This document shows, one piece after another, positions 1 through 37,953 of a stretch of DNA of 37,953 bases. The notes beneath the pieces are model-generated. The model saw nothing but the letters and a program-made list of their open reading frames with translations, had not been told where the DNA came from and did not search any database. Source of the stretch: Hyphomonadaceae bacterium (GTDB taxonomy: Bacteria > Pseudomonadota > Alphaproteobacteria > Caulobacterales > Hyphomonadaceae). The translations under genes were made by a program, and so were the position numbers. Position 1 is the first letter of the stretch. Each line of letters begins with the position of its first letter. The stretch covers positions 1 through 37,953 of the forward strand of contig JAUYPV010000061.1 of NCBI GenBank assembly GCA_030697555.1, given 5' to 3'.

Positions 1-263
1 GTGATCCGCCTGGGTCATCGCGGCGAGTATCAGGCCGCTCGGAGGGGGCGGGGATAAGTATTTTCTTGTCCCACATCTCGCGCCCATATCTGGCGTTGAT
101 GTCGTTGGAGTTTTCTCGAAAACGGGCCGAGTTATGCAGCAACAGAATCGGCCGAAGTCCGGCACCCTGATCAGCGGGGGTAGAGGGATTGAAGAGTATT
201 CGCGAGGTTGCGTGTGCGTGGGCGCGTGCGCAACTGAGGGGTAGGCAGACACGAGGACGGGTC
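1..263. other. Left edge, no supported gene
   Basis: I see no gene that can be supported here. Plus-strand frame 1 is open from the window edge to a TAA at 55-57 and could be the last codons of a gene outside the window, but 18 codons carry no recognisable motif. A minus-strand frame is also open through the edge. Just before the first gene, a GAGGACGG stretch at 253-260 can serve as its ribosome binding site. Confidence 0.3.
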
Positions 264-719
264 ATGAAGGCCGATACGCTGATGCTGTATGTGGGGTGGG
301 CGGCGCTGGCGGGGGCCTTGATACCCGTGATGGCGGCGCTGCAGGGGTCGATGGGGCGGTCGTTGCAGAGCCCGTTTCATGCCGCGCTGATCGGCGTGGG
401 GATTGCGTTCGTGACGGTGGGCGTCGTGTTCGCGGTGTTCCGGCCGGCGATGCCTTCGGGCGAGCTGTTTGCTGCTGTGCCGAAGCTGGCGTGGTTCGCG
501 GGGCTGGCGATGGCGTTCTATGCGCTGACCGTGACGTTCCTGACGCCGAAGTTCGGCGTAGGGAATGTGGTGATGTGCGTGGTGGTGGCTCAACTTGTCA
601 TGTCGTCGATCATTGACCAGTTCGGCCTGTTCGGCGCGCCGGTCTACCAGGTCGACATCAAGCGCGCGGCGGGGCTCGCGTTGCTGGCGGGCGGGGCGGC
701 GCTGGTCGCGGTGAAGTAG
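264..719 (+). CDS. YdcZ-like (DUF606) small membrane transporter
   Basis: A 151-residue, almost wholly hydrophobic protein with about five membrane segments. It resembles the YdcZ/DUF606 branch of the drug/metabolite transporter superfamily. The N-terminal pattern of Gly-Ala-Leu-Ile-Pro-Val followed by Gln-Gly-Ser-Met-Gly-Arg and Ser-Pro-Phe-His-Ala-Ala matches the first half of that fold, and the length is usual for the family. The ATG at 264 is chosen over the upstream in-frame ATG at 189 because it has a purine-rich site at 253-260 and because the upstream extension is charged and unlike the family. No substrate can be inferred. Its stop codon lies inside a palindromic repeat shared with the converging methyltransferase gene. 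Family call moderately sure. Confidence 0.7.
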   Translation: MKADTLMLYVGWAALAGALIPVMAALQGSMGRSLQSPFHAALIGVGIAFVTVGVVFAVFRPAMPSGELFAAVPKLAWFAGLAMAFYALTVTFLTPKFGVGNVVMCVVVAQLVMSSIIDQFGLFGAPVYQVDIKRAAGLALLAGGAALVAVK

Positions 720-801
720 GGTGCATGAAGGCGAAGCCGCAATGCACCATCGCGCCACGTCCACGAAAGAGGTGCATTCCCGCTTCGCTTCATGCACCCT
801 A
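717..801. repeat. Palindromic repeat holding both convergent stop codons
   Basis: An imperfect inverted repeat with arms of about 32 bases (717-748 and 771-801). Both arms begin TAGGGTGCATGAAG when read inward and end in AATGCACC. The TAG at the outer end of each arm is the stop codon of the flanking gene: 717-719 for the plus-strand gene and 801-799 for the minus-strand methyltransferase. Each arm carries GCGAAGC (731-737, and its complement at 782-788). It could act as a bidirectional terminator or RNA-stabilising hairpin, though no T-tract follows. Confidence 0.75.
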
Positions 802-1518
802 CGGGTTGGTGGTGTTCTTGCGGGCGATGATCCAGGCGCCGTGATGGTGGCCGTGGTCGGTGTGGCGCAGGACGAGGCGGTGGAAGCCGTGCGCCGTGAA
901 GCAGCGCATCACGTCGCTGAAATTGTAGTCGTGCATCTGGATCAGCGGATCTACCGGCCAGCCTTTCTGGCGGTGGACGCGCAGATTGCGCCAGTGGCGA
1001 AAGCGAGCGAGCAGGTTGCGCTTGGGCAGGCCTTCGCGCCAGCCGGTGATCTGCACGCTGGCGAAGGCGCCGGGGGCGGCGCGGTCGAGGCACTGGCCGA
1101 GCAGGGTGATGCCTTCGGCCGGAGGAATATGCTGGAAGACGATGTAGGAATTGATCCACGCGAACGGGCCAGGCGGAATCTGCGTGGTCAGCGTGAGGTT
1201 CGGCGGTGCGCCTTCCTTCGCCACGCGAACCATCGATTCCGAGATGTCGTAGCCGGTGACCTTCGGCATCGCCCTGGCGATGGCGTAGCTGAGCCGGCCG
1301 ACGCCGCAGCCTATGTCGAGCGCTTCGCCGGTCGTGGGACGGGCGCCTAGGTCAGCGTCGAACCAGGAGAGGACGGCGGCGATGTCGGCCTCGCCCGTGG
1401 CGTAGAAGCGGCGGCGGGCGTCGCCGTCGATCTTCGTGGCGCGGAATTCATCCGATACGATGACGCCGAAGAAGGGATCGCGCGAGGCGATGATCTCCCA
1501 GTCGTGCGGCTTGGTCAT
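799..1518 (-). CDS. Class I SAM-dependent methyltransferase
   Basis: A 239-residue cytosolic protein with a Rossmann-fold methyltransferase core. Motif I, ALDIGCGVG, is at residues 66-74, and the acidic post-I loop GYDIS is near 89-93. The next stretch (QIPPGPFAWINSYIVFQHIP) corresponds to motifs II/III of the Methyltransf_11/25 type. The N-terminal 60 residues and the His-rich C-terminus (HTDHGHHHG) are outside the core. The substrate is unknown. It is the last gene of a minus-strand operon with an SDR and two SnoaL-like proteins; the gap to the preceding gene is 6 bp. The ATG at 1518 has only a weak Shine-Dalgarno sequence, consistent with translation from a shared message. Confidence 0.85.
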   Translation of the reverse strand: MTKPHDWEIIASRDPFFGVIVSDEFRATKIDGDARRRFYATGEADIAAVLSWFDADLGARPTTGEALDIGCGVGRLSYAIARAMPKVTGYDISESMVRVAKEGAPPNLTLTTQIPPGPFAWINSYIVFQHIPPAEGITLLGQCLDRAAPGAFASVQITGWREGLPKRNLLARFRHWRNLRVHRQKGWPVDPLIQMHDYNFSDVMRCFTAHGFHRLVLRHTDHGHHHGAWIIARKNTTNP

Positions 1519-1524
1519 CTGGGC

Positions 1525-1887
1525 CTAGCCGCGCATCTGTGCGGGGTCGTAGTAGAAGCGCTCGGCGGCGATGCGGTCGCCGCGCCAGGTCTGCACAGCG
1601 ATTTCGTCGAGGACACGCCTGGGCTCGCCGGGGCCCATCTCGAACGTCCAGCTTATGAAGACGTTGTCGCCGTCGATGGCGAAGCGATGACATTTGCTGG
1701 CCGGAGCGCCGCCCATACGCTGGAGCGCGGCGGCCTCGCCGGCGAGGAGCGCGTCGATGCCTTCGCGTTTCTGGCCGAGGTTTTCCTGCATGGTCGCGTC
1801 GGCGTGGTAGAAATCGCGAATGGCGCCCAGATGATCGAGCGCCTCGACGCGGGCGATGAAGGCTTTGACGCGATCGGGGCTCGGCAT
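1525..1887 (-). CDS. SnoaL-like / NTF2-fold protein, copy 1
   Basis: A 120-residue protein of the NTF2-like fold, closest in look to SnoaL-like or limonene-epoxide-hydrolase-like proteins. Visible features are an N-terminal helix with FIARVEALD, then DFYHADATMQEN (the usual tyrosine/aspartate-lined entry to the cavity), the central strand VFISWTFEM, and the C-terminal WRGDRIAAERFYYDP. The length is standard for a one-domain member. It is about half identical by eye to its upstream neighbour at 1906-2268, with the same start (MP-P-RV) and the same ending (FYYDPAQ), so the two are tandem duplicates. A GGAGA motif precedes the ATG at 1887. The reaction is not known; small-molecule hydrolase, isomerase or binding roles are all possible. 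Confidence 0.82.
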   Translation of the reverse strand: MPSPDRVKAFIARVEALDHLGAIRDFYHADATMQENLGQKREGIDALLAGEAAALQRMGGAPASKCHRFAIDGDNVFISWTFEMGPGEPRRVLDEIAVQTWRGDRIAAERFYYDPAQMRG

Positions 1888-1905
1888 GACTGTCTCCGGG
1901 TCAGA

Positions 1906-2268
1906 TCATCTTACCTGGGCTGGGTCGTAGTAGAATTGTTCGCGCTCGATGCGGTCGTCGCGCCAGTGCTGGACGGCGATTTCATCGACCGGCCTGAACG
2001 AGCCGTCCTTCTGGCGGACCTCGAAGATCCAGTTGATGAAGACGAGGTCGCCATTGATGGCGAAGCGCTCGACCTTGCGCACTGGCATGCCGCCGAAGCG
2101 GACGAGCACATCCATCTCGTGGGCGATGAGGGCGTCGCGGCCCTTGCGCGGCTCGCCCTGGTTTTCCTGCATGCTCGCGTCTTCGTGATAGAAATGCATG
2201 ATCGCGCCAACATAGTCCATTGCCTCGACGCGGGAGATGAAGTCGCGGACGCGTTCGGGCGTTGGCAT
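1906..2268 (-). CDS. SnoaL-like / NTF2-fold protein, copy 2
   Basis: A 120-residue paralogue of the downstream gene at 1525-1887, 18 bp away. It shares the landmarks FISRVEAMDYVGAI, HFYHEDASMQENQG, VFINWIFEV and the ending EQFYYDPAQ. The conserved Tyr-His-x-Asp and Met-Gln-Glu-Asn motifs line the cavity in NTF2-fold enzymes, so both copies may keep a ligand site. The strand after FEV is longer (RQKDGSFRP against GPGEPR), which would change the cavity mouth. It lies 8 bp downstream of the SDR gene, so an operon is likely. Two unlike copies could form a heterodimer or act on related substrates; this is inference. Confidence 0.82.
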   Translation of the reverse strand: MPTPERVRDFISRVEAMDYVGAIMHFYHEDASMQENQGEPRKGRDALIAHEMDVLVRFGGMPVRKVERFAINGDLVFINWIFEVRQKDGSFRPVDEIAVQHWRDDRIEREQFYYDPAQVR

Positions 2269-2276
2269 TTGCTCGA

Positions 2277-3068
2277 CTAACCTCTGGGCTTCGGCGGGAT
2301 GATCGGAAGCGAGGAGGAGAGGCCGCCGTCAACCGGCAGCACCTGGCCGTTGACGTACGAGGCGTCGTCGCTGGCGAGGAAGAGGGCGACTTTCGCGATC
2401 TCTTCTGGCCTTCCGGCGCGGCGCATGGCGTTGAGCTGGCCGATGCGGTCGTCGGTGCCTTTCTCGCGGGCGCGGTCGAAGATCTGCTTGGTCATGCCGG
2501 TTTCGATGAGGCCGGGGCAGATGCCGTTCACGCGGATGCCGGTGCCGGCGAGGTTGTTGGCGGCGAGCGAGACCAGCGAGATAACGCCGGCTTTCGAGGC
2601 GGAATAGGCGGGGCTGCCCGCGCCGTTGCGTAGGCCCGCGACGCTGGCGGTGCAGACGATGGCGCCGCCCCCGGCCTTGATCATGTGCGGCGCACCGATC
2701 TGAATCGCAAGCATCGGGCCGATGAGGTTGACCTGGAGGATCTGCTTCCACTGGTCCTCGGTCTGTTCAAAGATGTTGGGCGTGCCGCCGGAGATGCCGG
2801 CGTTGGCGTAGATGACGTCGATCTTGCCGTTGGTTTTCATCGCGAGGTCGATGAGCTTCTTCACGTCGGCGGAATTGCCCGCATCCATTTCAAGGGCGAT
2901 CGCCTTGCCGCCGCTCTTTGCAATGGCGGCTACGGTGTCGTTGACCGTCGAGGCTTTGTCGGCGGCGATGACGCTGGCGCCTTCGGCGGCAAACAGCGTG
3001 GCCGATGCGCGGCCGATGCCGGAGGCGGCGCCGGTGACGATGACGGATTTGCCGGTGAAGCGGGCCAT
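2277..3068 (-). CDS. Short-chain dehydrogenase/reductase (classical SDR)
   Basis: A 263-residue classical SDR that would oxidise or reduce an alcohol or ketone with NAD(P). The nucleotide-binding TGAASGIG is at residues 12-19, the NAG motif is at 89-91, Asn114 sits in the catalytic tetrad position, and Ser142, Tyr155 and Lys159 form the active site (SASK context). An Asp at residue 37, near the end of the second strand (AADKAS), suggests NAD preference. The C-terminus has the usual PVDGG. The ATG at 3068 is chosen because it begins MARFTGKSVIVTG; the longer frame from 3122 adds residues outside the fold. It is the first gene of the operon with the SnoaL-like proteins and methyltransferase, divergent from the DUF885 genes across a 159-bp spacer. 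Confidence 0.9.
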   Translation of the reverse strand: MARFTGKSVIVTGAASGIGRASATLFAAEGASVIAADKASTVNDTVAAIAKSGGKAIALEMDAGNSADVKKLIDLAMKTNGKIDVIYANAGISGGTPNIFEQTEDQWKQILQVNLIGPMLAIQIGAPHMIKAGGGAIVCTASVAGLRNGAGSPAYSASKAGVISLVSLAANNLAGTGIRVNGICPGLIETGMTKQIFDRAREKGTDDRIGQLNAMRRAGRPEEIAKVALFLASDDASYVNGQVLPVDGGLSSSLPIIPPKPRG

Positions 3069-3227
3069 GGCTTGAAGTCCTCGAGTTTTATGTTCGGGCT
3101 CAACAGGAATTGTTCGCCTCATCTCTAAGCGTGGCGCGATGGTTGGGAAAGGGCACTGGCGTTTCGAGGCACGCCTGCGCTATATCGGGCGCGGGTAGGG
3201 GCAAGGGATTCCAGTCGGGAGCCGTGT

Positions 3228-5063
3228 ATGAGGGCGATCTTTGGCGTTGGCATGATGCTGGCGGTGCTGGCGGCGTGCACGGGCGAGGCCAAGGGGCCGA
3301 CGCCGGAAGTCATCGCGAAAACCAGCGCAGAACTCACGGCCTACCTCGACGCGGAGTACGAGGAAGAGCTGCTGATGAACCCGGAGGAGATGACCTCGCA
3401 GGGACGCAAGGACAAATACGGCGAGCTGGACGACCGCAGCGAGGCGGGGCTCGACAAGGAACTGGAGTGGCGCAAGCAGTCGGTCGCCGACATGAAGGCG
3501 AAGTTCGACCCGGCGAACCTCAATGAAGACGCCAAGGTGTCCTACGACATCTGGTCGCTGGAGCTGGAGCGGGCGGAGAAGTCGACGCAGTACCGCCGTC
3601 ATCGCTACATCTTCGGACGCAATGGGGCGCACACGGGCCTGCCCAACTTCCTGATCAACTTCCATCGTGTCGACGAGAAGGCAGACATGGAGGCGTATGT
3701 GTCGCGTGTCGCGGCGGTGGGCACGGCGATCGACCAGTTGCTCGAGCGGGCGAAGCTCGCAGCGGCGGATGGCATCCGCATGCCGGCGTTCGCTTACGAC
3801 CAGACGACGTCGGAAGTGAAGCGTGTGACCGCGGGCTTCCCGTTCGACACCAATGTCAGGAAGCCCAGCGCGCTGTTCGAGGATGCCAGCAAGAAGATCG
3901 ATGCGCTGGTCACTGCGAGCAAGGCGACGCCGGAGGAAGCCAACCAGCTGAAGCTGGACGTCGCCAAGGCGATGAAGGAGCAGATGAAGCCGGCCTATGA
4001 CCGGCTGGCTGCCTGGGTCGCCGAAGACAAGAAGAATGTGGACGCCGAACCGAAGGGCGTGAGCGCGCTGCCGGACGGGACGAACTACTACAACACCGCG
4101 CTGTTCCTGCAGACCACCACCACGATGACGGCGGACGAGATCCACGAGCTTGGTCTCAGCGAAGTCGCACGTATCCGTGGCGAGATGGAGAAGGTGAAGG
4201 AAGAGGCGGGCTTCAAGGGCACGCTGGAAGAGTTCTTCGTCTTCATGCGCACGGACAAGCGCTTCTACCTGCCCAACAACGACGCGGGCGCGCAGGAATA
4301 CATCAAGCTGGCCGACGGATATCTGACCGGCATGAAGGCGAAGCTGCCGGAATATTTCGGTATCCTGCCGAAGGCTGACCTGGAAGTGCGCCGCGTCGAA
4401 GCTTTCCGGGAAGAGCCGGGTGGCGCGCAGCACTATAATTCGGGCACGCCGGATGGGTCGCGGCCGGGGGTGTTCTACGCGCACCTGTCCGACATGAACG
4501 CGATGCCGACCTACCAGCTCGAGAACATCGCCTACCATGAGGGCCTGCCGGGCCATCACATGCAGATCTCGATCGCGCAGGAGCTGACCGGCGTGCCGAA
4601 ATTCCGCACCCAGTATGGCTACACGGCCTATTCCGAAGGCTGGGGTCTTTATTCGGAAGCGCTGGCGAAGGAGATGGGGTTCGACGTCGATCCCTATAAC
4701 AATTTCGGCAGGCTTTCCGGCGAGATCTGGCGCGCCATCCGACTGGTGGTCGATACCGGCATCCATTCGAAAGGGTGGAGCGAGGCGAAGGCCGTGGAAT
4801 ATTTCATGGCCAACTCCGCGCAGCCGGAAGCGGCGATCCGTTCGGAGATCAAGCGCTACATCACCACGCCGGGGCAGGCGACCTGCTACAAGATCGGCAT
4901 GATCCGCATCCAGAAGCTGCGCGACGAAGCGCGGGCGGCGCTGGGCGACAAGTTCGACTATCGCACCTTCCACGACACCGTGCTGGGCGGCGGCTCGCTG
5001 CCGATCCCGGTGCTGGAGGCGAAGGTGCATCGCTGGATCGATGCGCAGAAATTGGCGAATTGA
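3228..5063 (+). CDS. DUF885 lipoprotein, putative metallopeptidase (copy 1 of 3)
   Basis: A 611-residue envelope protein. The signal peptide ends in the lipobox VLAAC, so the mature protein is probably lipid-anchored. The rest is a single DUF885 domain. Its hallmark is YHEGLPGHHMQ, with His437, Glu438 and the His443-His444 pair. Members of this family are treated as zinc peptidase-like and structurally related to M2/M3-type enzymes; activity here is inferred. Other conserved landmarks are NFLINFHRVD, AFREEPGGAQHY, YSEGWGLYSEALAKEMG and the C-terminal CYKIGMIRIQ. The ATG at 3228 gives a clean signal peptide. It is followed by a palindromic element and two paralogues of almost equal length. Confidence 0.9.
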   Translation: MRAIFGVGMMLAVLAACTGEAKGPTPEVIAKTSAELTAYLDAEYEEELLMNPEEMTSQGRKDKYGELDDRSEAGLDKELEWRKQSVADMKAKFDPANLNEDAKVSYDIWSLELERAEKSTQYRRHRYIFGRNGAHTGLPNFLINFHRVDEKADMEAYVSRVAAVGTAIDQLLERAKLAAADGIRMPAFAYDQTTSEVKRVTAGFPFDTNVRKPSALFEDASKKIDALVTASKATPEEANQLKLDVAKAMKEQMKPAYDRLAAWVAEDKKNVDAEPKGVSALPDGTNYYNTALFLQTTTTMTADEIHELGLSEVARIRGEMEKVKEEAGFKGTLEEFFVFMRTDKRFYLPNNDAGAQEYIKLADGYLTGMKAKLPEYFGILPKADLEVRRVEAFREEPGGAQHYNSGTPDGSRPGVFYAHLSDMNAMPTYQLENIAYHEGLPGHHMQISIAQELTGVPKFRTQYGYTAYSEGWGLYSEALAKEMGFDVDPYNNFGRLSGEIWRAIRLVVDTGIHSKGWSEAKAVEYFMANSAQPEAAIRSEIKRYITTPGQATCYKIGMIRIQKLRDEARAALGDKFDYRTFHDTVLGGGSLPIPVLEAKVHRWIDAQKLAN

Positions 5064-5167
5064 GGAGCGCCGGGGTGAGATGCGACAGCATCGAACGCCC
5101 GGCACGCGGGCGAAAGCCCGCATCGGTCAACGTGGAGAGGTCTTGCCGGGCAGGCGCCCGGCGCTCC
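5064..5167. repeat. Mosaic palindromic element after DUF885 copy 1
   Basis: It starts directly after the stop codon with GGAGCGCCGGG (5065-5075) and ends with the intact right arm at 5144-5167, which is identical to the right arm of the element after copy 2. The left arm is broken by two small hairpins: GATGC/GCATC (5079-5092, loop GACA) and GCGGGC/GCCCGC (5106-5121, loop GAAA). After it comes a leader containing GGTCAGGAG that serves as ribosome binding site for the next gene. Confidence 0.7.
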
Positions 5168-5191
5168 CCAAGGTTAGGTCAGGAGCTTAGG

Positions 5192-7024
5192 ATGCGTCTG
5201 TTTCTTGTCGCCGGCGTTGCTGCGGCGTTTCTGATCTCTGCTTGCGAGCCGGCCAAGCCGGCGGCGCCCACGGCGGAGGCTATCGCGGCGGAGAGCAAGA
5301 AGCTCACCGACTATCTCAATGCCGAGTTCGAGGAAGAACTGGCGATGAGCCCGATGTCGCTGACGCAACTTGGGCGGAAAGAGCAGTACGACAAGCTCGA
5401 TGATTTCTCAGAAGCGGATGTCCAGAAGCAGCTTGAATGGCGCAAGCAGTCCGTCGCCGACATGAAGGCGCAGCTGAATCCCGCGGCGCTGAACGACGAT
5501 GCGCAGACGTCGTGGGATATCTGGGATCTTGAGCTGCAGCGGTCCGAAGCGCGTGCGAAGTGGCTGCGCCACGCCTATGTGTTCGGCTATGGCGGGCCGC
5601 ACACGGATATTCCGAACTTCCTGATCACCTATCACAAGGTAGACGAAGCCAAGGACATGGACGCTTACATCGCGCGCCTTGGCGAGCTGGGACGGGCGAT
5701 GGATCAGTTGACCGAGCGGGCGAAGCTGGCTGCGGCCGACGGGATCCGTACGCCGAAATTCGGCTATGAGCGCACGGCCACGGAAGCCGAGGGCATGATC
5801 ACCGGCGCGCCGTTCGGCAAGGGTCCGGATTCGCCACTGTGGGCGGACGTGAAGGAGAAGATCGGCGCGCTACTGGCGGACGACAGGGCCAACAGCGAGC
5901 AGGCTGTTACGTGGGAAGCGGCGGCCAAGGCCGCGCTGACCGACAAGGTGAAGCCATCCTACGAGCGGCTGATCGCGTGGTTGAAGGAAGACATGGGACA
6001 AGCGCCTTCGGGCAAGGTGGGCGCGCTGACGCTGCCCAACGGGGCCGACTGGTACAATGTATCGCTGGAGCTGCAGACCACGACCAAGATGACCGCTGAC
6101 GATATCCATGAGCTTGGCCTCAAGGAGGTCGCGCGCATCCAGGCGGAGATGGACAAGATCCGCGTGTCGACCGGGTTCAAGGGCGACGCCAAGGCGTTCT
6201 TCGAGTTCATGCGCACGGACAAGCAGTTCTACCTGCCGAACACGGATGCGGGCCGCGCCGAGTACATAAGACAAGCCGAGGGCTATCTCACCGCGATGCA
6301 AGCCAAGCTGCCGGAGTATTTCGGACGGTTGCCGAAGGCGTCGCTAGTCGTGAAACGCGTCGAGGCCTTCCGCGAGGCGCCCGGCGGTGCGGCGCACTAT
6401 TTCCGTCCGACGCCGGACGGCAAGCAGCCGGGCATCTTCTATGCGCACCTGGTGGACATGAGCGCGGTGTCCGTGTGGGCGCTGGAGAGCCTCGCCTATC
6501 ACGAGGGCGTGCCGGGCCATCACATGCAGATCGCCATCCAGAACGAGCTAACGGATATCCCGCTGTTCCGTACCCAATATGGCTACGGCTCGTACATCGA
6601 AGGGTGGGGCCTCTATGCCGAGGACCTCGGCAAGGAGATGGGCTTCTTCACCGACCCCTACAATGATTTCGGCCGGCTCTCGTCCGAGCTGTGGCGTGCG
6701 GTGCGGCTGGTGGTCGACACCGGGCTGCATGCGAAGGGCTGGACGGAAGAGGAAGCAGTCGCCTGGGCGCTCGCCAACTCACCGCGGCCGGAATCTTCGG
6801 TGCGCTCGGAAGTGCGGCGCTTCCTGATGTGGCCGGGGCAGGCGACGACCTACAAGATCGGGATGCTGAAGATCCAGTCGCTGCGCGACCAGGCGAAGGC
6901 GGAACTCGGCGACAAGTTCGACTGGAAGAGCTTCCACGACACGGTGATTGGCGGCGGGTCCATGCCGCTGCCTGTGCTGGAGAAGCGCATTGGGGCGTGG
7001 ATCAGGACACAGAAGGCCGGTTAG
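5192..7024 (+). CDS. DUF885 lipoprotein, putative metallopeptidase (copy 2 of 3)
   Basis: A 610-residue paralogue of the gene upstream. The ATG at 5192 is preceded by CAGGAG and starts MRLFLVAGVAAAFLISAC, a lipoprotein signal with lipobox ISAC. The same frame is open far upstream, to 4775, but that stretch overlaps copy 1 and is not coding. The motif YHEGVPGHHMQ keeps His437, Glu438 and the His443-His444 pair at exactly the copy 1 numbering. EAFREAPGGAAHYFRPTPDG and YIEGWGLYAEDLGKEMG replace the copy 1 equivalents, so pocket residues near the site differ. All recognised catalytic positions are kept, so it is not a decayed copy. Confidence 0.9.
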   Translation: MRLFLVAGVAAAFLISACEPAKPAAPTAEAIAAESKKLTDYLNAEFEEELAMSPMSLTQLGRKEQYDKLDDFSEADVQKQLEWRKQSVADMKAQLNPAALNDDAQTSWDIWDLELQRSEARAKWLRHAYVFGYGGPHTDIPNFLITYHKVDEAKDMDAYIARLGELGRAMDQLTERAKLAAADGIRTPKFGYERTATEAEGMITGAPFGKGPDSPLWADVKEKIGALLADDRANSEQAVTWEAAAKAALTDKVKPSYERLIAWLKEDMGQAPSGKVGALTLPNGADWYNVSLELQTTTKMTADDIHELGLKEVARIQAEMDKIRVSTGFKGDAKAFFEFMRTDKQFYLPNTDAGRAEYIRQAEGYLTAMQAKLPEYFGRLPKASLVVKRVEAFREAPGGAAHYFRPTPDGKQPGIFYAHLVDMSAVSVWALESLAYHEGVPGHHMQIAIQNELTDIPLFRTQYGYGSYIEGWGLYAEDLGKEMGFFTDPYNDFGRLSSELWRAVRLVVDTGLHAKGWTEEEAVAWALANSPRPESSVRSEVRRFLMWPGQATTYKIGMLKIQSLRDQAKAELGDKFDWKSFHDTVIGGGSMPLPVLEKRIGAWIRTQKAG

Positions 7025-7025
7025 A

Positions 7026-7112
7026 GGAGCGCCGGGCGCCTGCCCGGCAGGCGGAGCGAAGCTCCGCATTCTGTTCGTTGAGAGGTTCTGCCGGGCAGGC
7101 GCCCGGCGCTCC
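7026..7112. repeat. Perfect 24-bp inverted repeat after DUF885 copy 2
   Basis: The arms at 7026-7049 and 7089-7112 are perfectly complementary over 24 bases; the right arm begins TGCCGGGCAGGCGCCCGG. Between them is an inner perfect hairpin, GCGGAGC/GCTCCGC (7051-7067, loop GAA). It begins two bases after the stop codon. The right arm matches the one at 5144-5167. The following leader (GAGGCTAGGTCAGGAG) closely matches the leader of copy 2. Confidence 0.85.
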
Positions 7113-7137
7113 ACGAGGCTAGGTCAGGAGTTTTCTC

Positions 7138-8979
7138 ATGAGACTGATGTTCATGGTCGCCGTGGCGGCACTTGCCGTGGCCTGCAGCCCATCAGCGAAG
7201 ACCGAGGCTATTACGCCCGAAATTGTCGCGAAGGCGAGCGCGGACCTTACGGCCTATCTCGATGCGGAGTTCGAGGAGGAGTTGGAGTTGAGCCCCATCT
7301 CGCTCACCTTCCTCGGCCGCAAGGAGCAGTACGACAAGCTGGACGAGATGACCGACGCCGCGCTTGACCGCGACCTTGACTGGCGCCGGACAAGCGTCGC
7401 CGAGATGAAGGCCAAGTTCGATCCGGCGAAGCTCGACGAGGAGTCGAAGACCTCGTTCGAGACGTGGGCCCTGCAGCTCGACATGGACGAGAAGGCGGCG
7501 CAGTTCCGCCGCCAGCCCTATGTGTTCGTCAAGGACGGGCCGCACGTCTTCCTGCCGAACTTCATGATCAACTTCCATCGTGTCGATGAGAAGGCCGACA
7601 TGGAGGCCTATGTGGCGCGCTTGTCGGCGCTGGCCACGGCGATGGATCAGTCGCTGGGGAATGCGAAGCTGGCGGCAGCCGATGGCAATCGCGCTCCGCG
7701 CTTCTCCTATGACCAGGCGATCCAGGAAGCGAAGAACGTCATCACCGGCGCGCCGTTCGGTTCCGGCAAGGACTCACCGCTGTTCGCGGACGCCAAGGCG
7801 AAGATCAAGGCGCTGCAGGATGGCGGCAAGGTTACCGCGGAAGAGGCCAAGGCGCTGACGGATGGCGCGGCGGCGGCGCTCACGGGCAAGGTGAAGCCGG
7901 CTTACGAGCAGGTGATCGCGTGGCTGGAAAGCGACAAGGCCAACACGCCGGCGGAAGCGAAGGGCGTTGCAACGCTGAAGGACGGCGTCAACTACTACAA
8001 CGCGCAGCTTGAGATACAGACGACGACCAAACTGACGGCCGACGAGATCCACGAGATCGGCGTCAAGGAAGTCGCGCGCATCCAGGGTGAGATGGAGAAG
8101 ATAAAGGAGCAGGTCGGCTTCAAGGGCGACCTCAAGGCCTTCTTCGCCTTGATGCGCACCTCGCCGAAGTTCCAGCTTCCCAACAACGACGCCGGCCGCG
8201 CGCAGTACATCAAGATGTCCGAGGACTATCTCGGGACGATGCAGGCGAAGCTGCCGGAATATTTCGGCATCCTGCCGAAGGCTGGACTAGTGGTGAAACG
8301 GGTCGAGGCCTTCAGGGAAGAGCCGGGCGGCGCGCAGCACTATTTCCCGGGCACGCCGGACGGCTCACGGTCAGGTATCTTTTACGCCCACCTAAGCGAC
8401 ATGAAGGCGATGCCGACCTACACGCTGGAAGCTATCGCCTATCATGAGGGCGTTCCGGGGCATCACTTGCAGATTTCCATCGCGCAGGAGCTGAAAGGCA
8501 TTCCGCAATTCCGCACGCAGTACGGCTACACGGCATACCAGGAAGGCTGGGGGCTCTATTCCGAGGCGTTGTCCAAGGACATGGGGTTCTACACGGATCC
8601 CTATTCAGACTTCGGGCGGCTGAGCGCCGAGATCTGGCGCGCGGTGCGCCTGGTGGTCGACACCGGCATCCACTCCAAGGGCTGGACCGAGGAACAGGCG
8701 GTTCAGTACTTCCTCGACAACTCGGCCGTTGCGGACGGCGCGGTGCGGTCTGAAGTGCGCCGCTACTTCGTGTGGCCGGGACAGGCGACCTGCTACAAGA
8801 TCGGCATGCTGAAGATCCAGGAACTGCGCGGGCTTGCTCAACAAGAGCTTGGTGACAAGTTCGACTTTCGCGCCTTCCACGACACGGTGCTGGGCGGCGG
8901 CGCACTGCCACTTTCCGTGCTCGAGACGCGGGTGAAGCGCTGGATCGAAACGGTGAAGACGCCGGTTGCGGCGGGTTGA
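7138..8979 (+). CDS. DUF885 lipoprotein, putative metallopeptidase (copy 3 of 3)
   Basis: A 613-residue member of the tandem family. The N-terminus MRLMFMVAVAALAVAC is a lipoprotein signal with lipobox AVAC. The domain hallmark YHEGVPGHHLQ is present with His436 and Glu437. It is closer by eye to copy 1 than copy 2 in the stretches NFMINFHRVDEKADMEAYV and AFREEPGGAQHYFPGTPDGS, and closer to copy 2 in ITGAPFG.GKDSPL. Such mosaic likeness would fit repeated duplication with gene conversion, which is inference. The ribosome site TCAGGAG stands before the ATG at 7138. The gene ends in a third, different palindromic element. Confidence 0.9.
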   Translation: MRLMFMVAVAALAVACSPSAKTEAITPEIVAKASADLTAYLDAEFEEELELSPISLTFLGRKEQYDKLDEMTDAALDRDLDWRRTSVAEMKAKFDPAKLDEESKTSFETWALQLDMDEKAAQFRRQPYVFVKDGPHVFLPNFMINFHRVDEKADMEAYVARLSALATAMDQSLGNAKLAAADGNRAPRFSYDQAIQEAKNVITGAPFGSGKDSPLFADAKAKIKALQDGGKVTAEEAKALTDGAAAALTGKVKPAYEQVIAWLESDKANTPAEAKGVATLKDGVNYYNAQLEIQTTTKLTADEIHEIGVKEVARIQGEMEKIKEQVGFKGDLKAFFALMRTSPKFQLPNNDAGRAQYIKMSEDYLGTMQAKLPEYFGILPKAGLVVKRVEAFREEPGGAQHYFPGTPDGSRSGIFYAHLSDMKAMPTYTLEAIAYHEGVPGHHLQISIAQELKGIPQFRTQYGYTAYQEGWGLYSEALSKDMGFYTDPYSDFGRLSAEIWRAVRLVVDTGIHSKGWTEEQAVQYFLDNSAVADGAVRSEVRRYFVWPGQATCYKIGMLKIQELRGLAQQELGDKFDFRAFHDTVLGGGALPLSVLETRVKRWIETVKTPVAAG

Positions 8980-8986
8980 TACAGGC

Positions 8987-9138
8987 AACCTCCCCTTGGA
9001 AAGGGGAGGTCAGCTTTTGCGGAGCAAAAGATGGGTGGGGATCACTTCGTCCCGCACCCGCAGATAAAAGTGATCCCCACCCGTCGCTAGCGTCGCCTTC
9101 GGCTCGCATGCTCCGACCTCCCCTTTCCAAGGGGAGGC
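8987..9138. repeat. Nested palindromic element between convergent genes
   Basis: The element has four nested parts. A perfect hairpin, ACCTCCCCTT/AAGGGGAGGT, is at 8988-9010. A hairpin CTTTTGC/GCAAAAG follows at 9014-9030. Long arms GGGTGGGGATCACTT at 9033-9047 pair perfectly with 9068-9082. A last hairpin, CCTCCCCTT/AAGGGGAGG, is at 9117-9137. It fills the gap between DUF885 copy 3 and the converging crotonase gene. The plan (outer CCTCCC hairpins, inner hairpins, central long arms) is the same as in the element inside uvrC, although the sequence differs. Confidence 0.85.
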
Positions 9139-9141
9139 AAG

Positions 9142-9924
9142 TCAGCGGCCCTTGAAATTCCCCGGCCGCCGTTCTGCCACCGACTTGATGCCTTCCCGGA
9201 AATCTTCGGTCTTCATCAGCCATTGCTGCTCGATGAATTCGTGATCGGTCTGCGCTTTTACGGAGGCGGAGAGGCCTTCCCGGAGCGTCTTGCGGGTGGA
9301 GCGGACCGCGAGGGGGGCGTTCTCGGCGATCTCTGCGGCGAGGTGGTGCGCAGCGGGGAGCAGGGCGTCGGCGGCGACGACCTGATCGACGAGGCCGATG
9401 GCGTGGGCTTCCTCGGCCTTGAGGCGGCGGGCGGTGAGGAACATCAGCGCGGCCTGCTGCTTGCCGACGAGGCGCGGCAGAGTGTGGGTGAGGCCGAAAC
9501 CGGGATGGAAGCCGAGCTTGGTGAAGTTGGCGGTGAAGCGCGCCTCGGGTGTGGCGATCCGGAAGTCCGCGATCAGCGCGAGGCCGAGGCCCGCACCGAC
9601 CGCCGCGCCCTGGACGGCTGCGACGATGGGCAGCTCGGTGGAGTGGAGGCGCACGGCCTGGTCGTAGAGCGGGTTGGAAGTTGGTGAGTCGAGGCCGACT
9701 TCGTTGGCGCGGCCGGAAAGATCGGCGCCGGCGCAGAAGACCTTGCCTTCCGTCGCCAGTACGACGGCGCGCATCTCCGGCTCCTTGTCAAGCATGTGCA
9801 GGGCGTCGGCGAGATCGCGCATCAGGTCGACACTGACGGAATTGTTTGGCGGCCTTGAGATAGTGACGGTGGCGACGTGGCCGTCGCGCGTGATGTGGAC
9901 GTCGCCGATGCGGTTGGTGGTCAT
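9142..9924 (-). CDS. Enoyl-CoA hydratase/isomerase family protein
   Basis: A 260-residue crotonase-fold protein. The CoA/oxyanion-hole motif FCAGADL is at residues 63-69 and GAAVGAGLGLALIADFRIAT at 107-125. The two glutamates used by true enoyl-CoA hydratases appear absent: the GGGxEL position is Gly114, and the second falls at Phe134 (TANFTKLGF). It may be an isomerase, a thioesterase-like enzyme or another crotonase activity. The ATG at 9924 overlaps the stop of the upstream acyl-CoA dehydrogenase as ATGA, so translation is coupled and the two proteins probably act on the same acyl-CoA. The longer frame from 9960 lies inside that upstream gene and is rejected. Confidence 0.88.
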   Translation of the reverse strand: MTTNRIGDVHITRDGHVATVTISRPPNNSVSVDLMRDLADALHMLDKEPEMRAVVLATEGKVFCAGADLSGRANEVGLDSPTSNPLYDQAVRLHSTELPIVAAVQGAAVGAGLGLALIADFRIATPEARFTANFTKLGFHPGFGLTHTLPRLVGKQQAALMFLTARRLKAEEAHAIGLVDQVVAADALLPAAHHLAAEIAENAPLAVRSTRKTLREGLSASVKAQTDHEFIEQQWLMKTEDFREGIKSVAERRPGNFKGR

Positions 9925-11087
9925 CGTTTCAGCCCCAACAAATTTCTCGCCACCACCCACTTATGAACCTCGGTGGGGCCGTCGTAGATGCGCATGGTGC
10001 GCATTTGCGCTTGCATGAGGGAGAGGGGGAGTTCCTTGGTCATGCCCATGGCGCCGTACATCTGCATGGCGTGGTCGAGGACTTCGTAGGCCATCTCGGT
10101 GGCGTAGGCTTTGACGGATGAGATTTCGGTGCGGACGTCTGCGCCCTTGTCGAGCTTCCAAGCTGTCTCATAGGTCATCAGCGTCGCGGCCTTGATGCGC
10201 GTGTAGGCGTCGGCGATCCACCATTGGATGGCCTGGCGGTTGGCGAGCGGTTCGCCGAAGACGACGCGCTGCGGGGCGTATTCCAGCATCATGTCGAGCG
10301 CGCGCTGGGCCATGCCGATGGACCATGAGGCCATCTGCAGGCGGCGGGTAGAGAGGCGAACTTGCATGGGCGCGAAGCCCTGGCCTTCCGTGCCGAGCAG
10401 GTTGCCGACGGGGATGCGGCAGTTTTCGAGGGCGACTTCGTAGGTGAACTGGCCGCCGATCATCGGGATGCGGCGGAGGACGTTGAAGCCGGGCGTGCCC
10501 TTGTCGATGAGGAAGGCGGAGATGCCGCCGCGGGCGCCCTTCTGCTTGTCGGTGACGGCCATGAGGATGGTGAAGTCGGCTTCGGAGGCGCGGCTGATCC
10601 AGATCTTGCGGCCGTTGATGACCCACTCATTGCCTTCCTTGATGGCGCGTGTCGTCATCGCGGCTGGATCGGCGCCGGCGCCGGGCTCGGAAATTCCAAT
10701 GGCGGAGACGGTGCCGCGCTGGACGTAAGGGGCGAGATAGCGCTCGCGCTGATCTTCGTTGACCGTGGCCATCAGCATGCGGAGGTTGGGCGAGTCCGGC
10801 GGCAGGTAGTAGGGGACGCAGGTCTTCCCCATCTCGATGTTGACGCCGATCATGGCGACGGCGGGAAGGTCCGCGCCGCCGACATCCTCCGGCGCATCAA
10901 GGCCCCAGAGGCCCATGTCGCGCGAGCGCGCGTCGAGCCGGTCGCGTTCTTCGTGAGAGAGATAAGCGCCTTGGCCGTTGGCGTCGCGCTCGAGGACTTG
11001 TCGTTCGAGAGGCATCAGCATCTCGCGCACGAAACGCGTGACGAGGTCCTGCAGCAGCCGATGATCTTCCTCGAGTTCGAAATTCAT
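9921..11087 (-). CDS. Acyl-CoA dehydrogenase
   Basis: A 388-residue FAD enzyme of full family length that would introduce a double bond in an acyl-CoA. The N-terminal helical domain runs to about residue 120. The middle beta domain carries AIGISEPGAGADP and INGRKIWISRAS. The C-terminal helical domain holds the FAD-contact MQMYGAMGMTKELPL and ends in MRIYDGPTEVHKWVVAR. The residue at the usual catalytic glutamate (YEG motif) is Asp369. YDGP-EVH is reminiscent of the ACAD10/ACAD11-type group rather than medium-chain enzymes, from memory of those families. It is the first gene of a two-gene minus-strand operon with the crotonase protein. Substrate chain length cannot be told. Confidence 0.92.
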   Translation of the reverse strand: MNFELEEDHRLLQDLVTRFVREMLMPLERQVLERDANGQGAYLSHEERDRLDARSRDMGLWGLDAPEDVGGADLPAVAMIGVNIEMGKTCVPYYLPPDSPNLRMLMATVNEDQRERYLAPYVQRGTVSAIGISEPGAGADPAAMTTRAIKEGNEWVINGRKIWISRASEADFTILMAVTDKQKGARGGISAFLIDKGTPGFNVLRRIPMIGGQFTYEVALENCRIPVGNLLGTEGQGFAPMQVRLSTRRLQMASWSIGMAQRALDMMLEYAPQRVVFGEPLANRQAIQWWIADAYTRIKAATLMTYETAWKLDKGADVRTEISSVKAYATEMAYEVLDHAMQMYGAMGMTKELPLSLMQAQMRTMRIYDGPTEVHKWVVARNLLGLKR

Positions 11088-11217
11088 GGGCGCGGGTCCT
11101 CGGCGGTCCAGTCTGGCGCTGGTTTAGGCAGGATGGACCGGGCTGGGCGCAGAGGGAAGCGCCTCGATTGACTTCGGATCAACAGCCGCGCGAGAATCCG
11201 CATGTTGGAGGGGCGAC

Positions 11218-11577
11218 TTGATCATCGTTCTGATCATCCTGGGCTACGGCTTGTTTGTCGCCGCTGTGACATCGGGCCTTGTTCGTCTGTTGCCCCGCTG
11301 GGCTGCGTGGAAGATCGTCACAGCCGCTATCCTGTTGTCTGACCTTATCGTCGTCGCGGTCGGTGTGATCCACGCAATCTTGGCGGCGCAACCGATTGAT
11401 CCGTACCCGGCATCAATGTTTGAGCCGGGATTCGTGATCTTCGTGGCTCTTATCGTGTATTGCGCTGCTGTGATCATCGGGATCCCTGCAGCCATGCTGG
11501 CGAGCTGGGCCATGATCCCCCGGAAGAAAATCCTACAGTCCGAGCCGGTAGAACCGGTTGGCCGTTCCGAAGAATAG
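11218..11577 (+). CDS. Small membrane protein, unknown
   Basis: A 119-residue protein I do not recognise. It has three or four hydrophobic segments: about residues 1-22 (beginning IIVLIILGYGLFVAAV), 35-57, 68-98, and a short cytosolic-looking tail rich in charged residues (PRKKILQSEPVEPVGRSEE). The start is TTG at 11218, chosen because GGAGGGG lies five bases upstream; the nearby ATG at 11202 is in another frame. Its last 45 bases overlap the 3' end of the convergent amidohydrolase gene, so the two tails are complementary in RNA. Neighbours give no clear functional hint. Confidence 0.6.
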   Translation: MIIVLIILGYGLFVAAVTSGLVRLLPRWAAWKIVTAAILLSDLIVVAVGVIHAILAAQPIDPYPASMFEPGFVIFVALIVYCAAVIIGIPAAMLASWAMIPRKKILQSEPVEPVGRSEE

Positions 11578-12579
11578 CTCGTCTTTCTCATCCGTACTGG
11601 CGTCCTTCGCGATGAGCTTGAGGGCGTTCCATAGCGTGGCGTAGTCGCAGCTCAGTTCGTCGACGGGGAAGTTGCTTTCCATCATCGACCGCTTCGGGCC
11701 GAAGGCTTCGATGCAGGTTTCGATGTAGGGGGTCCATTCCTTCGCGAGCTGGGTGGATGGCGCGCGCGGCTCGGAGAGACAGGAGGGGAAGTTGCAGAAC
11801 GGCATGGCGAGGCCGCCGAGCTTCACGTGGACGTTCGGCAGCTTGGCGAGCGCAAGGATGTTCTCGCGCCAGACGGGGAAGCGTTCTTCGCGCTTGCCTG
11901 TGTAACTCGCGACGCCCAGCGGCGTACCGACATGGTCCAGAACAATGCGAGCGCCAGGGAAGGCGCGGGCGAGGTCGATGAGTTCGGGAAGCTGCGGTTC
12001 GAGCAGCCAGGCCTCGAAGGTGAGGTCGCGCTTCACGACTTCGGCGAAACCTTCGCGGAATGTCTTGTCCATGTAGAGATTGGGCGCGCGCAGGGCGAGA
12101 GGCCCGAGGACGTTCGGGTTGGGATCGTGCGACACGGTGTGACGGATGCCCCGGAAGCGGCCATTGCCGGCGATGGTGAGCGCGTCGAGAACTTCGCCAA
12201 CCTTGGCGCCGAGCGTGAGATCGGCGTGGCCGACGATGCCAGCGCAGATGCGCGAAGGGCCGAACGTACCCGACGCAGACATGGCGGCGACGCCGTTGAC
12301 GAATTCGACTTCGCCAACGGGTTTCATAGCATCCGGACCGTCGGCGCGATACATGGCGCGGCATTCGATGAAGACGGTGGCGATGATGTTGTGGCCGGAA
12401 TTGATGTCGGCCAGTATTTCGTCGAGCAGGTAGCGCGGGCTACGCTTCAGCACGTTCTGGAACGGATGGGTCAGCGGGTTGGGCAGGGCGCCGACGAGCG
12501 TGCGCCGGTCCCACAGGTGGTGGTGTGGATCGATGATCGGAAGACCCGGGTCGATGATCGCTTCGCGCAGGTCCGGCAT
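11533..12579 (-). CDS. Amidohydrolase family 2 (TIM-barrel) protein
   Basis: A 348-residue metal-dependent hydrolase or decarboxylase of the Amidohydro_2 type. The N-terminal metal motif IIDPHHHLWD (His19-His21) is characteristic. ARIVLDHVGTPLG supplies the mid-barrel histidine region, and MMESNFPVDEL near the C-terminus supplies the metal-binding Asp. Related enzymes act on lactones such as 2-pyrone-4,6-dicarboxylate or fuconolactone, or on aromatic carboxylates; the substrate here is unknown. It starts four bases after the stop of the esterase gene, so the two are likely co-transcribed and may act in one degradation route. Its 3' end overlaps the plus-strand small membrane gene by 45 bp. 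Confidence 0.88.
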   Translation of the reverse strand: MPDLREAIIDPGLPIIDPHHHLWDRRTLVGALPNPLTHPFQNVLKRSPRYLLDEILADINSGHNIIATVFIECRAMYRADGPDAMKPVGEVEFVNGVAAMSASGTFGPSRICAGIVGHADLTLGAKVGEVLDALTIAGNGRFRGIRHTVSHDPNPNVLGPLALRAPNLYMDKTFREGFAEVVKRDLTFEAWLLEPQLPELIDLARAFPGARIVLDHVGTPLGVASYTGKREERFPVWRENILALAKLPNVHVKLGGLAMPFCNFPSCLSEPRAPSTQLAKEWTPYIETCIEAFGPKRSMMESNFPVDELSCDYATLWNALKLIAKDASTDEKDELFFGTANRFYRLGL

Positions 12580-12583
12580 GGCG

Positions 12584-14272
12584 CTATTGCCCGGCGGTGG
12601 CGGGCGCGGCGGCGGGCGCCGCCGGCGCCACGAATTCCTTCGGCTTCAGCTTCGAGGTCGGGCGGGCGACGGCGTACATCTCCCACGCAATCTTTTTCTC
12701 GAGGCCGTTGGGATCGTCGCCGATGCGGTCGATGTTGCCGTGGGTGCGGCCTTCCATCCAGTAGAAGTCGGCGTCGGCGCCTAGCACCTGCATTTCGAGG
12801 TCGAGGATCTTCGCCGCCTCGTCGAGATGGAAGGTGTCCATCGTGCCCATGATGAGATGGATCTTGCCGTCGAGCACGGATTTCAACGAGCCCCAGTCGC
12901 GGCGGACGATGTGGCCGATGTCGAAATTGTCGCGCCAGTATCTGGCGACCTCCGGATCGACCTTGCCGGTGACGCGATCGAACAGCGGCTGCGGGCGGCC
13001 GTCCTGACCACGCGGCGAGAAGACCCAGTCGAATGAATCGATCTGGCCGCCGTAATCGCCCAGCACGTTTTCTTCCTGCGCGTAGTCTTTGAACGAGGTG
13101 ACCTCTTTGCCGGAGGCGTCGCGCACCAGGTATTGCGGCGTGCCGTCGGGGCGCGTGTAGGCGTTGGCGTCCTTGTTGTAGATGTTGATGCCGGTGAAAG
13201 AGCGGAAGTCGACTGGGTCGGGCGAGCGCGCCCATGTGCCGCCATAGACATTCGGGTAGCGCACCTGCTGCCAGATCGCGAACCAGCCGCCTGAGGAATG
13301 GCCGGTGGTGAAGCGGCCGGAGGCTTCCTTGTCCATCCGGTAGCGGCCTTCGAGCCAGGGGATGAGTTCCTCCGTCAGCGCCGTGCCCCACGGTCCGGTG
13401 TTCACGGAGTCCGCGAACTCGTGCGTGCCCCACGGCGAGGAATGATCGAGGAAGACACGGACCATCGGCGGCGTGTCGCCTGACTTCATCATCGCGTAGT
13501 GACGCCGCGCGGAGGCGGACAGGCCCGCGAGCGAGCCGCCGAAACCTTCGGTGCGGTAGACGGTGGGATAAGTGTCGCGGTTGCTGTCGTAGTCCGGCGG
13601 AAGAAGAATGATGCCGCGGACGCGCGTCGGCTTGCCCCAGAATTCGGTGAGCATGGGGCTGAGGAAGTCGACCTGCTTGATGTGGGCGTCGGCTTCGACA
13701 TCGGCGGCGGCGCCCGGCGCGGGCGAGCCTGCCGGAGCGGGCGGCGATCCGGCTTTCACGACGTCACGCTCGGGCGCCAGCGTGATGTTGATCGGCTGCG
13801 CGGAGGGCAGTGTCATCTTCACTGGAACCGAGGTGAAGTCGTTCTCGGCGTCGGTGAGGCGGTAGGCGGCGTTGCGGTTGGTGTCGAGGCGGACCTGCAC
13901 CCAGTATTCGCCCGGCTCGATGCGTGAGAGCGGGCGCGGGTAGGCGAGCATGTCGGCGTCGAAGCGAACGGGTTGGGCCGGCGCGACGAACGGCGTTTCC
14001 TGCGCGGCGATGAAGCTGCCGGGAACGGTTGTGAGCACGGGCGGACGCGGAAGCGCGGCCGAGACGCGCACGGCGGCGACAGGAGCTGCAACGACGATCA
14101 GCCTTCCGGACTTCGGATCATTCCCCGGCGCCAGCATAACGCGGAATTCCTGCGGCGCGCCGGTGGCAAGCGGCGGCGTGGCCGGGGTCTTCTCGCCGGG
14201 CGTGATGCCGGCGCAGCCATAGCCGAGCACGAGAACGCCGGCGGCGAGGCCGAATTTCAGGGAAGCACGCAT
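12584..14272 (-). CDS. Esterase-like lipoprotein (enterochelin esterase/esterase D fold)
   Basis: A 562-residue exported hydrolase. The N-terminus MRASLKFGLAAGVLVLGYGC is a lipoprotein signal; a GGGAGGG ribosome site before the ATG at 14272 settles the start over the upstream one at 14302. Residues from about 30 to 200 form a beta-rich, Pro/Ala-rich N-terminal region. From about 215 on is an alpha/beta-hydrolase domain of the putative esterase family (PF00756 type), with nucleophile Ser326 in GHSSGG. HLIMGTMDTFHLD and MEGRTHGNIDRIG are candidate Asp and His regions. The C-terminus is an Ala/Pro-rich tail. It is co-directional with, and 4 bp from, the amidohydrolase, suggesting ester cleavage followed by work on the released product (inference). 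Confidence 0.85.
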   Translation of the reverse strand: MRASLKFGLAAGVLVLGYGCAGITPGEKTPATPPLATGAPQEFRVMLAPGNDPKSGRLIVVAAPVAAVRVSAALPRPPVLTTVPGSFIAAQETPFVAPAQPVRFDADMLAYPRPLSRIEPGEYWVQVRLDTNRNAAYRLTDAENDFTSVPVKMTLPSAQPINITLAPERDVVKAGSPPAPAGSPAPGAAADVEADAHIKQVDFLSPMLTEFWGKPTRVRGIILLPPDYDSNRDTYPTVYRTEGFGGSLAGLSASARRHYAMMKSGDTPPMVRVFLDHSSPWGTHEFADSVNTGPWGTALTEELIPWLEGRYRMDKEASGRFTTGHSSGGWFAIWQQVRYPNVYGGTWARSPDPVDFRSFTGINIYNKDANAYTRPDGTPQYLVRDASGKEVTSFKDYAQEENVLGDYGGQIDSFDWVFSPRGQDGRPQPLFDRVTGKVDPEVARYWRDNFDIGHIVRRDWGSLKSVLDGKIHLIMGTMDTFHLDEAAKILDLEMQVLGADADFYWMEGRTHGNIDRIGDDPNGLEKKIAWEMYAVARPTSKLKPKEFVAPAAPAAAPATAGQ

Positions 14273-14339
14273 CAAACCCTCCCGGGGAACCGGGCGGAGC
14301 ATGGTTCAAATCGCGGGCGGTGGGAAGCTCGGCGGGATG

Positions 14340-14909
14340 TCAGTTCTGGTCCGTGCGGTCCTTGTACCAGGTGACGAATTCCTGGGCGCGTGTCTGGGCC
14401 TCGGCTTCGACGTCCTCCCAGTTGAAGGCGTAGCGCGAAGCAAAGCCTGCGATGCCCCACGCCTTGTACTGCTCGACGTGGTGGATCTCGTGCGCCCACA
14501 GCGCAATGTTGCGGATGTGGGCGTCGTCCCTGAATACGACAGTGTCGATCAGCGTGACGGCGGCGGCGTTGCCATTGCGGATGGCGAAACCAGCGAGGCC
14601 GGATGGGGACGTGTCGCCGATCGAGTAGCGGACATTCTCCAGCAGCTCGGGCGAATAGAACGGGATGAGCGCTTCGCGCACTTCGTCCGGGATCGGATGC
14701 GAGTCGGCGCGGGCCGTGTCGCGCGAGCGCCTGAGAGCGGATTCGAGTGTCTGCGAAATGATGTTGGCGCCGTACTGCGCCTGCACGGTGATGAAGCTGC
14801 CGGCGAAATCGCGCAGCGAGAAACGCGATTCCTGCGCGCTTGCAGACATGGCCGACGCCGCGGCAAAAAGCGCGGCGCCGAGAGTCGCGGCCATCTTCAG
14901 GCGAAACAT
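14340..14909 (-). CDS. Secreted HExxH protein, DUF4157-like
   Basis: A 189-residue protein with a cleavable signal peptide (MFRLKMAATLGAALFAAASA, likely cut after SASA at residue 25). It contains a zinc-metallopeptidase motif, AHEIHHVEQYKAWG, in which His140, Glu141 and His144 form HExxH. Downstream acidic residues (DVEAEA, 167-172) could give the third ligand. The HExxH-VEQY-G-F-RY layout resembles DUF4157 domains, from memory. The ATG at 14909 is chosen over 14936 because it gives a proper signal peptide. The domain is minimal, so it may be a small protease or a remnant fold with a non-proteolytic role. It lies 67 bp upstream of the esterase gene on the same strand. Confidence 0.7.
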   Translation of the reverse strand: MFRLKMAATLGAALFAAASAMSASAQESRFSLRDFAGSFITVQAQYGANIISQTLESALRRSRDTARADSHPIPDEVREALIPFYSPELLENVRYSIGDTSPSGLAGFAIRNGNAAAVTLIDTVVFRDDAHIRNIALWAHEIHHVEQYKAWGIAGFASRYAFNWEDVEAEAQTRAQEFVTWYKDRTDQN

Positions 14910-15092
14910 CGGGAACCCCCGGACTTGCGGCGTCATGGTCTTCAGATGCCGGATCGCCCATGAATGGGCCCTGAATGTGGCGTCGCTGCAAGGCCTGGAA
15001 GCAGGGCCAGATACTGGCGCTGGCGCGGGCGTTGACATGCGGCAGGGCGGCGGGTCTAGGGTGGATCGATAAGGGCTTTCGGGGTCACGACA

Positions 15093-15692
15093 TTGACTGA
15101 CTGGATGGCATTCATCCTGGCGAGTCTGGCGCTGCTGGCGACGCCGGGGCCGACCAATACGCTGCTGGCGACATCCGGCGCGGCGGCGGGTCTGCGGCGG
15201 TCGCTGAAGCTGATTCCCGGCGAACTCTCGGGATACGCCCTTTCCATCACAACGCTGTCGCTGATCATCCTGCCGCTGGTGAATGCTTCTCCCATCGTGT
15301 CAGTGGTGCTGCGGCTGGCGTGCGGCGCCTATCTGGTGTGGTCCGCCGTGCATCTCTGGCGCGAGGGCGCGGACACGATCGCGAGCAGCGAGCCGGTCTG
15401 CGTGCGGCGCGTGTTCGTGACGACGCTGCTCAATCCCAAGGGGATCGTGTTCGCGCTGGTGATCGTACCTTACCTGGGCGAGCGCAGGTTTGCCGAAGCG
15501 GCGCCTTATCTGGCGTGTCTCGCGTTGATGATGGTGTCGGTAGCGCTGACCTGGATCAGCGGCGGCGCGCTGGTGCGTGCGGGCGCGCGGGGCCGGGTTG
15601 GCTCGGGTGTGATCCGCCGCGTAGGCGCCTCCGTGCTGGGCGTGTTCGGCCTACTGTTGTCGGTATCCGTGCTGCCGATCGGCGCACACTAG
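15093..15692 (+). CDS. LysE/RhtB-type exporter
   Basis: A 199-residue inner-membrane protein of the LysE superfamily, which exports amino acids or related solutes. The N-terminal SLALLATPGPTNTLL is the family signature, followed by GLRRSLKLIPGELSGY. The mid-protein TTLLNPKGIVFALVIVP is the second conserved stretch. About six membrane segments are visible and the length is normal. TTG at 15093 is taken as start because it gives the usual N-terminal helix; ATG at 15105 would remove four residues and is possible. Its stop overlaps the stop of the convergent GrpB-family gene in the tetranucleotide CTAG. Confidence 0.85.
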   Translation: MTDWMAFILASLALLATPGPTNTLLATSGAAAGLRRSLKLIPGELSGYALSITTLSLIILPLVNASPIVSVVLRLACGAYLVWSAVHLWREGADTIASSEPVCVRRVFVTTLLNPKGIVFALVIVPYLGERRFAEAAPYLACLALMMVSVALTWISGGALVRAGARGRVGSGVIRRVGASVLGVFGLLLSVSVLPIGAH

Positions 15693-16228
15693 CGCGCGGC
15701 GGCCCAGGCAAGCGCGCGTTCGATCGCGCCTTTCATCCAGGTCCCCTTGTGGGCGTTGTAGGCGAGCATGTCGTCAGGGTGAGCGGCTGCTGCGGTGCGT
15801 TTTGCCGCTTCGTAGGCGCGAGCTTCCTCGGGGTGGGAGCGCAGGTAGTCGCGGAAGGCGAGGGTACGAGCGATCTCGGGATGGCCCGTCTCATAGCAAT
15901 GGACATGGAACAGGCGCTTGCCATTCTTGTCGCGCACGCAATAGCGGCGGCCGGCGAACCCCCACTCTCCGCGCCAGAGATAGCCGAGGGCTTCGACCTG
16001 CGGCTGGCGGGTGTCGAGGGTGGCAAGGTCTCGCACGACGGGCATCAGGTCGATCGTCGGCTTGGCCACGATGCCGGGGATGGATGTCGAGCCGACATGC
16101 TCGATGCCGATCAGCGTGTCGCCAATGGCGGCGGCGAGCCGCGCGGATTCGATCGACGCCTGCGATGCCCACGCGGGATCGTGGGGAACGAGTTCGGCTT
16201 TCCTGCGATCGGCGGAAAAATCGGGCAC
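15689..16228 (-). CDS. GrpB family (UPF0157) protein
   Basis: A 179-residue protein of the GrpB/UPF0157 family, which has a nucleotidyltransferase-like fold. The signature IGIEHVGSTSIPGIVAKPTIDLMPVV sits in residues 40-66: the G-S-T-S plus later D-x-M pattern resembles the metal and nucleotide site of that superfamily. RLFHVHCY and LAFRDYLRSHPEEARAYEAAKR are also typical of the family. The start is GTG at 16228. It lies three bases downstream of the uvrC stop, so it is probably translated from the uvrC message. Biochemical role not established for the family, as far as I know. Confidence 0.88.
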   Translation of the reverse strand: MPDFSADRRKAELVPHDPAWASQASIESARLAAAIGDTLIGIEHVGSTSIPGIVAKPTIDLMPVVRDLATLDTRQPQVEALGYLWRGEWGFAGRRYCVRDKNGKRLFHVHCYETGHPEIARTLAFRDYLRSHPEEARAYEAAKRTAAAAHPDDMLAYNAHKGTWMKGAIERALAWAAAR

Positions 16229-16231
16229 GGA

Positions 16232-18373
16232 TCAGCCGCCGTGAAAGTGATCGTAAATTCGCTGCGCGAGCGCGGCGTTGACGCCTTCGACGGTCTGCAG
16301 GTCTTCGGGCGTGGCGCGGCTGACGCCCTTGGCTGAGCCGAAGCGGTGGAGCAGGGCCTTCTTGCGTCGGACGCCGATGCCGGGAATTTCGTCCAGCGGG
16401 TTCTGGTTTAGCATCGCGGCCGAGCGCTTGGCGCGGTGAGTGCCTATCGCCCAGCGGTGCGCTTCGTCGCGGAGGCGCTGGAGATAGTAGAGCGCGGGAT
16501 CGTTGCCGGGCAGCATGAAGGGCGCGCGGTTGGGACGGAAGAACTGCTCGCGGCCGGCATTGCGGTCAGGCCCCTTGGCGATGGCCACCAGATTCAATTC
16601 GCCTTCGGTGAAACCTAGCTGGGCGATGGTTTCGCGTACGGCGCTGAGTTGCCCGAGACCGCCGTCGATCAGCACAAGATCGGGCCAGGTTTCGGGGCGG
16701 CGCTTGCCTCCCTCAGTCGAAGACTGAGGGAGGTGGCTCGGCGGCGAAGCCGACGAGACGGAGGGGGAGATCGCAACGGCGGGATTCTCGGAGAGAGCCC
16801 CCTCCGTCTGCGCGTCCTTCGGACCCGCATCCACCTCCCCCGGTCTTTCGGCCGGTGGAGGCAAGGCACCTGTGTCTGAGCTGGGATGGGCAGTGTTCAG
16901 CTCTTCCTGTTCCTTTTTCAGTCTCCCGAACCGTCGGCGCATCACTTCGCGCATCATGCCGTAGTCGTCGCCCGGCTCGAGCTCTTCGTCCTTGATGTTG
17001 AACTTGCGGTAGGCGTTCTTCTCCCAGCCTTCGGGGCCTGCGACGATCATTCCGCCGACCGCGTTCGTGCCCATGATGTGCGAGTTGTCGTAGACCTCGA
17101 TGCGTTTCGGCGGTTCGGGCAGGCCGAAGACTTTCTGCACGGCGGCGAGGATCTTTTCCTGGCTCTGCGTCTCGGCGAGCTTGCGGCCGAGGGCTTCGCG
17201 CGCGTTGAGCAGGGCCTGGCCGACAATGCCGCGCTTCTCGCCACGCTGGGGCGTGCGGATGTCGACCTTGTGGTCGGCCTTGAGTTCGAGTGCGTCGGTC
17301 ATCAGCTCGGCCTCCTCAATGTCGTGGCTGAGGAGGATCATCTTGGGCACGGGCTTGTCGTCGTAGAACTGAGCGAGGAAGGCGGTGAGCACCTGTTCGG
17401 ACGTGTCGTCGCGATCGTGCCTGGGATACCAGACTGTGGCGCCCCAGTTCTGGCCGGCGCGGAAGAAGAAGGCCTGCACGGCAGACTGGCCTGCGTCGCT
17501 GTGGATGGCGAACACGTCGGCTTCGACCAGGCCATCCGGATTGACGGACTGCGACTGGCGGATGGAGGAGAGGGCGCGGATGCGGTCGCGCAGGCGGGCG
17601 GCGCGCTCATAGTCCATGTTTTGCGCGGCGCGCTCCATCTGCTGGGCGAGTTGTTCCTGCAGCGTTTCGGCATCGCCGCTGAGGAAGCGTTCTGCCTCCC
17701 GCACGAGGTCGCGGTATTCGTCGAGCGGGATCAGTCCAACGCACGGCGCTGAGCAGCGGCCCATCTGATGAAGCATGCAGGGGCGCGAGCGCGTGGCGTA
17801 GATATTGTCGGTGCAGGTGCGGAGGAGGAAGGCCTTCTGCAGCGTGTCGAGCGTGGCATCGACTGCGCCGGCGGAAGCGAACGGGCCGAAATACTGCCCC
17901 TTGATGCGTTTGGCGCCGCGGTGCTTGAGCGCCTGCGGCGCCTCGTGATCTTCGCGGATGAGGATATGCGGGAAGGACTTGTCATCGCGCAGGATGATAT
18001 TGAAGCGCGGCTTCAGCTTCTTGATGAGGTTGGCTTCGAGCAGCAGCGCCTCGGTCTCGCTGGCCGTCACCACGAACTCCATGGAGCGGGTGAGCGAGAT
18101 CATGCGCGCGATGCGCTGGGTGTGGCCGCCGATCTTGGCGTAGCTGCCGACCCGCGCCTTCAGGTTGCGCGCCTTGCCGACATAGAGCAGCTCGGCGTTC
18201 TCGCCGAACATGCGATAGACGCCCGGCTTGCCGGGCAGGCGGCGGAGATTGTCCTTGATGACGTCCGGCCCATAGAGCTTCGCGCCCGGCATCGCGGGGG
18301 CGTCAGGCTCGTCCGGCGAGGCGATTTCCTCGATTTCCGGCTCTTCCGTCTCTGGGTTTTCCGGCGACTCCAT
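16232..18373 (-). CDS. uvrC: Excinuclease ABC subunit C
   Basis: A 713-residue nuclease subunit that makes both incisions in nucleotide excision repair with UvrB. In order: an acidic N-terminal extension (1-35); the GIY-YIG domain (about 48-130, Tyr53 in GVYRM and Tyr64 in LLYVGKA); Cys-rich segment near 190; UVR helix-hairpin for UvrB contact (about 230-260); RNase H-like nuclease domain with Asp429 (VYDNSH) and Asp570 (LVLIDGG); THRAKRS; and C-terminal helix-hairpin-helix pair to the end. Between Asp429 and Asp570, residues about 502-557 are a low-complexity Pro/Ser/Ala-rich insert encoded by a palindromic repeat, making the protein longer than usual. The ATG at 18373 is chosen because upstream codons lack family likeness. 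It is followed by the GrpB-family gene. Confidence 0.95.
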   Translation of the reverse strand: MESPENPETEEPEIEEIASPDEPDAPAMPGAKLYGPDVIKDNLRRLPGKPGVYRMFGENAELLYVGKARNLKARVGSYAKIGGHTQRIARMISLTRSMEFVVTASETEALLLEANLIKKLKPRFNIILRDDKSFPHILIREDHEAPQALKHRGAKRIKGQYFGPFASAGAVDATLDTLQKAFLLRTCTDNIYATRSRPCMLHQMGRCSAPCVGLIPLDEYRDLVREAERFLSGDAETLQEQLAQQMERAAQNMDYERAARLRDRIRALSSIRQSQSVNPDGLVEADVFAIHSDAGQSAVQAFFFRAGQNWGATVWYPRHDRDDTSEQVLTAFLAQFYDDKPVPKMILLSHDIEEAELMTDALELKADHKVDIRTPQRGEKRGIVGQALLNAREALGRKLAETQSQEKILAAVQKVFGLPEPPKRIEVYDNSHIMGTNAVGGMIVAGPEGWEKNAYRKFNIKDEELEPGDDYGMMREVMRRRFGRLKKEQEELNTAHPSSDTGALPPPAERPGEVDAGPKDAQTEGALSENPAVAISPSVSSASPPSHLPQSSTEGGKRRPETWPDLVLIDGGLGQLSAVRETIAQLGFTEGELNLVAIAKGPDRNAGREQFFRPNRAPFMLPGNDPALYYLQRLRDEAHRWAIGTHRAKRSAAMLNQNPLDEIPGIGVRRKKALLHRFGSAKGVSRATPEDLQTVEGVNAALAQRIYDHFHGG
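16703..16866. repeat. In-frame nested palindromic repeat inside uvrC
   Basis: Perfect 12-bp stem CCTCCCTCAGTC at 16707-16718 with 16722-16733 (loop GAA). Inner small hairpin around GGCGAAGCC (16743-16751). Central arms AGACGGAGGGGG at 16756-16767 pair perfectly with 16798-16809. A GTCC-TTC-GGAC hairpin is at 16813-16823. An outer hairpin CCTCCCCCGG/CCGGTGGAGG at 16834-16861 has one mismatch. Left and right halves are also imperfect reverse complements of each other. It is read through on the minus strand without a stop, giving about 55 residues of UvrC. Confidence 0.88.
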
Positions 18374-18484
18374 GCGCCATAGGTAGGCGAAGGCAGGCTC
18401 GTGTTCAAACGGCCCGGATGTCTGATGGAGGCGATTTGCGGCCGGTTGCAGCCCGTGCTTTGTCAGCAGGAAGCAAATCAGGGG

Positions 18485-19765
18485 ATGGATAGGATGGCGC
18501 GCCTGCCGGTTTTCTTGTTGGCCGTTTCCGCGCTGGCGATAGCGGGCTGTGGCCCGAAGGCGGAGGTTGCCCCGGCCCAACCCCCGGCGCCGGTATTCGC
18601 CGATGAGTGGTACATGTTCTCCGCGCAACCGAATGGCGCCAGCCCGATCGGTCTCAACATCCACGAGACGAAGCTCGGACCGCAGGGGCGCATCTGGCAG
18701 AGCGGCAAGATGTACCCGGTCCGCAACGCGGTGGTGTCGGCCGACGCCATGTCGTTCATCGTGCCCGGTCTCGACATTTCGTGGTCGGCGACGAGGTCGG
18801 CGGACGACAAGTGGACCGGAAGCTGGACGACGAAGGAGGGCGAGGTCGCATCCATCATGGGATTCACCAACCCGCCTGATCTTGATGGCAAGACTTTCGT
18901 CACTCTGGCCGATGGACGGCAGATGTATCTTGATTGCCGGGGAACGGGCGCGCCGGCGGTGATCTTGGACGCGGGCGCCGGGAGTACCAGCGCCGCCTGG
19001 TCCCCCGTGCACGACGAGATCGCCAAGACGACGCTGGCCTGCGCCTATGACCGCGCCGGTCACGGACTAAGCGATCCGGGGCCGCTGCCGCTCGATACCG
19101 CGGCGGTCGCCAACGATATCGAGGCGATGCTGAATGCCGCCGGGGTCGAGGGGCCTTACGTGATGGTTGGGCATTCGCTCGGCAGCTACCATGTGCGCCA
19201 GTTCGCCAATACCCGGTTCGACAAGATGGCCGGCATGGTGCTGGTCGATCCGTCTGGCGATGGGCAGCGCGCGCGCTTTGCGAAGGCGATCCCCAAGCTC
19301 GACGCGATCCAGGAGAAGACGCGCAACGAACAGAAAGCGCTCAACTGTGTCGCGACGATGCGCGAGAAGCTGGTAGTGCATGCCGATCCGCTGTTCGCGA
19401 AATGCGGCGACGGCAACGACGCGGAGCGGATGGAGCAGACCCAGTCCGAGGTGGACGCCATGGAGGGCGCGAGCACGGAGCAACTCAACGAGTCGCGCCG
19501 GTCCTATGGCGACATGCCGCTGATCGTGCTGACGCGCGGCGACTACGTGATCGGCATGCCGTCGGAATTTACTGGGGCCGACCGCGACGCGATGAAGAAG
19601 GTCTGGACGGAAATGCACGTCGAAATGACCTCGCTTTCGACAGCCGGCGAACACCGCGTCGTTCCGAACGCCGGCCACAGCATCCAGCGTGACCAGCCGC
19701 AGGCCGTGATCGATGCGGTGAACGAGGTTGTCGCGAAGGCTCGCGAGCTCGCGGTGAAGCCTTAG
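18485..19765 (+). CDS. Alpha/beta-hydrolase lipoprotein
   Basis: A 426-residue exported hydrolase. The signal segment LPVFLLAVSALAIAGC carries lipobox IAGC, so it is probably lipid-anchored. Residues of about 30-140 form a beta-rich N-terminal region not part of the hydrolase. The hydrolase core starts near YLDCRGTGAPAVILDAGAGS, with AYDRAGHGLSDPG and the nucleophile elbow GHSLGS (Ser231). MPLIVLTRGDYVI is the candidate acid region and NAGHSIQRDQP near the end gives the catalytic His. An ATG at 18494 is an alternative start with AGGGG nine bases before it. The stop directly abuts the stop of the convergent crotonase gene. Substrate unknown; ester or peptide cleavage is likely. Confidence 0.87.
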   Translation: MDRMARLPVFLLAVSALAIAGCGPKAEVAPAQPPAPVFADEWYMFSAQPNGASPIGLNIHETKLGPQGRIWQSGKMYPVRNAVVSADAMSFIVPGLDISWSATRSADDKWTGSWTTKEGEVASIMGFTNPPDLDGKTFVTLADGRQMYLDCRGTGAPAVILDAGAGSTSAAWSPVHDEIAKTTLACAYDRAGHGLSDPGPLPLDTAAVANDIEAMLNAAGVEGPYVMVGHSLGSYHVRQFANTRFDKMAGMVLVDPSGDGQRARFAKAIPKLDAIQEKTRNEQKALNCVATMREKLVVHADPLFAKCGDGNDAERMEQTQSEVDAMEGASTEQLNESRRSYGDMPLIVLTRGDYVIGMPSEFTGADRDAMKKVWTEMHVEMTSLSTAGEHRVVPNAGHSIQRDQPQAVIDAVNEVVAKARELAVKP

Positions 19766-20530
19766 CTATTCGCGCTTGAACTTCGGATCGCGGCGTTCGG
19801 CGAATGCCGCGAGGCCTTCCTTGTGGTCCAGCGATTTCGCCAGTACGTCGAGTTCGGCGCGATGGGCGGCCTGAGCTTCCTCGGCGGTAACGTCCAGTGC
19901 ACGAGAAGACTGGCGTTTGGCGGCTTCGACCGACAATGGCGCGCGGCTGGCGATGCGGCGGGCGAGCTGCAAGGTTTCCTCGGCCAGCGTTTCGGCGGGA
20001 ACGACGTCGGTGACGAGGCCCCATTCGCCGGCCGTCACAGCGTCGAGCGGGAGACCAGTCAGCAGCATGCGCTTGGCGCGGGCGATGCCGATGAGGCGGG
20101 GCAGGCGGAAGACGGACGCCAAGAGGCCGACGTTGACGCCAGCCGCTACAAATTTGGCGTTGGGCGAGGCGATGCGGAGATCGCAGCAGAGGGCCAGCTC
20201 AAGCCCGCCTCCGACGGCAAAGCCGTTGATCGAGGCGATGACCGGGCAACGGAAGTTCTCGACAGCGGAGAGCAGGATCGCGAACTGGCGCAGCGAATCC
20301 TGTGCGCCAGCGCCGCGCGTCGCGGCCTCTCTGAGGTCGTCGCCGGAGCAGAAGGCCGCGCCCGTGCCGGTGATGACCAGGCATCGGATGGAAAGGTCCT
20401 GACCCAGCTTCTCCAGTTCCTGGACGAAGCGCTCGCGCAGCGCGGTGTTGAGCGCATTGGTCGGCGGGTTGTCGATCACGATGTGAGCGACACCGTCGGC
20501 AGGTCGGGTGATGTGCAGTGCGCCAGCCAT
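19766..20530 (-). CDS. Enoyl-CoA hydratase/isomerase family protein
   Basis: A 254-residue crotonase-fold protein not closely similar to the one at 9142-9924. The oxyanion motif FCSGDDL is at residues 60-66 and GFAVGGGLELAL at 103-114. The first hydratase glutamate is kept (Glu111), but the second aligns with Gly131 (AAGVNVGLL). One acid only would suit an isomerase or a distinct activity better than a textbook hydratase. The C-terminus ends in AFAERRDPKFKR, as commonly seen in such enzymes. It lies 59 bp downstream of the desaturase start side on the opposite reading but same strand as the desaturase (20590-21540 ends upstream), so co-transcription with the desaturase is possible. Confidence 0.87.
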   Translation of the reverse strand: MAGALHITRPADGVAHIVIDNPPTNALNTALRERFVQELEKLGQDLSIRCLVITGTGAAFCSGDDLREAATRGAGAQDSLRQFAILLSAVENFRCPVIASINGFAVGGGLELALCCDLRIASPNAKFVAAGVNVGLLASVFRLPRLIGIARAKRMLLTGLPLDAVTAGEWGLVTDVVPAETLAEETLQLARRIASRAPLSVEAAKRQSSRALDVTAEEAQAAHRAELDVLAKSLDHKEGLAAFAERRDPKFKRE

Positions 20531-20589
20531 CGCGTGCTCCGGTCGAGGATGCAGCAGGCTAACGTGCTGGGTTGCGGATTACTACCGTT

Positions 20590-21540
20590 TCAGGCCGCCA
20601 TCTGCGCCGGTTCGGCGGGCTTTGAGGCGCAGCGCTTCAGGACTTCGACATAGCCTTTCGTGATGCGCATGCGCTCGCGATAGCCCTTCTGCAGCAGCAG
20701 CTTGTGCGTCTTCTCGAGATTGTAGCAGGGGACGTACATGAAGACGTGGTGCTCGCAGTGATAGTGCACCCAGAACGGTGCGATGAAGAGGCGCTCGATC
20801 GGATTGGCCAGCGTGGTGCGCGCGTGGGTGAAGGGATCGTCCTGCGTATTGACCATGGCGTGCTCGGCCATCGAGCGCAGGCGCGTCACCAGCGGGAACC
20901 AAGTCGCCATCGGCACGATCCAGAGCGCCGGCCAGGCCCACCAGTAGCCGAGCGCGGTGGTCGCCACGATCATCACGCCATTGACGATCCAGAAGCGCAT
21001 GCCCGGGCGATCCGGCACGCGCGGTGGTTTGCTCTTCTTGCCACGCAGGCGTTCGATGAAGGGTGCGATGCGCTGCTTGTAGAAAGTCTGGCCCGTCAGG
21101 TCGCGGACGAATTTCCGGCGCAGCGAATCTTTTGTCACCGGGAAGGGGCGCGACAGGACGAGGTCAGGATCTTCCGGCTGCTCGGTGTATTTATGATGGG
21201 TGAGGTGATAGGGGCGATAGCGCTTCAGGCTTCCGCCGACCGCTGCGCCGCACAGCCACTCCGCCATCCAGTCGTTCAGCTTCGCATTGGGATGCAGGCC
21301 GCCATGCGCCGCATCATGCTCGAGGATCGCAAGGCCGAGCTGGCGCGCGCCGATCAGCATCACGGCGAGCACGTAGGTCAGCGGGTTCGGAAAAGCGATG
21401 AACAGCGCGCCTGCGCCGATGATCACGCCCCACGCATAAACGACCAGGGCCGGCCCCCTCCACCAGGAATGGCCGGATACCCTCGCCCACTCCTCGGGGG
21501 TGAAGATGGTCTTGGGATCAACGCGAGTGACAGACGGCAT
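20590..21540 (-). CDS. Membrane fatty acid desaturase family protein
   Basis: A 316-residue integral membrane di-iron enzyme. The three histidine boxes are clear: HDAAH at 75-79 followed by His83, HLTHH at 112-116, and HYHCEHH at 259-265. Hydrophobic pairs lie at about 33-70 and 183-215. Family members desaturate or hydroxylate acyl chains; some related proteins oxygenate carotenoids, so substrate is open. The ATG at 21540 follows a TTGAGG site; an in-frame TTG three codons earlier is less likely. The gene is the first of a possible pair with the crotonase downstream (59 bp gap), which would link it to acyl chain metabolism. A lipase-like lipoprotein diverges from it. Confidence 0.88.
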   Translation of the reverse strand: MPSVTRVDPKTIFTPEEWARVSGHSWWRGPALVVYAWGVIIGAGALFIAFPNPLTYVLAVMLIGARQLGLAILEHDAAHGGLHPNAKLNDWMAEWLCGAAVGGSLKRYRPYHLTHHKYTEQPEDPDLVLSRPFPVTKDSLRRKFVRDLTGQTFYKQRIAPFIERLRGKKSKPPRVPDRPGMRFWIVNGVMIVATTALGYWWAWPALWIVPMATWFPLVTRLRSMAEHAMVNTQDDPFTHARTTLANPIERLFIAPFWVHYHCEHHVFMYVPCYNLEKTHKLLLQKGYRERMRITKGYVEVLKRCASKPAEPAQMAA

Positions 21541-21698
21541 GGGCCTCAAGCTAGCAGAAAGAGCGCGGCTTTGCAGGGGGCGGAAGGTCGCCGCTGCAGG
21601 TTAAGAATGACGTAAGGTCAGGGGATAGCGTGGGTTCCATCACGGGTCTAAGCCACGGGCAGCGGGATACCGAAACATCAAATGCGGAGACTTTGTCG

Positions 21699-22961
21699 AT
21701 GAAATCGATTTCGGGATGGCTGATGGCGGGCGCTGCGGCGCTTGCTCTCGCTGCATGTGGCGAGAAGCCGGTGGAGCCAACGCCCGAGCTTTCGCCAGAA
21801 ACCGCGCAGGTTCCGATGATCGCGACAGATCCGACCCAGGGCGATGGCGGCGTCTCCGCCTTCTATGATCCCGCGGCGCCGGCGCCCGAAAAGCCCGGCA
21901 CGATGATCCGCACGGAAGCGCAGCCGGCAGAAAGCTCGCTTGCCGAAGCCGGGCAGGCGATGCGCATCCTCTATTCCTCGACCGACGGGCTTGGCGGCAA
22001 GACGCCGGTCGCCGTCTCCGGATCACTGTTCCTTCCCAAGGGCGAAGCGCCTGCGGGCGGCTGGCCGCTGATGGCATGGGCGCATGGCACCGTCGGCGTG
22101 GCCGACGTCTGCGCGCCTTCCTGGACCGCACGCTCCGAACGCGACACGATCTACCTCAACCACTGGCTGAAGCAGGGCTACGCCGTCGTCGCCTCCGACT
22201 ATCAGGGCCTCGGCACGCCGGGCGGCCACCCCTATCTCGCCACCAAGCCAGCCGCCTTCTCCGTGCTCGACTCGATCCGCGCAGTGCAGGCGGACGCCAA
22301 CCTCAAGATCGGCAAGCCGGTCGTTCTCGTCGGCCAGAGCCAGGGCGGCGGCGCCGCCTTCGCCACGGCCGGCGCTGCCGAGACCTACGCGCCTGAGCTG
22401 GACATCCGCGGCACGGTCGCAACCGGCACGCCCTACTTCACAACGACGACAGCGCCAGCCGAGCGCGACCCGACCAAGGTCGAAGGCGTCTTCGCCTACA
22501 CGCTCTACATTCTCTACCTGGTGAAACAGGCGGACCCCAGCTTCGATACGGATACCTTGTTCACCGAAGCCGCGAAGCCGACGATGGACCTCGCGCGCAC
22601 TGCCTGTCTCACCGAGGTGTGGGAGTCGATCGAGGCGACCAAGCTCAGCCAGGCGACGGCCTTCACGCGCGATCCGACGCCCGAGGTATCGAAGTATTTC
22701 GGCCTGATGGCGTACGACACGCTGAAGATAAAAGGCCCTGTCTTCATGGGCACGGGCGGCAAGGACCATGATGTGCCGCCGGAAGGGCAGGAGCGTCTGT
22801 TCAAGGACGCCTGCGCCGCCGGTTCGGTGATCGAGCGCCACGTCTACGCCAAGCTCGACCATTCCGGCACGGTCAACGGCTCCCTCGTCGACTCGACGCC
22901 CTTCGTGAAGAAGGCCTTCGCCGGTGAAGCGATCGCGGGGAATTGCCCGAAAGCAGGATAG
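21699..22961 (+). CDS. Secretory lipase-like alpha/beta-hydrolase lipoprotein
   Basis: A 420-residue protein with a lipoprotein signal ending ALALAAC (ATG at 21699, GCGGAGA eight bases upstream; the in-frame start at 21630 would bury the signal). The mature part begins with a Pro/Glu-rich linker. The core resembles secretory lipases (LIP family, PF03583 type): WPLMAWAHGTVGVADVC, YAVVASDYQGLGTPGGHPY, nucleophile Ser214 in GQSQGG, GTGGKDHDVPP for the acid, and KLDHSGTVNGS for the histidine. It would act on acylglycerols or other esters at the cell envelope. The gene converges on a small orphan gene, with a hairpin between. Confidence 0.88.
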   Translation: MKSISGWLMAGAAALALAACGEKPVEPTPELSPETAQVPMIATDPTQGDGGVSAFYDPAAPAPEKPGTMIRTEAQPAESSLAEAGQAMRILYSSTDGLGGKTPVAVSGSLFLPKGEAPAGGWPLMAWAHGTVGVADVCAPSWTARSERDTIYLNHWLKQGYAVVASDYQGLGTPGGHPYLATKPAAFSVLDSIRAVQADANLKIGKPVVLVGQSQGGGAAFATAGAAETYAPELDIRGTVATGTPYFTTTTAPAERDPTKVEGVFAYTLYILYLVKQADPSFDTDTLFTEAAKPTMDLARTACLTEVWESIEATKLSQATAFTRDPTPEVSKYFGLMAYDTLKIKGPVFMGTGGKDHDVPPEGQERLFKDACAAGSVIERHVYAKLDHSGTVNGSLVDSTPFVKKAFAGEAIAGNCPKAG

Positions 22962-23005
22962 GGCCGAACGGTCGCATCCTGATTCAGGCCGCAGTCAGTT
23001 CTGGA

Positions 23006-23027
23006 ACGGACCGTTCAAGAGGTCCGT
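23006..23027. terminator. Hairpin between convergent genes
   Basis: ACGGACC at 23006-23012 pairs with GGTCCGT at 23021-23027 across an 8-base loop. It lies between the lipase-like gene and the converging 93-residue gene. No T-tract follows, so its role as a bidirectional terminator is a guess from position. Confidence 0.35.
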
Positions 23028-23028
23028 C

Positions 23029-23310
23029 TCAGGCTGCCTCGTCCGGCCGCGAAAGCACGTGCGAATCCCACTGCCACGATGTAAAAAGGTATTGTCCGCC
23101 GGTTGGGCGGTTCGCCAGTGAAGCCTGCACCCTGAATCGCGTCCCGACGGGATAGTCGTTTATCAGGCTCTTGTTGCCCTCCAGGCGAAGACCGACGGGG
23201 AACTTTTGTCCTCGCACGGGCCGCAGAAGAATCTTTCCCTGAACACCGGCGCGGTCCGCGTCCTGGAAGCTCTCGATCTCGACGGATTGGTGGTCGATCG
23301 GCGGGCCCAT
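23029..23310 (-). CDS. Small conserved-looking protein, unknown
   Basis: A 93-residue protein I do not recognise. The strong ribosome site AAGGAGAA before the ATG at 23310 and the ordinary, non-biased composition argue for a real gene. It has no signal peptide or membrane segment. Alternating hydrophobic residues (GKILLRPVRGQKFPVGLRL, then GTRFRVQASLANRP) and the Trp-containing stretch YLFTSWQWDSHV suggest a small beta-barrel or sandwich. It is divergent from nothing nearby; 299 bases of apparently empty sequence precede it, and pfp lies beyond on the same strand. Its role cannot be inferred. Confidence 0.6.
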   Translation of the reverse strand: MGPPIDHQSVEIESFQDADRAGVQGKILLRPVRGQKFPVGLRLEGNKSLINDYPVGTRFRVQASLANRPTGGQYLFTSWQWDSHVLSRPDEAA

Positions 23311-23609
23311 GCATTTCTCCTTAAACAGAGCTCAGAGTCCTGGTTCGGTCAGTCGGGAACCTGTGACCCGCAGCTGCTAACAGAACCACAACAGTGCGGT
23401 TCCTGAGGCGGACTTGTCCGGCGTGTAAAATGAGTCTCCCGGGCCAGGCCGAGGAACGCGATTGTTTCAGGCGGCGCAGGCCAAACCGAAGCAGTCGCCG
23501 AATGCATATTGCACGAAACACGGGTGCGAGCCACCCGCGAAGGCGCTTTGGTCGCACAGCGGGCCGGAATGGACTGCAGCCGCAGTTCAATCGCCCCGAT
23601 CGACTCGCC
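23311..23609. other. Spacer without supported gene
   Basis: About 300 bases with no convincing gene. Several short frames are open on both strands, but they are Arg/Pro-rich, have no ribosome site and match nothing I know. The part nearest the small gene (23342-23403) has alternating complementary blocks: GGTTC, GAACC, GAACC, GGTTC. No tRNA cloverleaf could be built. Confidence 0.45.
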
Positions 23610-24776
23610 TCACACGAACGGTTTGCCGACCTCGAACTTCTTCGGCAGCAGGCGCTTGAAATAGGCCATGCCGGCTTCGGAGATTTGGTTCTCGTCGGGC
23701 TTCAGGAAATCGGCGGGCATGTGACGGGTCTTGCCGGCGACGTTCGAGAGAGGAACAAGCCTGATCACCGTCTTGCCGCCTTCGACCTGCAGCGCAACCG
23801 AGCCGCCGCCCTTGTCGGCGGCGTCGACCGCGAATGCGCCGGCATCGAACGCCTCTTTGGCGTCGACCGGGCTCACCATCGAGATGGCGCCGCGCGGTAG
23901 ATAGCCGAGCGTGTCGACACGGGCGCGCTTGCCAGGCAGGCCCGTCGCCAACGCCTGTTCGAAAGCCGCGCCGAGATCGGTGCCGGAAAGCTTGAGGTTG
24001 CCATGCGCATCGCGCTCCAGCTTGTCCGCCGGAACGACATGCTCGACCAGCGAGCGGCCGTCTTCCATCGTCACGCCCTCGGAGACAGCAACGATGCAGC
24101 GCTTGTGGCGGTCCATCGTCCGCTTCACGTCGTCGACGAAGCGCTTCACGGAAAAGCCGCGCTCCGGGACATAGACCAGATGCGGGCCGCTGGTTTCGTC
24201 GAGCTGCCATGCCGCTGCCGCCGCCGTCAGGAAGCCGGCGTGGCGGCCCATGACGATGCCGACATAGATGCCGGGCAGGGCGCGGAAATCGAGGTCGACA
24301 CTGAGGAACGCCCCAGCCACGAACTCGCCGGCCGAAATGAAGCCAGGCGTGTGGTCGTTGTCGACGAGGTCATTGTCGATCGTCTTGGGCGCATGCACGA
24401 AGGCCATCGAGCCTTGGGCCGCGTTGGTCAGGATCTGCTGGGTGCCGGCCGTGTCGTTGCCGCCGATATAGATGAAGGCGTCGGCGCCAGCTTTTTTCAG
24501 TCCGGCGAGGATCACCTCGCAATAGGCCGCGTCCGGCTTGTCGCGCGTCGAACCCAGGGCCGCGCTCGGCGTGCCAGCGATCAGCCTGAGCTGCGCTTCG
24601 GGCACGGCGGAGAGGTCGACATAGTCGCCGTCGCGGATGCCGCGCACGCCATGGCGCGCGCCGAGCACCTTGGCGCCCGGATGGCGCTTCTTCGCCTCCA
24701 GCACCGCGCCGACCAGCGTCTGGTTGATGACGGCGGTTGGGCCGCCGCCTTGCGCTATGACGAAGGTCGCTGACAT
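23610..24776 (-). CDS. pfp: PPi-dependent 6-phosphofructokinase
   Basis: A 388-residue cytosolic enzyme that reversibly phosphorylates fructose 6-phosphate, most likely with pyrophosphate. The phosphoryl donor site reads IYIGGNDTAGTQ (residues 102-113); Asp108 stands where ATP-type enzymes have Gly. PKTIDNDL (130-137) has Lys131, the second mark of PPi enzymes. VGIVMGRHAGFL and YVPERGFSV are substrate-site stretches, and GYLPRGA lies in the C-terminal half. GGAGCA precedes the ATG at 24776. It is the last gene of a minus-strand series with sthA (93 bp upstream) and a DASS transporter. Donor choice is inferred from the two residues, not tested. Confidence 0.9.
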   Translation of the reverse strand: MSATFVIAQGGGPTAVINQTLVGAVLEAKKRHPGAKVLGARHGVRGIRDGDYVDLSAVPEAQLRLIAGTPSAALGSTRDKPDAAYCEVILAGLKKAGADAFIYIGGNDTAGTQQILTNAAQGSMAFVHAPKTIDNDLVDNDHTPGFISAGEFVAGAFLSVDLDFRALPGIYVGIVMGRHAGFLTAAAAAWQLDETSGPHLVYVPERGFSVKRFVDDVKRTMDRHKRCIVAVSEGVTMEDGRSLVEHVVPADKLERDAHGNLKLSGTDLGAAFEQALATGLPGKRARVDTLGYLPRGAISMVSPVDAKEAFDAGAFAVDAADKGGGSVALQVEGGKTVIRLVPLSNVAGKTRHMPADFLKPDENQISEAGMAYFKRLLPKKFEVGKPFV

Positions 24777-24869
24777 GGCGATTCTGCTCCAATTGGCTGG
24801 CGCGATTTATTCAAATCACATGCCGCGCCGGAAGAAAAAGCGCAACGCTGGAAAGGAACACAAGGATGG

Positions 24870-26333
24870 TTAAACTGCCCGCGCCGCAGTGGCGAAGCGG
24901 GCCAAGGCGGCCGTCGCTTCCTCGAATGCACTGGCGCTCGGCTGCTGGCGAGGCATGCGATTCCAGGCGTCGAGCGCTGCGATCTTGTAGGCTTCGGCCA
25001 GCGTCGGGTAGTTGAAGGTGTTTTCGACGAAATAGTCGAGCGTGCCGCCGAGGTTCAGCACGGCCTGGCCGATGTGGATCAGTTCGGTCGCGCCCTCGCC
25101 GACGATGTGGACGCCGAGCAGGCGGCGAGTCTCCAGTGAGAAGATCATCTTCATGAAGCCGGAATGCAGCCCCATGATGTGGCCGCGCGAGGTTTCGCGG
25201 AAACGCGCGATGCCGCACTCGTAGGGAATCTTCTTGGCGCGCACCTGCTCCTCGGTCATGCCGATGGTGGAGAGCTCGGGCACGGAATAGATGCCGTACG
25301 GGAAGAATTCCTGCGGCGCATGAGCGTTCGCGCCGAAGGCCCAGCAGGCGGCGATGCGTCCCTGTTCCATCGACGTGGAAGCAAGGCTCGGGAAGCCGAT
25401 GATGTCGCCCACTGCATAGATGTGCGGAACTTTGGTCTGGTAGGTTTCGCGGTTCACGTCGATGCGGCCGCGTTCGTCGCCGGCAAGGCCGCAGGCTTCG
25501 AGGCTGAGGCCATCGATTGCGCCTTTGCGGCCGGCGGCGAACAGGATCATCTCGCTCCAGATCTGGCGGCCATCTTCCAGTTCGATGAGGCAGGCGTCCT
25601 GCCCCATCTTCTTCACGGCCTTCAACTTGCTCTCGAAGCGCAGCGTCATGCCCCGGTCGCGCATGTCGTGGACGAACTCGTCGACCAGCTCCTTGTCGAT
25701 GAAGGGCAGGACGCGTTCGGCGGGATCGATCACGGTCACCTTGACGTCGAGGGCGGAGAAGATGGTGGCGTATTCGATGCCGATCACGCTGCCGCCGATC
25801 ACGGCGAGCGAGCGGGGCAGGCGCTTGAGGTCGAGGATTTCGTCGGCGTCGAGGACGATCTCGCCGTCGAACGGAATATGCGGCGGGCGGTAGGGCGCGG
25901 TGCCGACGGCGAGGATGATCTTCTCGGCTGAGAAATACTGCATGCCGCTGTCATTGGCGACTTCGATGGTGTGCGCGTCGACAAAGCGCGCCGTGCCGGT
26001 GACCCACGCGACATTGTTGCGGGCGAACTGGTGTTCGAGAACTTCGACCTCGTGGTCGAGCGTGATGGAGAGGCGCTGGCGCAAGTCGTTGGCGGTGATG
26101 TCGTGTTTGGCGCGGTGGGCGCGCCCGTAGAAGCCGCGCTCGCGCCAGCCGGACAGGTTGAGCACCGTCTCGCGCAGGGTCTTGGACGGGATAGTTCCGG
26201 TGTGGACGCAGACGCCGCCGACGCGTCGGCCCTTCTCGACGACGAGGACGGATTTCTTCAGCTTGGCCGCCTGCACGGCGGCGCGCCTGCCGGCGGGTCC
26301 GGAGCCGATGACAATGAGATCGTAGGCCTGCAT
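24870..26333 (-). CDS. sthA: Soluble pyridine nucleotide transhydrogenase
   Basis: A 487-residue FAD protein that moves hydride between NADPH and NAD. The N-terminal FAD-binding GSGPAGRRAA is at residues 10-19. GGVCVHTGTIPSKTLRE (39-55) is the family's form of the disulfide-reductase motif: Cys42 remains but the partner position is Thr47, so there is no redox disulfide, which separates it from lipoamide dehydrogenase. A second Rossmann motif, VIGGSVIGIEYA, is near 180-190. YAVGDIIGFPSLAS gives the FAD pyrophosphate contact, and the C-terminal dimer domain follows. No strong ribosome site precedes the ATG at 26333. The gene lies 53 bp after the DASS gene. Confidence 0.92.
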   Translation of the reverse strand: MQAYDLIVIGSGPAGRRAAVQAAKLKKSVLVVEKGRRVGGVCVHTGTIPSKTLRETVLNLSGWRERGFYGRAHRAKHDITANDLRQRLSITLDHEVEVLEHQFARNNVAWVTGTARFVDAHTIEVANDSGMQYFSAEKIILAVGTAPYRPPHIPFDGEIVLDADEILDLKRLPRSLAVIGGSVIGIEYATIFSALDVKVTVIDPAERVLPFIDKELVDEFVHDMRDRGMTLRFESKLKAVKKMGQDACLIELEDGRQIWSEMILFAAGRKGAIDGLSLEACGLAGDERGRIDVNRETYQTKVPHIYAVGDIIGFPSLASTSMEQGRIAACWAFGANAHAPQEFFPYGIYSVPELSTIGMTEEQVRAKKIPYECGIARFRETSRGHIMGLHSGFMKMIFSLETRRLLGVHIVGEGATELIHIGQAVLNLGGTLDYFVENTFNYPTLAEAYKIAALDAWNRMPRQQPSASAFEEATAALARFATAARAV

Positions 26334-26355
26334 GCCGCGCAGTGTCGGACAGTTC

Positions 26356-26373
26356 GGTTAACGGGTCTTAACC
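26356..26373. promoter_or_regulatory. Inverted repeat between DASS gene and sthA
   Basis: GGTTAA at 26356-26361 and TTAACC at 26368-26373 flank a 6-base centre, 23 bp upstream of the sthA start on the minus strand. It could be an operator or a weak hairpin between co-transcribed genes; there is no evidence for either beyond symmetry and position. Confidence 0.3.
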
Positions 26374-26386
26374 GGGCAATTGGTCC

Positions 26387-27979
26387 TTATCCCGGGCCAA
26401 GCACCATGGGCGCGAGGGTAAGTCCGACGATCGTCAGCACAATCAGGGCGCACAGGTTCATTATCAGGCCCCGCCGGATCATGTCGGGCTGCCGCACCTT
26501 GCCTGTGCCATAGGCGATGGCGTTGGAGGCGGACCCCACCGGCATCGCGAATCCCATCGAGGCGGCCATGGCGGCCGGAACGATGAAGGCCGCGGCGCCC
26601 AGGGTTTCGCTGGCGGCCGACAGCGAGATCAGCACTGGGCCCATCAGCGAGATGGTTGCGATGTTGGAGGCAAATTCGGTGATGACGATCACCAGCAATC
26701 CGACCGCGAGGATGACGATGGCCGGATGAAGGTCCGCCATTCCCTCGAGGCCCTGCGCCAGCCAGCGCGACAGGCCGGACAGCTCTGCGCCGGCGGCGAG
26801 GGCGAGGCCGCCACCGAAGAGCAGGAGGATGCCCCACGGAATTTTCTGCGCATCGTCCCAGACGAGGATCGGCCGGCTGGCGCCGCCGCCCGCCGGCACC
26901 ATGAACAGCAGCAGCGCCCCGAGCGTGGCGATCATGGTATCGACATGGCCCGAGTCGATCCTGCCGCCGCCGAGAAGGGTCGCGCCGATGAACTCGGCGA
27001 GCAGCGTTGAGGCCATCCATAGGCCGGCGATGAGGAAGAAGATGAAGGCGGTGCGGCCTTCGGGCTGGGTGAGTGGGCCGAGCTTGCCGAGTTCTGCCTT
27101 GACGCGCGCCTGTGCGCCGGCAGCGCTCGCGGCGTCCACTTTCAGGCCGCGCGACAAGATCAGCCAGGCCAGCGGCAGGAGCACGATGACAACAGGCAGG
27201 CCGACCGCCATCCATTCGCCGAAGGAGACGTCGATGCCTTGAGCGCGAAGCTGGGTGAGGGCGATGCCGTTGGGCGGCGTCCCGATGGGTGTCGCAAGCC
27301 CGCCGACGGTGGCGGAGTAGGCGACGGCCAGCACCAGTGACGCGGCGAAGCGCGGGTCTTCGCGGCCATTGACGGCGCTGCCTGCGGCGACCGAGAGGGC
27401 GAGGGGTGTCAGGATAAGGGATGTCGATGTGTTCGAGATCCACATCGAGAGGAAACCGCCCGCAACGATGAACCCGGCCAGCATCAGCTTGGGGTTCGCC
27501 CCGCCGCGCGCGACCAGCCCATAGGCGATCCGTGTCGAAAGCCCCCAGCGCTCGATGGCAATTCCGATCAGGAAACCTCCGATATAGAGCAGCACAACCG
27601 GGTTCGCGTAGTGCGCGCCCAGGTCCGCCAGCGTCAGCAGCCGCGAGGCAGGCGGCTCGGCATAGCTACTCAGGCAAAGCCCTTCTGTCGCGCACGCGAG
27701 GCCGCCGCGCGCATTGGCTGCCACCTCAATGCCAATGAGCGGCAGGGCAATGATCGGAAGCAGGGCTGTGACCGCGAGCGGGATCGCCTCCGTGATCCAC
27801 CACGTCGCCATGAGAACAAGAAGCGCCAGAACCAGCCGCGCCTCCATCGCGAGCTCCGGACCAGCCGGAATCAACAGCGAAGCAAGCGCCAGTAGGGGGC
27901 CAAGCACCAAGCCGATACGCGCCGCTGTTCCGGAAGAGGCGGCCAGCTCGCTGGGCTGGACTTTGGTCTCGTCGGCCAT
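26387..27979 (-). CDS. DASS (SLC13) family sodium/anion symporter
   Basis: A 530-residue inner-membrane protein with about 11-12 hydrophobic segments. It belongs to the divalent anion:sodium symporter family that imports succinate, malate, citrate or sulfate. The first sodium/substrate motif is the classical SNT in MWISNTSTSLIL; the second repeat reads FASNIATISLM, with Ile in place of the usual Thr. TWWITEAIPLAVTALLP and GTPPNGIAL are family landmarks. AGGAGCA stands just before the ATG at 27979. It is the first gene of the series leading to sthA and pfp. The altered second motif could shift substrate or cation use (inference). Confidence 0.88.
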   Translation of the reverse strand: MADETKVQPSELAASSGTAARIGLVLGPLLALASLLIPAGPELAMEARLVLALLVLMATWWITEAIPLAVTALLPIIALPLIGIEVAANARGGLACATEGLCLSSYAEPPASRLLTLADLGAHYANPVVLLYIGGFLIGIAIERWGLSTRIAYGLVARGGANPKLMLAGFIVAGGFLSMWISNTSTSLILTPLALSVAAGSAVNGREDPRFAASLVLAVAYSATVGGLATPIGTPPNGIALTQLRAQGIDVSFGEWMAVGLPVVIVLLPLAWLILSRGLKVDAASAAGAQARVKAELGKLGPLTQPEGRTAFIFFLIAGLWMASTLLAEFIGATLLGGGRIDSGHVDTMIATLGALLLFMVPAGGGASRPILVWDDAQKIPWGILLLFGGGLALAAGAELSGLSRWLAQGLEGMADLHPAIVILAVGLLVIVITEFASNIATISLMGPVLISLSAASETLGAAAFIVPAAMAASMGFAMPVGSASNAIAYGTGKVRQPDMIRRGLIMNLCALIVLTIVGLTLAPMVLGPG

Positions 27980-28020
27980 ATTGCTCCTGCCGGTGGCGCG
28001 TCGCGAGGGAAGCTAGCATG

Positions 28021-28081
28021 GCGCCCGGGAAGCGAAACCCGGGCAGGGACTACTTTCCTTTGGGGCGCCATCTCGCGCCCC
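28021..28081. other. Two hairpins in the divergent spacer
   Basis: GCCCGGG (28023-28029) pairs with CCCGGGC (28038-28044), and GGGGCGC (28062-28068) pairs with GCGCCCC (28075-28081). Both lie in the 127-bp spacer between the divergently transcribed DASS and AEC genes, so they fall in promoter or leader territory. Function unknown. Confidence 0.4.
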
Positions 28082-28106
28082 GGCGCCGACTCTGCGAATA
28101 GAGGGA

Positions 28107-29033
28107 ATGCTCGACGTCGTTTTGTCCCTTGTGCCGGTCTTTTCGCTGATTGCTCTCGGCGCCGTACTCAGGGGACGCAAGCTTCTTTCGGTGGACGGCT
28201 GGGCGGCGCTGGAGCGGCTGACCTACTTCGTACTGTTCCCGCCGCTGATGTTCATGAGCATCGTTGAAGGATCGTTCGCGGGCGAGGAAGCGCTGAAGCT
28301 CGGCCTCGCACTGGCGGGCACGGTCATCACAATGGCCGCCTTCATGTTGCTGATCCGCCCGATACTGCCGGCGACCGGCGCGCAGTTTTCCTCGATCTTC
28401 CAGGCAGGCGTCCGCTGGAACGGCTATGTCGCGCTGGGTGTGATCGCCGGGCTCCATGGCGAGGAGGGCGTGGCTTTGTCGGCGGTGGGCTTTGCCGTGC
28501 TGGTCCCGATCAACAATGTGATGAGCGTGCTTGTGCTCAGTCGCTATGCAGGCTCAGCGCCTGCGCCGTTCCGGCATGTCCTGCAAAGTGTCGCCACCAA
28601 TCCGCTGATCATCTCGACCGTGCTGGCGATTGTACTCGTGCGTCTCGGCGTACGCGTCAGCGAGCCAGTGGGCGACACGCTTAACCTGCTGGGCGATGCG
28701 ACCGTGTCGCTTGGCCTCATCTGCGTCGGCGCGGCGCTGGATTTCGGCTCGATGCGGGCGACCCCGGCGCCGCTGGCTATCGGAACGATCCTGCGGCTGG
28801 GAGTGATGCCGGCGGTGGCGGCGGGAATGTGCTTCGCCATTGGTATGTCCGACATGTCGTTCGAAGTGGCGATGATCTGCGTCGCGGCGCCTGCCGCGAC
28901 GTCGGCCTACATCCTTGCGCGCCAGCTCGGCGGCGACGCCACGCTGATGGCCAACATCATCACTCTGACGACGCTGCTAAGCCTGGTGACGATCCCGCTC
29001 ACGCTGTTCCTGGCGCAGTTCCTGACGGGCTAG
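28107..29033 (+). CDS. AEC family transporter
   Basis: A 308-residue inner-membrane protein of the auxin efflux carrier family, whose bacterial members move malate, malonate or other small acids. About ten hydrophobic segments are present. FSLIALGAVLRGRKLLSVDGWAALERLTYFVLFPPLMF is the typical first repeat, and the later MICVAAPAATSAYILARQLGGD matches the conserved discontinuous helix with Pro. The second repeat ends TTLLSLVTIPLTLFL. Only a GAGGGA close to the ATG at 28107 is seen as ribosome site. The stop overlaps that of the convergent gene in CTAG. Divergence from the DASS gene suggests organic-acid transport on both sides (inference). Confidence 0.85.
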   Translation: MLDVVLSLVPVFSLIALGAVLRGRKLLSVDGWAALERLTYFVLFPPLMFMSIVEGSFAGEEALKLGLALAGTVITMAAFMLLIRPILPATGAQFSSIFQAGVRWNGYVALGVIAGLHGEEGVALSAVGFAVLVPINNVMSVLVLSRYAGSAPAPFRHVLQSVATNPLIISTVLAIVLVRLGVRVSEPVGDTLNLLGDATVSLGLICVGAALDFGSMRATPAPLAIGTILRLGVMPAVAAGMCFAIGMSDMSFEVAMICVAAPAATSAYILARQLGGDATLMANIITLTTLLSLVTIPLTLFLAQFLTG

Positions 29034-29401
29034 GCTGGCGGCGCCTGTTTCAGCCGTTTCACCAGTTCCTGCCGCACTTTCCACGGCTTGAAGCTGGAAT
29101 GCAGGCGCGAGAGCCAGTGCGAATTGACCGCGCGATGCGGCTTCCCGAGCTCACGGGTCACCGGGAGGATCTTGCGGGAAAGAATGTCGATCGCGTGCTC
29201 GATTTCCTGCGGTGAAGCGAAGACCAGCTCCCGCCCGCGATGTTCGATCACCCAGACAGGCCAGCCCTTGCCCAGTATTTTCTTGGGCATGGGCGGATCA
29301 AACACCGTCGCTTTCCAATAGGACGCGTCGACGCCGGTGTGCACCCACGGCGTCAGTGGCGAAAGCCACGGCTTGCTGCGATAATCGAGACGGATACGCA
29401 T
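29030..29401 (-). CDS. Conserved-looking small protein, unknown
   Basis: A 123-residue soluble basic protein I do not recognise. It begins MRIRLDYRSKPWLSPLTPWVHTGVDASYWKATVFDPP and has several Trp-containing stretches (WPVWVIEHRG, HWLSRLHSSFKPWKV), which points to a folded, conserved domain. There is no signal peptide or membrane segment. The ATG at 29401 is taken; the frame continues to 29509 but would overlap the divergent MmcQ gene. The start codons of the two genes are only 15 bp apart, and no good ribosome site is seen. The stop overlaps the AEC stop. Confidence 0.6.
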   Translation of the reverse strand: MRIRLDYRSKPWLSPLTPWVHTGVDASYWKATVFDPPMPKKILGKGWPVWVIEHRGRELVFASPQEIEHAIDILSRKILPVTRELGKPHRAVNSHWLSRLHSSFKPWKVRQELVKRLKQAPPA

Positions 29402-29416
29402 GAAGGTTGGATCACA

Positions 29417-29785
29417 ATGGCGAAGCTTTCCGTCAAGCAGGCCGAGCAGAAACTCATCAAGTACGCGCTGACTTATCCCGAAGCGGTGCTCGAACACCCG
29501 TGGGACCATGACGCCGTGAAGGTGAAGGGGAAAATGTTCGCGACTTTCAGCGGCAAGGCGGGCGACCCGAAGGAATTGTCGATGACGGTGAAGCTGCCAG
29601 TGTCAGCCGAAATGGCGCTGACGCTGCCGTGGGTGGAGAAGACGGGCTACGGGCTCGGAAAATCCGGCTGGGTCACGGCGCGCATCAAGGCCGGGAAAGC
29701 CGTGGATATCGAGACGATGAAGGGTTGGATCGACCAGAGCTATCGCGCCGTCGCGCCCAAGACACTGGCGAAGACGCTGGGCTGA
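29417..29785 (+). CDS. MmcQ/YjbR family protein
   Basis: A 122-residue protein of the MmcQ/YjbR family (PF04237 type), small double-wing proteins suggested to bind DNA. Landmarks are the N-terminal AEQKLIKYALTYPEAVLEHPW, the Trp-Asp-His stretch WDHDAVKVKGKMFATFSG, LSMTVKLPVSAEMAL, and the C-terminal IKAGKAVDIETMKGWIDQSYRAVAPK. The length is normal. The ATG at 29417 starts right at the family N-terminus. A weak AAGG lies at 29403-29406. It is divergently arranged with the 123-residue gene. Confidence 0.85.
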   Translation: MAKLSVKQAEQKLIKYALTYPEAVLEHPWDHDAVKVKGKMFATFSGKAGDPKELSMTVKLPVSAEMALTLPWVEKTGYGLGKSGWVTARIKAGKAVDIETMKGWIDQSYRAVAPKTLAKTLG

Positions 29786-29872
29786 CCTCCGCGTCAGGCG
29801 CCGAGCGGTCTTGCGAGCGCTGGCCGCCGGGAGGAAGCTGCCGGCAAAGGGACTTGCTCCGTGGAGGGGACA

Positions 29873-30439
29873 ATGAAGCGATTGATCGTGGCGGCGTCCT
29901 TCGCCGTGCTGGCCGGATGCGTGTCGCCCGGAATGGGAGGCATGAGCAACGGCGGCATGGCGAATTCAGTCCAGCAAAGGCAGATGCAGGGCGATGATCT
30001 GATAGCGTCGATGGACGCGGCCGAGGCTGCCGCCAAGCGGCCCGGCGACGATGCCCTCACATGCGACCAGATGCAGGCCGAGATGACGGCCATGTTCCAG
30101 GACCCGAAGTTCGTCGCGACAGTCGCTTCGCTTCAGACACAGGGCGAGCAGATGCAGACCAAGGCAAAAGCTGCACAGGCCGGCGCCGTGACGTCCGTGT
30201 TGGCAGGCACGGCGCTGGGTGCGGCCTCATCCTTCGTACCGGGGCTTAGCTGGCTGAGTGGCGGGTTCATGCAGGCGCAAATGGCCTCGGCGAACAAGCA
30301 GATGGAGAGCGTGAACCGCGACTCGGATTCGCTGATGAGCGGCATGTCCGAGATCATGCCACAAATGATGCGTGGCCAGCGTCTCAACGAGCTGGCGACA
30401 TCCAAGACGTGCGCCTTCCTCAACCAGAAACCTACGTGA
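29873..30439 (+). CDS. Small lipoprotein, unknown
   Basis: A 188-residue exported protein. The signal MKRLIVAASFAVLAGC has lipobox LAGC. The mature part is unusually rich in Met, Gln and Ala (for example GMGGMSNGGMANSVQQRQMQG), mostly helical, with one Cys near the middle (LTCDQM) and one near the end (KTCAFL) that could form a disulfide. A glycine/alanine-rich hydrophobic stretch (VTSVLAGTALGAASSFVPGLSWLSGGF) around residues 105-132 could be a membrane hairpin. GGAGGGG precedes the ATG at 29873; the GTG at 29861 overlaps that site and is rejected. I cannot assign a family. Confidence 0.72.
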   Translation: MKRLIVAASFAVLAGCVSPGMGGMSNGGMANSVQQRQMQGDDLIASMDAAEAAAKRPGDDALTCDQMQAEMTAMFQDPKFVATVASLQTQGEQMQTKAKAAQAGAVTSVLAGTALGAASSFVPGLSWLSGGFMQAQMASANKQMESVNRDSDSLMSGMSEIMPQMMRGQRLNELATSKTCAFLNQKPT

Positions 30440-30549
30440 CCGCAGGGACATCGCCCACTCGCGAAGGAAATTCCCACAGCTCCCGACGTAAATTCATGCA
30501 TCTTCGGGTTCGTTGTCCGGAAAGCATCCTTATGTCCATTCAGGGACTG

Positions 30550-30574
30550 TTCAGGTCAGCTTAGCGAACCTGAA
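30550..30574. promoter_or_regulatory. Inverted repeat upstream of DUF6491 gene
   Basis: TTCAGGT at 30550-30556 and ACCTGAA at 30568-30574 are exact complements around an 11-base centre, ending 19 bp before the start codon. Further TTCAGG- and CTCAGG-like copies lie nearby (30539-30544 and 30580-30585). It could be an operator, or a leader hairpin next to the ribosome site. Confidence 0.4.
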
Positions 30575-30593
30575 AACTGCTCAGGAGAGACAC

Positions 30594-30995
30594 ATGAAAC
30601 TGGTTCTTGCCGCCTGCGCTTCTGCCCTTCTTGCAGCCGCATGCACGACACCGCCGGCGCAGATTGCTGACGCCAAGCCCGATCCGCGTCAGGGCAAGGA
30701 AGTCCGACAGATCTGCTTCACCCAGCAGATTCGCAACTGGCGTGAAAACGACCGCAAGTCGATCATCATCGAGAAGGGCGTCAAAGAGGAATTCAAGCTT
30801 GACCTCATCGGCGCATGCCAGCCTTCGGATGCGTTCCTCAATATTGGCCTGGTGTCGCGCGTGGGCGGAGGTTCGTGCCTGTCGTCTGGCGACAGGCTGG
30901 TGACCGACTCGCAATTCGACGGCTCGTGCTCGATCCGCAACATCTATGAATGGCACAAGGACGCGACTGAAACCACGACCGCGGCCGCCAACTAG
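30594..30995 (+). CDS. DUF6491 family lipoprotein
   Basis: A 133-residue lipoprotein of what I recognise as the DUF6491 family. The signal MKLVLAACASALLAAAC has lipobox AAAC, and AGGAGA is the ribosome site before the ATG at 30594. The mature domain shows RQICFTQQIRNWRENDRKSIIIEKGVKEEFKLDLIGAC, then DAFLNIGL, SCLSSGDRLVTD and CSIRNIYEW. Four mature-domain Cys (ICF, GAC, SCL, SCS) could make two disulfides. Function of the family is unknown to me. The gene is followed by a strong terminator, so it ends a transcript. Confidence 0.82.
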   Translation: MKLVLAACASALLAAACTTPPAQIADAKPDPRQGKEVRQICFTQQIRNWRENDRKSIIIEKGVKEEFKLDLIGACQPSDAFLNIGLVSRVGGGSCLSSGDRLVTDSQFDGSCSIRNIYEWHKDATETTTAAAN

Positions 30996-31036
30996 GATTT
31001 TACCGAAGGCGTTCTCCTCCGACGACGCCGAAAAGA

Positions 31037-31070
31037 GGCCCGGGAAGCAGAGCTTCCCGGGCCTTTGTTC
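31037..31070 (+). terminator. Strong rho-independent-type terminator
   Basis: GGCCCGGGAAGC at 31037-31048 pairs perfectly with GCTTCCCGGGCC at 31052-31063 around a 3-base loop (AGA). An A-rich AAAAGA precedes it and TTTGTTC follows. It lies 42 bp after the DUF6491 stop, and is the clearest terminator in the window. Confidence 0.85.
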
Positions 31071-31157
31071 GGGCCGGACGGGCTGCACCTCCGTCTAGCC
31101 CTCCAGATTGCGATCAAGTTGGCCCCTGCGATCGCAGTCTGAATCGTGCCTGGATGG

Positions 31158-31523
31158 CTACTGCCAGTAACGCGGCGCTTTGTAATAGTCGTAGATCTGG
31201 TCGCGCAGGCCGTCGCCGTCAGTACGGGTCAGTTCGTCGATGCCGTCAGCCGGCGCAGCTTGCAGCTGTTCCTTCGTGACGTTGACGACGTAGCCGTCCT
31301 TGCCCTTCTGGTAGTCGAGCGTGGACCAGGGCAGGGGGTGGAATTTCTCGTTCATGCCGAGGAAGCCGCCGAAGCCGACGACCGCGAACATGATGTTGTT
31401 GCTCTGCTTGTCGAGCACCACGTCTTCTACCTTGCCGATCTTGTCGCCGGCGCCGTTGTAGACATTGGTACCGATCACTTTCGAAGCGCGAATGGCGCTG
31501 GTGTGGCCAGTTGCTGTGGGCAT
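31158..31523 (-). CDS. PRC-barrel domain protein
   Basis: A 121-residue cytosolic protein with one PRC-barrel. SKVIGTNVYNGAGDKIGKVEDVVLDKQSNNIMFAVVGFGGFLGM is the characteristic beta-barrel stretch, followed by FHPLPWSTLDY and VVNVTKEQLQAAP. The C-terminal 25 residues (GLRDQIYDYYKAPRYW) lie outside the barrel. Such single-domain proteins are common in alphaproteobacteria, often stress-linked, but no partner is evident here. AAGGAGA is a strong ribosome site for the ATG at 31523. The gene diverges from the PAP2 phosphatase across 117 bp. Confidence 0.9.
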   Translation of the reverse strand: MPTATGHTSAIRASKVIGTNVYNGAGDKIGKVEDVVLDKQSNNIMFAVVGFGGFLGMNEKFHPLPWSTLDYQKGKDGYVVNVTKEQLQAAPADGIDELTRTDGDGLRDQIYDYYKAPRYWQ

Positions 31524-31640
31524 GGCTTCTCCTTCTGATATGGTGGATGACATTCCACCAACGCGGGAACTCGCGCATGGTTTCCGCTGGACTGAGACAG
31601 TTTCGCTGAAACCATCCTTTGCAAACGCCGTTGGGCTGGA

Positions 31641-32357
31641 ATGAACTCGATGACGCACCGACCCCGCGAAATAATTTCCGCCTTTCTGGATTTTGCCCGA
31701 TCCGAAGCCGTGCTGCTGGGTGCGCTGGCCGTGATTGCCGGGGGCATCCTCGCGTTCGTGAACATTGCCGACGAGGTCGGCGAGGGCGATGCACGGGCCT
31801 TCGACTGGGCGATCCTCCAGGCTTTGCACCCGAATGAGGCCAGCCCTGCCGATCCGGTGGGGCCGAAATGGCTGCAACATGCGGCGGCCGATTTCAGCGC
31901 CCTGGGCAGCGTCACCGTCCTCCTGTTCGTGGTGGTGGTGTCCTGCGGGTTCCTGCTGCTGAGGCGGCGGGAGATCGAGGCAGGCCTGCTGGCGCTTGCG
32001 ATGGGCGGCGGCCTCGTGATCAGCCAGTCGCTGAAAGCCGTTTTCGAGCGGGCGCGTCCGCCGGATGCATATCGCGCAGTCGAAGTTTTGAACCAGAGCT
32101 TCCCCAGTGGTCACGCCATGCTGTCGGCGGTCGTTTACCTGACGCTGGGCGCTATGCTGGCTCGGGCGACAACCCAGCGGTATCTGCGGGGCTATGTCAT
32201 GGGGTCGGCCATTCTGCTGGCGCTTCTCGTTGGCCTGACACGGATCTATCTCGGCGCGCACTGGACCAGCGATGTGCTGGCCGGCTGGTGCGCCGGCGCC
32301 GCGTGGGCCACGATATGCTGGCTGCTGGACCGCTGGGCGAGGTCGCGGCTCGCGTGA
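31641..32357 (+). CDS. PAP2 superfamily membrane phosphatase
   Basis: A 238-residue inner-membrane phosphatase of the PAP2 type (phosphatidic acid, phosphatidylglycerophosphate or undecaprenyl pyrophosphate as typical substrates). The three catalytic motifs are complete: KAVFERARPP, FPSGHAM and TRIYLGAHWTSDVLAG. About five or six membrane segments. The motifs face the periplasm in known members. The ATG at 31641 follows GGGCTGGA. It converges on the GT4 gene with a 3-bp gap. Because a polysaccharide cluster starts there, recycling of a lipid carrier pyrophosphate is a reasonable idea, but not shown. Confidence 0.9.
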   Translation: MNSMTHRPREIISAFLDFARSEAVLLGALAVIAGGILAFVNIADEVGEGDARAFDWAILQALHPNEASPADPVGPKWLQHAAADFSALGSVTVLLFVVVVSCGFLLLRRREIEAGLLALAMGGGLVISQSLKAVFERARPPDAYRAVEVLNQSFPSGHAMLSAVVYLTLGAMLARATTQRYLRGYVMGSAILLALLVGLTRIYLGAHWTSDVLAGWCAGAAWATICWLLDRWARSRLA

Positions 32358-32360
32358 GGA

Positions 32361-33605
32361 TCAGGCGCCGGATGCGGCGCGCAGGGCGTTGACCACTTCC
32401 TGATTGTCGAGCCGCACCGCTGCGCCGGAGCGACCGAGTTCGCTAAGCCGGCGCCGTGCGCTATCATCGGGAAGCAGGGCAACGATGCGGTCCGCCATGG
32501 CCTGCGGTCCGTCCGCGATGTCGACGAGGTCGTCGAGCTCATGGCCGAAGCCTTCCAGTGCGACGGGGTAGGCGATGCACGGCATGCCGAGGCGCAGGTA
32601 TTCTGCAACCTTGATGCTGACGCCGCTGGCGATCCGGGTCGGGGCGAGGCCGATGGAGGACGCACCGCCGATCGAAGGCAGGTCGTTCACGCGGCCCATG
32701 ATCCTGACGCCTGGAGCGGACAGCTGCGCAGGCGACAATTCTTCGCACGCGGAGCCGGCGACCCAGAGACTCGCGGCGGGCGTGCGTTCCCGTACCAGCG
32801 GCCACACATCGTCGATCAGATGGCGAAGCGCATCCGTGTTGCCCGCATGGCGCGTGCCGAGAAAGACGGCGCGCGCAGGCTCGTTGCCATTGGCGAGGGG
32901 ATAGTCCGGCACTTCGGGCCGGAGCCAGATGTGCGATGCGCCCGGCGTGAGCGGGCGGAAATGCTCGAGCTCGTTGGCGGAAGCGAAAACCAGCGTGTCG
33001 GCGGCGCTGACCATGGCGGCCTCCTCGACATCAGTGATGTCGTGATGATCCGGCGCTTCGCCTCTCGCGCGGAAGGCGGCGGCGCGCAGCGAGAACAGGT
33101 CATGCAGCAGCGCCGCTTTCCGGGAAGGCCGTTTCAGCAGCGAGAGCACGGGGCCGAGCGGAGAATATTCCGCGGTGACGACCGATGCCGGGCTTGCGTC
33201 CGAGGCGGCGGCCAGTTCGGCGGCCTCGCCGTCGGATAGCGGTTCTCCCAGCAGGCTCTTTATTTTCAACTTGAGGCCGGCGCGGCGGAGCGCTTCCTGG
33301 CCAAGGCGGACGGTGAAGCGGCCCCAGACGGTCGGGGACAGCGACCAATAGCGGGCGCCGATGCGCACGCTCTGCGGCGCCACGATCTCGGCGGAGATGT
33401 TCGTGAAGTCGGGATGGATGCTGAACCAGGGGCGGTTGCCGAATGACCGGCGAGGCGCAAACACGATGCGCACGCCGAGGCCGGCGCGGCGCACGGCGCG
33501 CAGGAACACCATCAGGTATGCGCCATTGCCCGTAGTCATCGAATCCAGCTGGCGCGCGACCAGCATGTTCAGGAACCGGGCGGGTTTTTCTTGTCCGTCG
33601 GACAT
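32361..33605 (-). CDS. GT4-type glycosyltransferase
   Basis: A 414-residue cytosolic or membrane-associated glycosyltransferase. The N-terminal half carries the acceptor domain (FLNMLVARQLDSMTTGNGAYLMVFLRAVRRAG). The C-terminal half has the GT-B donor fold: ARAVFLGTRHAGNTDALRHLIDDVWPLV, SLWVAGSA, GVRIMGRV, and IGLAPTRIASGVSIKVAEYLRLGMPCIAYPVALEGF, which is the usual glycine/glutamate donor-sugar loop. The ATG at 33605 is chosen with GAGGA just upstream; the frame continues to 33746 without family likeness. It diverges from the helical membrane protein and GT2 genes over 179 bp. Sugar and acceptor unknown. Confidence 0.85.
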   Translation of the reverse strand: MSDGQEKPARFLNMLVARQLDSMTTGNGAYLMVFLRAVRRAGLGVRIVFAPRRSFGNRPWFSIHPDFTNISAEIVAPQSVRIGARYWSLSPTVWGRFTVRLGQEALRRAGLKLKIKSLLGEPLSDGEAAELAAASDASPASVVTAEYSPLGPVLSLLKRPSRKAALLHDLFSLRAAAFRARGEAPDHHDITDVEEAAMVSAADTLVFASANELEHFRPLTPGASHIWLRPEVPDYPLANGNEPARAVFLGTRHAGNTDALRHLIDDVWPLVRERTPAASLWVAGSACEELSPAQLSAPGVRIMGRVNDLPSIGGASSIGLAPTRIASGVSIKVAEYLRLGMPCIAYPVALEGFGHELDDLVDIADGPQAMADRIVALLPDDSARRRLSELGRSGAAVRLDNQEVVNALRAASGA

Positions 33606-33784
33606 CAGATCCTCGCGGTCCCATGTGGGACGCTCACGGCGCGATATGTGCAAGACCCCCGCCGCGCGGCCGTTCGGCGTCGCCACCTGTTCTATCAGGC
33701 GAGTGAATGCACGCAGCGGGCGAGCGGTGATGATCCGTGCCGCCACTCGGGACTAGGGTTTAAGCAGGACGAGGCGCAACACGC

Positions 33785-34519
33785 ATGTCGACCGTCACCG
33801 GCGTCATAACGCGATCCAAGGGCGCAACCGCAGCGATAAAGCCTGGCAGGTCGCAAACCTTCCTGGCCGGTCGCGCGATGCTGTGGGCCATGGTGATGGT
33901 TATCGGCGGCGCTACTCTGGTCCCCATCGGCAGTTTCACGGTTCGCGAGTTCGAGACGTTCGCCCTCGTCCAGGCTAATGAAACCAGCATCCAAAACGCA
34001 CTCGGCCGCCGCTGGCCGGCAAGCACGCCGGCGCCGTGGCTCGAGACCCTGAGCGAACTCGGCCTTCAGCTCGAGAAGCCGGCGATCGAATCTTCTCTCG
34101 AGGCCGCCAGGCAGTCCGTCGCGACTGATCCTTCCCGCGCTTCGGCGTGGGCGAAGCTAGCCTATCTGGAGTATGTGAAAGCCGGGAAGGTGACCCCGGC
34201 GGCCCTCGGTGCGCTGTCGAAGTCGATGGAAGCCTGTCCCTTCTGTGATCGGGCGCTTATCCGCTGGCGTTTCAATTTCGTGCTGGCGAACTGGGCCGCC
34301 ATGCCGGAAGCGCTCCGCCTCCGGGCTTTCGAGCAGGCCGACGTTCTTCGCTGGACCGGCGAAAACACGGAATTTCTCGCCGAAATGAAGACCACCGCCG
34401 TGCAGGCCGGCATTCCGTTCGGCGCGCTGCAGTCGGCGGTTAACACGCCCTGGCGGTCCTGGGACCTCGAAACGCCGCCTGAGACTCCACGAACCGAAAC
34501 CGAAGGCGCCGGCCGCTGA
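33785..34519 (+). CDS. Membrane-anchored helical-repeat protein, unknown
   Basis: A 244-residue protein with one N-terminal membrane segment (about 31-49, AMLWAMVMVIGGATLVPIG) after a basic cytosolic head, so the bulk is probably periplasmic. From about 95 to 175 it is helical and TPR-like: SLEAARQSVATDPSRASAWAKLAYLEYVKAG, then ALSKSMEACPFCDRALIRWRFNFVLANW. A CPFC pair (two Cys with Pro-Phe between) stands out. The C-terminal tail is rich in Thr, Glu and Pro. It is 34 bp upstream of the ExoA-like GT2 gene, so they are likely co-transcribed. A scaffold or assembly role in polysaccharide export is inferred from context only. Confidence 0.7.
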   Translation: MSTVTGVITRSKGATAAIKPGRSQTFLAGRAMLWAMVMVIGGATLVPIGSFTVREFETFALVQANETSIQNALGRRWPASTPAPWLETLSELGLQLEKPAIESSLEAARQSVATDPSRASAWAKLAYLEYVKAGKVTPAALGALSKSMEACPFCDRALIRWRFNFVLANWAAMPEALRLRAFEQADVLRWTGENTEFLAEMKTTAVQAGIPFGALQSAVNTPWRSWDLETPPETPRTETEGAGR

Positions 34520-34553
34520 TGCAGCGCGGCAGACAAATTGCTGGGCGGGCCGC

Positions 34554-35633
34554 ATGAGCGCCACGCTTCTCGACAACCCGGCTAACCGGCAGGCGGATAC
34601 AGATCCGCCGGCGCACGCCGTTGTCGCCGCGGACGTCATGGTGGTGATCCCCGTCCTCAATGAGGAAGCCCATATCGAGGGCTGCATAAGGTCGCTGATG
34701 AAGGGCGACGAGCGCATCTGCGAAACCCTGTTCGTGATCGCTGACGGCGGCTCGACGGACAGGACGCGGGAGATCGTCGACCTGCTTCGCGACGAGTTCC
34801 CCAATCTCGCCTGGCTCGATAACCCCAAGAAGCTGCAGTCGGCTGCGATTAACCTTGCCGTGCGCGAGCACGGCGCCGGCCGGCGCATCCTGGTACGGTG
34901 CGATGCGCACGCACTCTATCCGCGCAACTACGTGATGCGGGTCGCCGACTCGCTCAACAACTACGGCGTCGCCTCGCTGGTCGTGCCGATGGATGCGGTC
35001 GGCGAAGGCTGTTTCCAGGCGGCGAATGCCTGGATTGTCGATACCCCACTGGGTTCGGGCGGATCGGCTCACCGCGGCGGCCGCAAGTCCATGTTTGTCG
35101 ACCACGGCCACCACGCCGGTTTCAGCCTCGACCTGTTCAACTATGTCGGCGGCTACGACGAAACCTTCTCCCACAACGAAGACGCCGAGTACGACAAGCG
35201 GCTGGTGATGGCGGGCGGCCGCATCTTTCTCGATGCGGAGATCCGGCTGACCTACATGCCGCGCTCCAGCGTGCCGTCGCTGGCGAAGCAGTATTTCAAC
35301 TACGGCAAGGGCCGCGCGCGTACGATCCTCAAGCACGGTGAACGGCCGAAGCTGCGCCAGATGATCCCGCCCGCAACGCTGCTGGCGTGCATGCTGGGCT
35401 TTGCGCTGACGCCCTTTACCGGCCTGGGTCTAATCCTGCCGGGTGGCTACCTGGCGGTGCTTCTGCTCGCCTCGATCGTCGTGGCCGTGAAGGAACGCTC
35501 GATCTGCGGCATGCTTGCCGGGCTCGCATCAGCCGCCATGCACATGTCGTGGGCCGCGGGCTTCTTCTGGCAGATACTGCTCCAGCCGCGCCCGCCCCGC
35601 GAGGCGCCTGTCTCGCAGGTTCCGGCCGAGTAG
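34554..35633 (+). CDS. GT2 glycosyltransferase, ExoA-like
   Basis: A 359-residue family 2 glycosyltransferase with a GT-A domain and C-terminal membrane segments. VMVVIPVLNEEAHIEGCIRSL (30-50) starts the fold; IADGGSTDRT supplies the nucleotide-sugar loop; RCDAHALYP carries the DxD-like region; FSHNEDAEYDKRLVMAGGRI is the acceptor-side ED motif; and YFNYGKGRARTILKHG follows. Two or three hydrophobic segments lie at about 275-335. The order resembles ExoA-type succinoglycan glucosyltransferases as I remember them. It probably adds a sugar to a lipid-linked repeat at the inner membrane. It ends against a convergent small gene (35638-36006). Confidence 0.88.
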   Translation: MSATLLDNPANRQADTDPPAHAVVAADVMVVIPVLNEEAHIEGCIRSLMKGDERICETLFVIADGGSTDRTREIVDLLRDEFPNLAWLDNPKKLQSAAINLAVREHGAGRRILVRCDAHALYPRNYVMRVADSLNNYGVASLVVPMDAVGEGCFQAANAWIVDTPLGSGGSAHRGGRKSMFVDHGHHAGFSLDLFNYVGGYDETFSHNEDAEYDKRLVMAGGRIFLDAEIRLTYMPRSSVPSLAKQYFNYGKGRARTILKHGERPKLRQMIPPATLLACMLGFALTPFTGLGLILPGGYLAVLLLASIVVAVKERSICGMLAGLASAAMHMSWAAGFFWQILLQPRPPREAPVSQVPAE

Positions 35634-35637
35634 GGTA

Positions 35638-36006
35638 CTAGAAGATCGAACTGCTGCGTTCGCTTACCTTCGACGACGCGCGCTCGAACATCATTTCGAC
35701 AAGCTGGTCCGCGGTCTTCCCGTTCATGTCGACGCGCGTCGCGAGATTGTTCTCTTTGAGCACCTTCTTGATCTCGGGAAGCTTCATCGAGGCGAAAACC
35801 GAGAGGAACTTAGCCTTCGAGCCCTGTGCGGCAAGCGAATAAGGGTTCGCCACTTCTGCCTTGTCATCGCTCTCGAATACCACTTCGCCGCCCAGCGCCT
35901 TCACCAGGCGCGCGGCGAGTTTCGGGTTGGAGCGCACTTCCGCCCGCAACTCGTCGAAGAAACGATCGAGATACTCGACCGGCGTCAATCGCGTACTTTC
36001 TGCCAT
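35638..36006 (-). CDS. Small helical protein paired with ParA-like ATPase
   Basis: A 122-residue soluble, mostly helical protein I do not know by name. The N-terminal half is acidic and basic helix (LDRFFDELRAEVRSNPKLAARLVKALGG); then NPYSLAAQGSKAKFLSVFASM; then a C-terminal helical unit, LPEIKKVLKENNLATRVDMNGKTADQLVEMMFERASSK. The last part looks like short SAP/Rho-N-like helix-extended-helix units that bind nucleic acid or protein, but this is only a likeness. Its ATG at 36006 lies within the last 22 bp of the ParA-like gene, so translation is coupled, and a direct partnership is likely. Confidence 0.65.
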   Translation of the reverse strand: MAESTRLTPVEYLDRFFDELRAEVRSNPKLAARLVKALGGEVVFESDDKAEVANPYSLAAQGSKAKFLSVFASMKLPEIKKVLKENNLATRVDMNGKTADQLVEMMFERASSKVSERSSSIF

Positions 36007-36905
36007 GTCGCGCCTGTCCGCTGACTCATGAAGTCGGTGAAGCGTTCCGCCAGCCTGCGAACGTCGCTGGTGACGCCCGCATACTTGCCCCTGAACGTGT
36101 TGTAGCTGTCCGGCGCCGCGCGATCCATCGCGTTAAGGACGTGGACGGACTCCGGAATGGTCGGACCGAACCATCGGTCTTTCAGATAGATTTCGCGCAA
36201 ATCGGACGCTACCTGCCGCGCGTACTTGGTGTCGCGAAACCGCGTGATCAGCACAAAATTGCGCTTCGGCAGGTCTGGCGCGATGAACTTGCCGACCCAC
36301 TCGGAGAACTGCTTGGTTCCCCATGTCGAGACCGAGTCGGCGATCGTCGGCGTGATGAACACGTCGGCGAGCGCGAGCCCGGCGCGCGCCAGCGGTGAAA
36401 GATGGGGTGGGCAGTCCAGCAGCACCACGTCATAGAGAGGCAGGATCGGAGTAAGTGCCTTGCGAAAGTAGGCCGCCAGCGCATCCGATAATGTCGTCGG
36501 CGTGCCCGCCTTGGAGTACCATTCTTCTTCGAGGCCGAGTTCACGCAAGCGTAGTTGCGGATGCGCGGGCAGGCTGGAAATCCAGCCGAGCCGTTCGTCG
36601 TGCTCCTCGGCGAGGCGCAGTTCTTCCAGCGTGACCGCGTTGGGCATAATGAAGGGCGCAGCCGCCGCCGGCTTGCCCGCGACGAAGTCGCCGAGCAGGT
36701 GGTGCGTGCCTTTTCCCTGATCCGATGCGGCTTGTACGCCTCGTTCCGTCAACAGCATCTGGCTGGAATTGGCCTGCGGATCGAGATCGATCACCAGAAC
36801 GTTCATGCCGTAATAGTGCGCCAGACCGTCAGCAAGCATGACGGTCGTGGTCGATTTACCGACGCCGCCCTTCAGGTTCGCAATAGCAGCAGTCAAAGCC
36901 GGCAT
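35985..36905 (-). CDS. ParA/MinD-family ATPase
   Basis: A 306-residue cytosolic ATPase. The deviant Walker A KGGVGKSTTT is at 12-21 with signature Lys12 and catalytic Lys17. Walker A' is VLVIDLDPQANSSQ (37-50). Walker B-like VVLLDCPPHLSPL follows near 158-172. A segment of about 50 residues between them (HDERLGWISSLPAHPQLRLRELGLEEEW) carries an insert relative to short ParA proteins. No N-terminal helix-turn-helix, so it is of the small ParA/Soj or MipZ-like kind. No parB is nearby; instead it sits between an O-antigen ligase-like gene (34 bp upstream) and the overlapping 122-residue gene. Positioning of envelope machinery is a plausible role. Confidence 0.85.
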   Translation of the reverse strand: MPALTAAIANLKGGVGKSTTTVMLADGLAHYYGMNVLVIDLDPQANSSQMLLTERGVQAASDQGKGTHHLLGDFVAGKPAAAAPFIMPNAVTLEELRLAEEHDERLGWISSLPAHPQLRLRELGLEEEWYSKAGTPTTLSDALAAYFRKALTPILPLYDVVLLDCPPHLSPLARAGLALADVFITPTIADSVSTWGTKQFSEWVGKFIAPDLPKRNFVLITRFRDTKYARQVASDLREIYLKDRWFGPTIPESVHVLNAMDRAAPDSYNTFRGKYAGVTSDVRRLAERFTDFMSQRTGATWQKVRD

Positions 36906-36939
36906 CGGTCGGTTGCTCCGATCTTGTTATGGTGCGTGC

Positions 36940-37953
36940 TTAGTCGTTTGAGTGGCCGTTGCTGCGTCGTCCGGTTGCAATCCCGCACGCGGCGCCGAGC
37001 AGCAAAGCGTAGAGCCACACAGCGGCAGGCACGTCGAGTGACGAATCCGAAATACCGTGGAGGAACATCAGACATCCCGCTGCAAAAGCCAGGCGCAGGA
37101 ATGTTCGCGGCGTCTTGCGGCGGCCCAGCGCCACGTACATACGCGCGTGCATGGCGCCGAGGATCAGCAGGATCGCGGCCAGACCGACAACGCCCACCTC
37201 GACCAGCCAGTGCACGAACACGTTCTGCGCATCGCCCGCGGCAAGCATCGCCTTGGCGTTCTCCAGTGTCATGGCGCGGTCGCCGATAGAGTCGATGGAG
37301 CCGATGCCATGGCCCGTCACCGGCTGTTGCTGCCACGCCTGAATGTAGGCCTCGATGCGCTGGATGTGCGGCAGGGCTTCGCCCAGGCCGGGCCCGGGCC
37401 CGACACTCTCATCCCATAGCCACGCCCACGTGACGCCCCAGCCAGCAAGGCCGAGCGCCACCAGCGGCGCGAGCCGGCTGCCGACCTTGATCAGGAAGCC
37501 GCGATGCTGGCGCTGCGAGATCGCCAGGGTATCCCACCACGCATGGCCGATCAGCACCGCGCAGGTCAGCAGCATGCCGACCTGAGATCCAATGAGCGTC
37601 AGGCAGGTAAGCGCAAAACCCAGCAGCAGGAGGCCGCCGAGCGCATCGCGCAGCAGGCGGCCGATCATTTCAGAGCGGGCCAGCGCCTCAGCGTCCATCT
37701 GCTTGACGACGTGGAGCACACGGCCCCATCCGACGACCGCGAAAAGTCCGAAGATCAGCGCGGCATCAGCCGGCGATCGGAAACCGTCGGCGATCGAAGG
37801 CGCCCCCGGACCGGCCATCACGGCCGCCATGCCGCTGAAGAACATCCAGATGCAGTAAGCGAGCGAGCTCCAGACCAGCCCGGACCAGACAATGTCGAGC
37901 GCTCCACGGCTGCGGGCGCAGATAAAACCCACCGTCCACATCGCGCCGCCCGC
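36940..37953 (-). CDS. O-antigen ligase/polymerase-like membrane protein, truncated by window edge
   Basis: At least 338 residues of a polytopic membrane protein; the frame is open through the right edge, so the N-terminus is outside the window. Many hydrophobic segments are seen. The Wzy/WaaL-type periplasmic loop is recognisable: RIEAYIQAWQQQPVTGHGIGSIDSI followed after about 30 residues by AQNVFVHWLVEVGVVGLAAILLIL. The C-terminus ends in GRRSNGHSND. Such proteins ligate or polymerise lipid-linked glycans at the periplasmic face. It is the first visible gene of a minus-strand run into the ParA-like gene. Confidence 0.8.
   Translation of the reverse strand, partial: AGGAMWTVGFICARSRGALDIVWSGLVWSSLAYCIWMFFSGMAAVMAGPGAPSIADGFRSPADAALIFGLFAVVGWGRVLHVVKQMDAEALARSEMIGRLLRDALGGLLLLGFALTCLTLIGSQVGMLLTCAVLIGHAWWDTLAISQRQHRGFLIKVGSRLAPLVALGLAGWGVTWAWLWDESVGPGPGLGEALPHIQRIEAYIQAWQQQPVTGHGIGSIDSIGDRAMTLENAKAMLAAGDAQNVFVHWLVEVGVVGLAAILLILGAMHARMYVALGRRKTPRTFLRLAFAAGCLMFLHGISDSSLDVPAAVWLYALLLGAACGIATGRRSNGHSND

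Follow-up and report, generated by a model that had tools for sequence, protein, structure and literature searches.

A palindromic insert within uvrC

The window (the whole 37,953-nucleotide stretch of Hyphomonadaceae DNA that we analyzed) contains a uvrC gene whose coding sequence includes a 164-bp palindromic stretch (Table 1). The gene's identity is clear: a 716-aa version of the protein matches UvrC_RNaseH_dom (1.8e-48) and four more Pfam domains above the cut-off. The insert has REVMRRRF on one side and WPDLVLIDGG on the other, and it encodes residues 503-557, approximately. The preliminary description of this DNA placed it between the two catalytic aspartates, D429 and D570. These residues do bracket the insert, and both are invariant in an alignment of 18 sequences (where they are D403 and D544).

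An inverted-repeat search also bore out the description of nested stems within an open uvrC frame. Two stems of 12 bp are perfect (16707-16718/16722-16733 and 16756-16767/16798-16809), a further two nested arms are longer but imperfect (16703-16721/16847-16865, 79%; 16720-16736/16831-16847, 88%), and the reading frame is open across the entire insert. When folded as the coding strand, the insert reaches -102 kcal/mol, versus a mean of -65.6 for synonymous recodings (z = -5.2; 0 of 500 recodings were as low). The longest perfect arm is weaker as a sole statistic, as 6 of 500 recodings reached 12. A scan of the window against Rfam gave no matches at the gathering score. We conclude that the in-frame palindromic insert is confirmed as real and beyond chance.

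Table 1. Features of the window that are discussed in the text.
Feature	Position	Strand	Evidence and remarks
uvrC coding region	16232..18373	-	713 aa from the ATG at 18373 (MESPEN; predicted start); open frame
Palindromic insert in uvrC: unit, spacer, inverted unit	16703..16866	.	Inverted repeats; unit model matches; synonymous-shuffle test
Unit A: hairpin 1, hairpin 2, G-rich tail ending GACGGAGGGGG	16703..16767	+	nhmmer 2.7e-15 (model built partly from this copy); copies elsewhere; covarying hairpins
Spacer between the tails, 30 bp; gene-bearing copies have the DUF559 gene here	16768..16797	.	Position; gene-bearing relatives
Second unit A, inverted, tail facing the spacer	16798..16865	-	nhmmer 1.1e-10 (model built partly from this copy)
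Gene-less intergenic element of family B, same plan as the insert	8988..9138	.	Inverted repeats; sequence comparison

Unit A and its copies in related genomes

Palindromic repeats are abundant between bacterial genes. The unit that makes up the insert, unit A, is about 65 bp long and has two hairpins. Its consensus runs CTTGCCTCC, hairpin 1, GGGGGAGGTGGATC, hairpin 2, and the tail GAGACGGAGGGGG, with stems of 12 and 8 bp. Across 32 aligned copies, 13 of the 20 base pairs were altered on both sides, and the covariation score was 0.315, as compared to 0.090 for shuffled alignments and at most 0.060 for slid versions. So the hairpins are kept while the letters change. The tail is similar in sequence to the right arm of hairpin 1, and we speculate that the left arm might pair with either one, with a mismatch that would be visible to a Vsr-like enzyme.

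The preliminary description treated the element as a repeat, and it does recur in the genome. A 171-bp query against the window's own genome (G000; 4.98 Mb in 176 contigs) gave 33 rows at E ≤ 1, counting both strands. At E ≤ 1e-5, unit A matched seven distinct places outside of uvrC, two of which are the ends of one gene-bearing copy (see below), and one half of the insert has an 88%-identical copy elsewhere in this genome. Unit A was found at E ≤ 1e-5 in 9 of 15 genomes of the genus, with as many as 85 rows in G008 (both strands counted), while the sole match in G005 is uvrC itself. The named relatives of the window's genome are mostly Hyphomonadaceae metagenome assemblies. In G008 and other drafts, many unit copies lie near contig ends (L230-L269); because these repeats probably break the draft assemblies, the copy numbers are likely to be lower bounds.

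The intergenic copies of family A are mostly divergent pairs, and among the copies that we read, the short convergent form occurs only in uvrC. The insert had been said to share its plan with the intergenic element at the other site in Table 1. This holds for the arrangement, with hairpins outside and tails inward, but the two belong to different sequence families. Two relatives of the family B element (87% and 85%), one on either side, flank a DUF559 match in the same genome (G000:C153, L289). We also note that positions 3180-8979 of the window hold three tandem homologous gene copies of about 1.95 kb, whose segments are 64-81% alike to the reference copy, and that a 25-bp palindrome is repeated between them.

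DUF559 genes lie between inverted units

At four places (G000:C21, G001:C3, G002:C2, and G002:C23), inverted units converge on an open reading frame of about 110 amino acids that belongs to DUF559 (PF04480, 1e-33 for the G000 copy). At G000:C21, the gene lies within unit A ends, so the insert shares its ends with a gene-bearing element from the same genome. This link to DUF559 was not seen in the preliminary description, and it is the more unusual part of the finding.

To quantify the symmetry, we took the 350 bp to the left of each DUF559 match and aligned them to the 350 bp on its right, after reverse-complementing the latter. Eight of the 15 genomes in the genus have DUF559 matches, 28 in all, and the flanks scored at least 34 for 23 of these and at least 45 for 20. 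None of 989 random placements in the genus reached 34 (maximum 32), and none of its 28 ParE genes had inverted flanks (scores of 24 or less). DUF559 is present in 28 of 67 genomes across the class. We started from 58 listed matches, removed five from the window's own genome and 13 that were short or partial, and examined the other 40, of which 39 had enough flanking sequence. Here 29 of 39 scored at least 34 and 23 scored at least 45, and 16 of 19 class genomes had at least one DUF559 gene at 34 or above. Among 695 placements that were shifted within the same loci, two reached 34 (maximum 39). Shuffled right flanks scored no more than 34. If we combined a left flank with a right flank from another genome, then 7.4% (class) or 18.2% (genus) of pairs reached 34, and a gene's own right flank outscored every foreign one in 25 of 39 (class) and 10 of 26 (genus) cases, so the repeat types are partly shared between genomes.

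The orientation of the uvrC insert is the common one at DUF559 loci. By a loose pattern, 15 of 25 class loci have the hairpin outside and the tail toward the gene on both sides. Five more are so oriented on their single readable side, three are unreadable, and two (L314 and L337) have a reversed side.

Plasmids carry similar loci. We fetched 14 of the 40 plasmid records with a DUF559 match, and seven of the 14 loci had flank scores of at least 34: Sinorhizobium meliloti pSymB (208), Novosphingobium THN1 (97), Sinorhizobium K101 (92), Sphingomonas parapaucimobilis (65 and 52), A. lipoferum (51), and Deinococcus (41). The seven below 34 are from Azospirillum (three loci), Methylobacterium, Shinella, Picosynechococcus, and E. 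coli. One of the S. parapaucimobilis loci (L376, NZ_CP155753.1, 565-975; the score of 52) places the DUF559 gene and its inverted palindromic flanks between the annotated sufB and sufC genes.

The association is not universal. No inverted flanks were seen at 5 of 28 DUF559 genes in the genus and at 10 of 39 in the class. G008, which is the richest in unit A, has three DUF559 matches, none of them from the type-A subgroup; in G012, we matched unit A but no DUF559 gene (both are draft genomes). In the stretches of G008 that we fetched, neither tblastn nor reading of seven gaps turned up a DUF559 gene between units. As for empty sites or target duplications, G001 and G002 both keep the unit pair near an rsmG-like gene, and the flanks of the insert in uvrC are too diverged for such a comparison. 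At the rsmG-like gene, G002 (L279, G002:C23) has a DUF559 gene and a unit beside the unit pair, and G001 (L254, G001:C2) has the pair only.

Repeat types follow DUF559 subgroups

We labeled the repeat types with patterns that were written after the flanks had been viewed. In the genus, 18 of 26 DUF559 genes could be labeled, and five of these labels rest on one side. On the tree of these genes, the five types require four changes, which is the minimum possible; each of 1000 shuffles required at least seven. With 39 genes from the class added, 30 of 65 genes were labeled, and the seven types require eight changes, versus at least 15 in shuffles. Types A and B each appear in more than one part of this wider tree, which also has many unresolved branchings. 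Repeat type and DUF559 subgroup thus do not pair perfectly. Still, the pairing is strong: subgroups tend to have their own type of unit.

These data bear on whether the insert could be an ordinary REP or REPIN that is moved by a RAYT (a Y1 transposase) or another enzyme, with the DUF559 genes as bystanders in repeat-rich places. Two inverted palindromic units are indeed the plan of a REPIN, RAYT-family genes are present in 4 of the 15 genomes of the genus, and unit A occurs in some genomes that give no DUF559 match. But the five RAYT loci (PF01797) in those four genomes have no unit A beyond a 12-nt match (E = 0.043), so we rejected RAYT as the partner. The lack of such flanks around ParE genes and the correspondence between repeat type and DUF559 subgroup also argue against bystanders, and we consider this explanation unlikely.

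The DUF559 protein is predicted to have a fold like that of Vsr and homing endonucleases. The structural model (pLDDT 85) matches 3hrl (E = 1.6e-7), the catalytic domain of I-Bth0305I (3r3p, 1.6e-4), and, more weakly, Vsr (1vsr, 7e-3); 3hrl and 3r3p were also found by sequence profiles of DUF559. Four acidic residues (E26, D55, E66, and D68) are invariant across 36 sequences. The predicted similarity to Vsr would also fit a protein that is cargo, or a genome-maintenance nuclease that is tied to the repeats (e.g., one that processes hairpins or repairs mismatches in them), rather than their mover. The available portion of PMC12907096 describes Caulobacter VsrA, a DUF559 protein, and links it to a DNA-damage response when a cytosine methylase is missing. 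However, DUF559 genes lie inside symmetric and type-matched ends, and one such element sits between sufB and sufC, which suggests mobility. We view a role as cargo or in maintenance as improbable, somewhat more so than a RAYT-type mover.

History and constraint of the UvrC loop

Of 28 UvrC loci from the family, 27 could be parsed, and we compared their loops. In a clade of 11 species around the window (support 100/99), the loop has 32-120 residues, and outside of the clade, 10 of 16 loops have 8-26 residues. These 10 include G003, G004, and G010, whose loops have just 12-14 residues and no unit, so the insert is absent from these short-loop relatives, a comparison that the preliminary description had proposed. 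Using a unit model that was built partly from the window's own insert, we recognized unit A in 7 of the 11 clade loops (G000, G002, G005, G006, G008, G011, and G012) and in G092, which belongs to a different genus; the remaining 19 loops gave no match. Because G003, G004, and G010 are nearer to the clade than G092 is, or level with it, either two insertions or one insertion and several losses are needed. Within the clade, the loops of G007, G013, and G014 have no recognizable unit, and the loop of G001 has a piece of AcrB.

The folding of whole loops varies as well. The z scores were -3.8 in G000, -5.0 in G008, -3.4 in G005, and -5.3 in G012, and from -0.7 to +0.6 in G014, G006, G011, G002, G007, and G001; this test left out four loops as too short. 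In the broader class, a census with a short-loop query found UvrC in 104 of 109 genomes, with six split matches and a gap of over 50 residues in the window's genome only, although unsplit rows can hide shorter inserts.

We observed two other kinds of long UvrC loops. In G001 (L070:2911-3342), an in-frame piece of AcrB/AcrD/AcrF (PF00873, 3.7e-12) lies where the repeat would be, and the same stretch of protein is also found in L108 (NCEM01000001.1). This is apparently a transporter fragment that was captured by a repair nuclease. In genus g8 (L183, L184, L185, L197, L198, and L205), the loops have 90-170 residues in five of six species and 26 in the sixth, and the UvrC cores of G097 (170) and G099 (26) are almost the same. 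We rejected DUF559 units as the source of the g8 loops: they contain short repeats that recur in those genomes, but few hairpins.

Hyphomicrobium sp. SB8 (L128) has a 90-residue stretch in UvrC that is encoded by a unit, a spacer, and an inverted unit, all of another type. In that genome, 21 further rows match the UvrC element at E ≤ 0.01. Four of the six copies that we inspected are gene-less convergent pairs (L219, L221, L223, and L224), and another, L227, lies on both sides of a DUF559 gene (PF04480, 3.9e-34; score 45). So in two distant lineages, a gene-less element in the UvrC loop and a gene-bearing relative are found in the same genome.

Could the insert be kept because the added peptide changes the activity of UvrC? 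None of the 14 UvrC loops that we inspected in the genus interrupts the frame, unit A recurs in the loop of G092, which short-loop species set apart on the tree, and a different type of unit is present in UvrC of SB8. However, the loop is weakly constrained: across six pairs of species, dN/dS was 0.20-2.58 for the loop versus 0.04-0.11 for the core. Four of the 11 clade species have no recognizable unit. The insert was expected to loop out, and it is indeed modeled as a disordered loop, with pLDDT of 30-41 (model residues 470-529) as compared to 78-94 for the adjoining blocks. Open frames are also expected from composition, which accounts for the 161 of 192 frames that are open in 32 units. 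Given a weakly constrained loop and mostly open frames, an in-frame insertion does not require selection for the peptide, and we regard selection for the peptide as very improbable.

For the same reasons, the suggestion of a peptide-creating family of repeats is not supported, and we saw no convincing in-gene copy besides uvrC. We went through 23 spanning ORFs (at least 80 amino acids on each side; some places are counted twice) by eye and without Pfam. In our judgment, they are spurious frames, antisense frames, or open runs that precede a real gene.

Relation to known repeats

REP/REPIN-RAYT systems (REPtrons) are likewise built from short palindromic units that are often paired in inverted orientation, and they have a dedicated DNA-cutting enzyme encoded between units and many gene-less copies. 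They differ in that the enzyme here is DUF559 (of the Vsr or PD-(D/E)XK type) instead of a Y1 tyrosine transposase, unit A has two hairpins and a G-rich tail with no GTAG in its consensus, and none of the five RAYT (Y1_Tnp) loci of the genus is flanked by unit A beyond the 12-nt match. According to the accessible text of Di Nocera 2013 (PMC3733652), the CGTC-tagged REPs of Alphaproteobacteria form inverted dimers, some within repair genes, and REPs in frame within uvr genes were already published there; these repeats "apparently lack a dedicated transposase". Unit A does not have the 8-9 bp stem starting with AT or the CCA tail described in that text, and its only CGTC lies on the complementary strand of the tail. 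The main text of PMC3733652 does not contain "uvrC" or "DUF".

Rickettsia palindromic elements (RPEs), which we compared by description only, are likewise palindromic repeats that are translated in frame within a gene, and here the repeat is absent from relatives. Unit A is tied to DUF559 genes, a link that the descriptions available to us do not state for RPEs. MITEs are also short, gene-less, and bounded by the inverted ends of a gene-bearing element, but the ends here are multi-hairpin units. The predicted fold of the DUF559 protein resembles Vsr and EDxHD homing endonucleases such as I-Bth0305I, but DUF559 is free-standing here, inside palindromic ends.

Among the matches listed for the open-licence literature, we found no report that joins DUF559 (COG2852/PF04480) to palindromic repeats, and the matches listed for Vsr endonucleases with repeats held nothing on this combination either. 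The part of the RepRanger paper that we could access does not mention RAYT, transposases, or DUF559. The repeats on both sides of the DUF559 genes suggest a family of small mobile elements that we did not find described.

Proposed origin of the insert

In our view, a small mobile element of DUF559 and palindromes probably gave rise to the insert, as a gene-less (MITE-like) copy that entered a flexible linker in UvrC and has drifted since. The element would consist of two inverted palindromic units, each with hairpin 1, then hairpin 2 or a linker, and a G-rich tail. In the gene-bearing form, the units would enclose the DUF559 protein of about 110 amino acids, with its putative Vsr/homing-endonuclease fold. 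We infer that DUF559 mobilizes the element; most likely, the enzyme recognizes its own unit and cuts or nicks the DNA to start copying, and gene-less copies may use the enzyme in trans. The element is best read as working like REPIN/RAYT with an unrelated enzyme, by analogy.

One gene-less copy would have landed in the flexible linker of the RNase H-like domain of UvrC, most simply once, in the ancestor of the 11-species clade. It may have arisen by internal deletion or as a gene-less copy, and its length and frame would have permitted translation. It was probably close to neutral for UvrC, and it may later have drifted, shrunk, or been overwritten in single species.

More tentatively, and at slightly less than even confidence, we suggest that DUF559 proteins are the dedicated mobilizing nucleases of a large undescribed class of palindromic elements that is common in Alphaproteobacteria. 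Each subgroup would move its own unit, gene-bearing and gene-less copies would coexist, and on at least two occasions, gene-less copies would have settled within the linker of UvrC with the frame kept.

In the text available to us, Di Nocera 2013 (PMC3733652) left open what moves the CGTC repeats. A DUF559 nuclease within type-matched palindromic ends is a concrete and testable candidate for the mover of repeats like those described here. If our proposal is true, then these elements would form a second system like REPIN, with an unrelated enzyme of the Vsr/homing type at its core, and a widespread domain of unknown function would gain a role. UvrC would be a core repair nuclease with a single tolerant loop that has absorbed mobile DNA on more than one occasion.
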